A DNA stretch of 64,000 bases from Acidobacteriota bacterium (GTDB lineage Bacteria > Acidobacteriota > Terriglobia > Terriglobales > SCQP01), in assembly GCA_027459505.1 (NCBI GenBank), contig DAIDIE010000016.1, forward strand, positions 1 to 64,000, read 5' to 3'. Below the pieces are notes generated by a model. The model was not told the DNA's origin. It ran no database searches and saw only the letters and a program-made list of their open reading frames with translations. The translations under genes were made by a program, and so were the position numbers. Positions 1 through 64,000 of the stretch are shown in pieces (the stretch's first letter is position 1; every line of letters starts with the position of its first letter).

Positions 1-396
1 TTCCGCCAAAACTTCAATGGGACAACGGGCGTGGACCTCGACGAAATTGCCGATTTGAGCGCGCAATTCATCACGCACGTTGCGGTAGGGCGAAATTGCC
101 GCGGTGATCGCCACGACGCCATTGCGGGTGAGCAGGTCGCAGACGAAGCCGATGCGCCGCACGTTGATGTCGCGGTCCTCTTTGCTGAAGCCCAAGCCCT
201 TGGAGAGGTTGGTGCGGACCACATCACCGTCGAGGAGCTCCACTTTACGGCCCAACTTGCGCAGCCGGCTGGTCACCAGGTTAGCGACAGTGCTCTTGCC
301 GGCGCCGCTCATACCGGTAAACCATAACGTAAATCCCTGTTCCGCTTTTGTCATTGTCTTGTCGTTAAGGTGAAAAGTCTGCGCCGCGGGCGCCAT
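1..396 (-). CDS. cysC: Adenylylsulfate (APS) kinase, cut by the window edge
   Basis: The reverse strand encodes an APS kinase, which phosphorylates APS to PAPS with ATP in cytoplasmic sulfate activation. The Walker A motif GMSGAGKS is at about residues 29-36, followed by the LLDGDVVR segment and the ISPYR motif typical of CysC. I chose the ATG at 396, preceded by a GAGGA ribosome site; an internal ATG at 354 is in frame. The gene starts about 10 bp after the stop of cysH, so the two are co-transcribed. Only the first 132 residues are inside the window. It could continue into an ATP sulfurylase domain as in bifunctional enzymes, which cannot be decided here. Confidence 0.93.
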
Positions 397-405
397 GGAA
401 GGTCC

Positions 406-1254
406 TCAGGAGGGAATGATTTCGCTGAGGGCGACATCAAAGGCGCGGCGGACGGTGCCATCCGGTTGAAAATGCAAGCCGCACTCTTTGGCGGCATCCG
501 TTTCCCACCACCAGCGGCCGGCCCGTTCATGCTCGCCCGTCGACACCGGTCGAGTGCACGGGGCACAACCGATACTGCGGTAGCCTTGGGCGTACAAGGG
601 ATGGCGCGGGACGCCGTGCTCGCGGCTGTAGGCCTCGACCTGGGCGGCAGTCCAATCCGCGAGAGGCGCCAATTTCCAAAGGCCGGGGCGCACGTCATCG
701 CGGTCCAGCTTGCGAATATTGTCGCGGGTTTCCGATTGAGAGCGGCGCAGTCCGGTCACCCAGGCTTGTGGGCGTGGCGCGTTCTCGCCGGATAAGACCG
801 CGTCCAAGGGGCGTACTTTGCGAATGTGGCAGCAGAGGCGGCGATCCAGGACGTTGTCGCGGAAGGCGTTGGGGCCACGGCGCGTAACCAACTCGCGCAA
901 CTCGTTGGCGTCGGGGGCATACACTTCCAGGTCAATGCCGTAATGGCGGCGCACCTGGGCCATAAACTCGTGTGTTTCCTCCGGGAGCCGGCCGGTGTCA
1001 ATGGTGAAAACGCGCAAGTGCGGAAAGAGCCGCACGCTCATATCCACCAGGACCATACCTTCGGCTTGCAGGCTGGTGCAGAGCACGAGGCCGCGTCCCC
1101 AGAGCTCAAAGCCACGCCGCAAAAGCTCCTGCGGTGGCAAGCTTTCCGCGTCGATATCGCTGAAAGGGGTACGGGAAACCGGTTCAGTCACGCGTTGCAA
1201 CCTCGGTTTGGAGAAAACGGAACTCTGTTTGTCTTGCCTGGTCGTCATAGGCAA
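406..1254 (-). CDS. cysH: Assimilatory APS reductase (4Fe-4S type)
   Basis: This 282-residue protein reduces activated sulfate to sulfite using thioredoxin. The PAPS-reductase fold is shown by the nucleotide-binding stretch TSLQAEG (60-66) and TIDTGRLPEET (94-104). A cysteine pair at 141-142 (CCHIRKVRPL) and a CxxC at 230-233 (GCAPCTR) are the iron-sulfur ligands that separate APS reductases from cluster-free PAPS reductases. The catalytic cysteine motif ECGLH is at 257-261. The presence of an APS kinase next door does not conflict, because PAPS is also needed for sulfonation. The annotated start is the first ATG; an ATG two codons later is possible. It leads a cysH-cysC operon. Confidence 0.95.
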   Translation of the reverse strand: MPMTTRQDKQSSVFSKPRLQRVTEPVSRTPFSDIDAESLPPQELLRRGFELWGRGLVLCTSLQAEGMVLVDMSVRLFPHLRVFTIDTGRLPEETHEFMAQVRRHYGIDLEVYAPDANELRELVTRRGPNAFRDNVLDRRLCCHIRKVRPLDAVLSGENAPRPQAWVTGLRRSQSETRDNIRKLDRDDVRPGLWKLAPLADWTAAQVEAYSREHGVPRHPLYAQGYRSIGCAPCTRPVSTGEHERAGRWWWETDAAKECGLHFQPDGTVRRAFDVALSEIIPS

Positions 1255-1498
1255 TCCACGTCAACATGTCTGGAGGTGAAAGAAAAAGGGCCCACCGCTT
1301 TCACGGGGGGCCCTGATCCGGATTTACGTTGGTAGAAGTTTCTACACGCACCCCGGTCGGGTCGCCCCAGAGCAGCGACAACAGACGGCGGTATGGCGCA
1401 TGTGAAACATACGAAAAACAAGTGTACCATGCCGCCGGGCATCAAAAGCGCAATGGTAAGCCGTTAGCGCCTGGGGCCAGAACCGCGGGGGCAGTGCA
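1255..1498 (-). promoter_or_regulatory. Intergenic leader of cysH, possibly structured RNA
   Basis: The 244-bp gap between the MFS gene stop and cysH contains, in reverse-strand order, a GC-rich segment with complementary ACCC/GGGT arms near 1346-1365, a GTAGAA/TTCTAC inverted repeat at 1332-1345, and the terminator-like hairpin at 1287-1314. I do not recognise a known SAM-riboswitch consensus in it. Confidence 0.35.
1281..1314 (-). terminator. Strong intrinsic terminator or attenuator hairpin in the cysH leader
   Basis: On the reverse strand an AGGGCCC arm and its complement (1287-1314), with an inner CCG/CGG extension, form a stable stem followed immediately by TTTTTCTTT. It sits only about 27 bp before the cysH start codon. 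It could end the MFS transcript or act as an attenuator controlling cysH. Confidence 0.7.
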
Positions 1499-2755
1499 CT
1501 AGTGGGCACTGGCGGTGCTCTCCGCGGGGTCGCCCTCGCTCAAGCGAATGGCGCGATAGCCGCCGCGGCTCTTGTAGTACAAGTACATGGCGCCAAAAAC
1601 AACCAGCAGGATAGCCGGCAGCACCGCAACATGGCGGAAGGTTGCGGCGGGTCCCAGTTGGTCGTACCAGCGGCCCATGATGGGCAGGAGCACGTAGGTG
1701 GAAAGCATGCCTGCACCACCCATGATGGCGAGGAGCAAGGCGCCGCCCTTGGGGAAGCGCTCCGAGGTCACGCCCAGCATGGTCGGCCAGAAGTAACACT
1801 TGCCCACGCCAAAGACGGTAGCCGCCAGGAAAGCTGTCGCCATACCGTGTGCGCTGCTCAGCGCGAGTAAACCGAGACAGGTGAAGAAGGAGGCAAAGGT
1901 TAACAAACCGATCGGTGAAAACTTTTTGGCCAGCGGGCCGGCCACGTTACGGCCGATAAACATGATCCCTGCCGTATAAACCAAGATGAGCACGCCGGGC
2001 ATGTGGGCGAGCTTCGACATGACCGAGGGCACCCACTGATCCGGACCCAATTCCGAGGAGGAGGTCAACCACATGCAGACAAATAACAGCAGGAACATGG
2101 GCTGAAACGCCTCTTTGAACATCTCTGCCGAAGTCACCCCGGAGGCCACGCGCTCGGTTTCGGGAAACTTAAGGCCAATCAGCAACAGCCCGAAAATCAC
2201 CGCAGGCACCAATACCACCACGAGTTTGACCTGCCACCCTAAAACCGAGTGAGCAAGGGTGATTCCTGGGGCGTCCAGATGCATGGCTTTGGTAATGGCA
2301 TAGGAGATGAGGCCACCAATAATGAGGCCCCCCGGCCACCAGGAGTGCAGCCGATTGAGTTTCTTGGTTTTGGTATCGGGAAACAGGGTTGCCACCAGCG
2401 GATTGGCGACGCCTTCTACCAAGCCCTGCGCCAGACCGCTCAGCAGCATTCCAGCTTTTAAGATCCCGACTCCAGCAGGCCGCGGAGCGAAGACCATTAG
2501 GCCAATGGCGGCCACGTAGCCCACACTGGAGAGGGCCATAACGTTACGCATGCCGAGGTAGTCCACAAGGGAGCCGCCAACAATGATGGACAAGGTGAAG
2601 CCGAGAAACGCCAAGCCCAACACACTGCCCACCTGCTGCTTATCCAGGTGAAAGGCCCAACCGAGCGGGTCGGCGATATCGCCACGGATGGCAAACAACA
2701 TCGAAGTGGTCACCATCGCAAAACAGCAGAGAAAGAAGAGTCTTCTTTGCGCCAA
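1499..2755 (-). CDS. Sugar transporter of the major facilitator superfamily
   Basis: This 418-residue protein has about twelve hydrophobic segments and no signal peptide, so it is an inner-membrane permease. The segment NRLHSWWPGGLIIGG (about 135-149) and the early GGSLVDYLGMRN loop (about 60-71) resemble fucose/glucose:proton symporters (FHS family), so a sugar is the likely substrate. The motif between helices 2 and 3 is the usual MFS signature in a diverged form. The gene is not clearly in an operon: the gap to the upstream histidine kinase is 250 bp. Substrate identity cannot be read from the sequence. Confidence 0.85.
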   Translation of the reverse strand: MAQRRLFFLCCFAMVTTSMLFAIRGDIADPLGWAFHLDKQQVGSVLGLAFLGFTLSIIVGGSLVDYLGMRNVMALSSVGYVAAIGLMVFAPRPAGVGILKAGMLLSGLAQGLVEGVANPLVATLFPDTKTKKLNRLHSWWPGGLIIGGLISYAITKAMHLDAPGITLAHSVLGWQVKLVVVLVPAVIFGLLLIGLKFPETERVASGVTSAEMFKEAFQPMFLLLFVCMWLTSSSELGPDQWVPSVMSKLAHMPGVLILVYTAGIMFIGRNVAGPLAKKFSPIGLLTFASFFTCLGLLALSSAHGMATAFLAATVFGVGKCYFWPTMLGVTSERFPKGGALLLAIMGGAGMLSTYVLLPIMGRWYDQLGPAATFRHVAVLPAILLVVFGAMYLYYKSRGGYRAIRLSEGDPAESTASAH

Positions 2756-2940
2756 TTTTCCTCCCGCCCAGCATTGGGTTGGTTTGGGTCTGCGCCGCTA
2801 TTACCGCGTCTCATACACGGTGCGACGGAGCGAATGCCGTTCCGAATTCCGGAGACGCGGCCAACGATCCCAAATAGGGTGCGCCCGCCGGAGCAGAATT
2901 GCAACAGCCGGAATAGAGGGCGAAGCCGGAAGGGAGGGGT

Positions 2941-2977
2941 GGGCACCGAAGTGGGAGGGATCCAAGCGGCCATGCCG
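2941..2977 (+). repeat. Copy 1 of a short dispersed intergenic repeat
   Basis: This 37-bp stretch beginning GGGCACCGAAG matches 46583-46618 at about 30 of 37 positions when aligned by eye with one gap. Both copies are intergenic. No protein explains the similarity; function is unknown. Confidence 0.4.
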
Positions 2978-3005
2978 CTGAGGGGTAAGCAAACAAGCGG
3001 GGGGA

Positions 3006-5636
3006 TCAGTTGGGTCGTTGGGTGGTGGGCCAATCGCCATGCAAATCGAAACCGATAGAGGTCGCCTGGGTGGAAGCCTGGCGGGGCATAGCGACAATGA
3101 AGTTGCTGCCCTGGTCCGGCAGGCTCTCGACCCAGAGGCGGCCGCCGTGGGCTTCGACAATCATGCGGCAGATGGCCAGGCCGAGGCCGGTGCCACCTTT
3201 GCTGCGCGAGTCTGATGCGTCCCCCTGGTGATAGGGACGAAAAATCAGATCATGCTTATCAGCGGCGACGCCGACCCCCCGGTCGCGGACGCTAAAGCGG
3301 ACTTCGTTGCCCAGCTCCGCGGTGGTAACCGCCACGATGCCGCGGCGGGGGGAAAATTTGATGGCGTTGGCAATGAGTTCCCGCAGGACTTGAAGAACGC
3401 GGTCGGGATCGCCGGTGAAGTTGGCAGCTTCGCCGGACACGCTCAAGGTGATGCCGGCGCGTTCGGCTTCGGTCTGCATCGCTTCCACGCTTTGCCGGGC
3501 GAGAGCGAGACCGCTGCATTGCCCTTGATTGAGCAGGACAGTGCCCGCCTGCAAGCGCTCGAAATCGAGAATGTCGTTGATTAAGCGGATCAGACGCGAG
3601 GCGTTGTTGACGGCAATCTGCAGCATGCGGCGCCCGGTGTCTTCCAGAGTTCCCAAGCGCCCGGTGTTCAACATGCCGAGCGCGCCGTGCAAGGCGGTAA
3701 GCGGGGTGCGCAGTTCGTGGCTGACCACGGAGAGGAAGTCGTGCTTCATCTGCTCGACCCGTCGCTGATCGGTCAGGTCGACGAGAGCGATGACGGCGCC
3801 GCTGGGTTTGCCTTCCACGTTCAGCAGAGGAGCGGCGGTAAACTGCACCGGGAAACGCCTTCCCGACTCGGAAACCACTTCACAATAGCCCTGATGGCGC
3901 TGGTAGTCGGAGAGGGGCTGCAACAGGGGCGAGTTTTGAGCGCTGTACTGCGGACCGCCCTCTTCGGAATGGTTCACCACGGCGCACAGCGGCCGGCCCA
4001 CAACATCCTCACGCGAACATTCCAGCAGGCGGCGTCCGCCGGGATTGAGCGAAGCCACCCGGCCGTCGGCATCAACAGCGCAAACGGCTTCGGCGATTGA
4101 TTCCAGGAGAAGGTCGCTATGGCGCTGTACTTCCTCAACGCGCAGCAAGGCCTTGCTTTTTTCCTTTAACTGCGCCCGGATGAAGCCGGTTTGGCGGGCG
4201 ACGGTGCGCTGGACCGCCCAGAACCAAGTCGCCACCAGCAGGCACACCATGGCAATCAGCAGAATCAGCAGACTGGAAGGGCTCCAGGTAATGAAGCGGG
4301 GCCCAGCCAAAAGGGCGACGTCCGCACGGCTCGGGATGACAAGGCTCCAACGGCGGGGCGCTCCGGTTTCCGCATTGGGGCCAAAGCGGCAAACGCCTGT
4401 CACTCGCAGGAGCGAGCCAGGTTTCCAAGCAGGAATGGCGGCAGCCGGTTGTGTGATCAGCACTGCACGATACAGCTGGCCACCGCTTTGCAGCGAGAGG
4501 CGCCAGAAGGAGCCCGCCTTCTCCTCACCCAGCAATTTCGCCTGGAACTGAATCAGGCGGGCATCCAGGGAGGGCTGGCTCCGGACTTGAACAGGCTCCG
4601 CTTTAATTGGAGAAGCGACCGGCGCGGTTGCTGAGCTGGGTTCGCGCGCGATCATGGCGTCCTCAAAATAGCTACTGTAGCTGACCGCGTCTCCGCCGGG
4701 ATGCAAATAGCCGGTGACCAGCACCTGATCGCCGGGAACAACCGTTGAACCCGCGGGATGATGGACCAAAATTCCGGCTTGTTCCTGGTTCTCGACCCAA
4801 AGGACATCGCCTTCAATCGCGGTTACCTGGCCTGCAACGCTGATCCGCTGGCCGCTCATTGTGGCTAGATCAGTCGCGGACAGGGCCTGGATGGTCCAGT
4901 GCTGCACGTTCTGGCTGGGGGGAGCGGATACAGTGATATGCCCGAGGTCCGGAGAAAACAGCAGGGAAGCAAACCATTGGTGGCGGGCGTTGAAACGCGA
5001 TTTGACGACTCCCTGCACTTGTAAGGTGCCACCAATGTCGCCGAGCAGTTTACTCTCCGCCGCCGCGCTACCGGAAACCTCCACCGGCAGCGACTCGCCA
5101 GCATGACGCAGGTGCAACAGAAGATCTGCGCCGTGGCGCCGGATCTGCCGTAACACGCCGCTCACTTGCACCCACTGCGAATCGAGCGCTCCATTGCGCA
5201 AGTCCCGGAAACGTACGGTCCGCGCCGGGGGAAGTGAAGTGTGCCCGACGACTTGAATGCTGTCGGGGATCACATATGGATAGAGCCAGCCGGCTTTGCT
5301 GGTTCCCTGAATGGAAACCAGATCGCCGGAGTGCAGGTTCTGTAAGTTTCCCTGACGGGAATCGACATAGACACTGCCGGAGGAGTCGGCGACAAACAGG
5401 ATGTCATGCACGCGGTTGAGCGCATCACTGAAGGCATGGTGCTGATAAACCAGAACAGTGCCGCGCAGTTGAACGGGCAAATGGAGACTGGCGGCCGCGG
5501 GGGAAAGCGCACGCACGCCGGCAGCGGAGGTGAGTGGATGAACGGGGATGCCCTGCGGGGCGGCGGGCAGGCATGCTGCGAGGCACAGTACTAACCAGCA
5601 CACAATGCGCGAGCGAGGTGCAATGGTCCTGAGCAT
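3006..5636 (-). CDS. Membrane-bound PAS histidine kinase with periplasmic OB-like sensor region
   Basis: An 876-residue sensor kinase. A signal peptide (LVLCLAACLPAA) is followed by about 430 periplasmic residues containing several repeated OB-fold-like beta segments, then one membrane helix (LLILLIAMVCLLVATWFW). A PAS domain comes next (about 510-620), then HisKA with the phosphoacceptor motif VVSHELRTPL near 630 and a HATPase_c domain with NAIKFSP and the GTGLGLAI G-box. I prefer the ATG at 5636, which has GGGGA just upstream, over a TTG at 5654. No response regulator lies adjacent, so it is an orphan kinase. The ligand is unknown. Confidence 0.9.
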   Translation of the reverse strand: MLRTIAPRSRIVCWLVLCLAACLPAAPQGIPVHPLTSAAGVRALSPAAASLHLPVQLRGTVLVYQHHAFSDALNRVHDILFVADSSGSVYVDSRQGNLQNLHSGDLVSIQGTSKAGWLYPYVIPDSIQVVGHTSLPPARTVRFRDLRNGALDSQWVQVSGVLRQIRRHGADLLLHLRHAGESLPVEVSGSAAAESKLLGDIGGTLQVQGVVKSRFNARHQWFASLLFSPDLGHITVSAPPSQNVQHWTIQALSATDLATMSGQRISVAGQVTAIEGDVLWVENQEQAGILVHHPAGSTVVPGDQVLVTGYLHPGGDAVSYSSYFEDAMIAREPSSATAPVASPIKAEPVQVRSQPSLDARLIQFQAKLLGEEKAGSFWRLSLQSGGQLYRAVLITQPAAAIPAWKPGSLLRVTGVCRFGPNAETGAPRRWSLVIPSRADVALLAGPRFITWSPSSLLILLIAMVCLLVATWFWAVQRTVARQTGFIRAQLKEKSKALLRVEEVQRHSDLLLESIAEAVCAVDADGRVASLNPGGRRLLECSREDVVGRPLCAVVNHSEEGGPQYSAQNSPLLQPLSDYQRHQGYCEVVSESGRRFPVQFTAAPLLNVEGKPSGAVIALVDLTDQRRVEQMKHDFLSVVSHELRTPLTALHGALGMLNTGRLGTLEDTGRRMLQIAVNNASRLIRLINDILDFERLQAGTVLLNQGQCSGLALARQSVEAMQTEAERAGITLSVSGEAANFTGDPDRVLQVLRELIANAIKFSPRRGIVAVTTAELGNEVRFSVRDRGVGVAADKHDLIFRPYHQGDASDSRSKGGTGLGLAICRMIVEAHGGRLWVESLPDQGSNFIVAMPRQASTQATSIGFDLHGDWPTTQRPN

Positions 5637-6005
5637 AAAATCCCCGTGGAACAACCGGTTTCAAGAGAGTACCCTGATTTGAACGGCAAAGCCAGTGAAG
5701 AGGCGGTTAACGGGGAGTCTAACTATTTGTTAAGACAAGTTTCTGGCGGGACTAAGGCCTTTGGGGCAGCAGGGGAGGAAGGCGGAGTCAGTTGTAAGCG
5801 CTTGCGCGGCATGCCGCCGGTGAAGTGGGCAGCCTGCAACCTTTGCTATTGGCAGTAAGCAGCGATCGCGGCCGGTTGGCCGGCGTTAAGGGGGGCAGGT
5901 CGCGATTGCGCTTGGTATCCAGTTGGTAGCGGGACCCTGGTTGTGCTTGCCAGGATTAACAGCGAAGCAGCCCAGCCGAGCCCCCAAATACTTGCATGGG
6001 CAATG
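5637..6005. other. Intergenic region without a recognised gene
   Basis: About 370 bp between the kinase start and the peptidase stop, both on the reverse strand. It must hold the kinase promoter and the end of the peptidase transcript. I saw no convincing ORF, RNA gene or strong hairpin. Confidence 0.5.
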
Positions 6006-8480
6006 TCATTTGTTGGTCCGCAGGTATTGCGCGGCTCGTGCGAAGGCGGGTTTAAAGAACCCAATCCAGTAATTTTGGGCGTCATTCTCGATGATGGGTA
6101 GCGACTGGCGATCCTTTAAGCGCGCCAGCGAGAAGGCTGCCACGACCTGAGTCTCGCCCAGCGGCCCATTGAGGGCGGAGCGCAGCAGCTGCAGGGTTTG
6201 TGGATCGCTGCTGCCCAGAGCCCCCAACTGTTGCAGCGCCACTTCCCGCGCCGGCTGAGGACTGGTAGCGGTGGCCCATTGGTGAAGGATTGGCAGGGCG
6301 GCTGGCGTACCCAGTTCGCTCACCCACTTCAGGGCCGCGCTTTCGACCTGCCAGCGAAAGCTGTGCATGGCGAGCGCCTGCTGAATGTAGACGCTGAGGT
6401 GGGGACGATCCATAGTGGCGAGTGCGTTCAGCGCGGCCACACGTACACTGGCGACGGGATCGGAGTGAAAGGCAGTGGTCACCAGCGCCGTATCCGGTGG
6501 GTTGGCGGGACCGTGCCCCAAGGCGCGGAGGGCAGCCGCGCGCAATTCGGGGTTCTGGTTAGACACGAGGCGGCGGGCGAGGGTAAGGGCCGCATTCAAG
6601 TCCAGTCCCGAGAGCCGGCCCAAGGCGAACTGGCGGACGGCCGGACTGGGGTCATGCTCGACGCGATCTTTCAACAAGCGGGGAAGTTGTTTGGAATGCC
6701 GGGGGCCGGCGAGGAGAAGCAACTGGTTCAAGGCGCGCCGGCGGTCGAGTCCATATGGCGCCAGGCGGCTCTCGCGCAGCCACTCGCCATAGGTTTTGGT
6801 CCAGTGCAGGTCAACCATCCAGGTGTGTTGGGGATCGACCTGCAGCAGGCGGGGTTTGGATGGCAGGGGAAGTGTGAATGTGGATGTGCCCTTTGGCAAG
6901 GCGAAGCTATGCCGCACGACGTGGGAGCCGCTCCATGCGGCGACTTCCACATGTCCCCAATACGAAAGGCGCTGCTGCTGCAGGCGAATCACCGCGTTTT
7001 TGTGAGCAGCATCCCAACTCCAACTCACATTCCATTGCGGGTGGCCGGGGCTGTAGAGCCACTGTTTGAAAAATGCTTGCAGATTCGTGCCGCTGGCCCG
7101 CTCCATGGCGCGCTCAAATTCGGCGGTGTTGACCGGGCGGTACTGATAATGCGACAGATAAGCGTGAATGCCGCGCCAAAACACCGGCGGCCCGAGTTCA
7201 TACTCCAGGCGGCGCAACGCCCAGGCGCCCTTCACGTAGGTGACCGAGCGGAACATATTCCAGGGGTCGCCGTAATGAGGATCCACAACGGGAAAGAGGT
7301 CGACCGCGCCGGAGCGGATAATCTGATCGGCTTCGCGCTGGCGGTCGAAGATGGCGCGATCGGCGCCATAGGCGTGGCGATCCCAAAGGAACATGGAGAA
7401 CTGCGCGAAGCCTTCGTTCAGCCAGACCTGACTCCAGTCCTGACAGGTAACCAGGTCGCCAAACCAGTGATGGGCGAGCTCATGGGAGGCGGTGATGTCG
7501 TGTTTGTGTTGCCGCGCCAGGAGATTAGCGAGATCGGGGTTCTCGGGGTAATCGCCGGGAAACTCGGTGGCGGTAACGTTTTCCAGCGCGTCGAAGAAGC
7601 CGGGATTATTAACCTGATCGTACTTGGCCCAGGGAAAGGGGATACCGGTGAGCTTGCTGAAGAACCGGATCATTTCCGGGGTGCGGCCGTCATAAGTACG
7701 CGCCATGGCGGGGGTGAAATCGACCGGCACATCGTATTCGAGCGGGAGCAGGCGACCGGCGAGGCGGGTGGTATCGTCGATGCGTTTCCAGCTTCCAATA
7801 TAGAAGGTCAGCAAATAAGAAGAGATGGGCTGCGCCTGGACCCAGTGGGTTTCCAGCGAACCGTCCGGCAGAGTGCGCTGCCCGACTAGGGCGCCATTGG
7901 CGATTCCCCACATACCGGGAGGAGACACCAAGGTGAAGTCGGCGCTCAGCTTGTCATTGGGGTGGTCATCCGCCGGCAACCAATGGTGCAGCTCATCAGG
8001 TTCGCCGGAGGTCCATAAGGCGGTGGCGCGCGATGGCTGCTGCAATTCTCCTGGGAAGAACACCAGGCCGGCGGCCGGTTGCAGGTCATAGTTGAGCAGC
8101 AACGTAATCTGTTGCCCCGGGGCGAGAGGATGGGGCAACTTCACCGTCAGTGCGCTGTGGCCCAGCGAAAACTTTGCGGCAAGGAGGCTGGCGCCGCCGG
8201 GCTGCTGGAGATTGACGGTGGTGATTGGGGGGCCATCGCAATCCAGAACGATACGGCGCAGAGTGCGGGCTTGGGCGCTGACGGTGAGCTGTTCCGAAAT
8301 CGCCACCCGTTGGTGAACGAAATCCGGCTGCACGCGCACGGAAATGTGACGCATGCGATAGCCGTTGTTTGAAGGCAGGCCGGACTGCGCGAGCGCCGCG
8401 GGAACGGAAGATGTCAGCGCCAACGCGGCCGGGACAGCAAGACGGCGGAGGATACGATTGGGGCAGCGAAACAGCGGCAT
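6006..8480 (-). CDS. Secreted M1 family metallo-aminopeptidase with C-terminal HEAT-like repeats
   Basis: An 824-residue zinc peptidase with a signal peptide ending near AALAQSG, so it acts outside the cytoplasm. The zinc site HELAHHW followed 18 residues later by NEGFA is the M1 HExxH-x18-E motif; the upstream ALENVTATEF replaces the usual GAMEN exopeptidase loop, so true aminopeptidase activity is likely but not certain. The N-terminal beta saddle precedes it. The last 250 residues contain repeated helical hairpins such as PAVRQFALGRL and PELRAAALRALG, read as HEAT repeats, in place of the usual ERAP1-like domain. It is monocistronic by spacing. Confidence 0.92.
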   Translation of the reverse strand: MPLFRCPNRILRRLAVPAALALTSSVPAALAQSGLPSNNGYRMRHISVRVQPDFVHQRVAISEQLTVSAQARTLRRIVLDCDGPPITTVNLQQPGGASLLAAKFSLGHSALTVKLPHPLAPGQQITLLLNYDLQPAAGLVFFPGELQQPSRATALWTSGEPDELHHWLPADDHPNDKLSADFTLVSPPGMWGIANGALVGQRTLPDGSLETHWVQAQPISSYLLTFYIGSWKRIDDTTRLAGRLLPLEYDVPVDFTPAMARTYDGRTPEMIRFFSKLTGIPFPWAKYDQVNNPGFFDALENVTATEFPGDYPENPDLANLLARQHKHDITASHELAHHWFGDLVTCQDWSQVWLNEGFAQFSMFLWDRHAYGADRAIFDRQREADQIIRSGAVDLFPVVDPHYGDPWNMFRSVTYVKGAWALRRLEYELGPPVFWRGIHAYLSHYQYRPVNTAEFERAMERASGTNLQAFFKQWLYSPGHPQWNVSWSWDAAHKNAVIRLQQQRLSYWGHVEVAAWSGSHVVRHSFALPKGTSTFTLPLPSKPRLLQVDPQHTWMVDLHWTKTYGEWLRESRLAPYGLDRRRALNQLLLLAGPRHSKQLPRLLKDRVEHDPSPAVRQFALGRLSGLDLNAALTLARRLVSNQNPELRAAALRALGHGPANPPDTALVTTAFHSDPVASVRVAALNALATMDRPHLSVYIQQALAMHSFRWQVESAALKWVSELGTPAALPILHQWATATSPQPAREVALQQLGALGSSDPQTLQLLRSALNGPLGETQVVAAFSLARLKDRQSLPIIENDAQNYWIGFFKPAFARAAQYLRTNK

Positions 8481-8573
8481 TGCCTCAGCTTAGCAGAGGG
8501 GCTGTACGGGGCCAGGTCCGGAGATCGCTTTCCCTTGCGTCTCAATCCGTGGTGCGCCTTGAATGTGGCTTTA

Positions 8574-8990
8574 TTACGTTCCGATGGTCTCCTGAAGCGT
8601 AGATCCGTCAATGCCCAGCAATTCGTTGGCGAGCTTGGCTTGCTGGCGGGGGACCCAGAGGCTGCGTTCGGCGGAGAGGCCGGGAATCATGGTGGGCGCC
8701 AGTTCGGCGGGAATGCCGCTGGAGCGCAGCAGCCCACAGGCCAGATCGGCCTCGGCTTCATTGTCGAAATGCCGGATTGCCACCCGGTCGCCGGCGTTGA
8801 CATGTTCCAGCGGGTCGCCGGTGTCGCTGATGGCGTCACTATCATGTTGCGCGGATTCGGGCTTGGCTGAACGTGAGGGCTCGACAGTATCGGGAAGTGG
8901 CTCGCCGCAGGAGGCGCACTCAACAGCGGCAGGGGGATTGCGTTCTCCACAAGAGGGGCAAACTTTGGCGGGCAGATTATCGCTGACCAT
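8574..8990 (-). CDS. Zinc-ribbon protein with a DUF2007-type domain
   Basis: This 138-residue cytoplasmic protein begins with two CxxC pairs (CPSCGERNPP and CASCGEPLP), which form a zinc ribbon. A polar linker follows. The last 70 residues (AIRHFDNEAEADLACGLLRSSGIPAEL and SLWVPRQQAKLANELL) match the DUF2007 fold, called a putative signal-transducing domain. Its function is unknown. It is separated by about 90 bp from the M1 peptidase gene downstream and could share its transcript. Confidence 0.8.
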   Translation of the reverse strand: MVSDNLPAKVCPSCGERNPPAAVECASCGEPLPDTVEPSRSAKPESAQHDSDAISDTGDPLEHVNAGDRVAIRHFDNEAEADLACGLLRSSGIPAELAPTMIPGLSAERSLWVPRQQAKLANELLGIDGSTLQETIGT

Positions 8991-9178
8991 GTGGACACCT
9001 CCGGCTGGGTCTTGTGCTGCTCATCGTATTGGATGAGTTGGTGGGGTAGGGAGATGTCAGTTTGGCTCAGAGAAGGCCGGGGTCAGGCACTTTCCGGTTT
9101 GGTGGGGGGAATTGAAACGGTGAGCGCGCAGTGACAATCTAATCGGGCAGGCTCTTTGCAGGTGAGCCCGTTAAGCCC

Positions 9179-10084
9179 ATGAACCGCCTCCCCGCAGCAG
9201 CGCTCGCATTGCTTCTGGCTCTTTGTCTTCCCGTGGCGGCGCACGCCGCGGGCCGAGAGGGGCAGGTGGGGGGGCAGCCGGTGGCGCAGTGGCGGTTCCA
9301 TCTGCGGCAGCGGCTGATTACAGTGAAGGTGGCAGTGGGTGGAGGCCCAGCGCTGCGCTTCATAATCGACAGCGGCGCGTCGCGAACGCTGCTTTCGCGG
9401 CGGGCGGCAAGGCGCCTGGGGCTGCGTGCCCGCGTCACCAGGGTAGGACTTCGCACCGCAACACAGCAGACGGTACTGTCAATGGCCGGTCCCGTGACCT
9501 TTGATGGCGAGGGACTGGAATGGGATCTTCCGCGAGTTGGGATCGTCGCGTTGAATGCCGGAGACGGGATAGGCGGCATTCTAGGCGCGGACTTTCTGCG
9601 CATGTTCGTGGTTCACATCGATTACCAGCGGCGGCTTCTAGAGTTGTGGGCGCGCGGAAGCTATCATGCGGCGCCAGGCGACCAAGTGCTGCCGCTGCAC
9701 AAGTGGGGACGATTGGACTTAATCGCGGCGCGCTTGCCGCAGGGGGGCATCGCGCATCTGCTTTTAGATACGGGTTTCAGCGGTGCGGTGCAATTGAACC
9801 ACGAGTTTGCGCGGAGCCACCCGAAGCTCGTGCAGCCCCCTTTCGACATCGAGCAGCGGGAGGATGCGTTGGGGGGGCGGAGCGCGGTGCGGCGGGGCGA
9901 ACTGACGTATGTGAGGTTGGGGCGGTTTCAGATCCCCGACCTTGATGCTGCCGTCTCCACCGCGCGAGTGGGTGAACTAGCGCAGCCGGAGATTGACGGT
10001 TTGCTGGGCGAGGGCGTTTTGCGCCTGTTCGCCGTCGCGCTGGACATGCAAGGAGGGCGGCTGATTCTGACGCCACTTCCCTAG
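9179..10084 (+). CDS. Secreted retropepsin-like aspartic protease
   Basis: A 301-residue protein with a signal peptide (ALALLLALCLPVAAHAAG). Two half-domains each carry a retroviral-type aspartate motif: FIIDSGASRTLLS near residue 62 and LLLDTGFSGAVQL near residue 201, the second followed by a hydrophobic-hydrophobic-Gly motif (IDGLLGEGVL). Having both motifs in one chain suggests a pepsin-like single-chain active site rather than the usual homodimer of bacterial clan AA enzymes. The substrate is unknown. The next gene, also exported, starts 56 bp downstream and may be co-transcribed. Confidence 0.82.
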   Translation: MNRLPAAALALLLALCLPVAAHAAGREGQVGGQPVAQWRFHLRQRLITVKVAVGGGPALRFIIDSGASRTLLSRRAARRLGLRARVTRVGLRTATQQTVLSMAGPVTFDGEGLEWDLPRVGIVALNAGDGIGGILGADFLRMFVVHIDYQRRLLELWARGSYHAAPGDQVLPLHKWGRLDLIAARLPQGGIAHLLLDTGFSGAVQLNHEFARSHPKLVQPPFDIEQREDALGGRSAVRRGELTYVRLGRFQIPDLDAAVSTARVGELAQPEIDGLLGEGVLRLFAVALDMQGGRLILTPLP

Positions 10085-10139
10085 TTTCAAAGGACGCAGA
10101 CAGCAGCGCTCAAGGGCCGCACAGGGCGATAATGTTGCC

Positions 10140-11123
10140 ATGCCGTTTTCCCGCCGTTCCTTTTTGATCGCGAGTGCCGCCGGAGTGGCGGGGGCCGCTT
10201 TGCCTTCCGGGGCTGCGGCCGCGCCACAGTCCTCGCAGCGGCGGTTCCGTTTTCAATACGTGCTGAACTTTTCCGCTCTGGAGTCGAGCGGGCTGGCGGA
10301 GGTGTGGCTGCCGGTGCCCTCCAGCGATGAACATCAGCGCATCTGGAACCTGCATGTCGGCACCAATCTGGCGCATGAGACGGGACAGGACGGATCAGGC
10401 AATCGCTTTGTGCGCTTCCCGCGGGCAACAGCGCGGGATTCGGCAACGCTGAGCTTCGACGTGGAGCGAAACGCCTGGCGGGCACCGTGGCGGAGCGGCG
10501 CGGGAGTGAAGATGCCGGCGCCGGACGCGCAAGAGCGTGCCCGGCTGCTCGCGCCGGACCGGCTGATTCCAGTGGAGCGTTTCCGCGGTCTGGCCGCGCA
10601 ACTCGCAGCGGCAGCTCCCGAAGGGAAGAACTCGCCCCGTGAACAGGCAGAGCGGCTGTTCCGCTACGTGCTGCACCACATGGCCTATGACAAGAGCGGT
10701 CAGGGATGGGGCCGCGGCGACGCAGTCTACGCCTGCAGTGTAGGACGGGGGAATTGCACCGACTTTCATTCGCTCTACATCGCGCTGTTGCGCGCCGTGG
10801 GCATTCCCGCCGAGTTTGAAATCGGCTTTCCCATCCCGCAAGGCAGGCGAGGCAGCGTGGAGGGGTATCACTGCTGGGTGCGGATGTACCTGGATGGGGA
10901 AGGTTGGGCGGGGGCGGATGTGGCAGCGGCGTGGCTGCATCCGCGACTGGCGAATTTCTATTTTGGCAATCTCGACCCCGACCGGGTACGATTCAGCGCT
11001 GGGCGCGACTTGCGCCTGCCGGGCTGCGCGCGCCCGCTGAATTATTTTATCTACCCGCATGCGCAGGTGGGCGGCGATGTGTACCCGCTTCTGAAGAACC
11101 GATTCAGCTTTGTTCAGCTTTAA
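10140..11123 (+). CDS. Tat-exported transglutaminase-like cysteine protein
   Basis: A 327-residue protein starting MPFSRRSFLIASAAG, a twin-arginine signal followed by a hydrophobic stretch and an Ala-rich cleavage site. The transglutaminase-like core has the catalytic cysteine in GRGNCTDFHSLY (near 204), the histidine in GYHCWVRMY (near 243) and the aspartate in WAGADVAAA (near 259). Bacterial members are usually peptidases rather than cross-linkers. It follows a secreted aspartic protease, so both may act on periplasmic or surface proteins. Confidence 0.85.
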   Translation: MPFSRRSFLIASAAGVAGAALPSGAAAAPQSSQRRFRFQYVLNFSALESSGLAEVWLPVPSSDEHQRIWNLHVGTNLAHETGQDGSGNRFVRFPRATARDSATLSFDVERNAWRAPWRSGAGVKMPAPDAQERARLLAPDRLIPVERFRGLAAQLAAAAPEGKNSPREQAERLFRYVLHHMAYDKSGQGWGRGDAVYACSVGRGNCTDFHSLYIALLRAVGIPAEFEIGFPIPQGRRGSVEGYHCWVRMYLDGEGWAGADVAAAWLHPRLANFYFGNLDPDRVRFSAGRDLRLPGCARPLNYFIYPHAQVGGDVYPLLKNRFSFVQL

Positions 11124-11171
11124 AAACAACAAGTGCGCCCGGCGGCTGCCTGGGGCAGCGCCGCGGCGCAC
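11122..11171 (-). terminator. Intrinsic terminator of the sigma-54 response regulator gene
   Basis: On the reverse strand GTGCGCC and GGCGCAC arms enclose further CGGCG/CGCCG and CTGCC/GGCAG pairs (11133-11171), followed by TTGTTGTTTTT. It lies between convergent genes. Confidence 0.75.
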
Positions 11172-11270
11172 CTGAGGATGCGGCAGGTATTTGGGAAACG
11201 GTGTGGCGGGAGCAAAGCGCTGCCATCGCCTCACGTTGTCCGGAACGGCCGGAGCGGCGCCCGGCCCGGG

Positions 11271-12635
11271 TCAGGCCGCATCGAGTTGATGATCGCGAAT
11301 TTTGTAGAGTAGCGCCTTGTAGCTGATGTTGAGCCGCCGTGCCGCCTCCTTGCGGCTCCATGCGGTTTCCTCGAGGGCTTGCACGATAGCGGCCTTTTCC
11401 GCTTCATCTTTGAGGTTGCGCACCATGGCTTTCAGACCGCCCGGCTGCTGAGAGGCGGGCAGGGCGCCTTCCGCGAGCCGCAGTTCCAATTTGCGCCGCA
11501 ATTCCTGCAGCGCGGCGTCATCGTCGGCCAAGACGAGGTAGCGCTTGACGAAATTTTCCAGCTCCCGAACGTTGCCGGGCCAGTCGCAGCGCAGGGCCGC
11601 CTCCATCAGGGCGGGGGAGAAATCCAGCGGCTCACGATTGAATTGTGCCGAGAGGCTGTGCATGAAGTGGCGCATCAGCGCCGGGATCTCCTCGCGGCGC
11701 TCGCGCAGGGGAGGCAGTTGAATGGTGAAGGCGTTGAGGCGGTAATAGAGGTCCTCGCGCAGTTTTTTTTCGGCGATGGCCTTCGGGATGTCAATATTCG
11801 TGGCGGCCACGATGCGAACATCGACCGAGCGTGTGGTCTTGCCGCCCAGCCGGGAGAACTCATGATCCTGCAAAACCTGCAGCAACTTGGCCTGTAAAAC
11901 CGGGGGCATTTCCCCGATTTCGTCGAGGAAGATCGTGCCCTTATCGCACTGCTCAAACTTGCCCTGTTTTTGACGGCTGGCGCCGGTAAAGGCCCCGGCT
12001 TCGTAGCCGAACAATTCGCTTTCCAATAGTTCGCTGGGAATGGCGGCGCAATTGACCTTGAGGAAGGTGCGCGTGGCGCGCGGGGAACGCCGATGCAGGA
12101 GGCGGGCAATCACCTCTTTGCCGGTGCCACTCTCGCCAAGCAGCAACACGGGAACGTTGATGGCGGCAACCTGTTCGACCAGGGCGCGGACTTTCTGCAT
12201 GGCGGGGCTGGCGGAGACGAAGGAGTAATCGTCATCGACCACTTCCGCTTCGGCCTCGATCCGCGGAGGGGACTCGAGGTGAGGCGCGAGCGCGGCTTCC
12301 AGTTCCGAGGGTTGCAGCGGTTTGGTGAGGTAATCGCGCGCACCCAGGCGCATGGCGTGAACGACCTTGTTGGTTTCGTTCAGGCAGGAGAGCATGAGCA
12401 CCTTTTGTCCGGGAAAGCGCTGGCGGATTTCGGCCAGGGTCTGCAGGCCATCCATGTCCGGCATGACCACGTCCAGCAAAAGCAAATCAGGGCGGGTACC
12501 GCGCTCCAGTTGCTGCAGGGCGGAGCGCCCGCTGTCGGCGGTTTCCACACCGAAGTTTTCGCTTTCGAGCAGGGTGCGCAAATAGCTGCGCATGCTGGGC
12601 TCGTCATCGACGACCATTACCGAAGCTCGGCTCAT
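11271..12635 (-). CDS. NtrC-type sigma-54-dependent response regulator
   Basis: A 454-residue three-domain regulator. The receiver domain (1-120) has the acidic pair in VVDDEPS, the phospho-acceptor aspartate in LLLLDVVMPDMDG (near 54) and the lysine in YLTKPL. The AAA+ domain has Walker A GESGTGKE, the sigma-54 contact loop GAFTGA, Walker B GTIFLDEIGEM and the WPGNVREL motif. A Fis-type helix-turn-helix (SRKEAARRLNISYKALLYKI) ends the protein. It lies 185 bp downstream of a histidine kinase gene on the same strand, its likely partner. Its target promoters may include the four TGGC-N8-TGCA sites in this window (inference). Confidence 0.95.
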   Translation of the reverse strand: MSRASVMVVDDEPSMRSYLRTLLESENFGVETADSGRSALQQLERGTRPDLLLLDVVMPDMDGLQTLAEIRQRFPGQKVLMLSCLNETNKVVHAMRLGARDYLTKPLQPSELEAALAPHLESPPRIEAEAEVVDDDYSFVSASPAMQKVRALVEQVAAINVPVLLLGESGTGKEVIARLLHRRSPRATRTFLKVNCAAIPSELLESELFGYEAGAFTGASRQKQGKFEQCDKGTIFLDEIGEMPPVLQAKLLQVLQDHEFSRLGGKTTRSVDVRIVAATNIDIPKAIAEKKLREDLYYRLNAFTIQLPPLRERREEIPALMRHFMHSLSAQFNREPLDFSPALMEAALRCDWPGNVRELENFVKRYLVLADDDAALQELRRKLELRLAEGALPASQQPGGLKAMVRNLKDEAEKAAIVQALEETAWSRKEAARRLNISYKALLYKIRDHQLDAA

Positions 12636-12820
12636 TCGGGTTATATCCTCAAGAATCGCCGCGGCTCACCGCGGGTAAAGGCTCCATTCTTCCCAACAAG
12701 GAGTTGGGAAGCGCCGAAAAGTTGATAAGACCGGGTCCGCGGTGGGGAGTTCCGTACGGACCTACTCACAAATGATTAGCAGAAGATGCCCGGGCCCAAA
12801 GGTGCGTTGTACCAAGGTGC

Positions 12821-13672
12821 TCATTTCACGGCATTTGTTTGCAGCGGCAAGAGAAAGCAGAAACGGCTGCCGGCCTGAGACTCGCTCTCGACCCAAATCT
12901 TGCCCCCATGGGCTTGCACAATACGGCGGGCAATGGCCAAGCCCAAGCCAAAGCCCTCGACTTCACTGGAGGCGGAATCGGCACGAAAGAAGTCTTCGAA
13001 GATCTCCTGCTGAAACTCGGCGGCGATGCCGCGACCGGTATCAGAGACGCTGACCCGCACGGCGTTGGGATGATGATCGCGGTCAGCGAGCCGCTCCCAC
13101 TGATAGGGTTCGACGCCTATCCAGACGGAGCCGCCCTGCGGTGTCCATTTACAGGCATTGTCGAGCAGGTTGGAGAGCACCTGCTGGATACGGAAGGGGT
13201 CGAAATAGAAGCGGGGCAGTGGCGGTCCGTCGAGAAGATAAAGGGCAATGCCCTTCTCTTCCAGGCGTGGGAGCCACTGGCGATAGACCTGCTGCAGGGA
13301 GTCAGCGAGGTCGGAGAAGGCCAGTTGCAGGGTGAACTGACCTGACTGCGCGGCGCCAAACTGCAAAAAATCCTCAATCAGGCGGCGCATGCGCACGCCC
13401 GCGCTTTGCATTTCCAGCAGGATGCCTTGCTGGCGCTCGGTCAGGGCGCCGAATTTCCCGGTGAGTAACAGGTCGGTGTAGCCCGTCATGATGGTGGTGG
13501 GAGTCTTGAGCTCGTGGGCGGCGGAGGCCAGGGCGTGACAGGCGGTCTGATGAGTTTTTTCGAGACGGGAATAGCGGCTCTGCAATTCCAGCAGGTCATT
13601 GGACCCGTCTGCGGAGCGGCGTGGCGTGAGCGTCACGAGCCCGCGAAAGGGATGTTTGGCAGGTGCTTTCAC
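12821..13672 (-). CDS. Soluble histidine kinase, likely partner of the adjacent NtrC-type regulator
   Basis: A 283-residue kinase without membrane segments or a recognisable sensor domain. A short coiled region precedes the HisKA phosphoacceptor ASAAHELKTPTTI (histidine near 53), and a HATPase_c domain follows with NLLDNACKWTP, SDTGRGIA and GFGLGLAIARRI. With only about 45 residues before the H-box, it probably receives its signal through a partner protein. It stands upstream of the sigma-54 response regulator and divergent from the PilZ gene, which places it in control of the EPS region. PEP-CTERM loci in other bacteria carry a PrsK/PrsR pair; this kinase is shorter and lacks the PrsK membrane part. 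Confidence 0.9.
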   Translation of the reverse strand: MKAPAKHPFRGLVTLTPRRSADGSNDLLELQSRYSRLEKTHQTACHALASAAHELKTPTTIMTGYTDLLLTGKFGALTERQQGILLEMQSAGVRMRRLIEDFLQFGAAQSGQFTLQLAFSDLADSLQQVYRQWLPRLEEKGIALYLLDGPPLPRFYFDPFRIQQVLSNLLDNACKWTPQGGSVWIGVEPYQWERLADRDHHPNAVRVSVSDTGRGIAAEFQQEIFEDFFRADSASSEVEGFGLGLAIARRIVQAHGGKIWVESESQAGSRFCFLLPLQTNAVK

Positions 13673-13838
13673 TGTCTGTCCAATCGACTCCGTGGGAAAC
13701 CCGAAGTGACCGCCTGGGGCGGCACATGGGGGCTGATTGTGACTGCCTCGAAGTCGTTAGGATGCCGTCCGTCTGGGTCGCGGATGTACTTAGCCGCAAA
13801 GTTTTGCACTGTGCGGCGGGGGATGTGAGGGGAACGAG

Positions 13839-13848
13839 AATGCGCATT
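13839..13848. promoter_or_regulatory. Candidate activator site: 10-bp palindrome with TGCGCA core
   Basis: AATGCGCATT is a perfect palindrome 84 bp upstream of the sigma-54 promoter before the PilZ gene, a normal distance for an enhancer-type activator site. The same core recurs upstream of the exosortase and PEP-CTERM promoters. Confidence 0.5.
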
Positions 13849-13931
13849 TGTGTCTCGCGTTTTGCAGTCAGAGTGCGTAGCCAGGAGGAGAAAATTGCCG
13901 TCAAACCAGCGTTCTTTACGCGTTTGTGGTT

Positions 13932-13947
13932 TGGCCGCCGAGGTGCA
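13932..13947 (+). promoter_or_regulatory. Sigma-54 promoter (-24/-12) of the PilZ gene
   Basis: TGGCCGCCGAGGTGCA has the -24 GG and -12 GC with exactly 10 bp between, plus the flanking TGGC and TGCA. Transcription would start near 13958, leaving a 22-nt leader containing the AGGAGGG ribosome site. Confidence 0.75.
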
Positions 13948-13979
13948 TAGTAGAAGGTCGATGTTGAGGAGGGCCGCCA

Positions 13980-14306
13980 TTGGCCTGCATGGAAAGTTCT
14001 ACTGAGCGCCGCAAGTGGGAACGCCTGCCGTTGGGCGTACCCATGTTTGTCCGCCCGGCCTCCAACGATCCCAATGCCAGCCCCCGTTTCGCCACCACGG
14101 TCAACATTAGCGCGGGCGGCATTTTGCTGGCCTCCCGCGATAACTTTCACGGCGTGGAGAAACTTTCGCTGGAAATTCCTAGCGCGCCGCTGCTGGAGTC
14201 GGCGGGCTGGCGCGCGGTGCGCAAAATTCAAGGGCAAATCGTGCGTACCGAGCCCTGGGAGCACGGCTTCTTGTACGCTCTGCGCTTCGCCGAGCCCCTC
14301 CTCTAG
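13980..14306 (+). CDS. Single-domain PilZ protein, probable c-di-GMP receptor
   Basis: A 108-residue protein made of one PilZ domain. The c-di-GMP signature is present in both parts: the RxxxR motif in RRKWERLPLG (residues 10-14) and the NxSxxG motif in VNISAGGILL. Such proteins bind the second messenger in the cytoplasm and act on partners in motility or polysaccharide export. I keep the TTG start at 13980 because AGGAGGG at 13968-13974 is at ideal spacing from it, while the ATG at 13989 would be too far. It is preceded by a sigma-54 promoter and leads into the EPS region, so c-di-GMP control of polymer production is plausible. Confidence 0.88.
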   Translation: MACMESSTERRKWERLPLGVPMFVRPASNDPNASPRFATTVNISAGGILLASRDNFHGVEKLSLEIPSAPLLESAGWRAVRKIQGQIVRTEPWEHGFLYALRFAEPLL

Positions 14307-15014
14307 AACTGGCGTGTCGAACTCGGCCATTGCGCGCTGTGGCTGGCTGGAATGATCCCTGAGCGGCCGCTCCTAACCTGAAGGGGCGCAGTGCCGGCCC
14401 CGGCCCAGTGAGAATGCGTGACAGCGCGGCGTACGCGCAGCTTTCGGGTTTTGAAATCAAGGGCCGTTTCGCCGAGGCCGGACCGCGGCCAGTGCCTGAA
14501 TGATTTACAGGCTTTTAGAGGGCGGAGCTGCCGCAGGGGCGCACAGGGTCGTCTTCTGAGCCGGGCTGGCGTTGCTTGCTGGTGCTCGCTGGCCCGTTCT
14601 CCCGTGAGGCCGTGAAGGCAGCAGTGATGGACTCCTCTCCCGCGCGAGCCACCCCAGGAAGCCAATCTGCGGCTTCGCGGTGACGATTGACGCCTCGGAG
14701 CTGGGGGCAGTCATTGCGGAGATCCCGCGGCGAGAGTCAGAGAGCGTTCACGAAGAGACACTTTTCCCGCCGCCCGCGTCCTAGAGGCCACAAACTCAGT
14801 GGGTTACGAGCGCAAAAGTTTTCACTCACGCGGAAATTGTTTTCCCCCTGGTTGGGGATTGCAGCGGGAGCGGCGGAAAAAGTGGCGGTGGCTTAGGGCC
14901 ATGAAAGCAAGCACTTAGGCGGAGTGGCGGGGCGGCTACCCCGTTTGGCCCCCGGTGTGCAACCACTCCTGGCGGCGCGCGCAGCCGTTGTTACGCCGCC
15001 CCGGGATTTCAAAC
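14307..15014. other. Long intergenic region upstream of the EPS regulator
   Basis: A 708-bp stretch between the PilZ gene and the next regulator. Only its right end has a clear signal, the sigma-54 promoter at 14946-14961. The short ORFs inside lack family similarity, ribosome sites or codon bias. It may be a long regulatory region or an RNA leader; I see no tRNA or known RNA. Confidence 0.5.
14946..14961 (+). promoter_or_regulatory. Sigma-54 promoter (-24/-12) of the REC-less activator and EPS export genes
   Basis: TGGCCCCCGGTGTGCA keeps TGGC and TGCA with exact -24/-12 spacing. The expected start near 14972 lies before the ATG at 15015 but after the alternative start at 14955, so it fixes the gene start. 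No exact TGCGCA is found in the 250 bp upstream. Confidence 0.75.
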
Positions 15015-16088
15015 ATGTCAAGCCTCGCGCCCAGCAATCTCGAACTGAGTGGCACCGTGCCGCCAGATCCAATCGTCTTCGGCAAATCCGAAGTGATGCA
15101 CGCTGTTCGCCAGAAGGTCGAGCGCGTCGCCGGGGCCAATATTCCGGTGCTCATACAAGGCGAAAGCGGTACGGGCAAAGACATCATGGCGCGGCTGGTG
15201 CATTTGCGTTCGCCGTGGGCGGGCGGCCCATTCGTCAAAGTGAACTGTCCGGCAATTCCCGGCTCTCTGCTGGAAAGTGAATTGTTCGGGTACGAGAAGG
15301 GTTCGTTTACCGGCGCTTATGGCTCCAAGCCCGGACGGGTTGAAATGGCGCATCGCGGCACTCTGTTTCTGGATGAGATAGGGGAACTCGATCTAGGACT
15401 GCAGGCGAAGCTACTGCAACTGCTGCAGGATGGACAGTTTTGCCGGATCGGAGCTCAGGAGGAGCGCAAGGTCGAGGTGCGGGTGGTCTGCGCCACCAAC
15501 CGCGACCTGGAACGGGAGATCGAGGGCGGCAACTTCCGGCAGGACTTGTTCTACCGCATCAATGTCGTTAACCTTCGCGTGCCGCCGCTGCGCGAGCGCC
15601 GGGAAGACGTAATCGACCTGGCCAACTACTTTCTCAGCTTCTATCAGGAAAAGTTCCATTGCCGGGTGCGGCCACTGTCGCCGCGCGCGCACCAGGCGTT
15701 GCGCCAATATGACTGGCCGGGGAACGTGCGCGAGCTGGAGAACCTGCTCAAGCGTTATGTGATCCTCGACTCAGAAGAGGCGATCACCAGCGAGCTGGTT
15801 AACCGCAATGAATACGCACTGGACACAGATATCGCCGCGGACGGCACGATGTCGCTGAAGAAAGTGACACGGCAGGCGGTGCAGCAACTGGAGCGGCAGA
15901 TCATCCTGAAGGTGCTCCAGGCCAACCATTGGAATCGCAAGCGCACGGCGCGGGCACTGAAGATCAGCTATCGCGCGCTGCTCTACAAGCTCAAAGAAGC
16001 CGGTGTCCCTTCGCGGCGCGTGTTGCAGATGCCGTCGCCCATCCGGCCAACAACGGAACCGGCGGTTCCCAGCGAACAGGAGAAGTGA
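15015..16088 (+). CDS. Sigma-54-dependent activator lacking a receiver domain
   Basis: A 357-residue bacterial enhancer-binding protein. It goes straight into the AAA+ domain: Walker A GESGTGKD, the sigma-54 loop as GSFTGA (Ser for the usual Ala), Walker B GTLFLDEIGEL, and YDWPGNVRELENLL. A Fis-type helix-turn-helix (NRKRTARALKISYRALLYKL) follows and is nearly the same as in the response regulator at 11271-12635. With no receiver or sensor domain, activity should be set by its amount or by a partner. It sits 1 bp before the polysaccharide export gene, so it is the first gene of the EPS export operon and may control itself. PEP-CTERM loci commonly carry a related regulator, PrsR. Confidence 0.93.
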   Translation: MSSLAPSNLELSGTVPPDPIVFGKSEVMHAVRQKVERVAGANIPVLIQGESGTGKDIMARLVHLRSPWAGGPFVKVNCPAIPGSLLESELFGYEKGSFTGAYGSKPGRVEMAHRGTLFLDEIGELDLGLQAKLLQLLQDGQFCRIGAQEERKVEVRVVCATNRDLEREIEGGNFRQDLFYRINVVNLRVPPLRERREDVIDLANYFLSFYQEKFHCRVRPLSPRAHQALRQYDWPGNVRELENLLKRYVILDSEEAITSELVNRNEYALDTDIAADGTMSLKKVTRQAVQQLERQIILKVLQANHWNRKRTARALKISYRALLYKLKEAGVPSRRVLQMPSPIRPTTEPAVPSEQEK

Positions 16089-16089
16089 G

Positions 16090-16728
16090 ATGACCCTGCA
16101 CTCATTTACGCGTCTGATGCGTACGTTAACCTGCGGCCTGTTGATCGGCGGCGCAGCCGTGCTGAGCGCGCAACAGATGGCCAGCAATCACCCGGCGCAA
16201 CCGGCGCCGATGCGGCAGACGGCGAGCAGTCCGGCGGTTTCGCCCAATGCCTATCGCATTGGCCCTGACGATGTGCTGGCGATTTCCGTATGGAAAGAGC
16301 CAGAAGTGTCGCGGGTACTGCCCGTGCGCCCCGACGGCAAGATCGACCTGCCGCTGGTGGGCGAGGTCCAGGCCAGCGGCCTCACCGCGCAGCAACTGCA
16401 GCAGCAACTGACGGGCAAACTAAAGAACTACATTTCCGATCCCAGCGTCACCGTGATTGTGCAGCAGGTGCGCAGCCGGCAGTTCAACGTGCTGGGCAAA
16501 GTGATGCGGCCGGGGGCCTTCGCGCTGGCGCGGCCAATGACGGTGCTGGACGGTTTGGCGGTGGCCAGCGGTTTTCAGGACTTTGCCAACAAGAACAAGA
16601 TTTACGTTCTGCGCGACGAGAACGGGCGGATGGTGCGGCTGCCGTTCAACTACGGTCAGGTCATTAAGGGCAAGCGTCCACAGGAGAACGTGTATCTGCA
16701 GCCTGGCGACACCATCGTAGTTCCGTAA
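16090..16728 (+). CDS. Wza-like polysaccharide export lipoprotein-family protein
   Basis: A 212-residue secreted protein with a signal peptide (MRTLTCGLLIGGAAVLSAQQ). The polysaccharide export domain is shown by YRIGPDDVLAISVWKEPEVSRVLPVRPDGKIDLPLVGEV-type sequence (about 55-95), followed by one SLBB-type segment (FNVLGKVMRPGAFALARPMTVLDGLAVASGF). It should form the periplasmic/outer-membrane exit channel for the EPS. There is no lipobox cysteine at the cleavage site and it is short, like EpsD-type proteins of exosortase loci. The start ATG overlaps the region right after the regulator stop. Confidence 0.92.
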   Translation: MTLHSFTRLMRTLTCGLLIGGAAVLSAQQMASNHPAQPAPMRQTASSPAVSPNAYRIGPDDVLAISVWKEPEVSRVLPVRPDGKIDLPLVGEVQASGLTAQQLQQQLTGKLKNYISDPSVTVIVQQVRSRQFNVLGKVMRPGAFALARPMTVLDGLAVASGFQDFANKNKIYVLRDENGRMVRLPFNYGQVIKGKRPQENVYLQPGDTIVVP

Positions 16729-16734
16729 TTGCAA

Positions 16735-16755
16735 GGGCGCGGTCCGGCCGCGCCC
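16735..16755 (+). terminator. Hairpin between export protein and barrel genes
   Basis: GGGCGCGG and CCGCGCCC arms around a 5-nt loop, without a T-run. It may stabilise or partly end the upstream transcript rather than be a true terminator. Confidence 0.3.
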
Positions 16756-16847
16756 GCGCCCGCCCGGTTCCGCCCCTACGTCTGGAGCCAAATCCGCTTT
16801 TCCGCGCCAAGGACGCCGCGGGAGTGCGTTTCCTGAAGGACTATGTA

Positions 16848-18671
16848 ATGAGGCGTTTTGTCGTCAATTTGGTGCTGAGCGCAGGACTGTTCGGGTTGCC
16901 GGTGTGGAGTCAAAGCAGCAATGCCGCCGCCACGCCGCAACCCACGCCCACGCCGTCGGTGACAGGTCAGTCCAGTGCAGCCAACTCCAGTCAGGGCGGC
17001 GGCACGGCAGGAAGCGGCAGCGCCAGCGCGAGCACAACCAGCACAACGAGCACTAGTAGCACGAACAGCACGAGTAGCACGAGCGGCAGCAGTGCGGCGC
17101 CGGCGAGCGCGACGTCCACGGCAACGGCTTCGGTTTCGAACTCTTCAACCAGTTCGGCGGCGGGAGCTTCGGGCAGCAGCAGCGCCGAGCAGAACCCGAC
17201 CGATAACTTCGAGCAAGGACAGCCCGGGCAGAGCAGCGCCAGTGATGTGCTGACCGCGCCAGCGCCCAATTACGATCCAAACGCGCCGATTGACGACATG
17301 ATCCGCCCGGCGCCAAAAAAGAAGCACAAGCAGGATGCGGCTGAATTGGCGGGTGGCACGGCGGGCGACGCGCAGCCGCAGTACGCGGATCAGACCCAGG
17401 ACACGCAGGCGCCGCAGGGGCAGCCCTATGCAAGTCCGTTGCCGCAGTCAATCTTGTTTGCCGGGGAAAACCTGCCGCCGAACGTGTTTTTTGCCGGCGT
17501 CAACACCGACGTGATGTATGACACGAACATGCATGCGGGCGATTACATAACCGGGGGATCGCTCGCCTATACCCTGGGTGGGCAGGTCGACTATCGAACC
17601 ACCTCCGCCACGAACGCCGTTTCATTCGAATACGATCCCTCATATACGGACTATGTAGGCGCGCGGGGGCTGAACACCACATCGCAAACGCTTGGACTTG
17701 GCCTCACGCAGTCGCTCGGGGAACGGTTGGCCGTGAACCTCACGGACGGCTTCGATTACGATACGGGACTTTACAGTCCCCTGAATACCTCGGCTCTTCT
17801 AATCGGAGTTGACCCGGGATCACTGTTGAACCCCTCGATTGTGGCACCGACCGCGCATGAGTTGGAAAACAACGGCACAGTGACTCTGAATTTCCGGCAG
17901 ACCTCCCGGAGTGACTGGTCGGTGTTTGGTGGAGACATGATCCGGCGCTTTTCCCGGCAGTCGTTGAACTATGGCCTGTTCAACACCAACGGCTATAGCG
18001 GCGGCCTGCAATATGGGTACCGGCTCACTGAGCATACGTCAGTGGGGCTGATGTACATGTACCAAGATCTGCGGATGTCGAGTTTCTCGCACATGCTGGT
18101 CAACACGGGATACCTGAGTCTATCGCACCGCTTCAGCGAGAACCTGCGAGCGAGCATTTTTGGCGGTCCGGAACACAGCAAGGTACACGAAAACGTGACC
18201 ATTATGCTGCCGCTTTTCGGGGGGCTGGCCGTGTTGCACTCGGTGCAGGACCGCTCGAGCTGGTATCCAACTTTCGGCGGCAGCATTGACGAGAAGACGC
18301 CGCTCGCCGCCTTTCAACTGACCGCGGAGCGGCAAGAGACCGACGGTGGCGGGCTGCTGCCTTTCCCGCTCCTCAACACGTCGGTCATGCTGAGCGCCCA
18401 CCGCCCGCTAGTTAGCTGGGATGTGCGCTTTCGAGGCGGCTACGGCCGCTCCACCGTGGCCGGGATGGGCCAGGTAGTGGAGCGCTTGACGGACTGGACC
18501 GGCGGCATCCTGGCCGAGCACCCAGTGACCAGCAACCTAAGCATGCAGCTCGGCTACAGCCTCTCGCGGCAGCGCAACGCGGGCGTCTTCGCAGAGCTGC
18601 CCAATATGACTTTGGGCCAGTTTTCATTTGGCCTGCTGTATCGAATCAAGGAAGTCTCCCTGGGGCAATAA
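16848..18671 (+). CDS. Putative outer-membrane beta-barrel protein of the EPS locus
   Basis: A 607-residue protein with a signal peptide (FVVNLVLSAGLFGLPVWSQ). Residues 25-130 are a low-complexity Ser/Thr/Ala/Gly linker, followed by a proline- and lysine-containing stretch. From about 200 to the end the sequence alternates polar and aromatic residues in amphipathic strands, as in a porin-like barrel, and ends VSLGQ. Exosortase-type EPS loci usually encode such an outer-membrane protein (PEP-CTERM system-associated barrel), thought to help secretion. I chose ATG 16848 because GAAGGA lies 7 bp upstream; a GTG at 16824 has no such site. Confidence 0.75.
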   Translation: MRRFVVNLVLSAGLFGLPVWSQSSNAAATPQPTPTPSVTGQSSAANSSQGGGTAGSGSASASTTSTTSTSSTNSTSSTSGSSAAPASATSTATASVSNSSTSSAAGASGSSSAEQNPTDNFEQGQPGQSSASDVLTAPAPNYDPNAPIDDMIRPAPKKKHKQDAAELAGGTAGDAQPQYADQTQDTQAPQGQPYASPLPQSILFAGENLPPNVFFAGVNTDVMYDTNMHAGDYITGGSLAYTLGGQVDYRTTSATNAVSFEYDPSYTDYVGARGLNTTSQTLGLGLTQSLGERLAVNLTDGFDYDTGLYSPLNTSALLIGVDPGSLLNPSIVAPTAHELENNGTVTLNFRQTSRSDWSVFGGDMIRRFSRQSLNYGLFNTNGYSGGLQYGYRLTEHTSVGLMYMYQDLRMSSFSHMLVNTGYLSLSHRFSENLRASIFGGPEHSKVHENVTIMLPLFGGLAVLHSVQDRSSWYPTFGGSIDEKTPLAAFQLTAERQETDGGGLLPFPLLNTSVMLSAHRPLVSWDVRFRGGYGRSTVAGMGQVVERLTDWTGGILAEHPVTSNLSMQLGYSLSRQRNAGVFAELPNMTLGQFSFGLLYRIKEVSLGQ

Positions 18672-18676
18672 CACTT

Positions 18677-20284
18677 ATGACGGAAACACAAGCATCAGGC
18701 GTTCACCTCGAACAGTATTGGTCCATTGTCAAGCGCCGCCGCTGGTGGATTTTGGGACCGCTCTTTGCGGGCTGGCTGGTGGTGTGGATTGTGGGCTGGC
18801 TGATTCCGGCCAAGTACCGCTCCCAGAGCACGATTCTTATCCAGCAGCAGTCGGTGCCGAAGGAGTACGTAGTTCCCAACGTCACCATGGATCCGCAGGA
18901 GCGGTTACATGCCATGACGCAACAGGTGCTGAGCCGCACGCGTCTGGAGCAGCTGATCGTCGATCTGAATCTCTATCCGAACCAGCGCGGGCGACTGGGA
19001 CCGGACGGCCTGGTGAAGCGGATGCGCAAAGACATCCACTTCGCCCTGGCGCAGATTCCGGGGCAGAAGGCGGCCAGCAACAGCAACGACCTGACTGCCT
19101 TCACCATTGGTTATGACGCACCCAATCCGGGGCTGGCGCAGCAGGTGGCCAATCGACTCACCTCGCTGTTTATCAACGAGAACCTGAAAGACAGCCAGCA
19201 GGCCTCGGAGAGCACCACTGCATTTTTCGAAAGTCAATTGAGCCAGGCCAAGCAGGCGTTGGATGAAAAAGAAAAGCAATTGACGGCATTCAAGGCTCAA
19301 TATCTGGGCCAGTTGCCGGATCAGATGGAAGGCAATGTGCAGATTCTGGGTGGTCTGCAATCGCGGATGTCCTCCGACCTAGATGATCTGAACCGGGCGC
19401 GGCAGCAGAACACCTACCTGACCAGTTTGCTGAATCAGTACACGCTGGCGCAGACGCATGTGAGCGATAACACGGGTGACCAGTCGCTTGATGCCATCAA
19501 TCAGCAGCTTTCCGATCTGCGGATGAAAGAGACTGATTTGCTTTCGCGCTACACCTCCCAATACCCCGACGTGCAGCGGGTCAAGCAAGAGATACGCGAA
19601 ACCGAGGCCAAGAAAAAGCAGATTTTGGCCAGTCTGGCGAAGAAGCCGGCCAAGCCGGTCAGCAACAATCAGACGCCGACCTCGTATCAAGCTCTGCAGG
19701 CGATGGCGCCGATGATGCAGGTGCGCAGCCAGTTGCGGGCAAACCGGCAGGAGATCACCAGCCGGGAAGCGGACCTCAAGCAGGTCGAGGCGCAGATTCA
19801 GACCATGGAGGGGCGCTTGAATGTGACCCCGATCCGGCAGCAGCAATTGTCGGACCTGAACCAGCAATATCAGCAGGCGCAAAACTACTACGATTCGTTG
19901 CTTGCAAAGAAAGATCAATCGGCGCTGGCCAGCGATTTGCAAATGCGCGAGGAAGGCGACCAGTTCCGGGTTCTTGACCCGCCAAATCTGCCGGTGAAGC
20001 CGTACAGCCCCAACCGCAACATGTTTGGGTGGCTGGGTGTGCTGGCTGGGGTAGTCATTGCGCTCGGGTTTGTGGTGGTCAAGGAAATTACCGATGAACG
20101 CGTCTGGAGGGAAGCTGATCTGGCGGGCCTGGTGCCGGTGGCGAACCTGGGCTCCATCCCGGTTCTGGCCACCGCCGCCGACCTGACCCGGGCAGAGCGG
20201 TTGCGCAAGCTGGAATTCATGGTGGCCAGCGCGATGCTGGTGATCATCGCGCTGGGCAACTTCATCGCGTATCGCTGGGGATAA
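18677..20284 (+). CDS. Wzz-type chain-length determinant of the exosortase EPS system
   Basis: A 535-residue inner-membrane protein. A membrane helix near residues 29-50 (WILGPLFAGWLVVWIVGWLIP) begins a Wzz domain. A long periplasmic coiled-coil follows, rich in Gln, Asp and Leu (about 170-410), with a second helix near 450 (MFGWLGVLAGVVIALGFVVV) after the conserved Pro-rich segment PNLPVKPYSPNR. A third hydrophobic stretch ends the protein. It controls polymer length and works with the CpsD-type kinase two genes later. It starts 5 bp after the barrel gene. Confidence 0.9.
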   Translation: MTETQASGVHLEQYWSIVKRRRWWILGPLFAGWLVVWIVGWLIPAKYRSQSTILIQQQSVPKEYVVPNVTMDPQERLHAMTQQVLSRTRLEQLIVDLNLYPNQRGRLGPDGLVKRMRKDIHFALAQIPGQKAASNSNDLTAFTIGYDAPNPGLAQQVANRLTSLFINENLKDSQQASESTTAFFESQLSQAKQALDEKEKQLTAFKAQYLGQLPDQMEGNVQILGGLQSRMSSDLDDLNRARQQNTYLTSLLNQYTLAQTHVSDNTGDQSLDAINQQLSDLRMKETDLLSRYTSQYPDVQRVKQEIRETEAKKKQILASLAKKPAKPVSNNQTPTSYQALQAMAPMMQVRSQLRANRQEITSREADLKQVEAQIQTMEGRLNVTPIRQQQLSDLNQQYQQAQNYYDSLLAKKDQSALASDLQMREEGDQFRVLDPPNLPVKPYSPNRNMFGWLGVLAGVVIALGFVVVKEITDERVWREADLAGLVPVANLGSIPVLATAADLTRAERLRKLEFMVASAMLVIIALGNFIAYRWG

Positions 20285-20290
20285 GGGACT

Positions 20291-21286
20291 ATGTACAACA
20301 AATTCTATGGATTGACCGCAAGCCCGTTTGAGATCAGTCCCGATCCCCGTTTTCTGTTCCGGACGGAGCGCCACAACGAGGCCCTCGCCAATTTGTTTCA
20401 TGGAGTGAGCCGGCACAAAGGCTTCGTGGTGCTCACCGGCGAGGTGGGCACGGGGAAAACGCTGCTGCTGCGCTGCCTGGTGAATTTGCTGACGCGCAAC
20501 CAAGTGGCGTTTGCGTCGGTGTTCAACCCGGGGCTGACAACGCTGGAGTTTTTGCAGTACATCCTCACCGACTTTGGGCTTGCTTCCGGCGGGAACAAGA
20601 CGGCGATGCTGAACACGCTCAACGCTTTCCTGATTGAGCGCTATCGCAAGGGGCTGACGACGGTGCTGCTGGTGGACGAGGCGCAGCACCTCTCCGCCGA
20701 GTTGCTGGAGGAGATCCGGTTACTGACCAACCTGGAGACCGCGCAGCAGAAGCTGTTGCAGATTGTGCTGGCCGGGCAGCCGGAACTGGATCTGCTGCTG
20801 GACTCGCCGCAGTTGCGCCAACTCAAGCAGCGCATCGCGCTGCGTTGCCGGCTGGAACCACTCAACCGGGCGGAAGTGCGCGCCTACATCACCGGCCGGC
20901 TGCATCAGGCGGGCGCCGGGGCGCGGGCGCGGGCGCTGTTCAGCGAAGCAGCCATCGAGGCCATTCAACGTTATTCGGGGGGCATTCCCCGATTGGTGAA
21001 CACGATATGCGAGAACGCGCTGATTACCGGCTATGCGCGGGAGCTGCAGGTGATCGGGCCGGAAGTGATCGAGGAGGTGGCCGCCGACTTCCGTTTGGGA
21101 GTGGTTACCAGCCCGGCGGCGCCATCAGCGCGGCCGGGCGGGAGTGGGGAGTTGCGTCTGGAGACGGAGCCTTCCCGCAAGGCGATGATGCGCACGCTGG
21201 TGCGCATGTTTGAGATGTTAGCGAAAAACGAAGAGACAACAGTTCCGGCCAGCCGGCCGTCTTCCGAAGGAGTGAGAACCGCATGA
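20291..21286 (+). CDS. ExeA-like AAA ATPase of the exosortase EPS system
   Basis: A 331-residue cytoplasmic ATPase. It opens MYNKFYGLTASPFEISPDPRF, the hallmark of the GspA/ExeA-like ATPases found next to XrtA. Walker A GEVGTGKT (near 52) and Walker B VLLVDEAQHL (near 126) are intact, and the sensor region RIALRCRLEPL is present. The last 65 residues are low in conservation. In exosortase loci this protein is always found with Wzz and the tyrosine kinase; its exact role in EPS assembly is not established. It overlaps the next gene by 4 bp. Confidence 0.92.
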   Translation: MYNKFYGLTASPFEISPDPRFLFRTERHNEALANLFHGVSRHKGFVVLTGEVGTGKTLLLRCLVNLLTRNQVAFASVFNPGLTTLEFLQYILTDFGLASGGNKTAMLNTLNAFLIERYRKGLTTVLLVDEAQHLSAELLEEIRLLTNLETAQQKLLQIVLAGQPELDLLLDSPQLRQLKQRIALRCRLEPLNRAEVRAYITGRLHQAGAGARARALFSEAAIEAIQRYSGGIPRLVNTICENALITGYARELQVIGPEVIEEVAADFRLGVVTSPAAPSARPGGSGELRLETEPSRKAMMRTLVRMFEMLAKNEETTVPASRPSSEGVRTA

Positions 21287-22149
21287 GCCGCATTTTTGAA
21301 GCCCTCCGCCGCTCCGACCTGGAACGTGGCATCCACCCGGCGGCGGTCCCCGACGCCATTGCCCCAATCACGCCTGTGGATGTTACCGCCACAGGGGCGG
21401 CCGCGGCGGGCGCGCTGGAACACAGCCATGACGTGCACGCCCACCCGCGAGAGGACGCGCGGCTGATCGCGCTGACGCAGCCGCAAAGCGTTGCGGCGGA
21501 AAAGTACCGCACTTTGGCGACGCGCCTGCGCATGCTGCAGGAGCAGAGCCGACTCAAGGTGGTCGTGCTGACCAGTGCGGTGGCCGAAGAGGGCAAAAGC
21601 GTCAGCAGCGCCAATCTGGCCCTCACCCTGGCACGGTCTGGAAGACAACGAGTGCTGTTGCTGGAAGGCGACCTGCGCCGCCCGGTAGTGGCTCAAATGT
21701 TTGGGCTGCGCGATAGTTCCGGTCTCACTCAGTGGTTAGAGGCGAGCACGGAGGAACCGGCGCCGCTGTTGCATGTGGACGGCACCGCGCTATTTCTTTT
21801 GCCCGCCGGCACGCCGGGCCCCGATCCCATCGAACTGCTGCAGTCGGAGCGGCTCAAGGCTCTGCTGCAGCAGATGCGGACAGAGTTCGATTGGATCATT
21901 ATTGACACCCCGCCGGTCGGTCTTCTGTCGGACGCAAACATCTGGGCGCGTCTGGCGGATGCGAGTTTGTTGGTGGTTCGAGAAGGGAAGACTCCCAAGC
22001 AGATGCTGCGCCGCGCGCTGCAGAACCTGGAACGGCGCTCGCTGCTGGGCGTCATCCTGAATCAGGCGCATGTGCAGGAGAGCGCCTACGATCGCTATTA
22101 CGCCTACAAGCCGCAAGCGCAGTCGGTACCGGTGGCGAAGTCGGCCTGA
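21283..22149 (+). CDS. CpsD/CapB-type tyrosine-protein autokinase
   Basis: A 288-residue BY-kinase. The catalytic part has a Walker A-type loop TSAVAEEGKSVSSANLA (an Ala/Glu variant of the usual PGEGKS), Walker A' LLLEGDLRRPVV, and Walker B IIIDTPPVG. The C-terminal tail YDRYYAYKP contains four tyrosines that can be autophosphorylation sites. These kinases cycle with Wzz to control chain length. The first 60 residues are variable. It begins inside the ATPase gene (ATGA overlap), so the two are translationally coupled, and it closes the first EPS cluster before a terminator-like hairpin. Confidence 0.92.
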   Translation: MSRIFEALRRSDLERGIHPAAVPDAIAPITPVDVTATGAAAAGALEHSHDVHAHPREDARLIALTQPQSVAAEKYRTLATRLRMLQEQSRLKVVVLTSAVAEEGKSVSSANLALTLARSGRQRVLLLEGDLRRPVVAQMFGLRDSSGLTQWLEASTEEPAPLLHVDGTALFLLPAGTPGPDPIELLQSERLKALLQQMRTEFDWIIIDTPPVGLLSDANIWARLADASLLVVREGKTPKQMLRRALQNLERRSLLGVILNQAHVQESAYDRYYAYKPQAQSVPVAKSA

Positions 22150-22177
22150 GCGCGTTTCAACCCAGTGAATGATCCGG

Positions 22178-22199
22178 CACCCCGGCTGCGTCCGGGGTG
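22178..22199 (+). terminator. Probable terminator after the kinase gene
   Basis: CACCCCGG and CCGGGGTG arms flank a 6-nt loop, and a TTTT run follows at 22206. It would separate export genes from the synthesis operon. The rest of the 295-bp gap (22150-22444) shows no gene; a TGGC...TGCA pair near 22232 has the wrong sigma-54 spacing. Confidence 0.5.
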
Positions 22200-22444
22200 T
22201 CGCCGTTTTCAGGCGCGCCAGGCCGGAGTGATGGCTTAAGGCAATGCAAGCCGCTGCACATAGTGGAGTTCACTTTTCTGCGTGTGGTGGCGCGGTGCGA
22301 AGCAAATGCGCTGCAAGCCCGCGCCAGTAAAGGTTTTAGGTGTGGGTGCAGAGTGGTATGGCACCTGCAGAAAGCTACACGCTGGGCATATGCCGCTGCT
22401 CGCGCCTCTCGGGAGCGGTCCACGCCCGCACGGTTGACGAACCC

Positions 22445-23929
22445 ATGTACCTGCCCAAAAGAACTTTGCTGCTTGCCGTGTCGGAAACGTCGCTGATTAT
22501 TTCGGGACTCGTATTGGCGACGTTTGTGAGCATGGGCAGCGACGCGGCCGTGATGCTGCACTACGAGCATGGCGGGTTCAAGATTGCCGTTGCCGCGCTC
22601 ACCTGCATGCTGTGCATGTACTACTACGACCTCTATGATTCGCTGCTGTTGTTGCATCCGCGGCGCAGTCTGACCCGGCTGGTGCAGGTGCTGGGAACAT
22701 CGTGCGTGATTCTGGCGGTTCTTTACTATGCATACCCGTCGCTGCGCTTGAATCGCAGCGTTGTTCTCACGTCGGTGGTGCTGATCGCTGTACTGCTCTC
22801 CTGCTGGCGGGGGCTGTTTTCACTGCTGAACCGCTCGGCGCGTCTGGCCGACCGGGTCGTGGTATTGGGTAACAGTGCTCTTGCTGTTGAGCTGGCACGG
22901 GAAATGGAGCGGCGCTCCGAGTTGGGGCTGCGGCTGGTGGGGTGCGTAGAGTCTGGCCTGCAGCCGTTGCCGGCCGCGCTGGTTGCGAGCGGCGGCGGTC
23001 GCGTGCTGCAGCAAGCGCCAGTCGTGGCGGCCGGCGGCGCGCGGGCCCTTGCCGTCGTGCAGGCGTGCACGGCGGTACCGGAGCGGCCGCGGGAGCTGAC
23101 CAACCTGGGGGGATGGGAAGAGCTCAAGCGTCTGGTCGAAGCACGGGAGATTGACCGGCTCGTGGTCACCATGAATGACCGCCGCGGGGCATTGCCGGTT
23201 GAAGCGCTGCTGGAACTCAAGTCGCGCGGCGTGCTGATCCAGGATGGCGCCGAGCTCTATGAGCGCATCACCGGGCGTGTGCCACTGGCTGCGATCCGGC
23301 CGAGCTGGCTGCTCTTCTCCAGCGGCTTCCGCCTGACCCAGTTCACTCTGTTTTGCAAACGCGCGCTCTCGATTCTGCTCTCGCTTTTGGGTTTGCTCGT
23401 GGCGTCGCCGCTGATGCTGCTGGTGGCGCTTGCGATCCGTCTGGATTCCAAGGGGCCCGTCATTTTCAGACAAAAGCGGGTGGGCAAGGACGGCAAGATC
23501 TTTATCCTTTACAAGTTCCGCTCGATGAAAGTGAACGCGGATGGCGACGGCAAAAGCCGGCCGGCGCAAAAAAACGATGACCGCTGTACGCGGGTGGGGC
23601 GGTTTCTGCGCCGCAGCCGGCTGGACGAGCTGCCGCAGCTCTTCAACATTCTCCGCGGCGACATGTATTTCGTCGGCCCCCGTCCCTTTGTGCCCGATCA
23701 GGAGGAGGAGCTGGTGCAGAAGATTCCCTTCTACCGTCATCGCTGGGCGGTGCGGCCGGGGGCGACGGGCTGGGCGCAGATTCATCGGGGCTATTGCGCC
23801 ACGTTAGAAGACAACCGCGAAAAGCTCGCCTACGACCTGTTTTACATCAAGAACTGTTCGCTCGGCATGGACCTGCTGATTATGTTCCAAACCTTCAAGA
23901 CGCTGATTCTGCGCCGGGGGGGGCAGTGA
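22445..23929 (+). CDS. Priming sugar-phosphate transferase (undecaprenyl-phosphate sugar transferase, EpsB-type)
   Basis: A 494-residue inner-membrane enzyme that attaches the first sugar phosphate to the lipid carrier. Four or five hydrophobic segments occupy the first 120 residues, a nucleotide-binding-like region follows (VVVLGNSALAVELAREM), then one helix, then the bacterial sugar transferase domain with IFRQKRVGKDGKIFILYKFRSM and RRSRLDELPQLFNILRGDM. The layout matches the sugar transferases of exosortase loci. I chose the ATG at 22445; a GTG at 22340 would add 35 unlikely residues. Its stop overlaps the next start codon. Confidence 0.93.
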   Translation: MYLPKRTLLLAVSETSLIISGLVLATFVSMGSDAAVMLHYEHGGFKIAVAALTCMLCMYYYDLYDSLLLLHPRRSLTRLVQVLGTSCVILAVLYYAYPSLRLNRSVVLTSVVLIAVLLSCWRGLFSLLNRSARLADRVVVLGNSALAVELAREMERRSELGLRLVGCVESGLQPLPAALVASGGGRVLQQAPVVAAGGARALAVVQACTAVPERPRELTNLGGWEELKRLVEAREIDRLVVTMNDRRGALPVEALLELKSRGVLIQDGAELYERITGRVPLAAIRPSWLLFSSGFRLTQFTLFCKRALSILLSLLGLLVASPLMLLVALAIRLDSKGPVIFRQKRVGKDGKIFILYKFRSMKVNADGDGKSRPAQKNDDRCTRVGRFLRRSRLDELPQLFNILRGDMYFVGPRPFVPDQEEELVQKIPFYRHRWAVRPGATGWAQIHRGYCATLEDNREKLAYDLFYIKNCSLGMDLLIMFQTFKTLILRRGGQ

Positions 23930-25119
23930 TGGCCGCCCTGCATCTGAGTCTTCTGCTGGTGTTCTGGAGTTGCGTACTGCTGGTGGCGCACACGTATTTG
24001 TTTTATCCCGCGCTGTTATTGGTCTCCTACTGCGGCGTGCAACTGAGGCGCGACCTGAGCTACCTGGCGGGACGCCGTAACCGCCGCGTGGGGCGGCTGC
24101 CGGCGGCGGAACTGCCTGCCGTCTCGATGGTGGTGGCGGCCTACAACGAAGGCGAGTGCATCGCCGAAAAGCTGCAAAACTGCTCGCAACTGGCCTATCC
24201 GGCGGACAAGCTGGAAATCATCATTGTTTCCGACGGTTCCACCGACGCCACCAATGATTGGCTGAGCGCATGCCAGGACCCGCGCATCCGGCCGATCCTG
24301 TTAACGGAGCGGAAAGGCAAATGGAACGCGCTCAATACCGGGGTGGCGGCGGCGCGCCACGAGGTGCTGCTGTTTTCCGATGCCAGCACGCTGCTGCGGC
24401 GGGACGCGGTGGAGAAACTGGCGCGGCATTTCAATCACCCCGGGGCCGGCGTGGTTTGCGGCGCACTGCACTTCCGCGGGACGGCGGAATCGCAGCAGAC
24501 CGAGGGAATCTATTGGCAGTGGGAGAGCATGCTGCGGCTGATGGAGTCGCGTTTGGGCGCCACCCTGACCGCCAGCGGCGCGCTGTATGCGCTGCGTAAA
24601 AGCTGCTTTCCCATGCTCAGCGCCAGCACCCTGATCGAGGATTTCGTGGTGCCCATGCACGCGCGGGCGCAGGGCTATGAAGTTCGTTACGATCCGGAAG
24701 CCACCGCCCTTGAAACCGCCGCTTCCAGCGTGGCCGGCGAGTTCACCCGGCGGGTGCGGCTGGCGATTGGCAGTTATCGAGCTTTGGGACAGTTAAATCG
24801 CGTACGGATGCCATTGTTTACGCGTTTTTCGTTCTATTCCCACAAGGTGCTGCGCTGGGTGTTTCCGTTTCTGTTGATCGGCATTTTGCTGAGCAGCGCG
24901 GCGCTGGCGATGAGCAGTCCGTTTTTCCGGCTGGTGCTGCTGTTGCAGGTGCTGTTTTACGGCTGGGCGGCGCTGGGTTACGCGCTGCGCGAAAAGCTGC
25001 GCGGTATCCGCTATGCCCTGGTGGGCTATTTCCTGGTGGCGATGAACATGGCTTTTCTGATCGGGTTCGTGCGCTGCCTGCGCGGACGCGGGGAGGCGAC
25101 ATGGCAACGCGTCAGCTAA
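23929..25119 (+). CDS. Membrane glycosyltransferase, family 2
   Basis: A 396-residue GT-A enzyme. After one N-terminal helix, the catalytic domain has VSMVVAAYNEGECI, the nucleotide-sugar DGSTD motif, the metal site FSDASTLL (a DxD variant) and the acceptor-site EDFVVP. Three or more C-terminal helices (about 300-390) anchor it, as in cellulose- or hyaluronan-synthase-like enzymes. It probably extends the EPS repeat unit or the polymer. ATG overlaps the preceding TGA. The downstream deacetylase gene starts 19 bp before its end. Confidence 0.9.
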   Translation: MAALHLSLLLVFWSCVLLVAHTYLFYPALLLVSYCGVQLRRDLSYLAGRRNRRVGRLPAAELPAVSMVVAAYNEGECIAEKLQNCSQLAYPADKLEIIIVSDGSTDATNDWLSACQDPRIRPILLTERKGKWNALNTGVAAARHEVLLFSDASTLLRRDAVEKLARHFNHPGAGVVCGALHFRGTAESQQTEGIYWQWESMLRLMESRLGATLTASGALYALRKSCFPMLSASTLIEDFVVPMHARAQGYEVRYDPEATALETAASSVAGEFTRRVRLAIGSYRALGQLNRVRMPLFTRFSFYSHKVLRWVFPFLLIGILLSSAALAMSSPFFRLVLLLQVLFYGWAALGYALREKLRGIRYALVGYFLVAMNMAFLIGFVRCLRGRGEATWQRVS

Positions 25120-25907
25120 GGCGTGGCGTGGAGCCGCCGCCGGTGCCGGTACTGATGTATCACCAGCTTGGGACGCCGGCGGGAGTTGGCGCACGGCAGC
25201 AAAAGTTTTGGGTGCGGGAGCGTGCTTTTCAGCAGCAGCTCACCTATCTCCGCCGCAATGGCTACCGCGCCGCGCTGCTGCGGGAGCTGCAAGCGCCGTC
25301 GCTGGTGAGCTGGGGCGCCCGCGTCATTCTTACGTTCGACGATGGCGCGATTTCCGATTACGAAGTCGCTTATCCCCTGCTTTACCAGGCGGGAGCGCGG
25401 GCGGAGTTTTTCATCAGCACCGCCAATGTGGGCCGTGCCGGATATGTCAGCTGGCGCCAGATTCAGGAGATGCAGCGCGCCGGCATGTCGTTTCAATCGC
25501 ATGGGCACGATCATGTCGCGTTGTCGCGGCTGCCGCGCAATGAATTGCTGCGTCAACTGCGCTTATCCAAAGAGCTGCTGGAGCAACATTTGAGCCAGGG
25601 AGTACGTTTTCTGGCCGCTCCTTACGGAATGGTGAGCCGCGGCGTGATCGAGTGCGCCCTGCAGCTTGGTTATCAGGGGGTCTGCACGTCGTTTCCCTGG
25701 CCGGCGCGGCCGGCCACGACGGTGATCAGCCGGGTTGCCGTCTACCGGGCGACAAGCCTGCAAGGTTTTGAGGATCTGGTGCGGGGCGAGCCCGCCACTT
25801 ATGCCCTGCGTGTGGCGCGTACCGCCTTACTATACCTGCCCAAACAAATGCTATGGCGCTGCCGCCCGCAAACGCTCGGGGTGGCCAGCGTGGGGAAAGC
25901 CGCATGA
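25101..25907 (+). CDS. Polysaccharide deacetylase, NodB/CE4 family
   Basis: A 268-residue enzyme predicted to remove N-acetyl groups from hexosamines. The CE4 motifs are TFDDGAISDY (catalytic and metal aspartates near 75), SHGHDHVALS (metal-binding histidines, with spacing two shorter than the classic HxxxH) and LAAPYG (in place of RxPxG). No signal peptide is seen, which fits the PEP-CTERM-locus deacetylases annotated as cytoplasmic or peripheral. It implies the polymer contains an amino sugar. It overlaps its neighbours on both sides. Confidence 0.88.
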   Translation: MATRQLRRGVEPPPVPVLMYHQLGTPAGVGARQQKFWVRERAFQQQLTYLRRNGYRAALLRELQAPSLVSWGARVILTFDDGAISDYEVAYPLLYQAGARAEFFISTANVGRAGYVSWRQIQEMQRAGMSFQSHGHDHVALSRLPRNELLRQLRLSKELLEQHLSQGVRFLAAPYGMVSRGVIECALQLGYQGVCTSFPWPARPATTVISRVAVYRATSLQGFEDLVRGEPATYALRVARTALLYLPKQMLWRCRPQTLGVASVGKAA

Positions 25908-27085
25908 TTCGCCGCCCTCTTTCCATTATTGTGCTGATCGACGCGCTGGGCTGGGAAATGATCCGCGATTGCGCGTTTCTGGACGGCGAACTGCCGCATC
26001 GCCAGCCGCTTGAAACTGTCCTGGGGTTTAGTTCGGGGGCCATTCCGACGCTGCTGACCGGGCGTCTGCCGCAAGAGCACGGGCACTGGAACCTGTATTA
26101 CGCCGACCCAAAACATTCACCGTTTCGTTTCCTGCGCCCCTTGCGGCACGTTCCCGGGCCGCTGGTGGAGAACCGTTTGGTGCGTAAAGCCATCAAGGAG
26201 GCGGGGCGGCGAGTCCTGGGTATGGGGCCGCTGTTTGAGTGCTGTGTGAGTCCGCGGCTGTTGCACCACTTCAACTGGATTGAGAGGCGCAGCATCTACG
26301 GGGCGGGCGGGGTGCCGGGAACGGAAACCATCTTCGACACCTGCGAGCGGGCTGGGGTCAACTACAGAGTCTATTCCTATCACCAGGGCAGCGATGCGGA
26401 ACTGCTGCGCCGCGCGCACGCCGATGTGGCGGGCAGCGCGGCATCTTTTCTTTTTGTCTATCTCAGCGAGGTGGACGCGTTTCTGCACATGCACTGCGCT
26501 GATCGCGAGCAGGTTCGTGAACGGCTGCGCTGGTACGAGGCGCAGCTGCGCAGCCTGCTCCGGCTTGGCTTGCAGGCCGACCCGGAGCTGCGTTTCGCAG
26601 TGACCTCCGACCACGGCATGACTCCGGTGACCAACCGTTTCGACCTGACCGGGTGGGTGGACGCGCTGCGTCTGCGCATGCCGCAACAGTACATGGCGGT
26701 CTATGACTCGACCATGGCGCGCTTCTGGTATTTCGACGAGAAAGCGCGGCAAACCATCCGCGCGGCTCTGGTAGAGACGCCCTGCGGGCGCTTTTTGGAT
26801 GCGGACGAACTGCGGGATCTGGGCATTTATTTCGCCGACGGGCGCTATGGTGAGGACATTTTCCTGCTGCATCCAGGCTGGCTGATCGCCAAGAGCGACT
26901 TCAATGGGCGGGGTTGGAATCCGCATGGGATGCACGGTTATCACCCGTCGGACTCGTTTTCCGACGCCATTCTGCTCAGCCGTCATGCCCCCGAAGCGCC
27001 CATGCGCCACATTCGTGACCTGCACGCCCACATGCTGCAGTCTTGTGGTCTGGGGCGGCGGCAGGCAGCGGCGCGGGAGGCCTAG
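25904..27085 (+). CDS. Alkaline-phosphatase-superfamily hydrolase (phosphodiesterase/nucleotide pyrophosphatase type)
   Basis: A 393-residue protein with the metal-binding plan of the superfamily: IVLIDALGWEM (first aspartate), FSSGAIPTLLTGRLPQEHG (Ser/Thr nucleophile), FVYLSEVDAFLHMH, VTSDHGMTPV (DH pair) and HGMHGYHP. No signal peptide is visible, so it may be cytoplasmic, unlike most relatives. It sits between a deacetylase and a glycosyltransferase with 4-bp overlap to the former, so it is part of EPS production. It could transfer or remove a phosphate-linked substituent, or process lipid-linked intermediates. The substrate is not readable. Confidence 0.8.
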   Translation: MIRRPLSIIVLIDALGWEMIRDCAFLDGELPHRQPLETVLGFSSGAIPTLLTGRLPQEHGHWNLYYADPKHSPFRFLRPLRHVPGPLVENRLVRKAIKEAGRRVLGMGPLFECCVSPRLLHHFNWIERRSIYGAGGVPGTETIFDTCERAGVNYRVYSYHQGSDAELLRRAHADVAGSAASFLFVYLSEVDAFLHMHCADREQVRERLRWYEAQLRSLLRLGLQADPELRFAVTSDHGMTPVTNRFDLTGWVDALRLRMPQQYMAVYDSTMARFWYFDEKARQTIRAALVETPCGRFLDADELRDLGIYFADGRYGEDIFLLHPGWLIAKSDFNGRGWNPHGMHGYHPSDSFSDAILLSRHAPEAPMRHIRDLHAHMLQSCGLGRRQAAAREA

Positions 27086-27092
27086 AGCATTC

Positions 27093-28286
27093 ATGAGTGA
27101 AGCCCTCGCCAACACGCCCAGTCCATTGCGCGTGGCGATGTTTGTGAACTCCACCGCGCGCGGGGGAGTGGAGGAGCACATCCTGACGCTGCTGCGCGGA
27201 CTGGACCCAGAGCAATTCCGGCTGTATCTGGTCTGCTCTCCGGAGTTGGAGAAGTCCCTGGCCGGCGATGTTCCGCCACATGTAAGCGTGCATCCGCTGG
27301 CGTGGAGCCGCGCCGGCGATCTCGGCGCCGCGCTGCGTTTTTCGCGTTTCCTGCGCCGTGAGCGCATGGATGTGGTGCACTGCCATTTGTTTTATAGCAG
27401 CTTTTTCGCGGCGCCAATCGCGGCGCTCAGCGGGGTGCCGTTTATTGTGGAAACCACGCATGTGCGCGAGCAGTGGCGCCAGGGGCTGAAGGCCAGCTAC
27501 CTGCCGGACCGGCTTTGGTCGGTCTTTGTGCAGCGCTACATTGCCGTTTCGGAGGCCAACGCGCGTTATCTGCGCGAGGAAAAGAAGGTGGCGGCGGAGA
27601 AGGTGCGCGTCATTCTGAATGGCACCGATTTGCGCCGCTACTCGCGTTTCAATGCCCGGCCATTGGAATTGGCGCGGCAACTGGGGTTTGCGGCGGACGA
27701 TCCGGTGATTCTTGCCCCGGCCAGGCTGGAACCGCAAAAAGGGCATCGCTTTCTGCTGCGCGCCTTTGCCGAATTGCGCCGCAAAGGTTCGCGGGCGCGG
27801 CTGGTGTGCGCCGGGGAAGGGAGTCTGCGTCCCGAGTTATTGGCGCTTTCGGCAGAACTCGGCATTGATGACGACGTGCGCTGGATTGGCTTTCAGTCCG
27901 ATCTGCGTCCGTGGCTGGCGCTGGCCACGTTCACGGTTTTGCCTTCGCTGTATGAAGGGCTGCCGCTGGCCGCCGTTGAGTCACTTGCCTCAGGGCGGAC
28001 GATGGTGGCCAGCGCGGTGGACGGCACGCCGGAAATCGTTCGCCACCTGGAAACCGGTGTCACCGTTCCTCCGGGGGATATCACGGCGCTGGCTGACGGC
28101 ATGGCGCTGCTGCTGCAGCATCCGGAGCTTCGCGAGCAGTGGGAAGACAACGGAGTGCGTTGGGTGCGGCAGCATTTTTCCCAGGAACGTCAGGTGGCGT
28201 GTACCGCGGAGCTTTATCGCGAGGGCGTGGGAGGCCGTAGCCGTCAGGCCGCAATCGAGCGGCAGCTCGAGAGGAGGGCCTCATGA
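27093..28286 (+). CDS. Glycosyltransferase, family 4
   Basis: A 397-residue GT-B enzyme. The N-terminal acceptor domain begins RVAMFVNSTARGGVEEHI, the glycine-rich loop of GT4 enzymes. The C-terminal donor domain has VILAPARLEPQKGHRFLL and the EX7E motif in PSLYEGLPLAAVESLASG. No membrane segments are present, so it acts at the cytoplasmic face on lipid-linked sugars. I chose the ATG at 27093 right after the phosphodiesterase-like gene; an upstream start would give a shadow N-terminus. It overlaps the next gene by 4 bp. Confidence 0.92.
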   Translation: MSEALANTPSPLRVAMFVNSTARGGVEEHILTLLRGLDPEQFRLYLVCSPELEKSLAGDVPPHVSVHPLAWSRAGDLGAALRFSRFLRRERMDVVHCHLFYSSFFAAPIAALSGVPFIVETTHVREQWRQGLKASYLPDRLWSVFVQRYIAVSEANARYLREEKKVAAEKVRVILNGTDLRRYSRFNARPLELARQLGFAADDPVILAPARLEPQKGHRFLLRAFAELRRKGSRARLVCAGEGSLRPELLALSAELGIDDDVRWIGFQSDLRPWLALATFTVLPSLYEGLPLAAVESLASGRTMVASAVDGTPEIVRHLETGVTVPPGDITALADGMALLLQHPELREQWEDNGVRWVRQHFSQERQVACTAELYREGVGGRSRQAAIERQLERRAS

Positions 28287-29656
28287 GCACGCCTGTCAGC
28301 GCCTATCCCGGGTGGCGGCCGCGGCCTGCGGCGGACGCTCTCACCGCTTTGCGCCATAGTGTTGAGCAACAGGTGACAACGGTTGTGGCGGCAGAGTGCC
28401 AGCAGCAGTTCGGGCACGAGCTATCAGCGGTCATTCTGACCGGGAGTATGGCGCGCTCGGAGGCGACGCTACGCAGCGTTCCGTCCGGAAACGCCGCGTT
28501 CCCGCGCATCGAGTTGGAGAGCGATGCCGAGTTTATCGTCATTTTGAGCGACGGCGCTCGTCTGCCGCGGCGCGAGATGGAGGGGGCGTTGGCCGCGGAC
28601 TGCGAGCGGGAGCTGAGGGTGCTTGGCATTGGTATCCATATCGACCTGAGCTGCTGTCACCGGACCTACCTGCGGAGTTTGCCGCCGCACATTTTCACCT
28701 ATGAACTGCGCGCCCGGGGCAGGGTGGTCTGGGGCAAACCGGAGACTCTGGAACAAATTCCCGATTGGCGTCCGGCGCAACTGGAGCTGGAAGATGCGTG
28801 GCGACTGCTTTGCAACCGCACCGTTGAACAGTTGCAAATCGTGGAGGATCTGCCATTGCAAAGCCGTCGGGACCCGCATGAACGGCTACGCTACCGGCTG
28901 ATCAAACTGTACCTGGACATGGCCACATCGCTGCTGGTGTTTGCCGGGATGTACGCTCCCGGTTACCGGCAGCGCTGTGAGAATTTAGGCCGCCTGCGAG
29001 CCAACGCGGACGCGCAGGAGTGGCCGTTTCCCCTGGCCTGGTTTTATGAGCGGGTGCGGGCCTGTACCGAGGCGAAGCTGAGCGGCGCCGGTCCCCTGGC
29101 GGCGGGTGCGGATCCCGGGCTGGTGCTGGCCTGGTGGCGTGATGCTTTGGAAAACCTGCAGCGCCTGCAGGGATGGGAACTACAGGCGATGTTGGGGGGA
29201 CCCGCGGGCGACTACGCCCCCACGGCAAGTTGCGAGAGGTTTGCGGCGTGGCGCCGGGCGCAGCCGTGGCAGCAGCGGCTGCGCGGCTGGCTGGCGCTGG
29301 TTCGTCGCACCGGCTGGCGGGGCATGCGATTGTGGCCGCGCTGGGCGCGGCTCACGATGGAGGGATCTCCGCGATATCTCATTTACCAGGCGGCGGCGCT
29401 TCTGACTCTGCGTTTGCCCGAATACCTGGAACGGGAAGACGGGGAGCAGTCGCCAGTGGGCCAGAGCGCATCTAATTTCACTGCGCTTGCGGAGGAGTCA
29501 GCGGCGCCCAAGAGAAGAGAGTCAGGTGAGGCGGCCGCAGCCGAATTGGTTGGCGGGTTATCTCCATTGCCACTGTCTCCCGGCGCAAGCTGGCGCGACT
29601 GCGCCGCACTCCTTTTACATCAGTACCGCGGCTTTCTTCAGGATACGCGCGCATGA
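28283..29656 (+). CDS. Nucleotidyltransferase-fold protein of unknown function in the EPS operon
   Basis: A 457-residue soluble protein. Residues 50-90 read as a minimal nucleotidyltransferase site: LTGSMARSE (G54-S55) followed after an insertion by ESDAEFIVIL (D81 and E83), which fits the GS-x(n)-[SD]D-x-[DE] pattern. The rest is alpha-helical with many Trp, Arg and Leu and shows no family I recognise. Position between a glycosyltransferase and a methyltransferase, with 4-bp overlaps at both ends, shows it is translated with EPS genes. It might adenylylate or uridylylate a sugar or a protein, or be a regulator. The last 60 residues look disordered. Confidence 0.6.
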   Translation: MSTPVSAYPGWRPRPAADALTALRHSVEQQVTTVVAAECQQQFGHELSAVILTGSMARSEATLRSVPSGNAAFPRIELESDAEFIVILSDGARLPRREMEGALAADCERELRVLGIGIHIDLSCCHRTYLRSLPPHIFTYELRARGRVVWGKPETLEQIPDWRPAQLELEDAWRLLCNRTVEQLQIVEDLPLQSRRDPHERLRYRLIKLYLDMATSLLVFAGMYAPGYRQRCENLGRLRANADAQEWPFPLAWFYERVRACTEAKLSGAGPLAAGADPGLVLAWWRDALENLQRLQGWELQAMLGGPAGDYAPTASCERFAAWRRAQPWQQRLRGWLALVRRTGWRGMRLWPRWARLTMEGSPRYLIYQAAALLTLRLPEYLEREDGEQSPVGQSASNFTALAEESAAPKRRESGEAAAAELVGGLSPLPLSPGASWRDCAALLLHQYRGFLQDTRA

Positions 29657-30534
29657 GCAGCACGGGACAAATCATTTCAACCATGGCGGCCGAGCCGGGC
29701 GCGGTCCGGACCGAGGCGCGATTGCGGCTGCCGGCACAAGCGCGGGATCTGCTGTCCGCACCGGTGCATGACCTGGCCGTACGCGACCACATTCTGCTGC
29801 AGTTTTGCCCGCTGCGCCCGGGAATGCGGCTGCTGGAAGCCGGTCCGGGGAGTGGCTACACGGCATTCCGGCTTGCGCGAGTGATGCGGCGAATCGAACT
29901 GGTCGACGCCGCTCCGGAGAGTGTGGAGGCGTTGCGCCAGCAGTTCGCCTGGTTGCCTAACATCCAGGTGACGGCCGCCAATCTCGCCGATTCATCCTGG
30001 CCCACGGCACTGCGGGGCTGTTGCGACGTGGCCTTTGCGCTGGACGTTTTTGAGTATGTTTTCGCCCCAGCCGCCGGGCTGCGCAATCTGGCCGGCAGTT
30101 TAGAGCGGCAAGGGATGTTGTTTTTGACCTTTCCGAACGTGCCTCCCCCGGTTGGGGATGGCGTCAATTACTACCGCACGCGGGCTGAGCTGGAAACGCA
30201 GTTGCGGGGCGCGGGTTTTGTCCGCTGGGAGATTTTTGCGGTGCGTCTGCGTCCCTGGGCGTCGGCCGTTTTCCAGCTCATGCACGAGCTGCCCTTGCGG
30301 TTGTACCGCCGCTCGCGTCGCGCCGGCGCGGAACGGCCACAGACGTATGAGGGCACCTGGGCGTTCCGGCATCGCCGTCAAGCGGCGCCGCTCAAGCTGG
30401 TGCTGCACAGCGTTTGGGGGCTGCAGGAGCTGCTGATGCGAGCGGGAGGCCCTCTCTATTACGCCTATCCGGTCGGCTCCGGTTCGAATGATTGTTTGTA
30501 CGGCCATCAGTTGGTGGTCCGGGCGTGGGTTTAA
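29653..30534 (+). CDS. Class I SAM-dependent methyltransferase
   Basis: A 293-residue protein with the SAM-binding Gly-rich motif LLEAGPGSGYTAFRLAR (near 61-77), acidic residue in IELVDAAPES, and FALDVFEYVF (motif III). The C-terminal 100 residues hold the substrate region. It probably methylates a sugar or a capping group of the EPS. It starts inside the preceding nucleotidyltransferase-fold gene (ATGA) and the next glycosyltransferase starts 41 bp after it. Confidence 0.88.
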   Translation: MSSTGQIISTMAAEPGAVRTEARLRLPAQARDLLSAPVHDLAVRDHILLQFCPLRPGMRLLEAGPGSGYTAFRLARVMRRIELVDAAPESVEALRQQFAWLPNIQVTAANLADSSWPTALRGCCDVAFALDVFEYVFAPAAGLRNLAGSLERQGMLFLTFPNVPPPVGDGVNYYRTRAELETQLRGAGFVRWEIFAVRLRPWASAVFQLMHELPLRLYRRSRRAGAERPQTYEGTWAFRHRRQAAPLKLVLHSVWGLQELLMRAGGPLYYAYPVGSGSNDCLYGHQLVVRAWV

Positions 30535-30575
30535 CGCGCAGCGGCGCGAACTCGCCGCTGGTTCACGAGATTGCA

Positions 30576-31856
30576 ATGGATGTACTTTGTCTAGCTCCCG
30601 AATTTCCGCTACCCGTCAACAACGGCTACCGCATGCGCAGCTGGGCGCTGTGGCGCGCGCTGGCGGCCGAGGGCTACCGCTTGACACTGGTAACGCTGGC
30701 GCCGGATGCGGTGACCGGCGACGGGCGCCGCGCCGCCGGCGAAGTATTTGCCAGAGTAGAAATGGCGCCGTACCGCCGCGCGAGCATGTCGAGTGGAGGC
30801 AATTACCTGGGGCGCTTGCGCGGGTTTGTTTCGTCCGCGGCGTACTCGGTGGAGCGCTTCCGTTCCCCCGCGTTTCAGGCGGTGCTCGGGAGAGTATGGC
30901 GGGAAGGCAGTTTTGCGGCGGTACTCTGCGATACGAGTTTTCTGGCGGTGAACTGGCTGGAATTTGCCTTGCAGACGCCGGGGCCGGAGCATGCGCCACT
31001 GGTGCTGAATCACCACAACGTGGAGCACATGATTCTGGAGCGTCATCTTCGCCAGGAACACAATCCCCTGAAATGGCTCTACGCCGCCCGCGAAAGCCGC
31101 AAATTGCGCGGCTGGGAGGAACGGGTTATCCGGCTGGCGGCGGTGAATCTGGTTTGCTCGGCGGCGGATGCGGTGGCTTTCAAGAGCCTAGCGCCAGGGG
31201 CTCAAATGGTCATAACCCCCAATGTGGTGGATGTGCCCCCCGAGCCGCTCTCCGAAGGCGCCGGCAGCGCGCCCGTGCTGCTGTTTCAGGGCGGGATGGA
31301 CTGGAATCCGAACCGCGACGCGGTGAGCTTTTTTGTGAAGGAAGTGCTGCCGCGGATCCGGGAGCGGGTCAGGGAAGCGCGTTTGGTGATTGCCGGGCGC
31401 AATCCGGCAGCCGCCTTTGTGCGCCGCTTCGCCGGCATCGAGGGTGTCGAGTTTACCGGCACGGTAGCGAGCATGCGTCCTTTCCTGCAACAGGCGGCGC
31501 TGTGCGTGGTGCCGCTGCGGGTGGGGAGCGGAACACGGCTGAAGATTCTGGAAGCGGCCGCCGCCGGCAAGGCCATCGTTTCCACGTCGCTGGGCGCCGA
31601 AGGCCTGCAGTTTCAGGATGGCAGTGAGATCGCTTTGGCCGACGGGGCGGGGGAGTTTGCCGCCGCTTGTGTGGCCCTGCTGCGCGACCCCGCCCGCCGC
31701 GCGGCGCTCGGCAGGGCGGCGCGGCAGCGCGTCCAGCGGCAGTACACGCTCAAGGAGATGCAAACGGCGCTGCGGCAGGCGTTGGCGCTCGCCCTGAATG
31801 ACGAGGCGCTCCGGATTCCCATGGCCAGGATGGCGCCGTTGTCCAAGGTGGTCTAA
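30576..31856 (+). CDS. Glycosyltransferase, PEP-CTERM/EpsH1-associated type
   Basis: A 426-residue GT-B enzyme. The start MDVLCLAPEFPLPVNNGYRMRSW is the hallmark of the sugar transferases found in exosortase loci. VLNHHNVEHMILERH ends the acceptor domain; the donor domain contains LLFQGGMDWNPNRDAV and VVPLRVGSGTRLKILEAAAAG, with the EX7E-like glutamate. The ATG at 30576 gives the family N-terminus; a GTG further upstream would add 28 residues. A 19-bp gap separates it from the O-ligase gene. Confidence 0.9.
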   Translation: MDVLCLAPEFPLPVNNGYRMRSWALWRALAAEGYRLTLVTLAPDAVTGDGRRAAGEVFARVEMAPYRRASMSSGGNYLGRLRGFVSSAAYSVERFRSPAFQAVLGRVWREGSFAAVLCDTSFLAVNWLEFALQTPGPEHAPLVLNHHNVEHMILERHLRQEHNPLKWLYAARESRKLRGWEERVIRLAAVNLVCSAADAVAFKSLAPGAQMVITPNVVDVPPEPLSEGAGSAPVLLFQGGMDWNPNRDAVSFFVKEVLPRIRERVREARLVIAGRNPAAAFVRRFAGIEGVEFTGTVASMRPFLQQAALCVVPLRVGSGTRLKILEAAAAGKAIVSTSLGAEGLQFQDGSEIALADGAGEFAAACVALLRDPARRAALGRAARQRVQRQYTLKEMQTALRQALALALNDEALRIPMARMAPLSKVV

Positions 31857-31874
31857 CCGACAGGAGAGTTCCGC

Positions 31875-33452
31875 GTGATTTTGTTTTATCTGTTGATCTC
31901 GACCATGCCCCTGACCCAGCACCCGTTGTGGGGGCATTTTGTCGGCGAGCTGACGGTCACGAAATACCTGGGCCTGGCTTGTGTTCTGATTGCCGCCGCT
32001 TATCTGGGATTCCGGCGAGGGCGTTTACGCCTGTTTGCGACGGCGCAAGCGTTTTTGTTCTGGTCATTGATGGCCTGGATCACGTTTTCGTATTTTTATC
32101 AGCACGCGCCAATACCCTGGCAGTTGAGTCCCATGTTCACCTATGTTTCGGTAATGGTGTTGTTTTTCATTACTTTGATTCTGGTCGATTCGCCGCAGCG
32201 CCTGCTGTACTGTGCACTCTCCGCGATTGCGTCCGTGGCGATCGCGTCTTTGTATGTGCTGCGGGAGTGGCAAAAATACCATGGCGCTTTTTCCGAATTC
32301 CGGCCGGGATGGGTGGTGGGAGACTCCAACTACTTCAGCGTTTCGGTATTGATTTGTGTTCCCCTGGCTTTGCTGTACGGTTTAAGCGCCCACCGCCCGC
32401 GCTGGCAGCGCTGGTTTTGTCTGGCGTGCCTGACAGTGACGCTGCCGGCAATGATTCTGGGGGCGTCACGCGGCGGCTTTCTCGGGCTGATCGCGGTTGT
32501 CGCTTTTGTGCTGATGCGCTCGCGCTACGGAAAAAAGGCGCTGTTCCTGGTGGCGGCTCTGGTTTTGCCGCTCGCGCTGGTCGCTTCTGTTTCACCACTG
32601 GAGCGCCTCCTTCATCCCAATGCCTCCGATCAAGCGGCGGCGCAGGACCGGTTGGACCTCTGGGCGGCCGGTTTGAACATGATCAAGGCGCATCCGCTCA
32701 ACGGTATTGGTTTGGGTAACTTTAAATTCCAAGTCGAAAACTATGAGCACACCGCCGACAAGGTTGACTTTATCGCTCACAACGCTTACCTGGAGTACGC
32801 GTCGGAGCTGGGCATTCCGGCCGCCCTTCTTTTTGTGGGCATGATTGCGGCTGCTTTTTTCCGTTTAGGGCGAGAGCGTAAGCGGCTGAGAAGCCTGCCT
32901 GACGACACGCTGTTTCTCGCCTGCGGCGGACTGCAGGCAGGCCTGATTGGATATTGCCTCAGCGTTTGCTTCGTTTCCGGAGAGTTTCAGAAGTTGTTTT
33001 GGCTGGCCATGTTTCTCAGCATGGCGATTCCGCCGCTGGCTGATGAAGCGCTGGCGAGAGTCACTTCACCGTCGATGGCGCCATCGCTGCCGGATGAAGG
33101 GCTGGAGCCCTCCGGCATGTTGCCGGAGCTTTTTCCGGTCATGCAGTGCAGTGAAGCTGGCCCCGTAGTGCTCGCTGGAGAACTGGACAGGGATACCGAA
33201 GCTGCTCCTGATCATAATGACCAGATTCAGATGGATGCCCACACACCGAGTCTTGCGTTGGAATGGCTGAAAGGGGAGGCCGGAGCGCCGCCAATCGCCC
33301 AGCGGTCCGGGGATCCGAATTCTTTTGAAGCGCACCCCCTGGCCGCTCTGCTGCAGCCAGAAGAATTGGAGGCGGAAGAGGAGCAGGCGGAGCAATGGAG
33401 CGATGACTGCCTGACGACAAGCTGGGGAGGTGACCGTGAAAAGTTGGCGTAA
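31875..33452 (+). CDS. O-antigen ligase/polymerase family protein, exosortase-associated
   Basis: A 525-residue inner-membrane protein with about ten helices in the first 400 residues, and a Wzy_C-like core holding GASRGGFLGLIAVV and NGIGLGNFKFQ. The large periplasmic loop with HNAYLEYASELG is typical of O-antigen ligases. It may polymerise the EPS repeat unit or transfer it onto PEP-CTERM proteins, as proposed for exosortase-linked O-ligases. A tail of about 120 residues after the last helix is hydrophilic and rich in Glu, Asp, Gln and Pro, which is unusual. The start is GTG at 31875 after an AGGAGAG site. Confidence 0.87.
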   Translation: MILFYLLISTMPLTQHPLWGHFVGELTVTKYLGLACVLIAAAYLGFRRGRLRLFATAQAFLFWSLMAWITFSYFYQHAPIPWQLSPMFTYVSVMVLFFITLILVDSPQRLLYCALSAIASVAIASLYVLREWQKYHGAFSEFRPGWVVGDSNYFSVSVLICVPLALLYGLSAHRPRWQRWFCLACLTVTLPAMILGASRGGFLGLIAVVAFVLMRSRYGKKALFLVAALVLPLALVASVSPLERLLHPNASDQAAAQDRLDLWAAGLNMIKAHPLNGIGLGNFKFQVENYEHTADKVDFIAHNAYLEYASELGIPAALLFVGMIAAAFFRLGRERKRLRSLPDDTLFLACGGLQAGLIGYCLSVCFVSGEFQKLFWLAMFLSMAIPPLADEALARVTSPSMAPSLPDEGLEPSGMLPELFPVMQCSEAGPVVLAGELDRDTEAAPDHNDQIQMDAHTPSLALEWLKGEAGAPPIAQRSGDPNSFEAHPLAALLQPEELEAEEEQAEQWSDDCLTTSWGGDREKLA

Positions 33453-35112
33453 GGGTGTCGAACGCCTGGTGTGGGCTGTGTTGGCAGGATGGCTTTGCGT
33501 CGCTTCCGCAGCGGGCGCGGCTCATCCCTATGGAGGTTTGCCCATCCGGGTGGCGCGCCCGGGCCGGTATTTCCGGCTCAAGAGAATCGGGAGGCGCTGG
33601 GTATTCGTGACGCCGCACGGCAATGCCTTCTGGATGTTGGGTGTTTACGATGTAGACACGCCGGATTCTCCGGACAATCTGCCAGGGAAAAGCTATAACG
33701 ATCGGGTATTGAAAAAGTATGGCAGCCGGAATCGGTGGGCGGAAGCAGCGGTCAAGCGTCTGCGCTCCTGGGGTTTCAACACCATCGGGGAATATGCCAG
33801 CCTTTACGTCCTGCCGACCCCTTCGCCGTATGGCGGCAAGCCCAATCCGGAGAAGATGCCGTTCGTCGCACTGGTGCGGCCCTCCTACTACGGGCTGCGC
33901 GATGCGGACCACCTCGCGGCACAACCCTTCAAGAACCTGATGGAGGGGCTGGATCCAGCGGTCTACCATGGCTGGCGTGGGAATGGCCTTCCCGATGTGT
34001 TCGATCCCAACTTCGCCGCGTACGTACAAGCATCCGTCCGGGCACTCACTCCCAAGGTGCTTCAGTCCCCCTGGCTGGTTGGTATCACGGTGGATGACGC
34101 CGACGATCTTGTGGGCTTCGGTCCGGGGCCACAGATTCATGCCTTGCGGCTCCATCCGAACCCCGCTTGGATTGTTCTCTGCGGCAACTTCCAGCAGTTG
34201 CACAGCGCTCGTGAGGGAGTTACATATAGCGACCCCAAGGTGTATTCCAAGTACGCTTTGCGCGACTTTTTGGAGGCGCGCTATCACACCATTGCAAACC
34301 TGAACCGCGCCTGGGGATCCGATTACACCACCTTCGACTCGGACGGGGGATGGGGGCGCGGGCGAGGCTTGCTGGATGAAAATGGGCGTCATCGCTGGAT
34401 TGGCGCTGATGCCAAGCTGTTGGCTACCGCCAACCCGGCGGTGCGGCGGGATTTGAACGACTTTCTTTATGTCTTCGCCCATCATTACTTTCAGGTTGCC
34501 GCGGATGCTGTTCACCAGGAAGCGCCAGGACATTTAGCCTTCGGCCCCGCCTCGCTGAACGGATGGGGAGGACTCACACGGCGTGAGATTCTGCGTGCGG
34601 CGGCTGGCACAGTGGACGTTTTGCAGGCTGGAATCAGCGGGCAGCTCGCTCTTAATCTCACTGCCCGCTATACCGGGGACATGCCTATCGTGACCTGGGA
34701 GGGGCTGGCCGCCAACCGCGATTCGGAACTATCCGGTTATCCGGGACCAGAAGGCTCGGATTACGCGTCGCAGGCGGACCGAGGGCGGCTTTACCAGCAA
34801 AATCTTGATTTTCTAGTGCATGCGCGCGCGGCAGATGGCAGCTGCCCGGTGGTGGGTTTGAAACTGTGGGCGTGGTCGGACTCCTGGGGAGAGAAGGCGA
34901 ATTGGGGACTGGTCGATCTTCTGGACCACCCTTATGACGGACACCAGGACACCACCGCGCATGGCGAACCGCACAGTTACGGCGATTTCATATCTTATGT
35001 CCGGAGCGCCAACGAAGCGGTTGCTCCGCAGTTGACTCCCGTGCTGCGAGCCAGTCTGGGGTCCAGGGGCGGTGCGCGTCAGGCACGGCTGGCCGCACCG
35101 GTGCGGAAGTGA
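33436..35112 (+). CDS. Secreted glycoside-hydrolase-like TIM-barrel protein
   Basis: A 558-residue protein with a signal peptide (LVWAVLAGWLCVASAAGA). The opening FRLKRIGRRWVFVTPHGNAFWMLGV and later ARYHTIANLNRAWGSDYTTFD resemble GH42/agarase-like TIM barrels. The candidate nucleophile Glu422 sits in VTWEGL. Where relatives have Asp-Asn-Glu (acid/base), this has D220-D221-A222 in GITVDDADDLVG, so the normal acid/base is lost. The 1367-residue protein at 48113-52216 carries a paralogous domain. I start at GTG 33436, close to GGGGAGG. It overlaps the O-ligase end by 17 bp and the flippase start by 4 bp, so it belongs to the EPS operon and may trim or bind the polymer. Confidence 0.75.
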   Translation: MKSWRKGVERLVWAVLAGWLCVASAAGAAHPYGGLPIRVARPGRYFRLKRIGRRWVFVTPHGNAFWMLGVYDVDTPDSPDNLPGKSYNDRVLKKYGSRNRWAEAAVKRLRSWGFNTIGEYASLYVLPTPSPYGGKPNPEKMPFVALVRPSYYGLRDADHLAAQPFKNLMEGLDPAVYHGWRGNGLPDVFDPNFAAYVQASVRALTPKVLQSPWLVGITVDDADDLVGFGPGPQIHALRLHPNPAWIVLCGNFQQLHSAREGVTYSDPKVYSKYALRDFLEARYHTIANLNRAWGSDYTTFDSDGGWGRGRGLLDENGRHRWIGADAKLLATANPAVRRDLNDFLYVFAHHYFQVAADAVHQEAPGHLAFGPASLNGWGGLTRREILRAAAGTVDVLQAGISGQLALNLTARYTGDMPIVTWEGLAANRDSELSGYPGPEGSDYASQADRGRLYQQNLDFLVHARAADGSCPVVGLKLWAWSDSWGEKANWGLVDLLDHPYDGHQDTTAHGEPHSYGDFISYVRSANEAVAPQLTPVLRASLGSRGGARQARLAAPVRK

Positions 35113-36677
35113 GCATGTGGATGTCGAGAAGCACAGCCGCCGGCGCGACCGATGGTCTACCGACTGCCAGCTCCGCGGCATTGGAGGCGGGCGGTCTGGG
35201 CAGAGTGCAACCGGAATTGCGGCAGCCGCTGGTTTCGGGAATGCGCTGGACGGTATGGCTTTCGGCGCTGGCCATTCCATTCACCTACGGAACCAGAATT
35301 TTGCTGGCTCGCCTGGGGCCGGAGGCGCTGGGCACCTACGGCCTTTTGCTGGTCTATGTCGGCTTGGTGTCGACCCTGCTCTTTTTGGGTGGGAATGCGG
35401 TGGCAATCCGCTTTCTGCCGCTACTGTCCGCACAACAGCGGGTTCCGTTTCTCTTGCGCTACCTTGGCGTGATTGCGGTGGCGCTCGCGCCCTGGCTGCT
35501 GTGGGCAACGGTATTTCCCGCCCAACTGCGGCTCTTTTTTGGATCGACCGGGGGGTGGGCCTTTCAGCGGGATATTATCTGGCTCGCACCGCTTTATATC
35601 CTGTTTTCGCTTGCGCTCTCTGTTTTGCGCGGCGTGCTGGCGATTGGGCTAGCGCAGGTGTTGAACCGCATGGTGACGATTGGCAGCTTCTGCAGCTACG
35701 CGGTGCTGTTTTGGGTCGCACCGCAGCTGTTGCGCCAACATGTCATCGGGCTGGTCTGGGGCATTTACCTGGGCTGGAGCGTGCTCGCCACGCTGCTGGC
35801 CATCTTGCGACTGCGGCGGCGCCTGTTGATTGAACCCAGCGAGTGGCAATGGAAAGGGAGCTTGCCGCGAGGATTCTGGCGTTACACCTTGAGTTTGCAC
35901 GGCAACAGCGTGCTGGGTTTTTTTGTGTTGCAACTGGATTCCGTGCTGGTGGTGAGAGCGGGTGGGCTGCGAGTACTTGGGGCTTACACGGCTGTGATGA
36001 CTGTGGCCCTGTTCGTTCCCACCATGGTCCGTGTGCTCTTGGAGAGTTTACTGCCCTCGCTGACCAATGCAATTGCCGTTGAGCAAAACGAGACCGCGGG
36101 GGCACTGTGCCGCACCTATTTGCGGCTGATGATGCCGGGCGCGCTGCTGTGGGCGACCGGTGCGGTGCTGCTGGCGCGGCTCGTGCTGGCGGTGCTAGGG
36201 CCCGCGTACCAAGGCTTGGAGCTGCTTCTGGCGGTCGCGGTGGTGATCTCGGCGCTGCAACCCTTTACCCTGATTGCCGGCACAATTCTGAGCGCCATTG
36301 GCAAGCCGGAGGCCACCATCGCCGTGCGCATTGTACGAACACTGGCCTACGTGCCGCTGTTTGTGGTTTTGTGGGCGCATCTCGGGGTGTCCGGCGCCGT
36401 CTACGCCTGGGCGGTGGCAGAGCTGCTGAATCAGGCCGGGACGCTCTACTTCCTGCGCCGGGAAAAGACATTTCCGTTTCCCTACCTGCGCACGTATCTG
36501 GCCTCAGCCGCGGCGCTGGCCGTTGCCGTGGTCCTGGCTTGCACGCCCCTGGTCTGGGTCCTGCGCGCCGTCTGCATTCCCGCCGCACTCGCGTTGTTCT
36601 GGCTGCTGGCGGGCTACTCTCTCGCCGAAGCAAGGAGTTTGTTCCATGTCCTCATCCCCCGTGCCAGTGGCGTCTGA
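35109..36677 (+). CDS. Wzx-type polysaccharide flippase
   Basis: A 522-residue inner-membrane protein with 12-14 hydrophobic segments and few long loops, as in MOP-superfamily flippases. ALAIPFTYGTRILLARLGPEALGTYGLLLV is the typical first helix pair of polysaccharide biosynthesis proteins. It should move the lipid-linked repeat unit across the membrane before polymerisation. The GTG start overlaps the preceding stop. The first 40 residues are hydrophilic. The next glycosyltransferase starts within its last 32 bp. Confidence 0.87.
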   Translation: MSMWMSRSTAAGATDGLPTASSAALEAGGLGRVQPELRQPLVSGMRWTVWLSALAIPFTYGTRILLARLGPEALGTYGLLLVYVGLVSTLLFLGGNAVAIRFLPLLSAQQRVPFLLRYLGVIAVALAPWLLWATVFPAQLRLFFGSTGGWAFQRDIIWLAPLYILFSLALSVLRGVLAIGLAQVLNRMVTIGSFCSYAVLFWVAPQLLRQHVIGLVWGIYLGWSVLATLLAILRLRRRLLIEPSEWQWKGSLPRGFWRYTLSLHGNSVLGFFVLQLDSVLVVRAGGLRVLGAYTAVMTVALFVPTMVRVLLESLLPSLTNAIAVEQNETAGALCRTYLRLMMPGALLWATGAVLLARLVLAVLGPAYQGLELLLAVAVVISALQPFTLIAGTILSAIGKPEATIAVRIVRTLAYVPLFVVLWAHLGVSGAVYAWAVAELLNQAGTLYFLRREKTFPFPYLRTYLASAAALAVAVVLACTPLVWVLRAVCIPAALALFWLLAGYSLAEARSLFHVLIPRASGV

Positions 36678-37740
36678 AGCACAGGCTGCCGCCGATTTAC
36701 GCCTAACGCTGATTATCGCAACGAAGAACCGCGCTTCCGACCTGCGTGTGGCGCTGGGCAGTATCCTGGCGCAACGGCGGACACCCGAGGCCATCATCAT
36801 CATTGACCAGAGCGATGACGAGACCACAGCGGAGGTGGTGCGCAGCGCGAAACGAGAGGCCGCCAGCCTTTCGCGGCCCATCACCTGGCAGTACATCCAT
36901 GATCGCCACGTGAGTGGTTGCGCAGAGGCGCGCAACATCGGCATGGATAACGCGGACCCTGGTATCTGGCTCTTCTTGGACGACGATGTTGAGCTGGAGC
37001 CGGGCTTCCTGGAGGAGATTGTGAGCGCCTACGCCCAGGACAGCTCGTTAGCCGGCGTGTCAGGCACAATCACCAATTACCCGACTCCGCCCCTGCTGTT
37101 CCGCGTGTGGTCGCGGGTGTTTTGCCTGGGACCGTTTTTTGACGAGCGCCAACCAGCCTACTGGAACAGCGAGCGGCTGCGGAGTCACGGGCTCATCAAG
37201 GTCACGAAATTCGGCGCGGGGCTAATGAGCTTTCGTTCAGAGGCGGTGTCTTCGATTCGCTTTGATACCAGACTGCGCGGGGTCTGTGATGGGGAAGACG
37301 TTGATTTCTGCGCCCGGGTGCAAGGCCGCATGGTGATCTGCCCGCAGGCGCGCCTGGCCCACTATTGCAGCAGCAGTGGCCGCTCCCAGGACCACTGGCT
37401 TCGCCGGCAGGTGCAGTCCTATCATTACCTGTACCGGCGGCACTGGGCGTCGGGGATTGTCAACCGGCTTTGTTTTGCCTGGCTCAATGCCGGCTACTTC
37501 ATACTCGCCACTTACACCAGCCTGCGTCACCGCAGTACCGCCCCGTGGCGGGCCATTGTAAAGGCCCGGCGCGAGGTAAAGCGGATTTTCAGAGAGGCCA
37601 ACCAGAAGGTGGCGAGCGCGAGCGGCGGCGCCGCGTCAAGCTCTGCGGGGGGACGCGGTGGCAAGCCGAAGTGCCTGGCCACGCGCTTGCCGCAGGGCTC
37701 GCCACGCAGAGCTGTTCCCACGTCGCAAACACCCGGCTAG
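36646..37740 (+). CDS. Glycosyltransferase, family 2 (rightward copy of a convergent pair)
   Basis: A 364-residue GT-A enzyme without membrane helices. LTLIIATKNRASDL begins the donor site, followed by IDQSDD, the metal motif FLDDDVELEPGF and GVCDGEDVDFC (catalytic acid). AAGGAG lies 8 bp before ATG 36646. The closest relative in the window is the leftward gene at 37636-38622. The last 35-40 residues are Gly/Ser/Pro-rich and encoded antisense to the neighbour's 3' end, so the original C-terminus may have been replaced. Confidence 0.88.
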   Translation: MSSSPVPVASEAQAAADLRLTLIIATKNRASDLRVALGSILAQRRTPEAIIIIDQSDDETTAEVVRSAKREAASLSRPITWQYIHDRHVSGCAEARNIGMDNADPGIWLFLDDDVELEPGFLEEIVSAYAQDSSLAGVSGTITNYPTPPLLFRVWSRVFCLGPFFDERQPAYWNSERLRSHGLIKVTKFGAGLMSFRSEAVSSIRFDTRLRGVCDGEDVDFCARVQGRMVICPQARLAHYCSSSGRSQDHWLRRQVQSYHYLYRRHWASGIVNRLCFAWLNAGYFILATYTSLRHRSTAPWRAIVKARREVKRIFREANQKVASASGGAASSSAGGRGGKPKCLATRLPQGSPRRAVPTSQTPG

Positions 37741-38622
37741 CGCCAATACCAGATAGCCCAGCGACAGCCAGCCGAACCGCACCCGGTTCAATGGCGAACA
37801 CCTCCAGTGGAGGTAATAAATGTAAGTATTGGCCAAGGCGTGGCGGTGGACCCAGTGTTGCTTGGAGCGGCCCGTGGGACTGCGATGATGGCGATAGCGC
37901 GCACCGGGAACTATGACCAGCGGACCAGTAACCCTCTGGCAGAACTCGATGTCCTCACCGTCGCAAACGCCGGTCAGCCTTTCGTCGAAACTCAGCGTTT
38001 GCACCCTTGCGGAACGGAAACTCATTCCAGCCCCCGTAAACTTCTTTACTGGAACCGGCGAAGCCGCGTTGAGAAGCTGGTTTCTCCAGTAGAGCGGTTG
38101 CCGTTCGTCATGGAATGGACCACGGCAGAAGAATCGTTCCCAAACGCGATAGAGCGGGGCCGGGCGTTTGTAGTTTGTAATCACTCCCGCGGCTCCAGAA
38201 ATGTCCGGGTTCAACGAATAGGCTTCGCATAAGGCCTGGACAAATCCAGGCTCGAGTTGCACATCGTCGTCCAGGAACAGCCAAATTCCCGGTGGTGCCA
38301 TCGTCATGCCACGGTTTCGCGCGGCCGCAAGCCCTGAAATAGAGGGGTCGAGGACATACAACAGGCGCGGAGTGCGAGCGCAGTCCGGAGGGGCGCCGAA
38401 GAGCGCTTCCACCGCGAGTCTGGAACTCGAGCTGAAACTTTGGTCAACGACAACAATGGTGTCAGGCGTGCGGGACTGATGCAGCAGGGAAAGCAACGTC
38501 TGCTGGAGCTCGGATGGGCGCTCCTTGGTGGCGATGATGGCCGAAACTGGAAGTGTGTCGGGAGCAGAAACCGTCGAGGCGCCGCACTGGCGCCGCGCAA
38601 CGGTGGAATCGTCTTTCCTCAT
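37636..38622 (-). CDS. Glycosyltransferase, family 2 (leftward copy of a convergent pair)
   Basis: A 328-residue GT-A enzyme with VSAIIATKERPSEL, VVVDQSF, FLDDDVQLEPGF and GVCDGEDIEFC. Long blocks match the rightward neighbour, for example GIWLFLDDDV and the GRS-x-x-HW motif, so the two are paralogs probably made by an inverted duplication. Both genes point at each other and share 105 bp (37636-37740). This copy is alone on its strand between EPS genes and is not co-transcribed with the operon. Confidence 0.88.
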   Translation of the reverse strand: MRKDDSTVARRQCGASTVSAPDTLPVSAIIATKERPSELQQTLLSLLHQSRTPDTIVVVDQSFSSSSRLAVEALFGAPPDCARTPRLLYVLDPSISGLAAARNRGMTMAPPGIWLFLDDDVQLEPGFVQALCEAYSLNPDISGAAGVITNYKRPAPLYRVWERFFCRGPFHDERQPLYWRNQLLNAASPVPVKKFTGAGMSFRSARVQTLSFDERLTGVCDGEDIEFCQRVTGPLVIVPGARYRHHRSPTGRSKQHWVHRHALANTYIYYLHWRCSPLNRVRFGWLSLGYLVLALAGCLRRGNSSAWRALRQARGQALRLATASPRRA

Positions 38623-38809
38623 AGGCGGATTCCCTCGGGCAGTTCACGGTTAAATATTCAATTGCCACTCGACTGATTGCCGAAACTGATGCGCGTCAAA
38701 CCGTCGCTGTTGGCCATAAGACACGCCGCATGTTTTGGCTTTCCGCGGAATACCCCTTTTGCCTGCGGCCTCGACGAGAGGTGGGCGATGAGCGCGCATG
38801 TGCAGATTG

Positions 38810-38817
38810 TTGCGCAT
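38810..38817. promoter_or_regulatory. Candidate activator site upstream of the exosortase promoter
   Basis: TTGCGCAT contains the TGCGCA core and lies about 102 bp before the sigma-54 promoter, matching the PilZ and PEP-CTERM upstream regions. Confidence 0.4.
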
Positions 38818-38918
38818 CCGTGCCCTTGCGGTTCTATCGAGTGGTGACCGGACGGCGAGCGAGAGTTGCAAACCGCTGAAAGTAGGGTGGGTACGGCCAA
38901 TATTGACAGCGAGGGCAA

Positions 38919-38934
38919 TGGCAAGCGAAATGCA
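38919..38934 (+). promoter_or_regulatory. Sigma-54 promoter (-24/-12) of the exosortase operon
   Basis: TGGCAAGCGAAATGCA matches the consensus at ten of twelve informative positions (T1, G2, G3, C4, A5, G7 and TGCA). The start would be near 38945, which excludes the longer exosortase ORF start at 38866. Confidence 0.78.
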
Positions 38935-38982
38935 CTTCCGTTCTCGCCAGACCTGCGCGCCCTGCGCCCCGGAGAAGCGTGT

Positions 38983-39891
38983 TTGTCGACCAGCTCTTAC
39001 CCCATTGAACCCACTGAAGTTCCCGCTCTGGTTCCGGTAAGTGAATGCTGGAGTGTTTCGCCCTGGTGGGTCAGCCTGCTCTCGGTACTCGCGCTGGCGC
39101 TTTATGCTCCGGTATTGGCCCATCTTGTGCACCAGTGGTATACCGAGCCAGATTTTTCCCATGGTTTTCTGGTGCCGGTGTTTAGCGGATTTCTGTTATG
39201 GAGAGAGCGCGCCCGGATCCGGCGGCAGCCGCTGCGCCCCAGCAGCGCTGGACTGGCGCTGCTGGTCCTGGGCGTCCTGATGCTCTTTGCCGGTACGTTG
39301 GGGGCGGAGTTGTTCATCAGCCGCACCTCGTTGCTGGTGGTCCTCACCGGGATGGTGCTTTACCTGGCCGGCCCGGCGGTGCTGCGCGCCGTACGTTTTC
39401 CGCTGGGCTACTTGTTGCTGATGATTCCGCTGCCCGCCATCATTTATAACCAGATCACGTTTCCGCTGCAGCTTCTGGCCTCACGGCTGGCCTCAGCGAG
39501 CCTGAACCTGGTGGGGATTCCGGTTCTTCGCGAGGGCAATCTGCTGGTGCTGCCCAACTACACACTGGAGGTGGTGGACGCCTGTAGTGGCATTCGATCA
39601 TTGCTCTCGCTGATCGCACTGGCGGTGGCCTACGCTTATCTCGCTGAACGGCGAAACTGGGCGCGCATTCTGCTGGTGCTACTGATGGTGCCGATTGCGG
39701 TGGTCAGCAATGGTGTGCGCATTTTCGGCACCGGAGTGTTGACGGATCTGCGTGGGCCTGGCGCCGCGGAGGGCTTTTTTCACGCTTTTTCCGGCTGGTT
39801 GATATTCATGACCGCCGTCATCCTCATGCTGCTGGCTCACCGGCTGATTGAACATATGGGTAAGTGGATGGAGGAGAGAGCACATGCCTGA
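38983..39891 (+). CDS. Exosortase (PEP-CTERM sorting enzyme)
   Basis: A 302-residue membrane protein with about eight helices. It cleaves the C-terminal PEP motif of secreted proteins and passes them on to the envelope. The three catalytic residues of the exosortase/archaeosortase fold are visible: Cys201 in VVDACSGIRSLL, Arg246 in SNGVRIF and His267 in GFFHAFSGW. The start was placed at TTG 38983 because GGAG is 8 bp upstream and the sigma-54 promoter lies between here and earlier starts. It overlaps EpsI by 8 bp and is followed by a PrsT-like protein, so one operon is likely. Confidence 0.94.
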   Translation: MSTSSYPIEPTEVPALVPVSECWSVSPWWVSLLSVLALALYAPVLAHLVHQWYTEPDFSHGFLVPVFSGFLLWRERARIRRQPLRPSSAGLALLVLGVLMLFAGTLGAELFISRTSLLVVLTGMVLYLAGPAVLRAVRFPLGYLLLMIPLPAIIYNQITFPLQLLASRLASASLNLVGIPVLREGNLLVLPNYTLEVVDACSGIRSLLSLIALAVAYAYLAERRNWARILLVLLMVPIAVVSNGVRIFGTGVLTDLRGPGAAEGFFHAFSGWLIFMTAVILMLLAHRLIEHMGKWMEERAHA

Positions 39892-40552
39892 GACGCTGAT
39901 GGCCTCGCGGGGGTCGTTTCCTTCGACGGCAAGAGCGCTGATCGTCGCACTTGTGCTGCTGGCCAGCCTGCTGTTCATTTACGCTTCTCCACGGCAGGAG
40001 GTGGTGCCGCTCCACCAACCTCTTGCCAGTCTCCCGATGACCTTTGGTGGATGGCAGGGTACCGACTACTCGATTCCACAGCGGATTGTGGCCGCCGCAG
40101 GGGTGAGCACGTACTTGAACCGCACCTATGTAAACGACCGGCGGAAAGGGCTGGCCTTGTACGTTGGCTACTACGACAGCCAGAGGACCGGCGATACGAT
40201 TCACTCCCCCAAGAACTGTCTTCCGGGGGCGGGTTGGGAGGCGACCCAGAGCGGGACCGATCGCATTGCAATACCGGGCTACGGCCCCATCGTGGTCAAC
40301 CGCTACATCGTGCAGAAGGGGCTCAATCGCGATTTGGTTCTGTATTGGTACCAGGGGCGCGGCCGGGTAATTGCCAGCGAGTACTGGGGCAAGGTGTACA
40401 TGGTCTGGGACGCGCTCCGCCGCAACCGTACAGACGGTGCTTTGGTACGTGTGGTGTGTCCCATTCTCAACGATCCAGCCGCCAGCCAGCGGCGCGCGGA
40501 GACCTTCATCCGGGAAGTGTTTCCCAAGCTCAACCAGATTATTCCCAATTAG
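39884..40552 (+). CDS. epsI: EpsI family protein
   Basis: A 222-residue protein with one N-terminal membrane helix (ALIVALVLLASLLFIYAS). The conserved EpsI/DUF3485 core is visible as SLPMTFGGWQGTDY and HSPKNCLPGAGWE, with the rest periplasmic. EpsI proteins occur next to or fused to exosortases and are needed for EPS production, but their biochemical role is not known. The ATG lies within the exosortase gene's last codons. Confidence 0.92.
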   Translation: MPETLMASRGSFPSTARALIVALVLLASLLFIYASPRQEVVPLHQPLASLPMTFGGWQGTDYSIPQRIVAAAGVSTYLNRTYVNDRRKGLALYVGYYDSQRTGDTIHSPKNCLPGAGWEATQSGTDRIAIPGYGPIVVNRYIVQKGLNRDLVLYWYQGRGRVIASEYWGKVYMVWDALRRNRTDGALVRVVCPILNDPAASQRRAETFIREVFPKLNQIIPN

Positions 40553-40573
40553 GCGTGTAGATTGCGAGGATTT

Positions 40574-42853
40574 ATGAACCGCACAGCGAAAACGTTTTGG
40601 CTTGCGCTGCTGGCCGCCACGGCCACCGTCCTGCTGGCCGGCTGCAGCACCAACCCTGAGGTGGGCAAGGTGCGTTACCTGCACAGCGGTGAGCGCTACA
40701 TGAAGCTGGGCAAAGCGCGCGAGGCCAGCATTCAGTTCCGCAAGGCGTTACAGTTGGACGCGCATTACGCCGACGCGTACTACCAGCTGGGCAAGGCCTA
40801 TGCCGCTATGCAGCAATGGAATGACGCTTTGGCATCGCTGCAGGAGGCGGTGCAACTGGCGCCCCAAAACAGCGCCGCGCGGCTGGACCTGGGCCGCATC
40901 TATCTGGCGGCCCACCAATATGCCAAAGCCTCTGAGCAGGCGGAGGCCGTGCTCAAGCAGCAGCCGCGCAACGCGGCCGCCTTCCAGATGGAGGGAGCGG
41001 CATTGGTGGCGCAGGGGGAGAATAGCCAGGCGATCGCCGATTTCCGCCGCGCTGCGCAGATTCAGAACGACTCGACGAGCTATACCAATCTGGCGCTGTT
41101 GGAAATTACGTCCCACGACTTAACTGCCGGAGAGGCCGACCTGAAACGGGCTGTCAGCCTGAATCCGCATGACGCGAACGCCCAGGCGGACCTGGCCAAC
41201 TTCTACCGGCTGCAAAACAACAATGCACAGGCCGTTCAGCAATTGCAAACGGCGGTGAATCAGGATCCGGAGGCTAACCGCCTGTACCTGGCCTGGGCCG
41301 ATCTGCTGTACCAACAGCAAAACGCGGGCGCCGCGGAACAGGTCTTAACGCAACTGCGCAGCCGCAAACCGAACTCCGTCAAAACCGCGTTGGCACTCGG
41401 CGATTTTTATCAGCACCACGGCAATTCCGGGCAGGCGTACAACGAATACCAGCGCGCCCTACACCTGAAGAGCGACGATCTCCATGCCGAACAGCGAATG
41501 ATGGACTGGTACATCAGCGCAGGGCAGATTGCGAACGCGCAGAATATGGACGGACGCATTCTGAAACAAAAGCCCGATGACATAAACGCCCGCGTTGATC
41601 AGGCCCGCATACTGCTGAGCCAGGGAAAGCAGGATGAGGCCATCTCGCAGTTGCAGCAGTTGGTGAGCGATGATCCCCAGTCGGCGGCGGCGCACTACTA
41701 TCTTGGGCTGGCGCTGTGGCATAAGGGCGACCTGGATCAGGCCAACGGTGAGTTGCAGCGGGCGCTGGCGAACTCCTCGCGTACCCTTCCGGTGCTGCGG
41801 AGCCTGGCGCAACTGCACGCACAGATGGGAGACCAGAGTTCCGCACTGGATTACGCCAATCGCGCCGTGAAGGCGGATGCCGCCAATCCCGACACGCACA
41901 TGCTGCTGGCGCGGATCGAATTGCAGGCCGGACGGCCCGACGCCGCGGCTCAGGAACTGGCCACCGCGGAGAAACTGGCGCCCGGCAATGCGCAACTGCA
42001 CGTGGAGATGGCGCAAGCCTATGCCGCCATGCGGCAGTTCCCGAAAGCGGAACAGGAGTGCCGCGCGGCGCTGGCGGGGGACGCGGGCAACGCCGATGCG
42101 CTCGGGCTGTTGGCGTCGCTGCTCGAACAGCAGAAGCAACTTGCGCAGGCGGAACAGCTCCTGCAGCAAGCCGTGGCGGCGGCGCCGGCGAGTCCAGTGC
42201 CGCATTTGCTGATGGGACAGTTAGCCGAATTGCAGAAACAATATCCCCAGGCGCAGGCGCAGTATCAGCAGGCGTTGCAAATGAATCCCAACAACGTTCA
42301 AGCGCTATTGCATCTGGGGCAGTTGTACCGGGAAGAGAACAACGACGCAATGGCGCTGCAGGAGTTCCAGCGTGCCAATCAGGTTCGGCCGCGGTACGCG
42401 CCGTTGCTCACTTTGATCGGCAACATTTATCTGGATCGCAATGACCTCAACTCGGCCAGCGGCTATTACCAGCAGGCGCTCAGCGCCGATCCCGACTTTG
42501 CCATTGCGGCCAGCAACCTGGCCTGGGTCTACGGCACGGAACACACTCACCTGACCGAGGCGCTCACGCTGGCGGAAAAAGCCGAGCGCCTGATGCCCAA
42601 CCTCGACTCCATCACCGATACCCTGGGCTGGATTCACTACCAGCAGGGCAGCTATAGCACGGCGGTTCCGCTGTTCCAAAAGTGCGTGGATAAAGCTCCG
42701 CAGTTTCCCAAATACCGTTATCATCTCGGCCTGGCGCTGCTGAAGAGCGGTGATGCCCAGCAAGGGAAGAAGGAATTGCAGGCGGCGCTGAAGCTGAAAC
42801 TCACAGGCGCTGATGCCCAGAACGCCCGGCAGTTGCTGGCACAGGCCGACTAG
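40574..42853 (+). CDS. PrsT-like TPR-repeat lipoprotein of the exosortase system
   Basis: A 759-residue lipoprotein; signal peptide LALLAATATVLLAGC ends at the lipobox cysteine (about residue 24). The mature part is about twenty TPR-like 34-residue repeats such as ADAYYQLGKAYAAMQQWNDALASLQEAVQLAP. Family members near exosortases are called PrsT and are thought to scaffold EPS or PEP-CTERM export in the periplasm. I prefer ATG 40574 over TTG 40562. It ends the exosortase-epsI operon. Confidence 0.9.
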   Translation: MNRTAKTFWLALLAATATVLLAGCSTNPEVGKVRYLHSGERYMKLGKAREASIQFRKALQLDAHYADAYYQLGKAYAAMQQWNDALASLQEAVQLAPQNSAARLDLGRIYLAAHQYAKASEQAEAVLKQQPRNAAAFQMEGAALVAQGENSQAIADFRRAAQIQNDSTSYTNLALLEITSHDLTAGEADLKRAVSLNPHDANAQADLANFYRLQNNNAQAVQQLQTAVNQDPEANRLYLAWADLLYQQQNAGAAEQVLTQLRSRKPNSVKTALALGDFYQHHGNSGQAYNEYQRALHLKSDDLHAEQRMMDWYISAGQIANAQNMDGRILKQKPDDINARVDQARILLSQGKQDEAISQLQQLVSDDPQSAAAHYYLGLALWHKGDLDQANGELQRALANSSRTLPVLRSLAQLHAQMGDQSSALDYANRAVKADAANPDTHMLLARIELQAGRPDAAAQELATAEKLAPGNAQLHVEMAQAYAAMRQFPKAEQECRAALAGDAGNADALGLLASLLEQQKQLAQAEQLLQQAVAAAPASPVPHLLMGQLAELQKQYPQAQAQYQQALQMNPNNVQALLHLGQLYREENNDAMALQEFQRANQVRPRYAPLLTLIGNIYLDRNDLNSASGYYQQALSADPDFAIAASNLAWVYGTEHTHLTEALTLAEKAERLMPNLDSITDTLGWIHYQQGSYSTAVPLFQKCVDKAPQFPKYRYHLGLALLKSGDAQQGKKELQAALKLKLTGADAQNARQLLAQAD

Positions 42854-43351
42854 GGGTGGGCCCGGTGGAATCGTCATTCACGCCGAAGCCGGGCAGGGCC
42901 TCTGCGTCGCTGGAGGGCTCCCCTCTCCTGGACATTTCTGTGGGCGCTTCAGACAATGTTGGCCGGTTGCCGGGATGACCCGGGCGCCGGCCACATTTGT
43001 TTGGAGCGAAGGCGTTCAGGCATCACCCCGGCATGGTCCATTTGCGATGCGAGCGTTCCCGCCTTGATCTCCCCCGCGACGCCGCTTCCCGAGTTTCCCT
43101 TCGTGTGCAAAACCTTGCACATGCCGCAACGGTTTTTCCTCGCCGGCTGAGTTCCCAAGCGCCAGCAACTCTCGTTGTGTCAAGGATTTACCTCTCCTGT
43201 GCAGGCTTCGGCATAGGGCGTGCTTTCTTGCCTGCGCTGCCGCCGGCCTTGAGTCAGGGCGGTGCAGGCCTTGCCGCATTCCCGCGGGCACGGGCACTGG
43301 CCGCCGGAAGCAACCGGCTGATATGCGGGATTCACATCGAGAGGAAAATAT
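42854..43351. other. Intergenic region before the SBBP protein gene
   Basis: A 498-bp gap. It contains a 7-bp inverted repeat at 43104-43121 and a weak sigma-54-like sequence at 43260-43275 (CGGTGCAGGCCTTGCC). The small ORFs inside have no support. Confidence 0.5.
43104..43121. promoter_or_regulatory. Perfect 7-bp inverted repeat, possible operator
   Basis: TGTGCAA and TTGCACA flank AACC. It lies about 230 bp before the SBBP start. It resembles a dimeric regulator site; the regulator is not known. Confidence 0.3.
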
Positions 43352-46030
43352 ATGAATCAGGACCGGAACATACAGGGGTCATCCGGCAAAAAGTTGAGCC
43401 GCGCGGCTCTCTGTGTCTTGCTGGGCTCGGGGCTGTGCGCCGTGCCGGGCGCGCAAGCGGCCGCTGCCCCACCACGTCATCAGGCACCTCAGCGCATGCT
43501 GTTGCGGAAATACGGCAAGCTGCCACTCAGCTTTGAGCCGAATGTCGGCCAGGCTGATCCGCACGTGCATTTTTTGGCGCGGGGCGCTGGCTATGGCATT
43601 TTCCTGCGGACCCGGGAGGCGGATCTGCGGCTGGATAAATCGTTGCTGCGGCTCCGTGTCGCCGGCGCCAATCCCAAGGCGGCGATGAGCGCACGGCAGC
43701 CCCTCGCTTCGCGCAGCAATTACCTCGTCGGCGCGCACAGCCAGTGGCGGACCAACGTGGCAAACTTTGCCGAGGTTATGGAGCGCAATATCTACCGGAA
43801 TATCGATTTGCGCTACTACGGCAACCAGCGCCGTCTGGAGTACGACTTCCTGGTGCATCCCGGCGCAGCGGTCAACACCATTGCCATGCGGGTGGACGGC
43901 GCTTCGCGCCTTCGGGTATTGCCCAACGGAAACGTGGCGGTGTATGCCGGCAATCGCACGCTGTCGCTGCACGCTCCGCTCGTCTACCAGCGCATTCACG
44001 GGCGGCTGCAGCAGGTGAGCGCCCGCTATGAGTTGGCCAACAATGAACTGCATTTCAAGGTTGGGGCCTTTGATCACGCTCATACGCTGGTGATCGATCC
44101 ATCGGTTGTCTATTCCACCTTCCTCGGTGGTAGCGGCAATGACCAAGCGGCCGGCATCGCAGTTGACGCCAGCGGCAACGCCTACGTAGTGGGTCAGACG
44201 GCCTCGACAAACTTTCCGGTCTCTGGAGCCCTGCAAGGCTCCCTGGCGGGCAACGTCGACGCGTTTGTAACGAAATTGAATGCCTCTGGCACCGGCGTCG
44301 TCTATTCCACCTACCTGGGAGGCAGCAGCATTGACCAGGCGATTGGGGTAGCGGTGGACGGCAGTGGCGATGCCTATGTTACGGGCTTGACCACCTCTTC
44401 GGATTTCCCCGTCACATCCGGGGCCATCAGCGGCAGCTACAGTGGTAACGCATCGGCCTTCATCACCGAGTTGAATCCCAGCGGGCAGGGGCCGGTCTTT
44501 TCGACCTACCTGGGCGGCAACGGCGCCACCGTCGGAAATGCGATTACGGTGGACGGCAGCGGCAATGTCTATGTCGCCGGCAACACCGGCGCAACGAACT
44601 TCCCGACTACCTCGGGCGTGGTTCAAAGCGCGCTGGTGGGTACCAGCGCGGGCTTCGTGATCAGTCTCAAGCCCAGTGGAGCGGGGGTGAACTTTGCCAC
44701 CGTGATTGGCGGGAGCGGTTCCAACAACATCGCTACCGGCATTGCGGTGGATGGCAGCGGCAACATTTATGTTGCCGGCGAAACCAACTCCACGGATATG
44801 CATACGACCAACGGCAGCAGCAATGCGGGTGGGAACGATGCCTATGTGGCAAAGCTGAATGCCGGCGCTACCTCTTACGGGTACCTGGAGCTGTTGGGTG
44901 GCAGCAATGACGATGGCGCCAACGGAATCGCTATTGACGGTTCAGGCAACGCCTATGTCACCGGTTTTACCCTGTCCTCTAATTTTCCCACCAAGGCCGC
45001 TTTGCAGGGTTCCCTGGCGGGTCCGGGCAATGCCTTTATCGCCAAGTTGGACGGCAGCGGGAACGTTGTTTACAGCACTTTCCTCGGCGGCGGCGGTCAG
45101 GATACCGGAGCGGCGATTGCCGTAGATGGATCCGGTGACGCCTTTGTTGCCGGCATCACTACGTCGAGCAATTTCCCCACCGCCAGTCCGACCAAGGGGA
45201 CGCTTTCGGGCAACACCGACGCCTTCCTTTCCGAGGTCAATCCCAGTGGTTCAGGCTTGGTCTTCTCCACCTATATTGGCGGCAGCAGCGGTGACGCAGG
45301 CACGGCTCTGGCACTGGATAGCGGCGGCAATGCCTACGTAGCGGGCTGGACCGGATCCTCCGACTTCCCCACGCAGAGCGCCTACCAGGGCTCGTTCCAG
45401 GGCGGCTCGCGCGATGCGTTTGTCATGAAGTTCTCCACTGGCGGCAGCTTGAGCGGTGGTGGAGGTGGCGGCGGCGGAACGCCGGCGGCGGACTTCTCAA
45501 TGAGTCTGGCCCCAGCAAGCGTCACCGTGGCCGCCGGCAAGTCGGCCAGCTATACGCTGACAATTACTCCCAGCAACGGCTTCAACAGCGGAGTGAACCT
45601 AACCTGCAGCGGCGCTCCCAAGGGCGCAACCTGCACTATCGCCAACGCAACAGTGACTCCCGATGGCACCAACGCCGCGAGCACCACGGTGACCATCACG
45701 ACGACCTCGCGCTCGGCATTGGCCCCGCTCAACGGGCCTGCTAATGGCACACCGGTTTTGCCCCTCACCTTGGGGTGGCTGGGATTGGCTGCCATGGTTG
45801 GCTTGGGGATCTACCTGCAAAAGCGCAGCCGCTTTGCCTGGGTTCCGGCCCTGGCGGCGGTTGGTTTCTGCGCCATTGTCATGACCGCGTGCGGGGGCAG
45901 CTCCAGCCCCAGTTCTGGTGGATCCAGCGGTAATCCCAATGGAACTCCCGCTGGGACCTATACCATAACGGTGAACGGCGCGAGCGGCAACACCACGCAT
46001 AGCGCTACCACCAGTATGGTCGTTCAGTAA
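43352..46030 (+). CDS. Secreted beta-propeller (SBBP-repeat) surface protein
   Basis: An 892-residue protein with a signal peptide (LCVLLGSGLCAVPGAQAAAAP). Residues 40-240 are the domain that often precedes SBBP repeats (LSFEPNVGQADPHVHFLARG). From about 250 to 700, repeats of roughly 55 residues of the type FLGGSGNDQAAGIAVDASGNAYVVG form a beta-propeller. The end has an Ig-like stretch (FSMSLAPASVTVAAGKSASYTL), a hydrophobic helix, and a second Ser/Gly-rich Ig-like tail including a Cys in TACGGSS. The C-terminal helix could anchor it. No PEP-CTERM motif is present. Its place just after exosortase genes suggests a surface role. Confidence 0.88.
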   Translation: MNQDRNIQGSSGKKLSRAALCVLLGSGLCAVPGAQAAAAPPRHQAPQRMLLRKYGKLPLSFEPNVGQADPHVHFLARGAGYGIFLRTREADLRLDKSLLRLRVAGANPKAAMSARQPLASRSNYLVGAHSQWRTNVANFAEVMERNIYRNIDLRYYGNQRRLEYDFLVHPGAAVNTIAMRVDGASRLRVLPNGNVAVYAGNRTLSLHAPLVYQRIHGRLQQVSARYELANNELHFKVGAFDHAHTLVIDPSVVYSTFLGGSGNDQAAGIAVDASGNAYVVGQTASTNFPVSGALQGSLAGNVDAFVTKLNASGTGVVYSTYLGGSSIDQAIGVAVDGSGDAYVTGLTTSSDFPVTSGAISGSYSGNASAFITELNPSGQGPVFSTYLGGNGATVGNAITVDGSGNVYVAGNTGATNFPTTSGVVQSALVGTSAGFVISLKPSGAGVNFATVIGGSGSNNIATGIAVDGSGNIYVAGETNSTDMHTTNGSSNAGGNDAYVAKLNAGATSYGYLELLGGSNDDGANGIAIDGSGNAYVTGFTLSSNFPTKAALQGSLAGPGNAFIAKLDGSGNVVYSTFLGGGGQDTGAAIAVDGSGDAFVAGITTSSNFPTASPTKGTLSGNTDAFLSEVNPSGSGLVFSTYIGGSSGDAGTALALDSGGNAYVAGWTGSSDFPTQSAYQGSFQGGSRDAFVMKFSTGGSLSGGGGGGGGTPAADFSMSLAPASVTVAAGKSASYTLTITPSNGFNSGVNLTCSGAPKGATCTIANATVTPDGTNAASTTVTITTTSRSALAPLNGPANGTPVLPLTLGWLGLAAMVGLGIYLQKRSRFAWVPALAAVGFCAIVMTACGGSSSPSSGGSSGNPNGTPAGTYTITVNGASGNTTHSATTSMVVQ

Positions 46031-46057
46031 CCCTCACCGGCTGTGAAGCCATACATC

Positions 46058-46088
46058 CACGAGGCGCCCATCATGTGGGCGCCTCGTG
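46058..46088 (+). terminator. Intrinsic terminator of the SBBP protein gene
   Basis: CACGAGGCGCCCA and its complement TGGGCGCCTCGTG form a perfect 13-bp stem with a 5-nt loop, followed by CATTTT. Confidence 0.85.
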
Positions 46089-46192
46089 CATTTTGGGGCA
46101 ATAGGCTCCGAAATCGGGCTGATGTCCGCTTTTGTGGCTTGTTCCAGCAGTTTTCCTAAGACGTCTGCCTGAAACACGCTCCTCGCTTCGTA

Positions 46193-46215
46193 TCTCTCTC
46201 TCTCTCTCTCTCTCT
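46193..46215 (+). repeat. Dinucleotide TC microsatellite
   Basis: Eleven and a half TC units in a row, which is long for a high-GC bacterium. It lies in non-coding DNA, so slippage would not shift a reading frame. Confidence 0.9.
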
Positions 46216-46582
46216 GGCGAGAGGTTTCAATCTCCTCGCAAAGTTTTTGCTACTCAATGGCGGCCGGACGTTTGGCAACGAGCCGCAGGTGGCGTCCGGC
46301 GAGGCCGGAGATCACTCGCCGTTCCCTCGCGCGTACAGGGAGCGCGGAGAAAGTGCCAGTAGGCTGTGCGGATCACAGGAAGGCGGCAGACCTTGCGGGC
46401 GTACTCCAGTATGAGCCGAAGCCGAGTCGAGCTCATTTCGAGTGCGCGATCGCAGGGCCGAAGTGGCAGCAAGAATTCCCAGTCGCCTTTCAGGTACAGG
46501 TCGCAGTGACTGGTAAGGTCTGGCGATTAGCCGGAAGCTTCACACGGGACAGGCACGCCGGCGAGGGTTGCGGGTTGGGGAT

Positions 46583-46618
46583 GGGCACCGAAGCAGGTGG
46601 AATCAAGAGGCCGTGACG
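46583..46618 (+). repeat. Copy 2 of the short dispersed intergenic repeat
   Basis: Begins GGGCACCGAAG and aligns by eye with 2941-2977. It lies about 400 bp upstream of the sigma-54 promoter of the PEP-CTERM gene. Confidence 0.4.
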
Positions 46619-46843
46619 CCGTTTGACTAGTGCCTTGTGGATGGAGAAATCTTCTGGCGGCGCAAACGCTTGCTCACAAAGGGCGCTGCTTTTCCCGCAG
46701 TGAGTGGCCATCGGTGCACGCGCAGAAAGCCATCCGACGCGTTGTCTTTGCCGGAGCAACAGCGGCGTCCGCGGTGGGGATGCAGGCCCCCCATACAGGG
46801 CTGGGAGCCGGACGGCTGGAGGCGCAAAGCCGGGGGCACGGCA

Positions 46844-46938
46844 TGCGCAGCGGTTTGCATGCGCAAACTACGGCGGGCGCGGCGTTATGCAAGCCGTTGC
46901 GCAGTTCAGTAGCTCAGGAATGCGCAAGATGCTGCGCA
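46844..46938. promoter_or_regulatory. Cluster of five TGCGCA sites: candidate enhancer for a sigma-54 activator
   Basis: TGCGCA occurs at 46844, 46860, 46898, 46921 and 46933. Most copies lie in AT-flanked forms such as ATGCGCAA and TTGCGCAG. The last site is about 92 bp upstream of the -24 element. A multi-site array at this distance is typical of enhancer-binding activators. Confidence 0.6.
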
Positions 46939-47029
46939 GTCGTTTGTGCCAGCGGGGCGGGGAGTGAGCTATAGATAGTAAAACATGCTGCACATAGATA
47001 GACCATTGCTGCGTACACGGCTTTCCTAG

Positions 47030-47045
47030 TGGCGGGTGGCATGCA
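47030..47045 (+). promoter_or_regulatory. Sigma-54 promoter (-24/-12) of the PEP-CTERM gene
   Basis: TGGCGGGTGGCATGCA keeps TGGC and TGCA with the correct 10-bp GG-GC spacing. The start near 47055 would give a 135-nt leader before the PEP-CTERM start codon. Confidence 0.75.
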
Positions 47046-47189
47046 ATAAAACCATTGAAAATAGCCATAAAAAACGAGCAACGCTGGGCGGGGCGGGGTG
47101 GCATCAGACGTGCTAGTGAGTTAGCAAAGCGAGATAGCGTCAGGCAAGGGCGCTGTCACGAAGAACCCCGATTGAGAGGAATTACAGAA

Positions 47190-47870
47190 ATGAAGAAACT
47201 GTCGCTGAGTTTAGTGCTTGCGTTGTTCGTGCTCGCACTGGGGGCCGTCAGCGCGAATGCGCAGACGCAGATCACCCTGGGCGCGTCGAGCCAGAATCTT
47301 GTGTTCTCCGGGCAGGGCGCTGGAACCACCGGTCTGAACCTGCAGCTCGGCAGCTGTGATGCCGCCGGCAACTGCATGCTTTCGGGCCAGGCCTTCGGCA
47401 CCGGTGCGCTGTCCTCTTCCGGCGATTACAGCATCAGCGCCGCGGCGGGCAACAGCATCACGCTGAGCAGCCTGGGCAGCGGTTTGTGGGCTGTCAACCA
47501 GAGCTCGCCGCTGTCTTTCAGCTACACCAGCAACGGCTCGACGCTGTTGACGGGCAACCTGGAACTGCTGACGTTATCGCAGTTGCCGGGCTCGCAGCTG
47601 GGCAACTTTAACTCCAACTTCGACGCCAACCTGGTGGTGACGGGCGGCCTGCTCTCCAGCGCCTTCAGCCCCAGCGGTGGCGCCCTGGACATCACCATTC
47701 TTTACGGCAGCAATGCCAATATCTCCACCCTGGTTGGCACCAGCAACTCGCTGACCGCGGTCATCTCCGCCGGTGAACTGCGGCCGGTTCCGGAGCCGGG
47801 CACGGTCCTCTTGTTCGGTTCTGGACTGACGATGATCGGTGGTTTGCTGCGCCGCCGTCTGGGCCTCTAA
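47190..47870 (+). CDS. PEP-CTERM sorting-domain surface protein
   Basis: A 226-residue secreted protein: signal peptide (LSLVLALFVLALGAVSANAQ), a Ser/Gly/Asn/Leu-rich body with few charged residues and likely beta structure, then the sorting tail VPEPGTVLLFGSGLTMIGG plus basic RRR at the very end. PEP is at 201-203. The exosortase gene 7 kb upstream supplies the processing enzyme. GAGAGGA precedes ATG 47190 by 9 bp. The gene has its own sigma-54 promoter and terminator. The body shows no enzyme domain, so a structural matrix protein is most likely. Confidence 0.94.
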   Translation: MKKLSLSLVLALFVLALGAVSANAQTQITLGASSQNLVFSGQGAGTTGLNLQLGSCDAAGNCMLSGQAFGTGALSSSGDYSISAAAGNSITLSSLGSGLWAVNQSSPLSFSYTSNGSTLLTGNLELLTLSQLPGSQLGNFNSNFDANLVVTGGLLSSAFSPSGGALDITILYGSNANISTLVGTSNSLTAVISAGELRPVPEPGTVLLFGSGLTMIGGLLRRRLGL

Positions 47871-47997
47871 TCGAGGAACTCAGACCCGAGCTTCGCATCC
47901 ACGACGGTCACTCAGGCGCCGGGCACGAGGCAGCACGGCACCCGGAAGCGTAGCAGTAAACGAGGCGAAATACAGTTGGTCGTCGAACGGGCAAGCC

Positions 47998-48035
47998 CAA
48001 GCGGGGCGGAACCAGCAATGGTTCCGCCCCGCTTG
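47998..48035 (+). terminator. Intrinsic terminator of the PEP-CTERM gene
   Basis: A perfect 16-bp stem (CAAGCGGGGCGGAACC and complement) with a 6-nt loop, then a T-containing tail. No gene lies to the right in this direction. Confidence 0.75.
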
Positions 48036-48054
48036 TAGTTGTGAGGCATAAAAA

Positions 48055-48086
48055 ACGGGTGTAAGGCTGGCCAGCCTTACACCCGT
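48055..48086 (-). terminator. Intrinsic terminator of the giant Ig-repeat lipoprotein gene
   Basis: A perfect 14-bp stem (ACGGGTGTAAGGCT and complement) around GGCC; on the reverse strand TTTTT follows directly. Confidence 0.88.
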
Positions 48087-48112
48087 GAATACTTGCCGTG
48101 GTCGCGAGCCGT

Positions 48113-51100
48113 TTAAGGTAGCGAAGACAACGAGCTGGTGATCTGCTCATTGGTGCTTTTTACGGCATCAATGAAGTCGTCGTAGTTTTTTTCCTCGCCG
48201 CCGGTGGTGTATCCCCACGGGTCGGTGCCGGAGGCCACAATCGCCTCCTTGCCGTCGTAGGCGTTGTCCAGGAAGCTGACCAGACCCCAGTTGGTTTTTT
48301 CGCCCCAGGAGTCGCACCAGGCCCAGAATTTCATGCCGGCGATGTTTTGACTGCCGGCGAGAGCGCCGTCGGTACTGGCGGCGGCCATGTTGAGGTCCTG
48401 CAGCAGCTTTTGCTGGTAGGCCGCGCCGCGCGCACTTTGCGTGGTGGAGGCACGGGAGGAATCCGGGTCGGGATAGCGCCACAGATCCGAGTCCGCGTTG
48501 GCGGTTTCCCCTTCCCAGCTGACCAAGGGCTTGTCGCCGGTAGCCTGCAAGGTCATTTCATAGACCTGCTGGTCGGCAACGCTGGCTTGCACCACATCAC
48601 AGTATTGTGCCGCGGAGGCAAGAATTTGCTGCCGCGAGATTCCGTTCCAGCCGTTCAGCGTGGCCGGACCGAAGACCAGTTGGTTGGGCCGGTACTTGCG
48701 CACCGCCGCCGTTTCAATTTGGAAGAACTTGTCGGCGTACACGCGAAGGAAGGCGTTGAGATCGGTCTTCACCGCCGGGTTGGCCGTGCTCATGGCAATG
48801 TCATCGTTGCCCACCCAGGGATTACGGCCATCTTCGTCCAACAGGCCGGTGCCCATTCCATAACCGCCATTATCGTCGAAGGTGGTGTAATTGGAGCCCC
48901 AGGCAGCGTTGAGGTTTTGAATTGTTCCGTACTTCTGCTCCAAAAACTGCTGCAAAGCGTACTTGGTGTAGACTTTGGTGTCGCTGTAGGTCAACGAGTA
49001 GCGGCTGTTGGATGTCTGCTGGAAGTTGGTGCACAGGGCGACCCAACCAATGTTGGGGCCTTCGTGGCCTCCCGGATTGGTGGGCAGATCCGGTCCCGGA
49101 CCAAACCCGAGCAGGTTATCGCCGTCGTCGATGGCCGTCCCGATCAACCACGGTGAGGTGGCCAAAGCGGTGTTGGTATTTTGCTGCACGAAGGCGTCGG
49201 CATAGGTGGCAAAGTTAGGATCGAACACATCTGGGGTGTTGCCGCCACGGTAGTCGGTATATTCCGAATCAAGTCCGTTGATCAGATCCTTCATGGGCTG
49301 CGGCGCCAAATTGTTCTGGTCGATCATCGAATAATAAGCCGGACGCAGCATTTGGACAAAGGGGATGGGGGAAGTTGTGTTCCTGGTTCCCCAATAGGAA
49401 AGAGGAACTACCCAATCATTGGCATACTCCGCCGCCGTATTGAAGCCCCACGCCTTGAGGCGGCGGGCGGTCTGAATCCCCCACTGCTGCATGGAGCCGT
49501 ACTTGGCCAAAATGGTGGAGTTGTAGCTGATTCCCATGTCGTCAATAGACGTTGTGCTGTCGACGTCAAAGACGCCGAGCATCCACATGGGGTGGCCTTC
49601 GGGAGTGATGAATACCCAGCGATTACCGAGCTTCTCCACGCGGAAATAGCCCGTGCCACCTTCCGGTGACGTTACGCTTAAAAGTCCTCCGTACTGATCC
49701 AGACCGCTTGCGGTAGTGGTTGCCGCCGCCGCGCCTACGACCAGCGAAAGCGCCGCAGTTTGGGAGTTATTGGCGGCGTCGGTCACCTGCACGGTAAAAG
49801 TGCTCGTACCGCTGCTGCCAGGAGTGCCGCTGATCTGACCTGTGCTTGACAAGATCAGACCGGAAGGCAAGCTGCCAGCGGAGACAGTCCAGGTATAGGG
49901 AGTCGTTCCACCACTGGCCGCCAACGTCGCGGTGTAGGCTTGGCCGTCGGTGGCGCTGGGCAGACTGCTGGTGGTGATGGTCAGGCTGGGGCTGCTCGCC
50001 TGAACGGCGAGGCTCAGTGCCTGAGTTGCCTGCGCATTGTTGGCGTCCAGTACTTGCACGGTGAACGAGCTGGTACCGGAAGCAGAAGGTGTACCGCTGA
50101 TCTGGCCGCCGCTGCTCAAGGTGAGGCCCGCCGGCAAGGTACCAGCGCTGATACTCCAGGTGTAAGGAGTCGTTCCCCCCGATGCCGCAAGAGAGGCGCT
50201 GTAAGCCGAGCCCTGCTGTCCACCGCTCAGGCTGTTGGTGCTGATGGCGAGAGGCGTGGCGGTGGAGGCGCCCACGTTTATGCTCAACGTCGCCGTCTGG
50301 CTCAACCCGCTGGTGTCAGCGACTTTGAAGGTGACTGTCGACGTAGCAGCCGCAGTGGGCGTGCCGGAGATCTGGCCCCACGAAGCCAGTGTTAAACCCG
50401 CCGGCAATGTCCCCGAAGCCACGCTCCAGGTGTAAGGGGAGGTGCCGCCGAAAGCCTGCAGGCTCGCACTGTAGGATTGCCCCACCGTGCCGCCGGGCAG
50501 AGAGGTATTGGTAATGGTGATTCCCATGCCAACTGTAATGCTCAGGTTGGCGGACTGCTTCTGTCCCGCGCTGTCGCTGACGGCAACGGCAAAGGAGCTG
50601 CTGCCGGAGGCGGTTGGGGTGCCGGAGATCTGCCCGGCGGCGCTCAGTGTGAGTCCCGCGGGGAGGCTGCCACTGGCGAGTTGCCAGCTATAGGGAGCGG
50701 TGCCGCCGCTGGCGCTCAACGTCGCGCTGTAGCTCTGCCCGGTCGTTCCGGCGGGTAAGCTGCTGCTGGTAACCGCCAAAGGCGCGGCCGTGGAAGCGGC
50801 GATATCGATACTGAACGCGGCAGTCTGGCTCAAGCCGTTACTGTCAGCCACTTTGAAGGTGACAGTCGAGTTGGCTGCCGCGGTTGGCGTACCGGAAATC
50901 TGCCCCCACGAGGCCAGTGTCAAGCCGGCCGGCAACGTCCCCGAAGCTACGCTCCAGGTGTAGGGAGAGGTGCCGCCAAAGGCCTGCAGGCTGGCGTTAT
51001 AGGCTTGGCCCACCGTGCCGCTGGGCAGGGAAGTGTTGGTGACGGTGAGGCCCAGACCGACGGCGATGCTCAGGTTGGCGGTCTGCTTTAGTCCGGTGCT

Positions 51101-52216
51101 GTCGCTGACGGCAACCGCAAACGAGCTGCTGCCGGAAGCGGTGGGGGTGCCGGAGATTTGTCCGGCGCTACTCAGCGTGAGTCCGGCGGGCAGGCTGCCA
51201 CTGGCGAGCTGCCAGCTATAAGGGGCCGTGCCGCCGCTGGCGCTCAGTGTCGCGTTGTAGCCCTGCCCGGTGGTGCCGGCAGGAAGGCTGCTGGTGGAAA
51301 TCGATAGCGGAGAGATAGCGCCGGCGATTGCGATCGGTAAACTCGCCGTCTGTGTCTGGCCGCCGCTGTCAGCAACCTGGAACGTGATGCTGGTGTTACT
51401 GGCGGCCGATGGCGTTCCACTGATCTGACCGCCGCTGGCCAGCGTCAGACCGGCAGGCAGCGTTCCTGCCGTAATCGTCCAAGTGTAGGGCGAAGCGCCG
51501 CCGAAGGCTTGCAGGCTGGCGCTGTAGGGCTGGCCCACCGTGCCGGCAGGGAGACTGGTATTGGTAATGCTCAGCGCGATAGCGACGGTAAGGTTTTCCG
51601 TGGCCGTTGCCTTCTGGTGGCCGGAGTCGTGAGCTTCGACGGTGAAGCTGGAACCGCCTGTTGCAGTGGGTGTTCCGCTGATCTGGCCGCTGTTGGCCAG
51701 AGCAAGACCGGCGGGCAGACTGCCTTTAATCAAAGTCCAGGTGTAGGGGGCAACGCCGCCGCTGGCCTGCAGCGTGGCGCTGTAGCTTTGTCCGGTAATG
51801 CCCGCCGGCAATGGCGCAGAAGACACCTGCATTCCGGAATTGACCTGCACAGTGGTCTTGGTGCTTTGGCTTTGCGGCGCCGGCGACGAGTCCTGCACCT
51901 GAATGTCGAGCGGGTAGGAACCGCTGGATTGTGGAGTGCCGCTGACTACGCCCGTGCTGGTGTTGAGGCTGAGCCCCTGAGGCAGAGCGCCCGAAGCGAT
52001 GCTCCAGTGGTAAGGAGAGGTTCCGCCCTGCGCAGTCAGGGAGGCCTGGTAGGGTTGGCCTAAAGCTGCCGCCGGCAGAGTGCCGCTGGCAAGTTGCAAA
52101 CTGGCTGGGCTGGCAAACGACGCCGCTGATACCCCGGCGCCGCCGCACGCGGTGAGAACGCAAATGAGGCCGCACAAAACGGCTAATGCAGATACTGAAC
52201 GGAACGAATGTCTCAC
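48113..52216 (-). CDS. Large surface lipoprotein: nine Ig-like repeats plus glycoside-hydrolase-like domain
   Basis: A 1367-residue lipoprotein, with signal peptide VLCGLICVLTAC and a CGGAG lipobox. Residues 35-830 are nine Ig-like (He_PIG-type) repeats of about 88 residues, each with a PY-W core and G-x-ISGTP. Residues 840-1367 are a TIM-barrel domain paralogous to the EPS-operon protein at 33436-35112, sharing RWVFITPEGHPMWMLGV and the VSWEGE candidate nucleophile. The acid/base motif is changed here too (AIDDGDNLLGF). The GTG start has GGAG at good spacing. It is convergent with the PEP-CTERM gene and probably holds the enzyme-like domain away from the cell, at the matrix. Confidence 0.85.
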   Translation of the reverse strand: MRHSFRSVSALAVLCGLICVLTACGGAGVSAASFASPASLQLASGTLPAAALGQPYQASLTAQGGTSPYHWSIASGALPQGLSLNTSTGVVSGTPQSSGSYPLDIQVQDSSPAPQSQSTKTTVQVNSGMQVSSAPLPAGITGQSYSATLQASGGVAPYTWTLIKGSLPAGLALANSGQISGTPTATGGSSFTVEAHDSGHQKATATENLTVAIALSITNTSLPAGTVGQPYSASLQAFGGASPYTWTITAGTLPAGLTLASGGQISGTPSAASNTSITFQVADSGGQTQTASLPIAIAGAISPLSISTSSLPAGTTGQGYNATLSASGGTAPYSWQLASGSLPAGLTLSSAGQISGTPTASGSSSFAVAVSDSTGLKQTANLSIAVGLGLTVTNTSLPSGTVGQAYNASLQAFGGTSPYTWSVASGTLPAGLTLASWGQISGTPTAAANSTVTFKVADSNGLSQTAAFSIDIAASTAAPLAVTSSSLPAGTTGQSYSATLSASGGTAPYSWQLASGSLPAGLTLSAAGQISGTPTASGSSSFAVAVSDSAGQKQSANLSITVGMGITITNTSLPGGTVGQSYSASLQAFGGTSPYTWSVASGTLPAGLTLASWGQISGTPTAAATSTVTFKVADTSGLSQTATLSINVGASTATPLAISTNSLSGGQQGSAYSASLAASGGTTPYTWSISAGTLPAGLTLSSGGQISGTPSASGTSSFTVQVLDANNAQATQALSLAVQASSPSLTITTSSLPSATDGQAYTATLAASGGTTPYTWTVSAGSLPSGLILSSTGQISGTPGSSGTSTFTVQVTDAANNSQTAALSLVVGAAAATTTASGLDQYGGLLSVTSPEGGTGYFRVEKLGNRWVFITPEGHPMWMLGVFDVDSTTSIDDMGISYNSTILAKYGSMQQWGIQTARRLKAWGFNTAAEYANDWVVPLSYWGTRNTTSPIPFVQMLRPAYYSMIDQNNLAPQPMKDLINGLDSEYTDYRGGNTPDVFDPNFATYADAFVQQNTNTALATSPWLIGTAIDDGDNLLGFGPGPDLPTNPGGHEGPNIGWVALCTNFQQTSNSRYSLTYSDTKVYTKYALQQFLEQKYGTIQNLNAAWGSNYTTFDDNGGYGMGTGLLDEDGRNPWVGNDDIAMSTANPAVKTDLNAFLRVYADKFFQIETAAVRKYRPNQLVFGPATLNGWNGISRQQILASAAQYCDVVQASVADQQVYEMTLQATGDKPLVSWEGETANADSDLWRYPDPDSSRASTTQSARGAAYQQKLLQDLNMAAASTDGALAGSQNIAGMKFWAWCDSWGEKTNWGLVSFLDNAYDGKEAIVASGTDPWGYTTGGEEKNYDDFIDAVKSTNEQITSSLSSLP
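49720..52110 (-). repeat. Nine tandem Ig-like coding repeats with a 528-bp two-domain unit
   Basis: Repeats 4-5 and 6-7 are nearly the same at DNA level with an offset of about 528 bp (for example 50379 and 50907). Odd and even repeats form two types, marked ASGGTAPYSW and AFGGTSPYTW. The array therefore grew by duplication of a two-domain block. Confidence 0.85.
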
Positions 52217-52769
52217 TTGATCTCCAGGAAGAGAAAGTGGACATAAGCTATAAGTTCTCAGCTAGCTTTGGAACTGCTCGATGATGCATGGGAAGGGCAG
52301 GCGTCCGCACCTGACCGCGCCTGTACCAATGGCCGCCTTAGATTCCGAATGCCGAGGCCCACGGGGGCTAACGCTCGACATGTGTTTCTCAAGCCCAAAC
52401 GCGCCGGCTCTAGCGGGAATTGCTTGCGACAGAACCGTTGTGCAAATAGCCTGTTGGGCGGCCCACTCGACCGGTTAGAGAGTGAAACGGTTCCTGTCCG
52501 AAAGTGCAGGATGAGTCAGAGTAAATCCGCTGCACTCAGGTATCTAGGGCCCCTTCGCAGTCTATCTAAGGTGTTTTGCGTGAGCCGCTGCGGCGTGATT
52601 GTCCGGGTCGAACTGCCGGATTTCGGGGAGAAAAGCGGCGTATTGGGCCCTCTTGCCCAATACGGAAAGCTTGGAACCAGTTGAAGAAAAGCCGCAAGAG
52701 AGCATGCCGGTGGAATGGAACGGAACCGGGGGGGATTTCCAGAGCGCGCCGCCTGGGCTTCGGCTGCCC
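52217..52769. other. Intergenic region between hemH and the Ig-repeat lipoprotein gene
   Basis: A 553-bp gap holding the hemH terminator hairpin (52640-52663) and, near its left end, the promoter for the lipoprotein gene, which I cannot identify. No supported gene. Confidence 0.5.
52640..52663 (-). terminator. Probable terminator of the ferrochelatase gene
   Basis: GTATTGGGC and GCCCAATAC form a 9-bp stem with a 6-nt loop; reading leftward, CGCCGCTTTT follows. The T-run is short. Confidence 0.5.
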
Positions 52770-53831
52770 TCAATGATCGCGGACAGTGCCGCCCCGGCCG
52801 CCCGGGCTTGGGCAGCAGCCCGCTGCGCATTCATTGCCACGCGCTGGAAACTTTCCAATGGCTAACGGCGCGACCGCTTCCCCGTTTTCCTGGGCGATCC
52901 GCTCTTGAATCAAGTCGGCGAGCGTGAGCACAAAACGCGGCGAGGCGCCGGGCGTCAACGAGCGCACCATGGAAATGCCCAACTCCTTTGCGCACTGTGC
53001 GGCCTCCTGATCCAGGTCAAACATTACTTCCAGGTGATCGGAGAGGAAACCGATGGGGACCAGAATCATGGCCGGGCGGGGCTCAGGCAGAGCGCGCAAG
53101 TAGTCGCAAACATCAGGTTCCAGCCAAGGTTGCGTTGGCGGACCGCTGCGGCTCTGGTAAACCAGATCAAAGCGTGTCAGCCCGGCTCCTTGCGCGACGA
53201 GCCGGCTGGTTTCACGCAACTGCGCGACGTAGTCGGATGTGGCGGCCATGCTTTGCGGAACGCTATGTGCCGTGAACAATAGCATGGGCGCGGTCTGCAC
53301 ATCGGCAGGGAGCTGCTGCCGTGCTTCGTTGACGCGCTGCACTAGCGTTTCTATGAACCCGGGGTGATTAAAGAACACCCGCAGCTTGTCGATGCGAGGC
53401 GCGTCGCCTTCGCCGCGCGCGGTGATCTCGCCGCGTGCGCGCTCGAGATCCTCCAGGTACTGGCGGCAGCCGGAATAGGAGCTGAATGCCGAGGTCACAT
53501 AAGCCAGCACGCGGCGGCGGCCATCGCGCCGCATCTGCTCCAGGGTGTCAGTCAGCAGGGGATGCCAGTTGCGGTTGCCAAAGTAGATGGGCAGATCAAC
53601 CCCGCGCCGGCCGAGCTCTTTGGAAAGGGCGCGAATCAATTCGCGGTTTTGATCGTTGAGCGGGCTTTTGCCGCCGAAGTGCTGATAATGCTCCGCGACC
53701 TCCAGCATGCGTTGGCGAGGAACATTGCGGCCGCGCAACACGTTTTCCAGAAACGGAAGCACATCCGCAGGTCCCTCCGGTCCGCCAAAAGAAAGCACCA
53801 GCAGGGCATCGTAGGGGACTGGTTGTGACAT
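52770..53831 (-). CDS. hemH: Ferrochelatase (heme or coproheme type)
   Basis: A 353-residue enzyme that inserts iron into a porphyrin. The family motifs are LLVLSFGGPEGP, a conserved histidine/serine in LLFTAHSVPQSM, the metal-site region LVYQSRSGPPTQPWLEPDV and GFLSDHLEVMFDLD. The C-terminal tail NECAAGCCPSPGG has three cysteines, which could ligate an iron-sulfur cluster as in some bacterial ferrochelatases. Whether the substrate is protoporphyrin or coproporphyrin cannot be decided. It is divergent from the nucleoside hydrolase gene, with 177 bp between. Confidence 0.94.
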   Translation of the reverse strand: MSQPVPYDALLVLSFGGPEGPADVLPFLENVLRGRNVPRQRMLEVAEHYQHFGGKSPLNDQNRELIRALSKELGRRGVDLPIYFGNRNWHPLLTDTLEQMRRDGRRRVLAYVTSAFSSYSGCRQYLEDLERARGEITARGEGDAPRIDKLRVFFNHPGFIETLVQRVNEARQQLPADVQTAPMLLFTAHSVPQSMAATSDYVAQLRETSRLVAQGAGLTRFDLVYQSRSGPPTQPWLEPDVCDYLRALPEPRPAMILVPIGFLSDHLEVMFDLDQEAAQCAKELGISMVRSLTPGASPRFVLTLADLIQERIAQENGEAVAPLAIGKFPARGNECAAGCCPSPGGRGGTVRDH

Positions 53832-54008
53832 GGTTCAAGTTCAGTGTACGCCTTGCGCACCGGTTGCGTGGGAAGCCGCTGGGCCGGTCTCGCGGTAGCG
53901 AGCCTCCCAGGCAAGCTGTCAAAAACTTCCAAGACCTTAGCGTTCCCGGGCTGCGCCACAATTCCATCTCTCCGGACGGCGGTAGCCCTGCTGTTATACT
54001 CACCGCAC

Positions 54009-55040
54009 ATGAGCTTCTCGTGGTGCCGCTTGCGTTTCCTTGTTGCCTTCGTTGCCTTGCTCGCCAGCCTTGTGCGCGCCTTTGGGGAACAGCCGGCAGC
54101 AGCACCGCGCCGCCCAGCACCCGCGACGGCGGCGCAGCCGGTCATCATCGACACTGATATTGGTGACGACATTGACGACGCCTTTGCTCTGGCGATCGCG
54201 CTGTCATCTCCGGAACTCCGCATTGTGGGGATCACGAGCGACTGGGGAAATACGCCCTTGCGTGCGCAGTTGATTCAAAAGCTCCTATACGTTACTGGCC
54301 GGCAGGATATCCCCGTAGCGGTGGGCGTACAGACATCGAGCGCGGTGTTTTCCCAGAGCCGTTGGTCGCGCGCATTCCGTCCGGCCCACCGGCCGCTGCC
54401 TTCCGCGGTGGATTTCCTGCGACAGCAACTGGACCGCCACCCCGGCCAGATCACGCTGATTTGCATTGGGCCATTCCGCAATATAGGAGCGCTGATTGAT
54501 CGCTACCCAGCCAGTTTCCGGAAGGCCAAGCGCGTTGTCCTGATGGGCGGCTCGATTCACTATAGTTATAGCGACCTCGGGTTTCTCCCACCCACGGGGC
54601 CGGTGCCGGAGTACAACGTCTATATGGATGTGCCCGACGCCCGCAAGTTGTTTTCCGCTGGCGTGCCGATCGAGATGATGGGGTTGGACGCGACCACGCG
54701 GCTGAAGCTCGACGAGGTGAAGCGGCAGTTGTTATTCACGCGGCAAACGCCTCTCACCAACGCCCTCACCCTGCTTTATCACCTGTGGGGGCACACCACG
54801 CCAACACTTTTCGATCCCATGGCAGTGGTGGAGGCAATGCATCCGGAACTCTGCCCGGTGCAGCCGTTTCATGTGAGCATCGATGCCAAAGGCACGACGC
54901 TGGTTACGCCAGGCGCTCCCAACGTCCGCGCGTGCCTGCACCCCAAGGTGGACGGCTTTTTCCGTTTGTATATGAATCGCGTCCTCACCCAGGAGCTTCG
55001 CCCGGCGGCACAGAGCGGCGTCCCCGGCAAGAGCAGGTAG
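54009..55040 (+). CDS. Secreted nucleoside hydrolase
   Basis: A 343-residue enzyme of the inosine-uridine-preferring hydrolase family, which splits the N-glycosidic bond of nucleosides. A signal peptide (LRFLVAFVALLASLVRAFG) comes first, so it works in the periplasm or outside. The calcium-binding DTDIGDDIDDAF motif follows at about 48-59, then IGPFRNIGALI and VVLMGGS. The final catalytic aspartate region is seen as LFDPMAVVEA. ATG 54009 gives the signal peptide; the longer ORF start would not. It stands alone and may salvage extracellular nucleosides. Confidence 0.9.
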   Translation: MSFSWCRLRFLVAFVALLASLVRAFGEQPAAAPRRPAPATAAQPVIIDTDIGDDIDDAFALAIALSSPELRIVGITSDWGNTPLRAQLIQKLLYVTGRQDIPVAVGVQTSSAVFSQSRWSRAFRPAHRPLPSAVDFLRQQLDRHPGQITLICIGPFRNIGALIDRYPASFRKAKRVVLMGGSIHYSYSDLGFLPPTGPVPEYNVYMDVPDARKLFSAGVPIEMMGLDATTRLKLDEVKRQLLFTRQTPLTNALTLLYHLWGHTTPTLFDPMAVVEAMHPELCPVQPFHVSIDAKGTTLVTPGAPNVRACLHPKVDGFFRLYMNRVLTQELRPAAQSGVPGKSR

Positions 55041-55110
55041 GACCGAGGCCAGCCGGATGTGGCTGATCGGCCGGATCGGGCAACGGCGCTGATCCGCAAG
55101 GCCCACGCTC

Positions 55111-55545
55111 TTAGACCGAGCCGTCGCCGGGCGGCAGGGCCACGGTTCGCAACCAGAATTGCTTCATCAGCCGCACCCGCGCGAAGAAGTCCCCCAACTC
55201 CGGCGGCTTGGGGACGAAGCAGTTGGCATGGAGCTCGAAGGCACGCTGAGCGTCAACGCCCGACTGCGAGGTGGTGAATACCACCACTGGAATGGCGGCC
55301 AGCTTGGGGTCGGATTTGATTTCCGCCAGTAACTCCAATCCGCTTTTGCGAGGCAGGCCCAGGTCCAGGATAACCAGATGCGGCCGCGGCGCCTGCGCAA
55401 AGGTTCCGCTTTGACGGAGAAAGCGCAACGCGCTTTCTCCGTCGTTGATCACACTGAGATGGAACTCGTCATCGCCTTCCTTGAGGGCTTCCGCGGTGAG
55501 GCGCGCGTCAGCGGCGCTGTCCTCGATCAGCAGGATTTCGATCAT
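55111..55545 (-). CDS. Single-domain response regulator (Rcp1-like)
   Basis: A 144-residue protein made of one receiver domain: acidic pair in LLIEDSAADARL, phospho-acceptor in LVILDLGLPRKSG, Thr/Ser in VFTTSQS and lysine in FVPKPPEL. The EDSxAD N-terminus is that of Rcp1-like regulators, which often serve hybrid or phytochrome-type kinases. No output domain or nearby kinase is present. I prefer the ATG at 55545 to the one at 55569. Confidence 0.9.
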   Translation of the reverse strand: MIEILLIEDSAADARLTAEALKEGDDEFHLSVINDGESALRFLRQSGTFAQAPRPHLVILDLGLPRKSGLELLAEIKSDPKLAAIPVVVFTTSQSGVDAQRAFELHANCFVPKPPELGDFFARVRLMKQFWLRTVALPPGDGSV

Positions 55546-55861
55546 AGTTACCACGGGTGCGGATTGCATGGTGCAAGCGAACAGGGGTTACTCCGACGCT
55601 GGAGATGCCCGTCCTGTTACCCTTTCCGCGGAGCGAAGGCGATTCGATCTGGCGGCATGCCGGCGGGGAAAACACAAGGTGGATCCCTGGAGCGGCTCAC
55701 ATTCACCCAAATTCTACCCCTACGCCAATCCACATTGCTCTTACAAAATGTGCTGACAAAGGGATAACGCAGATCCATTGCTGAAAAAGCCCTCATGGCC
55801 ATGCAGGCTTGTAAAGGTCCTCTCACCATTGCCCGCGGACGAACCGGTTCCGTCCTGGGTG
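55546..55861. other. Intergenic region between GH13 and response-regulator genes
   Basis: About 316 bp between two leftward genes. I see no gene, strong hairpin or recognisable promoter. Confidence 0.4.
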
Positions 55862-58800
55862 TCAAAAATGAGAGGGACGCCGCGGTTGTGCCGCCACAGG
55901 TTCAGAGGGGGCAAGGATTTTGTCGAGGCGGTATCCCGCGGAAGCCGCGGCCGCGAGCGCCGCTGTGATCCGTTTCGCGGACTGCTCGATTTTGTCGCGA
56001 AGCTGCGTGGCGTTGCCCGGGGCACGCAGCAGGTGCGGCACTTGCAGCCACCAGAGCAACTGTTCGTAGAGTTCGTGGAGAATATACGTGTGTTCGCCAG
56101 ACGCATGCACCCCAGTCAGCCAACGTAGGTCGGGATCGTTCCATAGTTCTCGCGGAACGATTTCGAAAGCGGATTGATTGGGCGGCTCTGGCGTGCCGGC
56201 CGGCTCCCCCATCGCCTCCGGCTTGCTTGCGGCCATTTTTTCATCCGCATGCGAGTGCGGAGATGTAAAGGCAGTGCTTTCCGCCGCCAATTTCTCCGTG
56301 AGCAGCGCTATTTTGAGACGGGCCGCCGCGCGCCAACCCTCCTCCCCCTCCAACCCAAGCGCCATAAAGGCGTGGGCCAACGGTTCGCGAAGACGGAGGC
56401 CATCAAACAGCTCAACCGCCGCGGCTTCCTGGTGTTGGGAATCAAGCGCTCTGGCAAGCGCCTGCAGTACACACCAACCGAGCACCGGTCCCCAGACCGC
56501 TGTAGAGGTCTGGTTGTCGGCGCTCGGAAGCACGCGGCGGGCCTCCTCGTTCCAGCCATGCGGAAATAGCTTCTCTCTGGCGGGCAGTTGCAAGGCTTCG
56601 CGCAGCAGCTTGCGGAAAATGAGCGCTACTGGCTCAAGTGGCGGAAGTTCATTCGCAAGCGGTTTGCCGTTCAGTTGTGCATAGGCGGCTAGCGCGGCTC
56701 GAATAAATTGTGCGCATGGCGTCCAGGCGTTCTCGATGGCGTCTTCCGCTGGAACGGCGCCCTCCTGTTGAAGGAGGGCGCTCTCTCCTTGGCCGTTATC
56801 CTCCTGCGCACGGCGTTGCTCTGGGTCCGTTACCTTTAACCCTTCCGCCGCGCTGGCTATTTGCTGTACGACCTCTCGATGGAGCGCGGCTGCAAGCGCT
56901 TCGTGCGCCGGGCGCAGCTGCAGGGCGAGGAATGCAGCCTCCACGTCAGGAACACCGCGCCCGTTGAGGAAGTCGCAGAGCAGGTCCCACCGCTTTGCGG
57001 CGCTACTGCGCATCTCCTGCCAGTCGAGAAAGACATGGCACTGGTATGCCTGCAGCCGCACGCGGAGGCCGCCGCCGGCGATTTCGCTGGCGCGCCGCAG
57101 GTAGCTGAGGCCGGTCAGCGAATCCCGGAATAAGAGTATGGATTCCGGATCTCCCAGCCCGAGGCCCTCCCAAAGGGAGCGCTGGCGCAATTGGCCGGCG
57201 GCTTTGTCGGCGTAAGCCGCGGAAACGCGGATCGATCCGGCGGTCTCGCCGTATTTGTTGTGGTAAATGACCAGAGCGCGCTCGTATCCCGCGCGGTTGG
57301 AGTAGGCAAACACGTTTTCGTCAACCTGGCCGGAGTCGTGGTAGAAGTCGTAAAGCAGAAAGTTGTGGCTCTCGGCGAAAAGCCAGCGGCGCTTGAGCAG
57401 CGGCGCAATTTCGCGCTCGTGACGCTCCACCATCCAAGGGTCGGGGCTTTCGTCGTAGCGCGGCCGCTGATACTCCATGCCGTACTTTTCGGTGTAGCCC
57501 TCAACCTGGCCGTGCCCGAACATCGGCAGGCCGGGCAGGGTTGCCATCATGACCGCGACGCCGAATGCCTTGTCACCCTTGCCGTACTGATCAATGGCCG
57601 TGCGCTCGTCAGGATTGGACATGAAATTGACGTAGCGCTTCATGATTTCTGGATCGAACTCCAGCGTGTTCTTAAGCACAGAGCGGTACTTGGCATTCTC
57701 CTCATCGCGCGTCATTACCATAAAGGCGCTGTTATAAACGCGGTGCATGCCCAAGGTGCGGACAAAATAGCCCTCCATCAGCCAGAAGGCTTCGGCCAGC
57801 AGCAGCGTTCCGGGGGCCTCGCGCGCGGCGCGGTCTACCACCTCGCGCCAAAACTCCTGGGGCATATGGCGGTCAAACTCTCGCTGGTCCATACCATATT
57901 CGGCGCGCGAGGGAATGGCGCCACTGGCGCCAGGGCCGGGAAACCACAGCCGGTGATAGTGGCGCTTGGCCAGTGTCATCGCGGCGTCGAAGCGGATAAC
58001 AGGAAATAATCGCGCCACATGCAGGATGGTCTGGATCACATGCTCGCGGACGGCGGGATTGAGGTAGTCAAGTTGCGCGGTATCGTTCCAGGGAAAGCTG
58101 GTGCCATCGTTGCCGTGGTAGATGTAGCGCACTTCGCCGCTATTTTTGTCGCGGCGCATGAAAACGACCGCGGCGTCGCTCTGGGTGTAATAGTGGTCTT
58201 CAATCTTGATCTCGACGCTGGGATCAGCCGAGAGGTCGGGGCCATGGAAGCTGTAGGCGGGGAAGGGCGAGTCCCAGCGCGAGAGAAACCACTCCGGGTG
58301 TTGGACTACCCAGGGCGAATCGATACCCATATGATTCGGCACCATATCGCTGGCCAGACGAATGCCGTAATGGTAGGCGCGGTCGCGGAGATGAATGTAG
58401 GCGGGCTCGCCGCCCAAGTCATCGGCAATGCGGTAATCGAAAAGGGAATATGCCGAAGCCACCGCGTCCTGGTTGCCGCAAAGGTACTTGATGGTCCTGG
58501 ATGCCCGGCTCCGTTCCCAGACACCAATGAGCCACAGCGTATCAATGCCGCGATGCGCCAAGGTGGCCAGCTCTTCGCTGGGGATATCGCTGAGCAGCCG
58601 AATATGGCGTCCATACTGCCTGCTGAGCTGGGCAAGCCAGACGTAAGTGCTTTTGGCCATCATCACGGCTTTGGGCATCCATTCCGTATCCGGCGAAAAG
58701 CGCTCGTACTCGTGCATAGAGTCGGTGAAAGAGAGTACGTCAGCGGTACTGGGCATGAAAGCCCAAGACTGTTTGCCCAGTTCGCGCCGCCGGCGCGCCG

Positions 58801-59620
58801 CTTCCTCGGCGGCGGCGCGCGCATCCGCCGCCTGGGGATGAAACATCATCCAGAGGGCGATCTCCTCTTCCCGCAGAATCTCGCCCGCGGTCGTCAGCAG
58901 TTGATCCAGTGCGCTTCCGAGGAGACCGCGCCACAGGCGGCGCACGATGTCCAACTGTTCTTTTAACGAGTTCGGCGCCGCGCTCGCGGGCGCCTGGAGC
59001 ATGTGCAGCAAAGTTACCGGCTCGGCGCCGGGAAGGGGCACAAGCGGGCGCGTAGCGAAGAATTCAGGGAGTTTGCCGGTGACAGCCGCGTAAGCGGTGT
59101 TTTCTGCAAGCGCGGTGTCATCAAAGAGCTCGGAAAAGCTTGCAAAGGCCGGGTTGCGGTTGGCGATCCACAACATCATTAACTCTTCCAAGGCCAGTTC
59201 GCGATGCGGCCTGCCCGCGCTGGAGGCATGTAGCCATTCGGCTGGCGTCTTTGTGCCCAGCAGAACGGCGGCGCCGGGAAACTGTTCCACAAATGCCAGC
59301 AGGAGCTGATCAAGAGCCTGGGCTCCGGTGTGGGTGGCGAAAAAATGCAGCGCGTGGGCCATCACTTCCGGGTCGTACTGCTCTCGATAACGCGCGATCA
59401 GGACGTGGCTGGCCTCGTCGAGCAGTCCCATGGCGTAGAGCTGTCCGGCGTGAACTGCCTGACTGGGTGCGTTGGCCGCCCCGCGCACCTGGTTCATGCG
59501 ATGCGCAAAGGCGCGGCAGGCCGCCATGTTGGCGAACACCACATTTCCGCTGGTGGAAAACAGAGTATCGGGGAACTGATACCGCTCTCGCGCCGTGCGC
59601 GCAATGTGGAATTCCATCAT
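55862..59620 (-). CDS. Very large GH13 (alpha-amylase family) protein
   Basis: A 1252-residue protein with no signal peptide. The GH13 barrel occupies about residues 360-800: region I DMVPNHMG (near 427), region II IRFDAAMTL with the nucleophile Asp (near 545), region III LLLAEAFW with the acid/base Glu (near 604), region IV FMSNPDE (near 667), where the usual His of NHD is Pro. Long N-terminal (about 350) and C-terminal (about 450) helical regions surround it and are not recognised. Cytoplasmic glycogen or maltodextrin metabolism is likely, though specificity may differ because of region IV. Confidence 0.88.
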   Translation of the reverse strand: MMEFHIARTARERYQFPDTLFSTSGNVVFANMAACRAFAHRMNQVRGAANAPSQAVHAGQLYAMGLLDEASHVLIARYREQYDPEVMAHALHFFATHTGAQALDQLLLAFVEQFPGAAVLLGTKTPAEWLHASSAGRPHRELALEELMMLWIANRNPAFASFSELFDDTALAENTAYAAVTGKLPEFFATRPLVPLPGAEPVTLLHMLQAPASAAPNSLKEQLDIVRRLWRGLLGSALDQLLTTAGEILREEEIALWMMFHPQAADARAAAEEAARRRRELGKQSWAFMPSTADVLSFTDSMHEYERFSPDTEWMPKAVMMAKSTYVWLAQLSRQYGRHIRLLSDIPSEELATLAHRGIDTLWLIGVWERSRASRTIKYLCGNQDAVASAYSLFDYRIADDLGGEPAYIHLRDRAYHYGIRLASDMVPNHMGIDSPWVVQHPEWFLSRWDSPFPAYSFHGPDLSADPSVEIKIEDHYYTQSDAAVVFMRRDKNSGEVRYIYHGNDGTSFPWNDTAQLDYLNPAVREHVIQTILHVARLFPVIRFDAAMTLAKRHYHRLWFPGPGASGAIPSRAEYGMDQREFDRHMPQEFWREVVDRAAREAPGTLLLAEAFWLMEGYFVRTLGMHRVYNSAFMVMTRDEENAKYRSVLKNTLEFDPEIMKRYVNFMSNPDERTAIDQYGKGDKAFGVAVMMATLPGLPMFGHGQVEGYTEKYGMEYQRPRYDESPDPWMVERHEREIAPLLKRRWLFAESHNFLLYDFYHDSGQVDENVFAYSNRAGYERALVIYHNKYGETAGSIRVSAAYADKAAGQLRQRSLWEGLGLGDPESILLFRDSLTGLSYLRRASEIAGGGLRVRLQAYQCHVFLDWQEMRSSAAKRWDLLCDFLNGRGVPDVEAAFLALQLRPAHEALAAALHREVVQQIASAAEGLKVTDPEQRRAQEDNGQGESALLQQEGAVPAEDAIENAWTPCAQFIRAALAAYAQLNGKPLANELPPLEPVALIFRKLLREALQLPAREKLFPHGWNEEARRVLPSADNQTSTAVWGPVLGWCVLQALARALDSQHQEAAAVELFDGLRLREPLAHAFMALGLEGEEGWRAAARLKIALLTEKLAAESTAFTSPHSHADEKMAASKPEAMGEPAGTPEPPNQSAFEIVPRELWNDPDLRWLTGVHASGEHTYILHELYEQLLWWLQVPHLLRAPGNATQLRDKIEQSAKRITAALAAAASAGYRLDKILAPSEPVAAQPRRPSHF

Positions 59621-59993
59621 AAGAACTGGCTGCTCCCTGTTTCAGACCGTCCGGTTCAGGACGACCGGCGGCGCTGTGATCGAATTATCCTGGCTGCGTG
59701 AGTGCGGTCGCCTTAACCCATCGTAGTGCCATCTCCCGGTGATCGCCAGTTTGTGCACCAAACAGAGCGGCAATGCTTTTGAGGCCATTCCGGAGTCATC
59801 AACCTTCGCGATGACGGGAATTCCTGAAAGACATTATGGATGCGGCAGGGAGAGGGGTCGGCCACCCGAAGCAGCGAGCCATCGCGTTCCCCGGCATCGG
59901 TAGCTTCACGGCCTCAATGGAGAACGTGCCAGCGGCCCAACGGAAAGCAATGCGAGCGGGCGGCTCAGGAGACGAGGCCGTGCCTCTATGGGG
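59621..59993. other. Intergenic region between LysR and GH13 genes
   Basis: A 373-bp gap between two leftward genes. The GH13 promoter must be here, but nothing in it is recognisable. Confidence 0.4.
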
Positions 59994-60938
59994 CTAGCTC
60001 CCGGCCTGGCTTGCCCGGTGACCTGGCTGAGCCAGCCCGGAAACGCGAGCGCCCGCTCCCAGGGTTGTCTCTTCCGTGCACTCCAGGAAAGCCTGGGCCG
60101 CAAACGAGTGTTGGACACGCCGCCGCTGGACCAGGCGCAGCAGACGTTTCACGCGCAGTTCGCGAATCGCGACCGAGACCAAGCTGCCTCCCGCCAGTTC
60201 GTCCAGCACCGAGGAATGGGGTGCGAAGGCGATGCCCAATCCATCGCTGACCAGCTTCTTGATGCATTCAATGGTCGGCATTTCCAGGTCAATATGGAGC
60301 GGAATCTTGCGTTGCTGAAAAGCCTGCTCTATCAGGGCGCGGTATGGGGACTCCACGTTGTGAGCGATAAAACTCTGGGTACCAAGTTCACGCAGGGCAA
60401 TTTGTTTGCGATGCGCCAGCGGGTGCCGCGGATAGAGAATCAGGCTCAGCCAGTCTTCGTGGAGGGGCCGCGACTGGAGTTCCCGGTCGGCTGGCTCGTA
60501 GGAAATCACCCCGAAGTCCAGGTTGCCGGCCAGCAACTCGCCCGGAATCTGGCGGGACAGGCTGCGCCTCACTTCGACCTTGATCTTGGGGAAGCGTTGG
60601 CGGAAGTTCTCCACTAAGGGGAGCAAAAACAGAGCGGTGCTTTCGTTGGCGCCAATGGTGACCTTGCCGCGGCGCCGGTCGCGCAACTCGGTCAGCGCCA
60701 GGGCAATGTCGTCCTGCTGCTTCAGAATGCGCTCGGCCCGTTCGAATACCACGCGCCCGGCATCGGTGAGCGCCGGCTCCTTGCTGGAGCGATCCAGCAG
60801 GCGCGCGCCGCAATCCTGTTCCAGGCGGCGCACCGCCAATGACACCGCCGGCTGGCTGCGATGCAGCCGTTCGGCGGCGCGCGAAAAGCTGCGCTCGCGC
60901 AGCACGGTGACGAAGGTCTGCAGGTCGGCGAAGTTCAT
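59994..60938 (-). CDS. LysR-type transcriptional regulator
   Basis: A 314-residue regulator with the winged helix-turn-helix at the N-terminus (FVTVLRERSFSRAAERLHRSQPAVSLAVRRLEQ) and a periplasmic-binding-protein-like effector domain (KVTIGANESTALFLLP, DFGVISYEP, GLGIAFAPHS). The gene is divergent from leuA, with 89 bp between, so the classic LysR arrangement suggests control of leuA and of itself. The inducer may be a metabolite of the leucine pathway or of the sulfur or carbon supply. It is not CysB or LeuO by any feature that I can see. Confidence 0.92.
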   Translation of the reverse strand: MNFADLQTFVTVLRERSFSRAAERLHRSQPAVSLAVRRLEQDCGARLLDRSSKEPALTDAGRVVFERAERILKQQDDIALALTELRDRRRGKVTIGANESTALFLLPLVENFRQRFPKIKVEVRRSLSRQIPGELLAGNLDFGVISYEPADRELQSRPLHEDWLSLILYPRHPLAHRKQIALRELGTQSFIAHNVESPYRALIEQAFQQRKIPLHIDLEMPTIECIKKLVSDGLGIAFAPHSSVLDELAGGSLVSVAIRELRVKRLLRLVQRRRVQHSFAAQAFLECTEETTLGAGARVSGLAQPGHRASQAGS

Positions 60939-60940
60939 GT

Positions 60941-60980
60941 CTATAAATTTATCTTATGAATGCCCAAGAACTATAAATTT
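60941..60980. promoter_or_regulatory. Candidate LysR operator: paired CTATAAATTT boxes
   Basis: CTATAAATTT occurs at 60941-60950 and 60971-60980, exactly 30 bp apart (about three helical turns). The first extends into the palindrome ATAAATTTAT. Both lie between the LysR and leuA starts, where LysR-type proteins bind. Confidence 0.55.
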
Positions 60981-61027
60981 GACCGGCAGGTGACGGCGGC
61001 TCTACCCTGATCAAGGAGAAAACATTT

Positions 61028-62212
61028 ATGGCGGAAGCAATCCGGATCTTCGACACCACGCTGCGCGACGGCGAACAAGCCCCCGGTTTCAGCATGCAAC
61101 CGGCGGAAAAGCTGCGCATGGCGCATGCCCTGCAGGAGTTGGGGGTGGACGTGCTGGAGGCGGGCTTCCCGATTGCCTCGGAGGGCGATTTCGAAGGGGT
61201 GCGCACGGTGGCGCGCGAGTGCCGCGAGCTCAGTGTGGCGGGTTTGGCGCGGGCCGTGGAAGCCGATATTCGTCGCGCAGGCGAGGCTTTGCGCCCCGCC
61301 GCGCGACCGCGCATACATACCTTCATCGCGACCAGCGACATTCATCTGGAGCACAAGCTCAAAAAGAGCCGCGCCCAGGTGCTGGAGGATGCGGGTGCTG
61401 CTGTCCGCCTGGCGCGCCAATACACCGATGATGTGGAATTTTCCGCCGAAGATGCCACCCGCAGCGACCTCGATTATCTGGTCGAGGTGCTGAGCGCGGC
61501 GGTGGAAGCTGGCGCCAGCACTTTGAACATTCCCGACACGGTTGGCTATTGCGTGCCCTCCGAGTATGGGGCCTTGATTGCAGCTCTGCGCCAGCGGGTA
61601 CGTGGCGCGGAAAAGGTCATCTTCAGCGTGCACTGCCACAACGACCTCGGGCTGGCGGTGGCCAACTCGCTGGCCGCCGTGGCCGCCGGGGCGCGGCAGA
61701 TTGAATGCACCATCAACGGCATCGGCGAGCGAGCCGGCAATGCGGCACTGGAGGAGATCGTCATGGCCACGCGGGTGCGCCCCGATCAGCTTCCCTATCA
61801 CACGCGCATTGCGAGTGAAAAGCTTTATCCCACCAGTCAAATGTTGAGCGCCATTACGGGCGTGCAGGTGCAGCCCAATAAGGCCATCGTCGGCGCCAAC
61901 GCCTTTGCCCATGAAGCCGGCATTCACCAGGATGGCGTGCTCAAGTCGCCGCTGACCTACGAGATCATGACTCCGCAGACAGTAGGTCTGCCGCAAAACC
62001 AGTTGGTTTTAGGCAAGCACTCCGGCCGCCACGCTTTGCAGGCGCGGCTGCGCGCGCTTGGGTTTGAGCTGAGCCGTGAGCAGTTGCAGGCGGCCTATAA
62101 CCGTTTTAGCGCGGTTGCGGATCAGAAAAAGACAGTACGGGAAGACGATCTCCGCCTGATCGCCGAACAGGTTGGCGCCACCGTGGCGGAAAAGCCCGTG
62201 GCCGCGGTCTAG
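61028..62212 (+). CDS. leuA: 2-Isopropylmalate synthase catalytic form without the leucine regulatory domain
   Basis: A 394-residue enzyme that joins acetyl-CoA and 2-ketoisovalerate in leucine synthesis. [17 protein letters not shown] (metal and substrate site), [17 protein letters not shown] (metal-binding HCH) and [14 protein letters not shown] are all typical of Leu[16 protein letters not shown] and [10 protein letters not shown] follow. The usual C-terminal LeuA dimer/leucine-binding domain of roughly 120 residues is absent, as the family is normally about 510 residues. Homocitrate or citramalate synthase activity is an alternative. AAGGAG lies 9 bp before ATG. The LysR gene is divergent upstream. 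Confidence 0.85.
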
Positions 62213-62222
62213 CATCCAATAA

Positions 62223-62243
62223 CCAGCGCTCCCCGGGCGCTGG
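62223..62243 (+). terminator. Hairpin between leuA and the cupin gene
   Basis: CCAGCGC and GCGCTGG arms around a 7-nt loop, followed after 9 bp by TTTT. It may be a terminator or an attenuator for the cupin gene. Confidence 0.4.
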
Positions 62244-62280
62244 TACGGGAGTTTTCGGTCCAGTTGCAGAGGAAGCTTCA

Positions 62281-62550
62281 ATGTCCGCGCAACATAGAAT
62301 CCACACCATCCATGGGCACTTCGAGCACCTTACGCCCGGCGAGCGTGTGGAGAAGACCGCCGAGCAGCGCACTATTGCCGCTGTGGTGCGGGGGCATCTG
62401 ACCCTGCGAGTCGCCCAGGAAGAGGTGGTTTTGCGCGCCAGTGACGCGGCCACCATTCCCGCCCGTTCTTCCTACGTCATTGAGGCCATGGAAGACAGCC
62501 TGATGTACCAGTACGAAGAGCCGGCGGAAGAAAGTCTCTGGGGCGTCTGA
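62281..62550 (+). CDS. Small single-domain cupin protein
   Basis: An 89-residue protein fitting one cupin beta-barrel: TIAAVVRGHLTLRVAQEEVVLRASDAATIPARSSYVIEAM. The metal-binding histidines of canonical cupins are not clearly present; His13 and His16 are near the N-terminus. It starts 68 bp after leuA and may share its transcript, but its role is unknown. Confidence 0.65.
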   Translation: MSAQHRIHTIHGHFEHLTPGERVEKTAEQRTIAAVVRGHLTLRVAQEEVVLRASDAATIPARSSYVIEAMEDSLMYQYEEPAEESLWGV

Positions 62551-62643
62551 CGGCTACTCGGGGATGAACCGAACAGCCACTTTGCTCATGCGGGGCTGCT
62601 CCGACGGCCTGCGTGCCCGCTACACTAGGCCGGGGGGTTGCTT

Positions 62644-63606
62644 ATGCGCATGCTCGTAACCGGTGGGGCGGGCTTCATCGGCTCGCATCTCGCCGACACC
62701 CTGTTGCAGAAAGGCGAACAGGTCGTTGTCGTTGATGACCTGAGTACCGGAGTTCGGCAGCAGGTCCCTCCGGGGGCAGTTTTTCATCACGGCGATCTCA
62801 CCGGGGCGTTGGACTGGGACCGGCTGCTGGGCGGCGTGGAAATAGTCTTTCACCTGGCCGCCATCGCTTCCGTACCACAGTCCTGGAACGATCCGATCCG
62901 CGCTCATCAGGTCAATACCACCGCCACGCTAGAACTACTGCGGCAGGCGAAAACTCATGGCGTGCGGCGAGTGGTATTGGCCTCCTCCGCCGCCGTCTAC
63001 GGCAGCGAGGGGCAGGTGCCTTGCCGGGAGGACGCGCTGCCCGCGCCCGAGAGTCCCTATGCCGCCGCTAAGCTGAATTGCGAGTCCCTGGCGCGTGTGT
63101 ATGCCCGCGCCGGTCAGGTCGAAACGGTGGCGCTGCGTTTTTTCAACGTGTACGGGCCACGGCAGAACCCAGCCTCGCCTTATAGCGGAGTGCTTTCGCG
63201 GTTCATTTCCTGTTTTCTGAGCGGACAATCGCCAACTATCTTCGGCGACGGTCTTCAGACGCGCGACTTCGTCTTCGTCGCTGACATCGTGGGCGCACTT
63301 TTGTTGGCCGCTCAGGCGCCGGTGGAGCGGGTAAACGGCCGTGCGTTCAATGCCGGCACCGGCAAGAGCGTGACATTAAAGGAAGTCCTGGAACTGCTGG
63401 AAGAGATCTTTGGGAGCGCCTTGCCTCCTCGATTTGCACCTGCGCAGGCCGGGGACGTGCGGCACTCGCGCGCGGAAACAACCGCGGCTCAGGCTGCTTT
63501 GGGTTTTTCCGCCTCTTGTGCCCTGCGGGACGGGTTGGTCTCGACTGTGCGCTGGATGCGCACGCACCCGGCTTCGGCGAGGAGCGCGCCCCTGGGGGGC
63601 CGCTAG
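62644..63606 (+). CDS. NAD-dependent nucleotide-sugar epimerase (GalE-like)
   Basis: A 320-residue short-chain dehydrogenase/reductase. The NAD-binding GGAGFIGSHLAD motif opens the protein, and VVVDDLSTG marks the ribose contact. The catalytic Ser and YxxxK are in VLASSAAVYGSEG and YAAAKLNCE. Family position fits UDP-glucose 4-epimerase or UDP-glucuronate epimerase. I chose ATG 62644, preceded by a GGGGGG ribosome site; TTG 62638 and ATG 62650 are also in frame. It likely supplies sugar nucleotides, together with the UDP-glucose dehydrogenase downstream. Confidence 0.88.
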   Translation: MRMLVTGGAGFIGSHLADTLLQKGEQVVVVDDLSTGVRQQVPPGAVFHHGDLTGALDWDRLLGGVEIVFHLAAIASVPQSWNDPIRAHQVNTTATLELLRQAKTHGVRRVVLASSAAVYGSEGQVPCREDALPAPESPYAAAKLNCESLARVYARAGQVETVALRFFNVYGPRQNPASPYSGVLSRFISCFLSGQSPTIFGDGLQTRDFVFVADIVGALLLAAQAPVERVNGRAFNAGTGKSVTLKEVLELLEEIFGSALPPRFAPAQAGDVRHSRAETTAAQAALGFSASCALRDGLVSTVRWMRTHPASARSAPLGGR

Positions 63607-63675
63607 GAGGAACGCGATTGCCGCTTTCGTTGACTCCATCGCACAACTCCCTCTAGAATCGAAATTTGCGTTTCT

Positions 63676-63752
63676 GGCGGCGTAGCTCAGCTGGTTAGAG
63701 CGAGGGTCTCATAATCCCTAGGTCAGTGGTTCGAGTCCACTCGCCGCCACCA
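63676..63752 (+). tRNA. Elongator tRNA-Met (anticodon CAT)
   Basis: The 77-nt sequence folds into a complete cloverleaf: acceptor arms GGCGGCG and CGCCGCC, D-arm with GCTC...GAGC, anticodon loop CTCATAA and T-loop TTCGAGT. The CCA end is encoded. G1-C72 pairing fits an elongator; a lysidine-modified tRNA-Ile with CAT cannot be fully excluded. Confidence 0.93.
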
Positions 63753-63899
63753 ATCCTCCTCCTCTCTTCTCTTGCAACAAACGGTTGCAGTCGCACGTGC
63801 ATCGTAGGTTTTGGAGTGGACGGGTGTCCACGTAGCCAAAGGGTGGATTCGCTTGCCAGAGGTGTGGTCGCCAGCTAAAGTGTTGGCCGAGGGGCTGTT

Positions 63900-64000
63900 A
63901 TGAAAATTTGTGTCATTGGTACCGGCTACGTCGGGCTGACCACCGGACCCTGTTTGGCCGCTTTGGGGCACGAGGTGATCTGCACCGATTGTGACAGCGC
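63900..64000 (+). CDS. UDP-glucose/GDP-mannose dehydrogenase, cut by the window edge
   Basis: Only 33 residues are visible: [30 protein letters not shown], which contains the GxGxxG NAD-binding motif of sugar-nucleotide 6-dehydrogenases. UDP-glucose dehydrogenase makes UDP-glucuronate for acidic polysaccharides, so it could serve the EPS pathway. The ATG follows the tRNA gene by about 147 bp. Confidence 0.85.

Follow-up and report, generated by a model that had tools for sequence, protein, structure and literature searches.

The cluster of TGCGCA hexamers at 46844-46938 is, judging from the sequence, very likely a multi-site enhancer (UAS) of the PEP-CTERM gene, composed of predicted NtrC-family activator sites and belonging to a single regulon. 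This array probably switches on the only PEP-CTERM gene detected in this soil bacterium together with its exosortase. The functional unit is an 18-bp imperfect palindrome, TGYGCAR-N4-YTGCRCA, whose ends are marked by TGCGCA; the hexamer, which the first-pass annotation had taken for the shared core, gives way to this dyad, GCAR-N4-YTGC with TGY/RCA ends. All coordinates refer to the window, that is the whole 64-kb stretch of DNA that was analysed (62% GC), which is an exosortase/exopolysaccharide island that also holds a TIGR03007 chain-length protein, a TIGR03015 ATPase and, after the exosortase, a DUF3485 and a TPR protein. Dyads were scored with a PWM obtained from relatives only, and sigma-54 boxes with a matrix built from relatives, by which 127,968 window positions were ranked. 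Around the PEP-CTERM gene the following features were found:

46659 to 46676, plus strand: UAS dyad E of the PEP-CTERM gene, GGCGCAAACGCTTGCTCA (third-highest PWM score in the window, 17.6)
46844 to 46861, minus strand: UAS dyad A, CATGCAAACCGCTGCGCA (minus-strand sequence; PWM 13.6, 13th in the window)
46886 to 46903, plus strand: UAS dyad B, TATGCAAGCCGTTGCGCA (PWM 16.5; one mismatch to the consensus), its right end being the third TGCGCA
46921 to 46938, plus strand: UAS dyad C, TGCGCAAGATGCTGCGCA (PWM 17.1; exact consensus), its ends being the fourth and fifth TGCGCA
46933 to 46950, plus strand: weaker, overlapping dyad D, TGCGCAGTCGTTTGTGCC (PWM 14.3, ninth in the window)
47030 to 47045, plus strand: candidate sigma-54 box, TGGCGGGTGGCATGCA (rank 10)
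47099 to 47114, plus strand: candidate sigma-54 box, TGGCATCAGACGTGCT (rank 3), 75 bp before the ATG
47190 to 47870, plus strand: PEP-CTERM protein gene, 226 aa (TIGR02595 over cutoff)

The five hexamers within 95 bp that had been reported were recovered at all five positions (46844, 46860, 46898, 46921 and 46933). Dyad A contains the first of them and reaches into the initial base pairs of the second, which is a half-site only. The PEP-CTERM gene is the only match to TIGR02595 over cutoff in the genome, and its closest relatives by contig search are in three acidobacterial MAGs. Concerning its promoter, the box at 47030 that had been proposed is a real candidate, which places dyad C at 109 bp and dyad D at 97 bp, a spacing also observed in the relatives, and leaves a long leader of 144 bp. 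The box at 47099 also fits and scores better (14.3 vs 13.3 bits). The sigma-54 boxes of PEP-CTERM genes in relatives are found 60-76 bp before the ATG, a leader length that 47099 matches. Counting against the enhancer, the array is at a typical distance from 47030, with its long leader, but far from 47099. Box 47099 fits at least as well as 47030, and with either one the array is the predicted enhancer.

A -24/-12 box of the form GG-N10-GC is present before each of five genes, the PEP-CTERM gene and four others, and a dyad lies upstream of each of these four as well:

13793 to 13810, plus strand: UAS of the PilZ gene, GCCGCAAAGTTTTGCACT (PWM 15.0, eighth in the window)
13932 to 13947, plus strand: sigma-54 box of the PilZ gene, TGGCCGCCGAGGTGCA (rank 1)
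13989 to 14306, plus strand: PilZ-domain protein gene (PF07238)
14809 to 14826, plus strand: UAS of the activator (EBP) gene, AGCGCAAAAGTTTTCACT (PWM 17.6)
14946 to 14961, plus strand: sigma-54 box of the EBP gene, TGGCCCCCGGTGTGCA (rank 5)
38799 to 38816, plus strand: UAS of the exosortase gene, TGTGCAGATTGTTGCGCA (PWM 18.1, second best in the window; exact consensus)
38919 to 38934, plus strand: sigma-54 box of the exosortase operon, TGGCAAGCGAAATGCA (rank 2)
38983 to 39891, plus strand: exosortase (EpsH/Xrt) gene (PF09721, 7.9e-80), its start, taken from the ORF, being approximate
43104 to 43121, plus strand: UAS of the SBBP-repeat gene, TGTGCAAAACCTTGCACA (PWM 18.6, best in the window)
43209 to 43224, plus strand: weaker sigma-54 box of the SBBP gene, CGGCATAGGGCGTGCT (rank 53)
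43352 to 46030, plus strand: gene of a secreted SBBP-repeat/DUF7948 protein (Pfam)

Since the exosortase operon and the SBBP, PilZ and EBP genes each carry a single site, they would form one regulon with the PEP-CTERM gene, and the exosortase would therefore be expressed together with the PEP-CTERM protein. The sites before the SBBP gene, before the activator gene and at 46659 had been overlooked in the first-pass annotation, which had instead placed single copies of the hexamer before two sister promoters. Its distances for the array, PilZ and exosortase are correct for the boxes at 47030, 13932 and 38919. At the exosortase promoter the copy holds up, the one in TTGCGCAT (38810-38817) being the right half of the 18-bp site, but at the PilZ promoter it does not, as AATGCGCATT (13839-13848) has a PWM score of -0.8 and the real site is at 13793-13810. 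A distance common to these promoters (84-102 bp) was rejected as well, since the true sites do not keep to it: the dyads lie 105 bp (SBBP), 120 bp (exosortase), 137 bp (EBP) and 139 bp (PilZ) before their boxes, and those of the PEP-CTERM array lie at 97-186 bp if the box is 47030 or at 166-255 bp if it is 47099. In addition, a weaker UAS, AATGCAAGCCGCTGCACA (22243-22260), is followed 111 bp further on by a poor sigma-54 box (22354) at a sugar-transferase gene, which is a possible further member of the regulon.

GCAA-N4-TTGC dyads such as CCGCAAGCGATTGCAT were first noticed upstream of sigma-54 boxes in the relatives. The de novo set, drawn from eight genomes of relatives with the window sequence excluded, comprised 20 sigma-54 promoters that precede PEP-CTERM, exosortase and activator genes; promoters were chosen by gene identity and box, and the sites in some of them had already been noticed beforehand. 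When the stretches 53-200 bp upstream of these boxes were searched by unsupervised palindromic EM, the search converged on tgcGCAa.cg.tTGCgca with a log-likelihood of 83; Markov shuffles reached 38±4, and random 148-bp pieces of the same contigs 41±3 (maximum 48). The best sites of the relatives concentrate 91-104 bp before the -24 box. Given that the PEP-CTERM promoters of relatives carry one or two dyads each, some of them degenerate (G011, G001), the dyad is conserved but the five-site array is not, and the multi-site array is a feature of this genome. Counting against the regulon, the EM search found no convincing dyad at one or more promoters of three relatives, namely the exosortase promoter of G008, the second PEP-CTERM promoter of G010 and the PEP-CTERM promoter of G005.

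In the window, the nine best sites of the relatives-only PWM are, by rank, those at 43104, 38799, 46659, 14809, 12575, 46921, 46886, 13793 and 46933. Eight of the nine fall 60-450 bp upstream of the five sigma-54 boxes, a territory of 3% of the window, with a binomial p of 6.5e-12 that is somewhat optimistic owing to overlapping sites; four of the eight belong to the PEP-CTERM gene and one each to the exosortase, SBBP-repeat, PilZ and activator genes. The genome-wide scan was performed by consensus matching and inspection of all places in the 4.06-Mb genome with at most one mismatch, 46 in total. Nearly all matches outside the window sit in long frames, and a sigma-54 box at the right distance was seen for three in the window and for a single one outside it, at C33:35511, which was discarded as it lies inside a KDO-8-P phosphatase-like coding region. 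The exact consensus occurs five times in 4.06 Mb, four of them within 34 kb of the exosortase island. One of these four, at 12575-12592, is located within the response regulator coding sequence described below, 43 bp from its start and with no promoter after it, which counts against the regulon; it is either a chance product of codon usage or an intragenic site. At strict thresholds UAS matches are found upstream vs downstream of boxes in a proportion of 7 vs 0. With loose thresholds the excess on the upstream side is modest, at 85 vs 54, and weight is therefore given only to the strict thresholds and to the de novo test.

The proteins that could read these sites are encoded in the same island:

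11271 to 12635, minus strand: RR, an NtrC-type response regulator (model matches; members of its clade adjoin PEP-CTERM genes in relatives)
12821 to 13672, minus strand: histidine kinase adjoining RR
15015 to 16088, plus strand: EBP, a sigma-54 activator with AAA+ and Fis HTH and no receiver domain (Pfam; GAFTGA loop)

Both RR and EBP carry the AAA+ GAFTGA loop and a Fis HTH, and RpoN is encoded in the genome (PF04552, 1.3e-58, on C19). Among the relatives, the RpoN DNA-binding domain was not found in the draft genomes G004 and G011, despite excellent sigma-54 boxes at their PEP-CTERM promoters, perhaps through a gap in the drafts. Two clades of activators can be distinguished, both represented in several genomes of the family: RR-clade genes, with or without receiver, are directly upstream of PEP-CTERM genes in G001, G004, G006 and G011, and EBP-clade genes adjoin the exopolysaccharide operon. 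The near-identical helix-turn-helix regions put forward in the first-pass annotation are borne out by the two recognition helices, ISYKALLYKIR and ISYRALLYKLK, and across both clades the helix is nearly common (ISY[RK]ALL[YN]K). Its proposal of a binding array for the local Fis-type activators is very probably right.

NtrC enhancer dyads are palindromes of about 17-18 bp with TGC...GCA ends, bound by Fis-type dimers and located about 80-200 bp before the sigma-54 box. The shape of the present dyad, read directly from the sequence, fits such a dimer of an NtrC-family activator, whose binding here is predicted. RR, in contrast to NtrC, scores below the cutoff of the NtrC equivalog (TIGR01818, 394.8 vs 558.6 bits), and the putative targets are surface proteins and not nitrogen genes. 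According to the proposed mechanism, RR and/or EBP would bind the 18-bp dyads and assemble on the array, presumably with cooperative binding across its sites, and the bound activators would loop to the sigma-54 RNA polymerase waiting at the -24/-12 box (47099 or 47030), the GAFTGA loop and ATP hydrolysis then opening the promoter. RR may be phosphorylated by the adjacent histidine kinase.

We favour the reading that both activators bind the same sites, which is putative. A serious rival, whose chances we consider to be somewhat below even, is that the sites are split by activator, RR recognising the TGYGCAR-N4-YTGCRCA type at the PEP-CTERM, exosortase and SBBP genes and EBP a GCAAA-N2-TTTT variant at the PilZ gene and its own gene. 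It is to be taken seriously because the PilZ and EBP sites have a distinct common core, AAAGTTTT, with a CACT end and a distance of 137-139 bp; furthermore, EBP orthologs of the sister family carry a variant of their own, detailed below, to which the EBP site is the best match in the window, and RR-clade genes adjoin PEP-CTERM genes. However, the two clades hardly differ in their recognition helices, one matrix scores both variants well, and the SBBP site scores well with both motifs.

Orthologs of EBP were found in 220 of the 397 genomes of the order. An EM search on 22 EBP promoters of the sister family gave TGTGAAAA-N2-TTTTCMCA, in most cases 152 bp before the -24 box, which is the same 18-bp frame with GAAA replacing GCAA and points to a conserved, predicted autoregulatory enhancer at these genes. 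The site before the EBP gene of the window, AGCGCAAAAGTTTTCACT, falls between the GCAA and GAAA motifs, and exosortase loci of the sister family show hybrid sites such as TGGGCAAATACTTTCCCT, which suggests that one ancestral enhancer has drifted. A wider proposal, which we regard as doubtful, is that an order-wide ancestral enhancer, TGNGMAA-N4-TTKCNCA, has its variants read by all exosortase-linked sigma-54 activators, the half-site position GAAA/GCAA having changed across the regulon between families. If true, this would be a natural, regulon-wide rewiring of a cis-code under an almost constant recognition helix of two paralogs, with the two hybrids standing in between. At five exosortase loci of the sister family (L165, L170, L176, L179 and L183) we also observed an activator-like gene without the GAFTGA loop but with the Fis domain kept (ISYKALLYKLKQIG), preceded by a TGGGAAA-N4-TTTCYCA dyad and a sigma-54 box; its product is possibly a non-activating DNA-binding relative.

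Other arrays of related hexamers exist in these genomes. In the present genome, TGCGCA triples within about 90 bp occur only at the PEP-CTERM gene and on contig C28, where the array is of a different kind: five TTGCGCAA palindromes (6066-6194) spaced 62, 19, 20 and 19 bp stand upstream of a sigma-70-like promoter, TTGACA-16-TACACT, followed by a secreted glycoside-hydrolase-like gene starting at 6290. Being a TTGCGCAA array that precedes such a promoter, the C28 array was rejected as a second target of the PEP-CTERM type. In G005, repeats of TTGCGCA/TTTGCGCA that recur every 21 bp exactly (contig C50, L223:2090, 2111 and 2132) precede a TonB-dependent-receptor-like gene, and both arrays look like a separate operator family. 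It is conceivable, at a low probability, that the hexamers of the window are likewise operators of an unrelated repressor or activator reading the short TTGCGCAA palindrome, given that such an operator family probably exists in these genomes and that the copies at 46860 and 46921 are each followed by A. Nonetheless, not one of the five copies in the window extends to a full TTGCGCAA, their spacing is irregular (16, 38, 23 and 12) vs mostly 19-21 bp in those arrays, the C28 array is linked to a sigma-70-like promoter, and the dyad accounts for the single-site promoters, which do not contain TTGCGCAA.

The background of the hexamer is higher than the one copy per 3 kb formerly estimated, as we counted 55 copies in 64 kb, about one per 1.2 kb and just above the 46±7 of dinucleotide shuffles. 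Single copies are weak evidence because the hexamer is this common, and with single copies at background and triples within 90 bp seen in many relatives, some plainly in repetitive or codon-like sequence, TGCGCA was rejected as the functional unit. Chance clustering of a hexamer common in a GC-rich genome, to which these same counts lend themselves, is nevertheless the least probable reading and is strongly disfavoured by the test of the motif from relatives, which recovers the same bases. Moreover, no hexamer of the window other than TGCGCA reaches five non-overlapping copies within 95 bp (P = 4.5e-5 for at least five among 55 uniformly placed copies).

For the PEP-CTERM genes of Proteobacteria, a motif of 17 nt that ends in TTTACA and lies about 63 bp before the sigma-54 box has been described, with PrsR as the proposed binder (Haft et al. 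2006, PMC1569441). The present arrangement resembles that PrsK/PrsR system by its -24/-12 box with an upstream motif for a predicted Fis-type NtrC-family regulator, by a motif that is sometimes repeated and by activators near exopolysaccharide and exosortase genes. It differs by its motif, here the 18-bp TGYGCAR-N4-YTGCRCA at 91-140 bp, by its occurrence in an acidobacterial order, theirs being reported in Proteobacteria only, and by having exosortase, PilZ and activator genes as additional targets. A PEP-CTERM gene with a sigma-54 box (Prs motif 2) is present. The island also encodes a kinase, at 12821-13672, and a TPR protein, at 40562-42853; the 25 top-scoring kinase models listed do not include PrsK. 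Neither TTTACA nor TGTAAA was found within 400 bp upstream of any of the six boxes, so the Haft motif was rejected at these promoters, and no protein of the genome exceeds the PrsR cutoff (TIGR02915, 502.6 bits; best 397.9), RR itself being rejected as PrsR with 350. The system would work like Prs but is not a member of it by the TTTACA and PrsR tests.

Two further systems can be compared. The RpoN-dependent pepA of Aquincola tertiaricarbonis, with a mapped TGGCAC/CTGCTT box (PMC9850573), is likewise a PEP-CTERM gene with a sigma-54 box and a predicted upstream enhancer, but it is Proteobacterial and its enhancer, of the previously predicted type, was not dissected there. In Desulfovibrio vulgaris, the response regulator DVUA0057 was found bound upstream of PEP-CTERM genes by DAP-chip (PMC3333781), in a different phylum and with no validated binding motif. 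Among the open-licence papers searched, none treating Acidobacteria, exosortase and PEP-CTERM together was found.

The array and its sister sites thus offer a candidate code, unlike the Proteobacterial one, by which Acidobacteria would control exosortase/PEP-CTERM surface proteins. The link between sigma-54 and PEP-CTERM genes, known from Proteobacteria with another motif and another regulator, would also exist in another phylum. Furthermore, the putative regulon is compact and can be named, comprising the exosortase and the one substrate detected for it, along with a PilZ protein, a large secreted protein and the activator itself, which hints at their co-expression.
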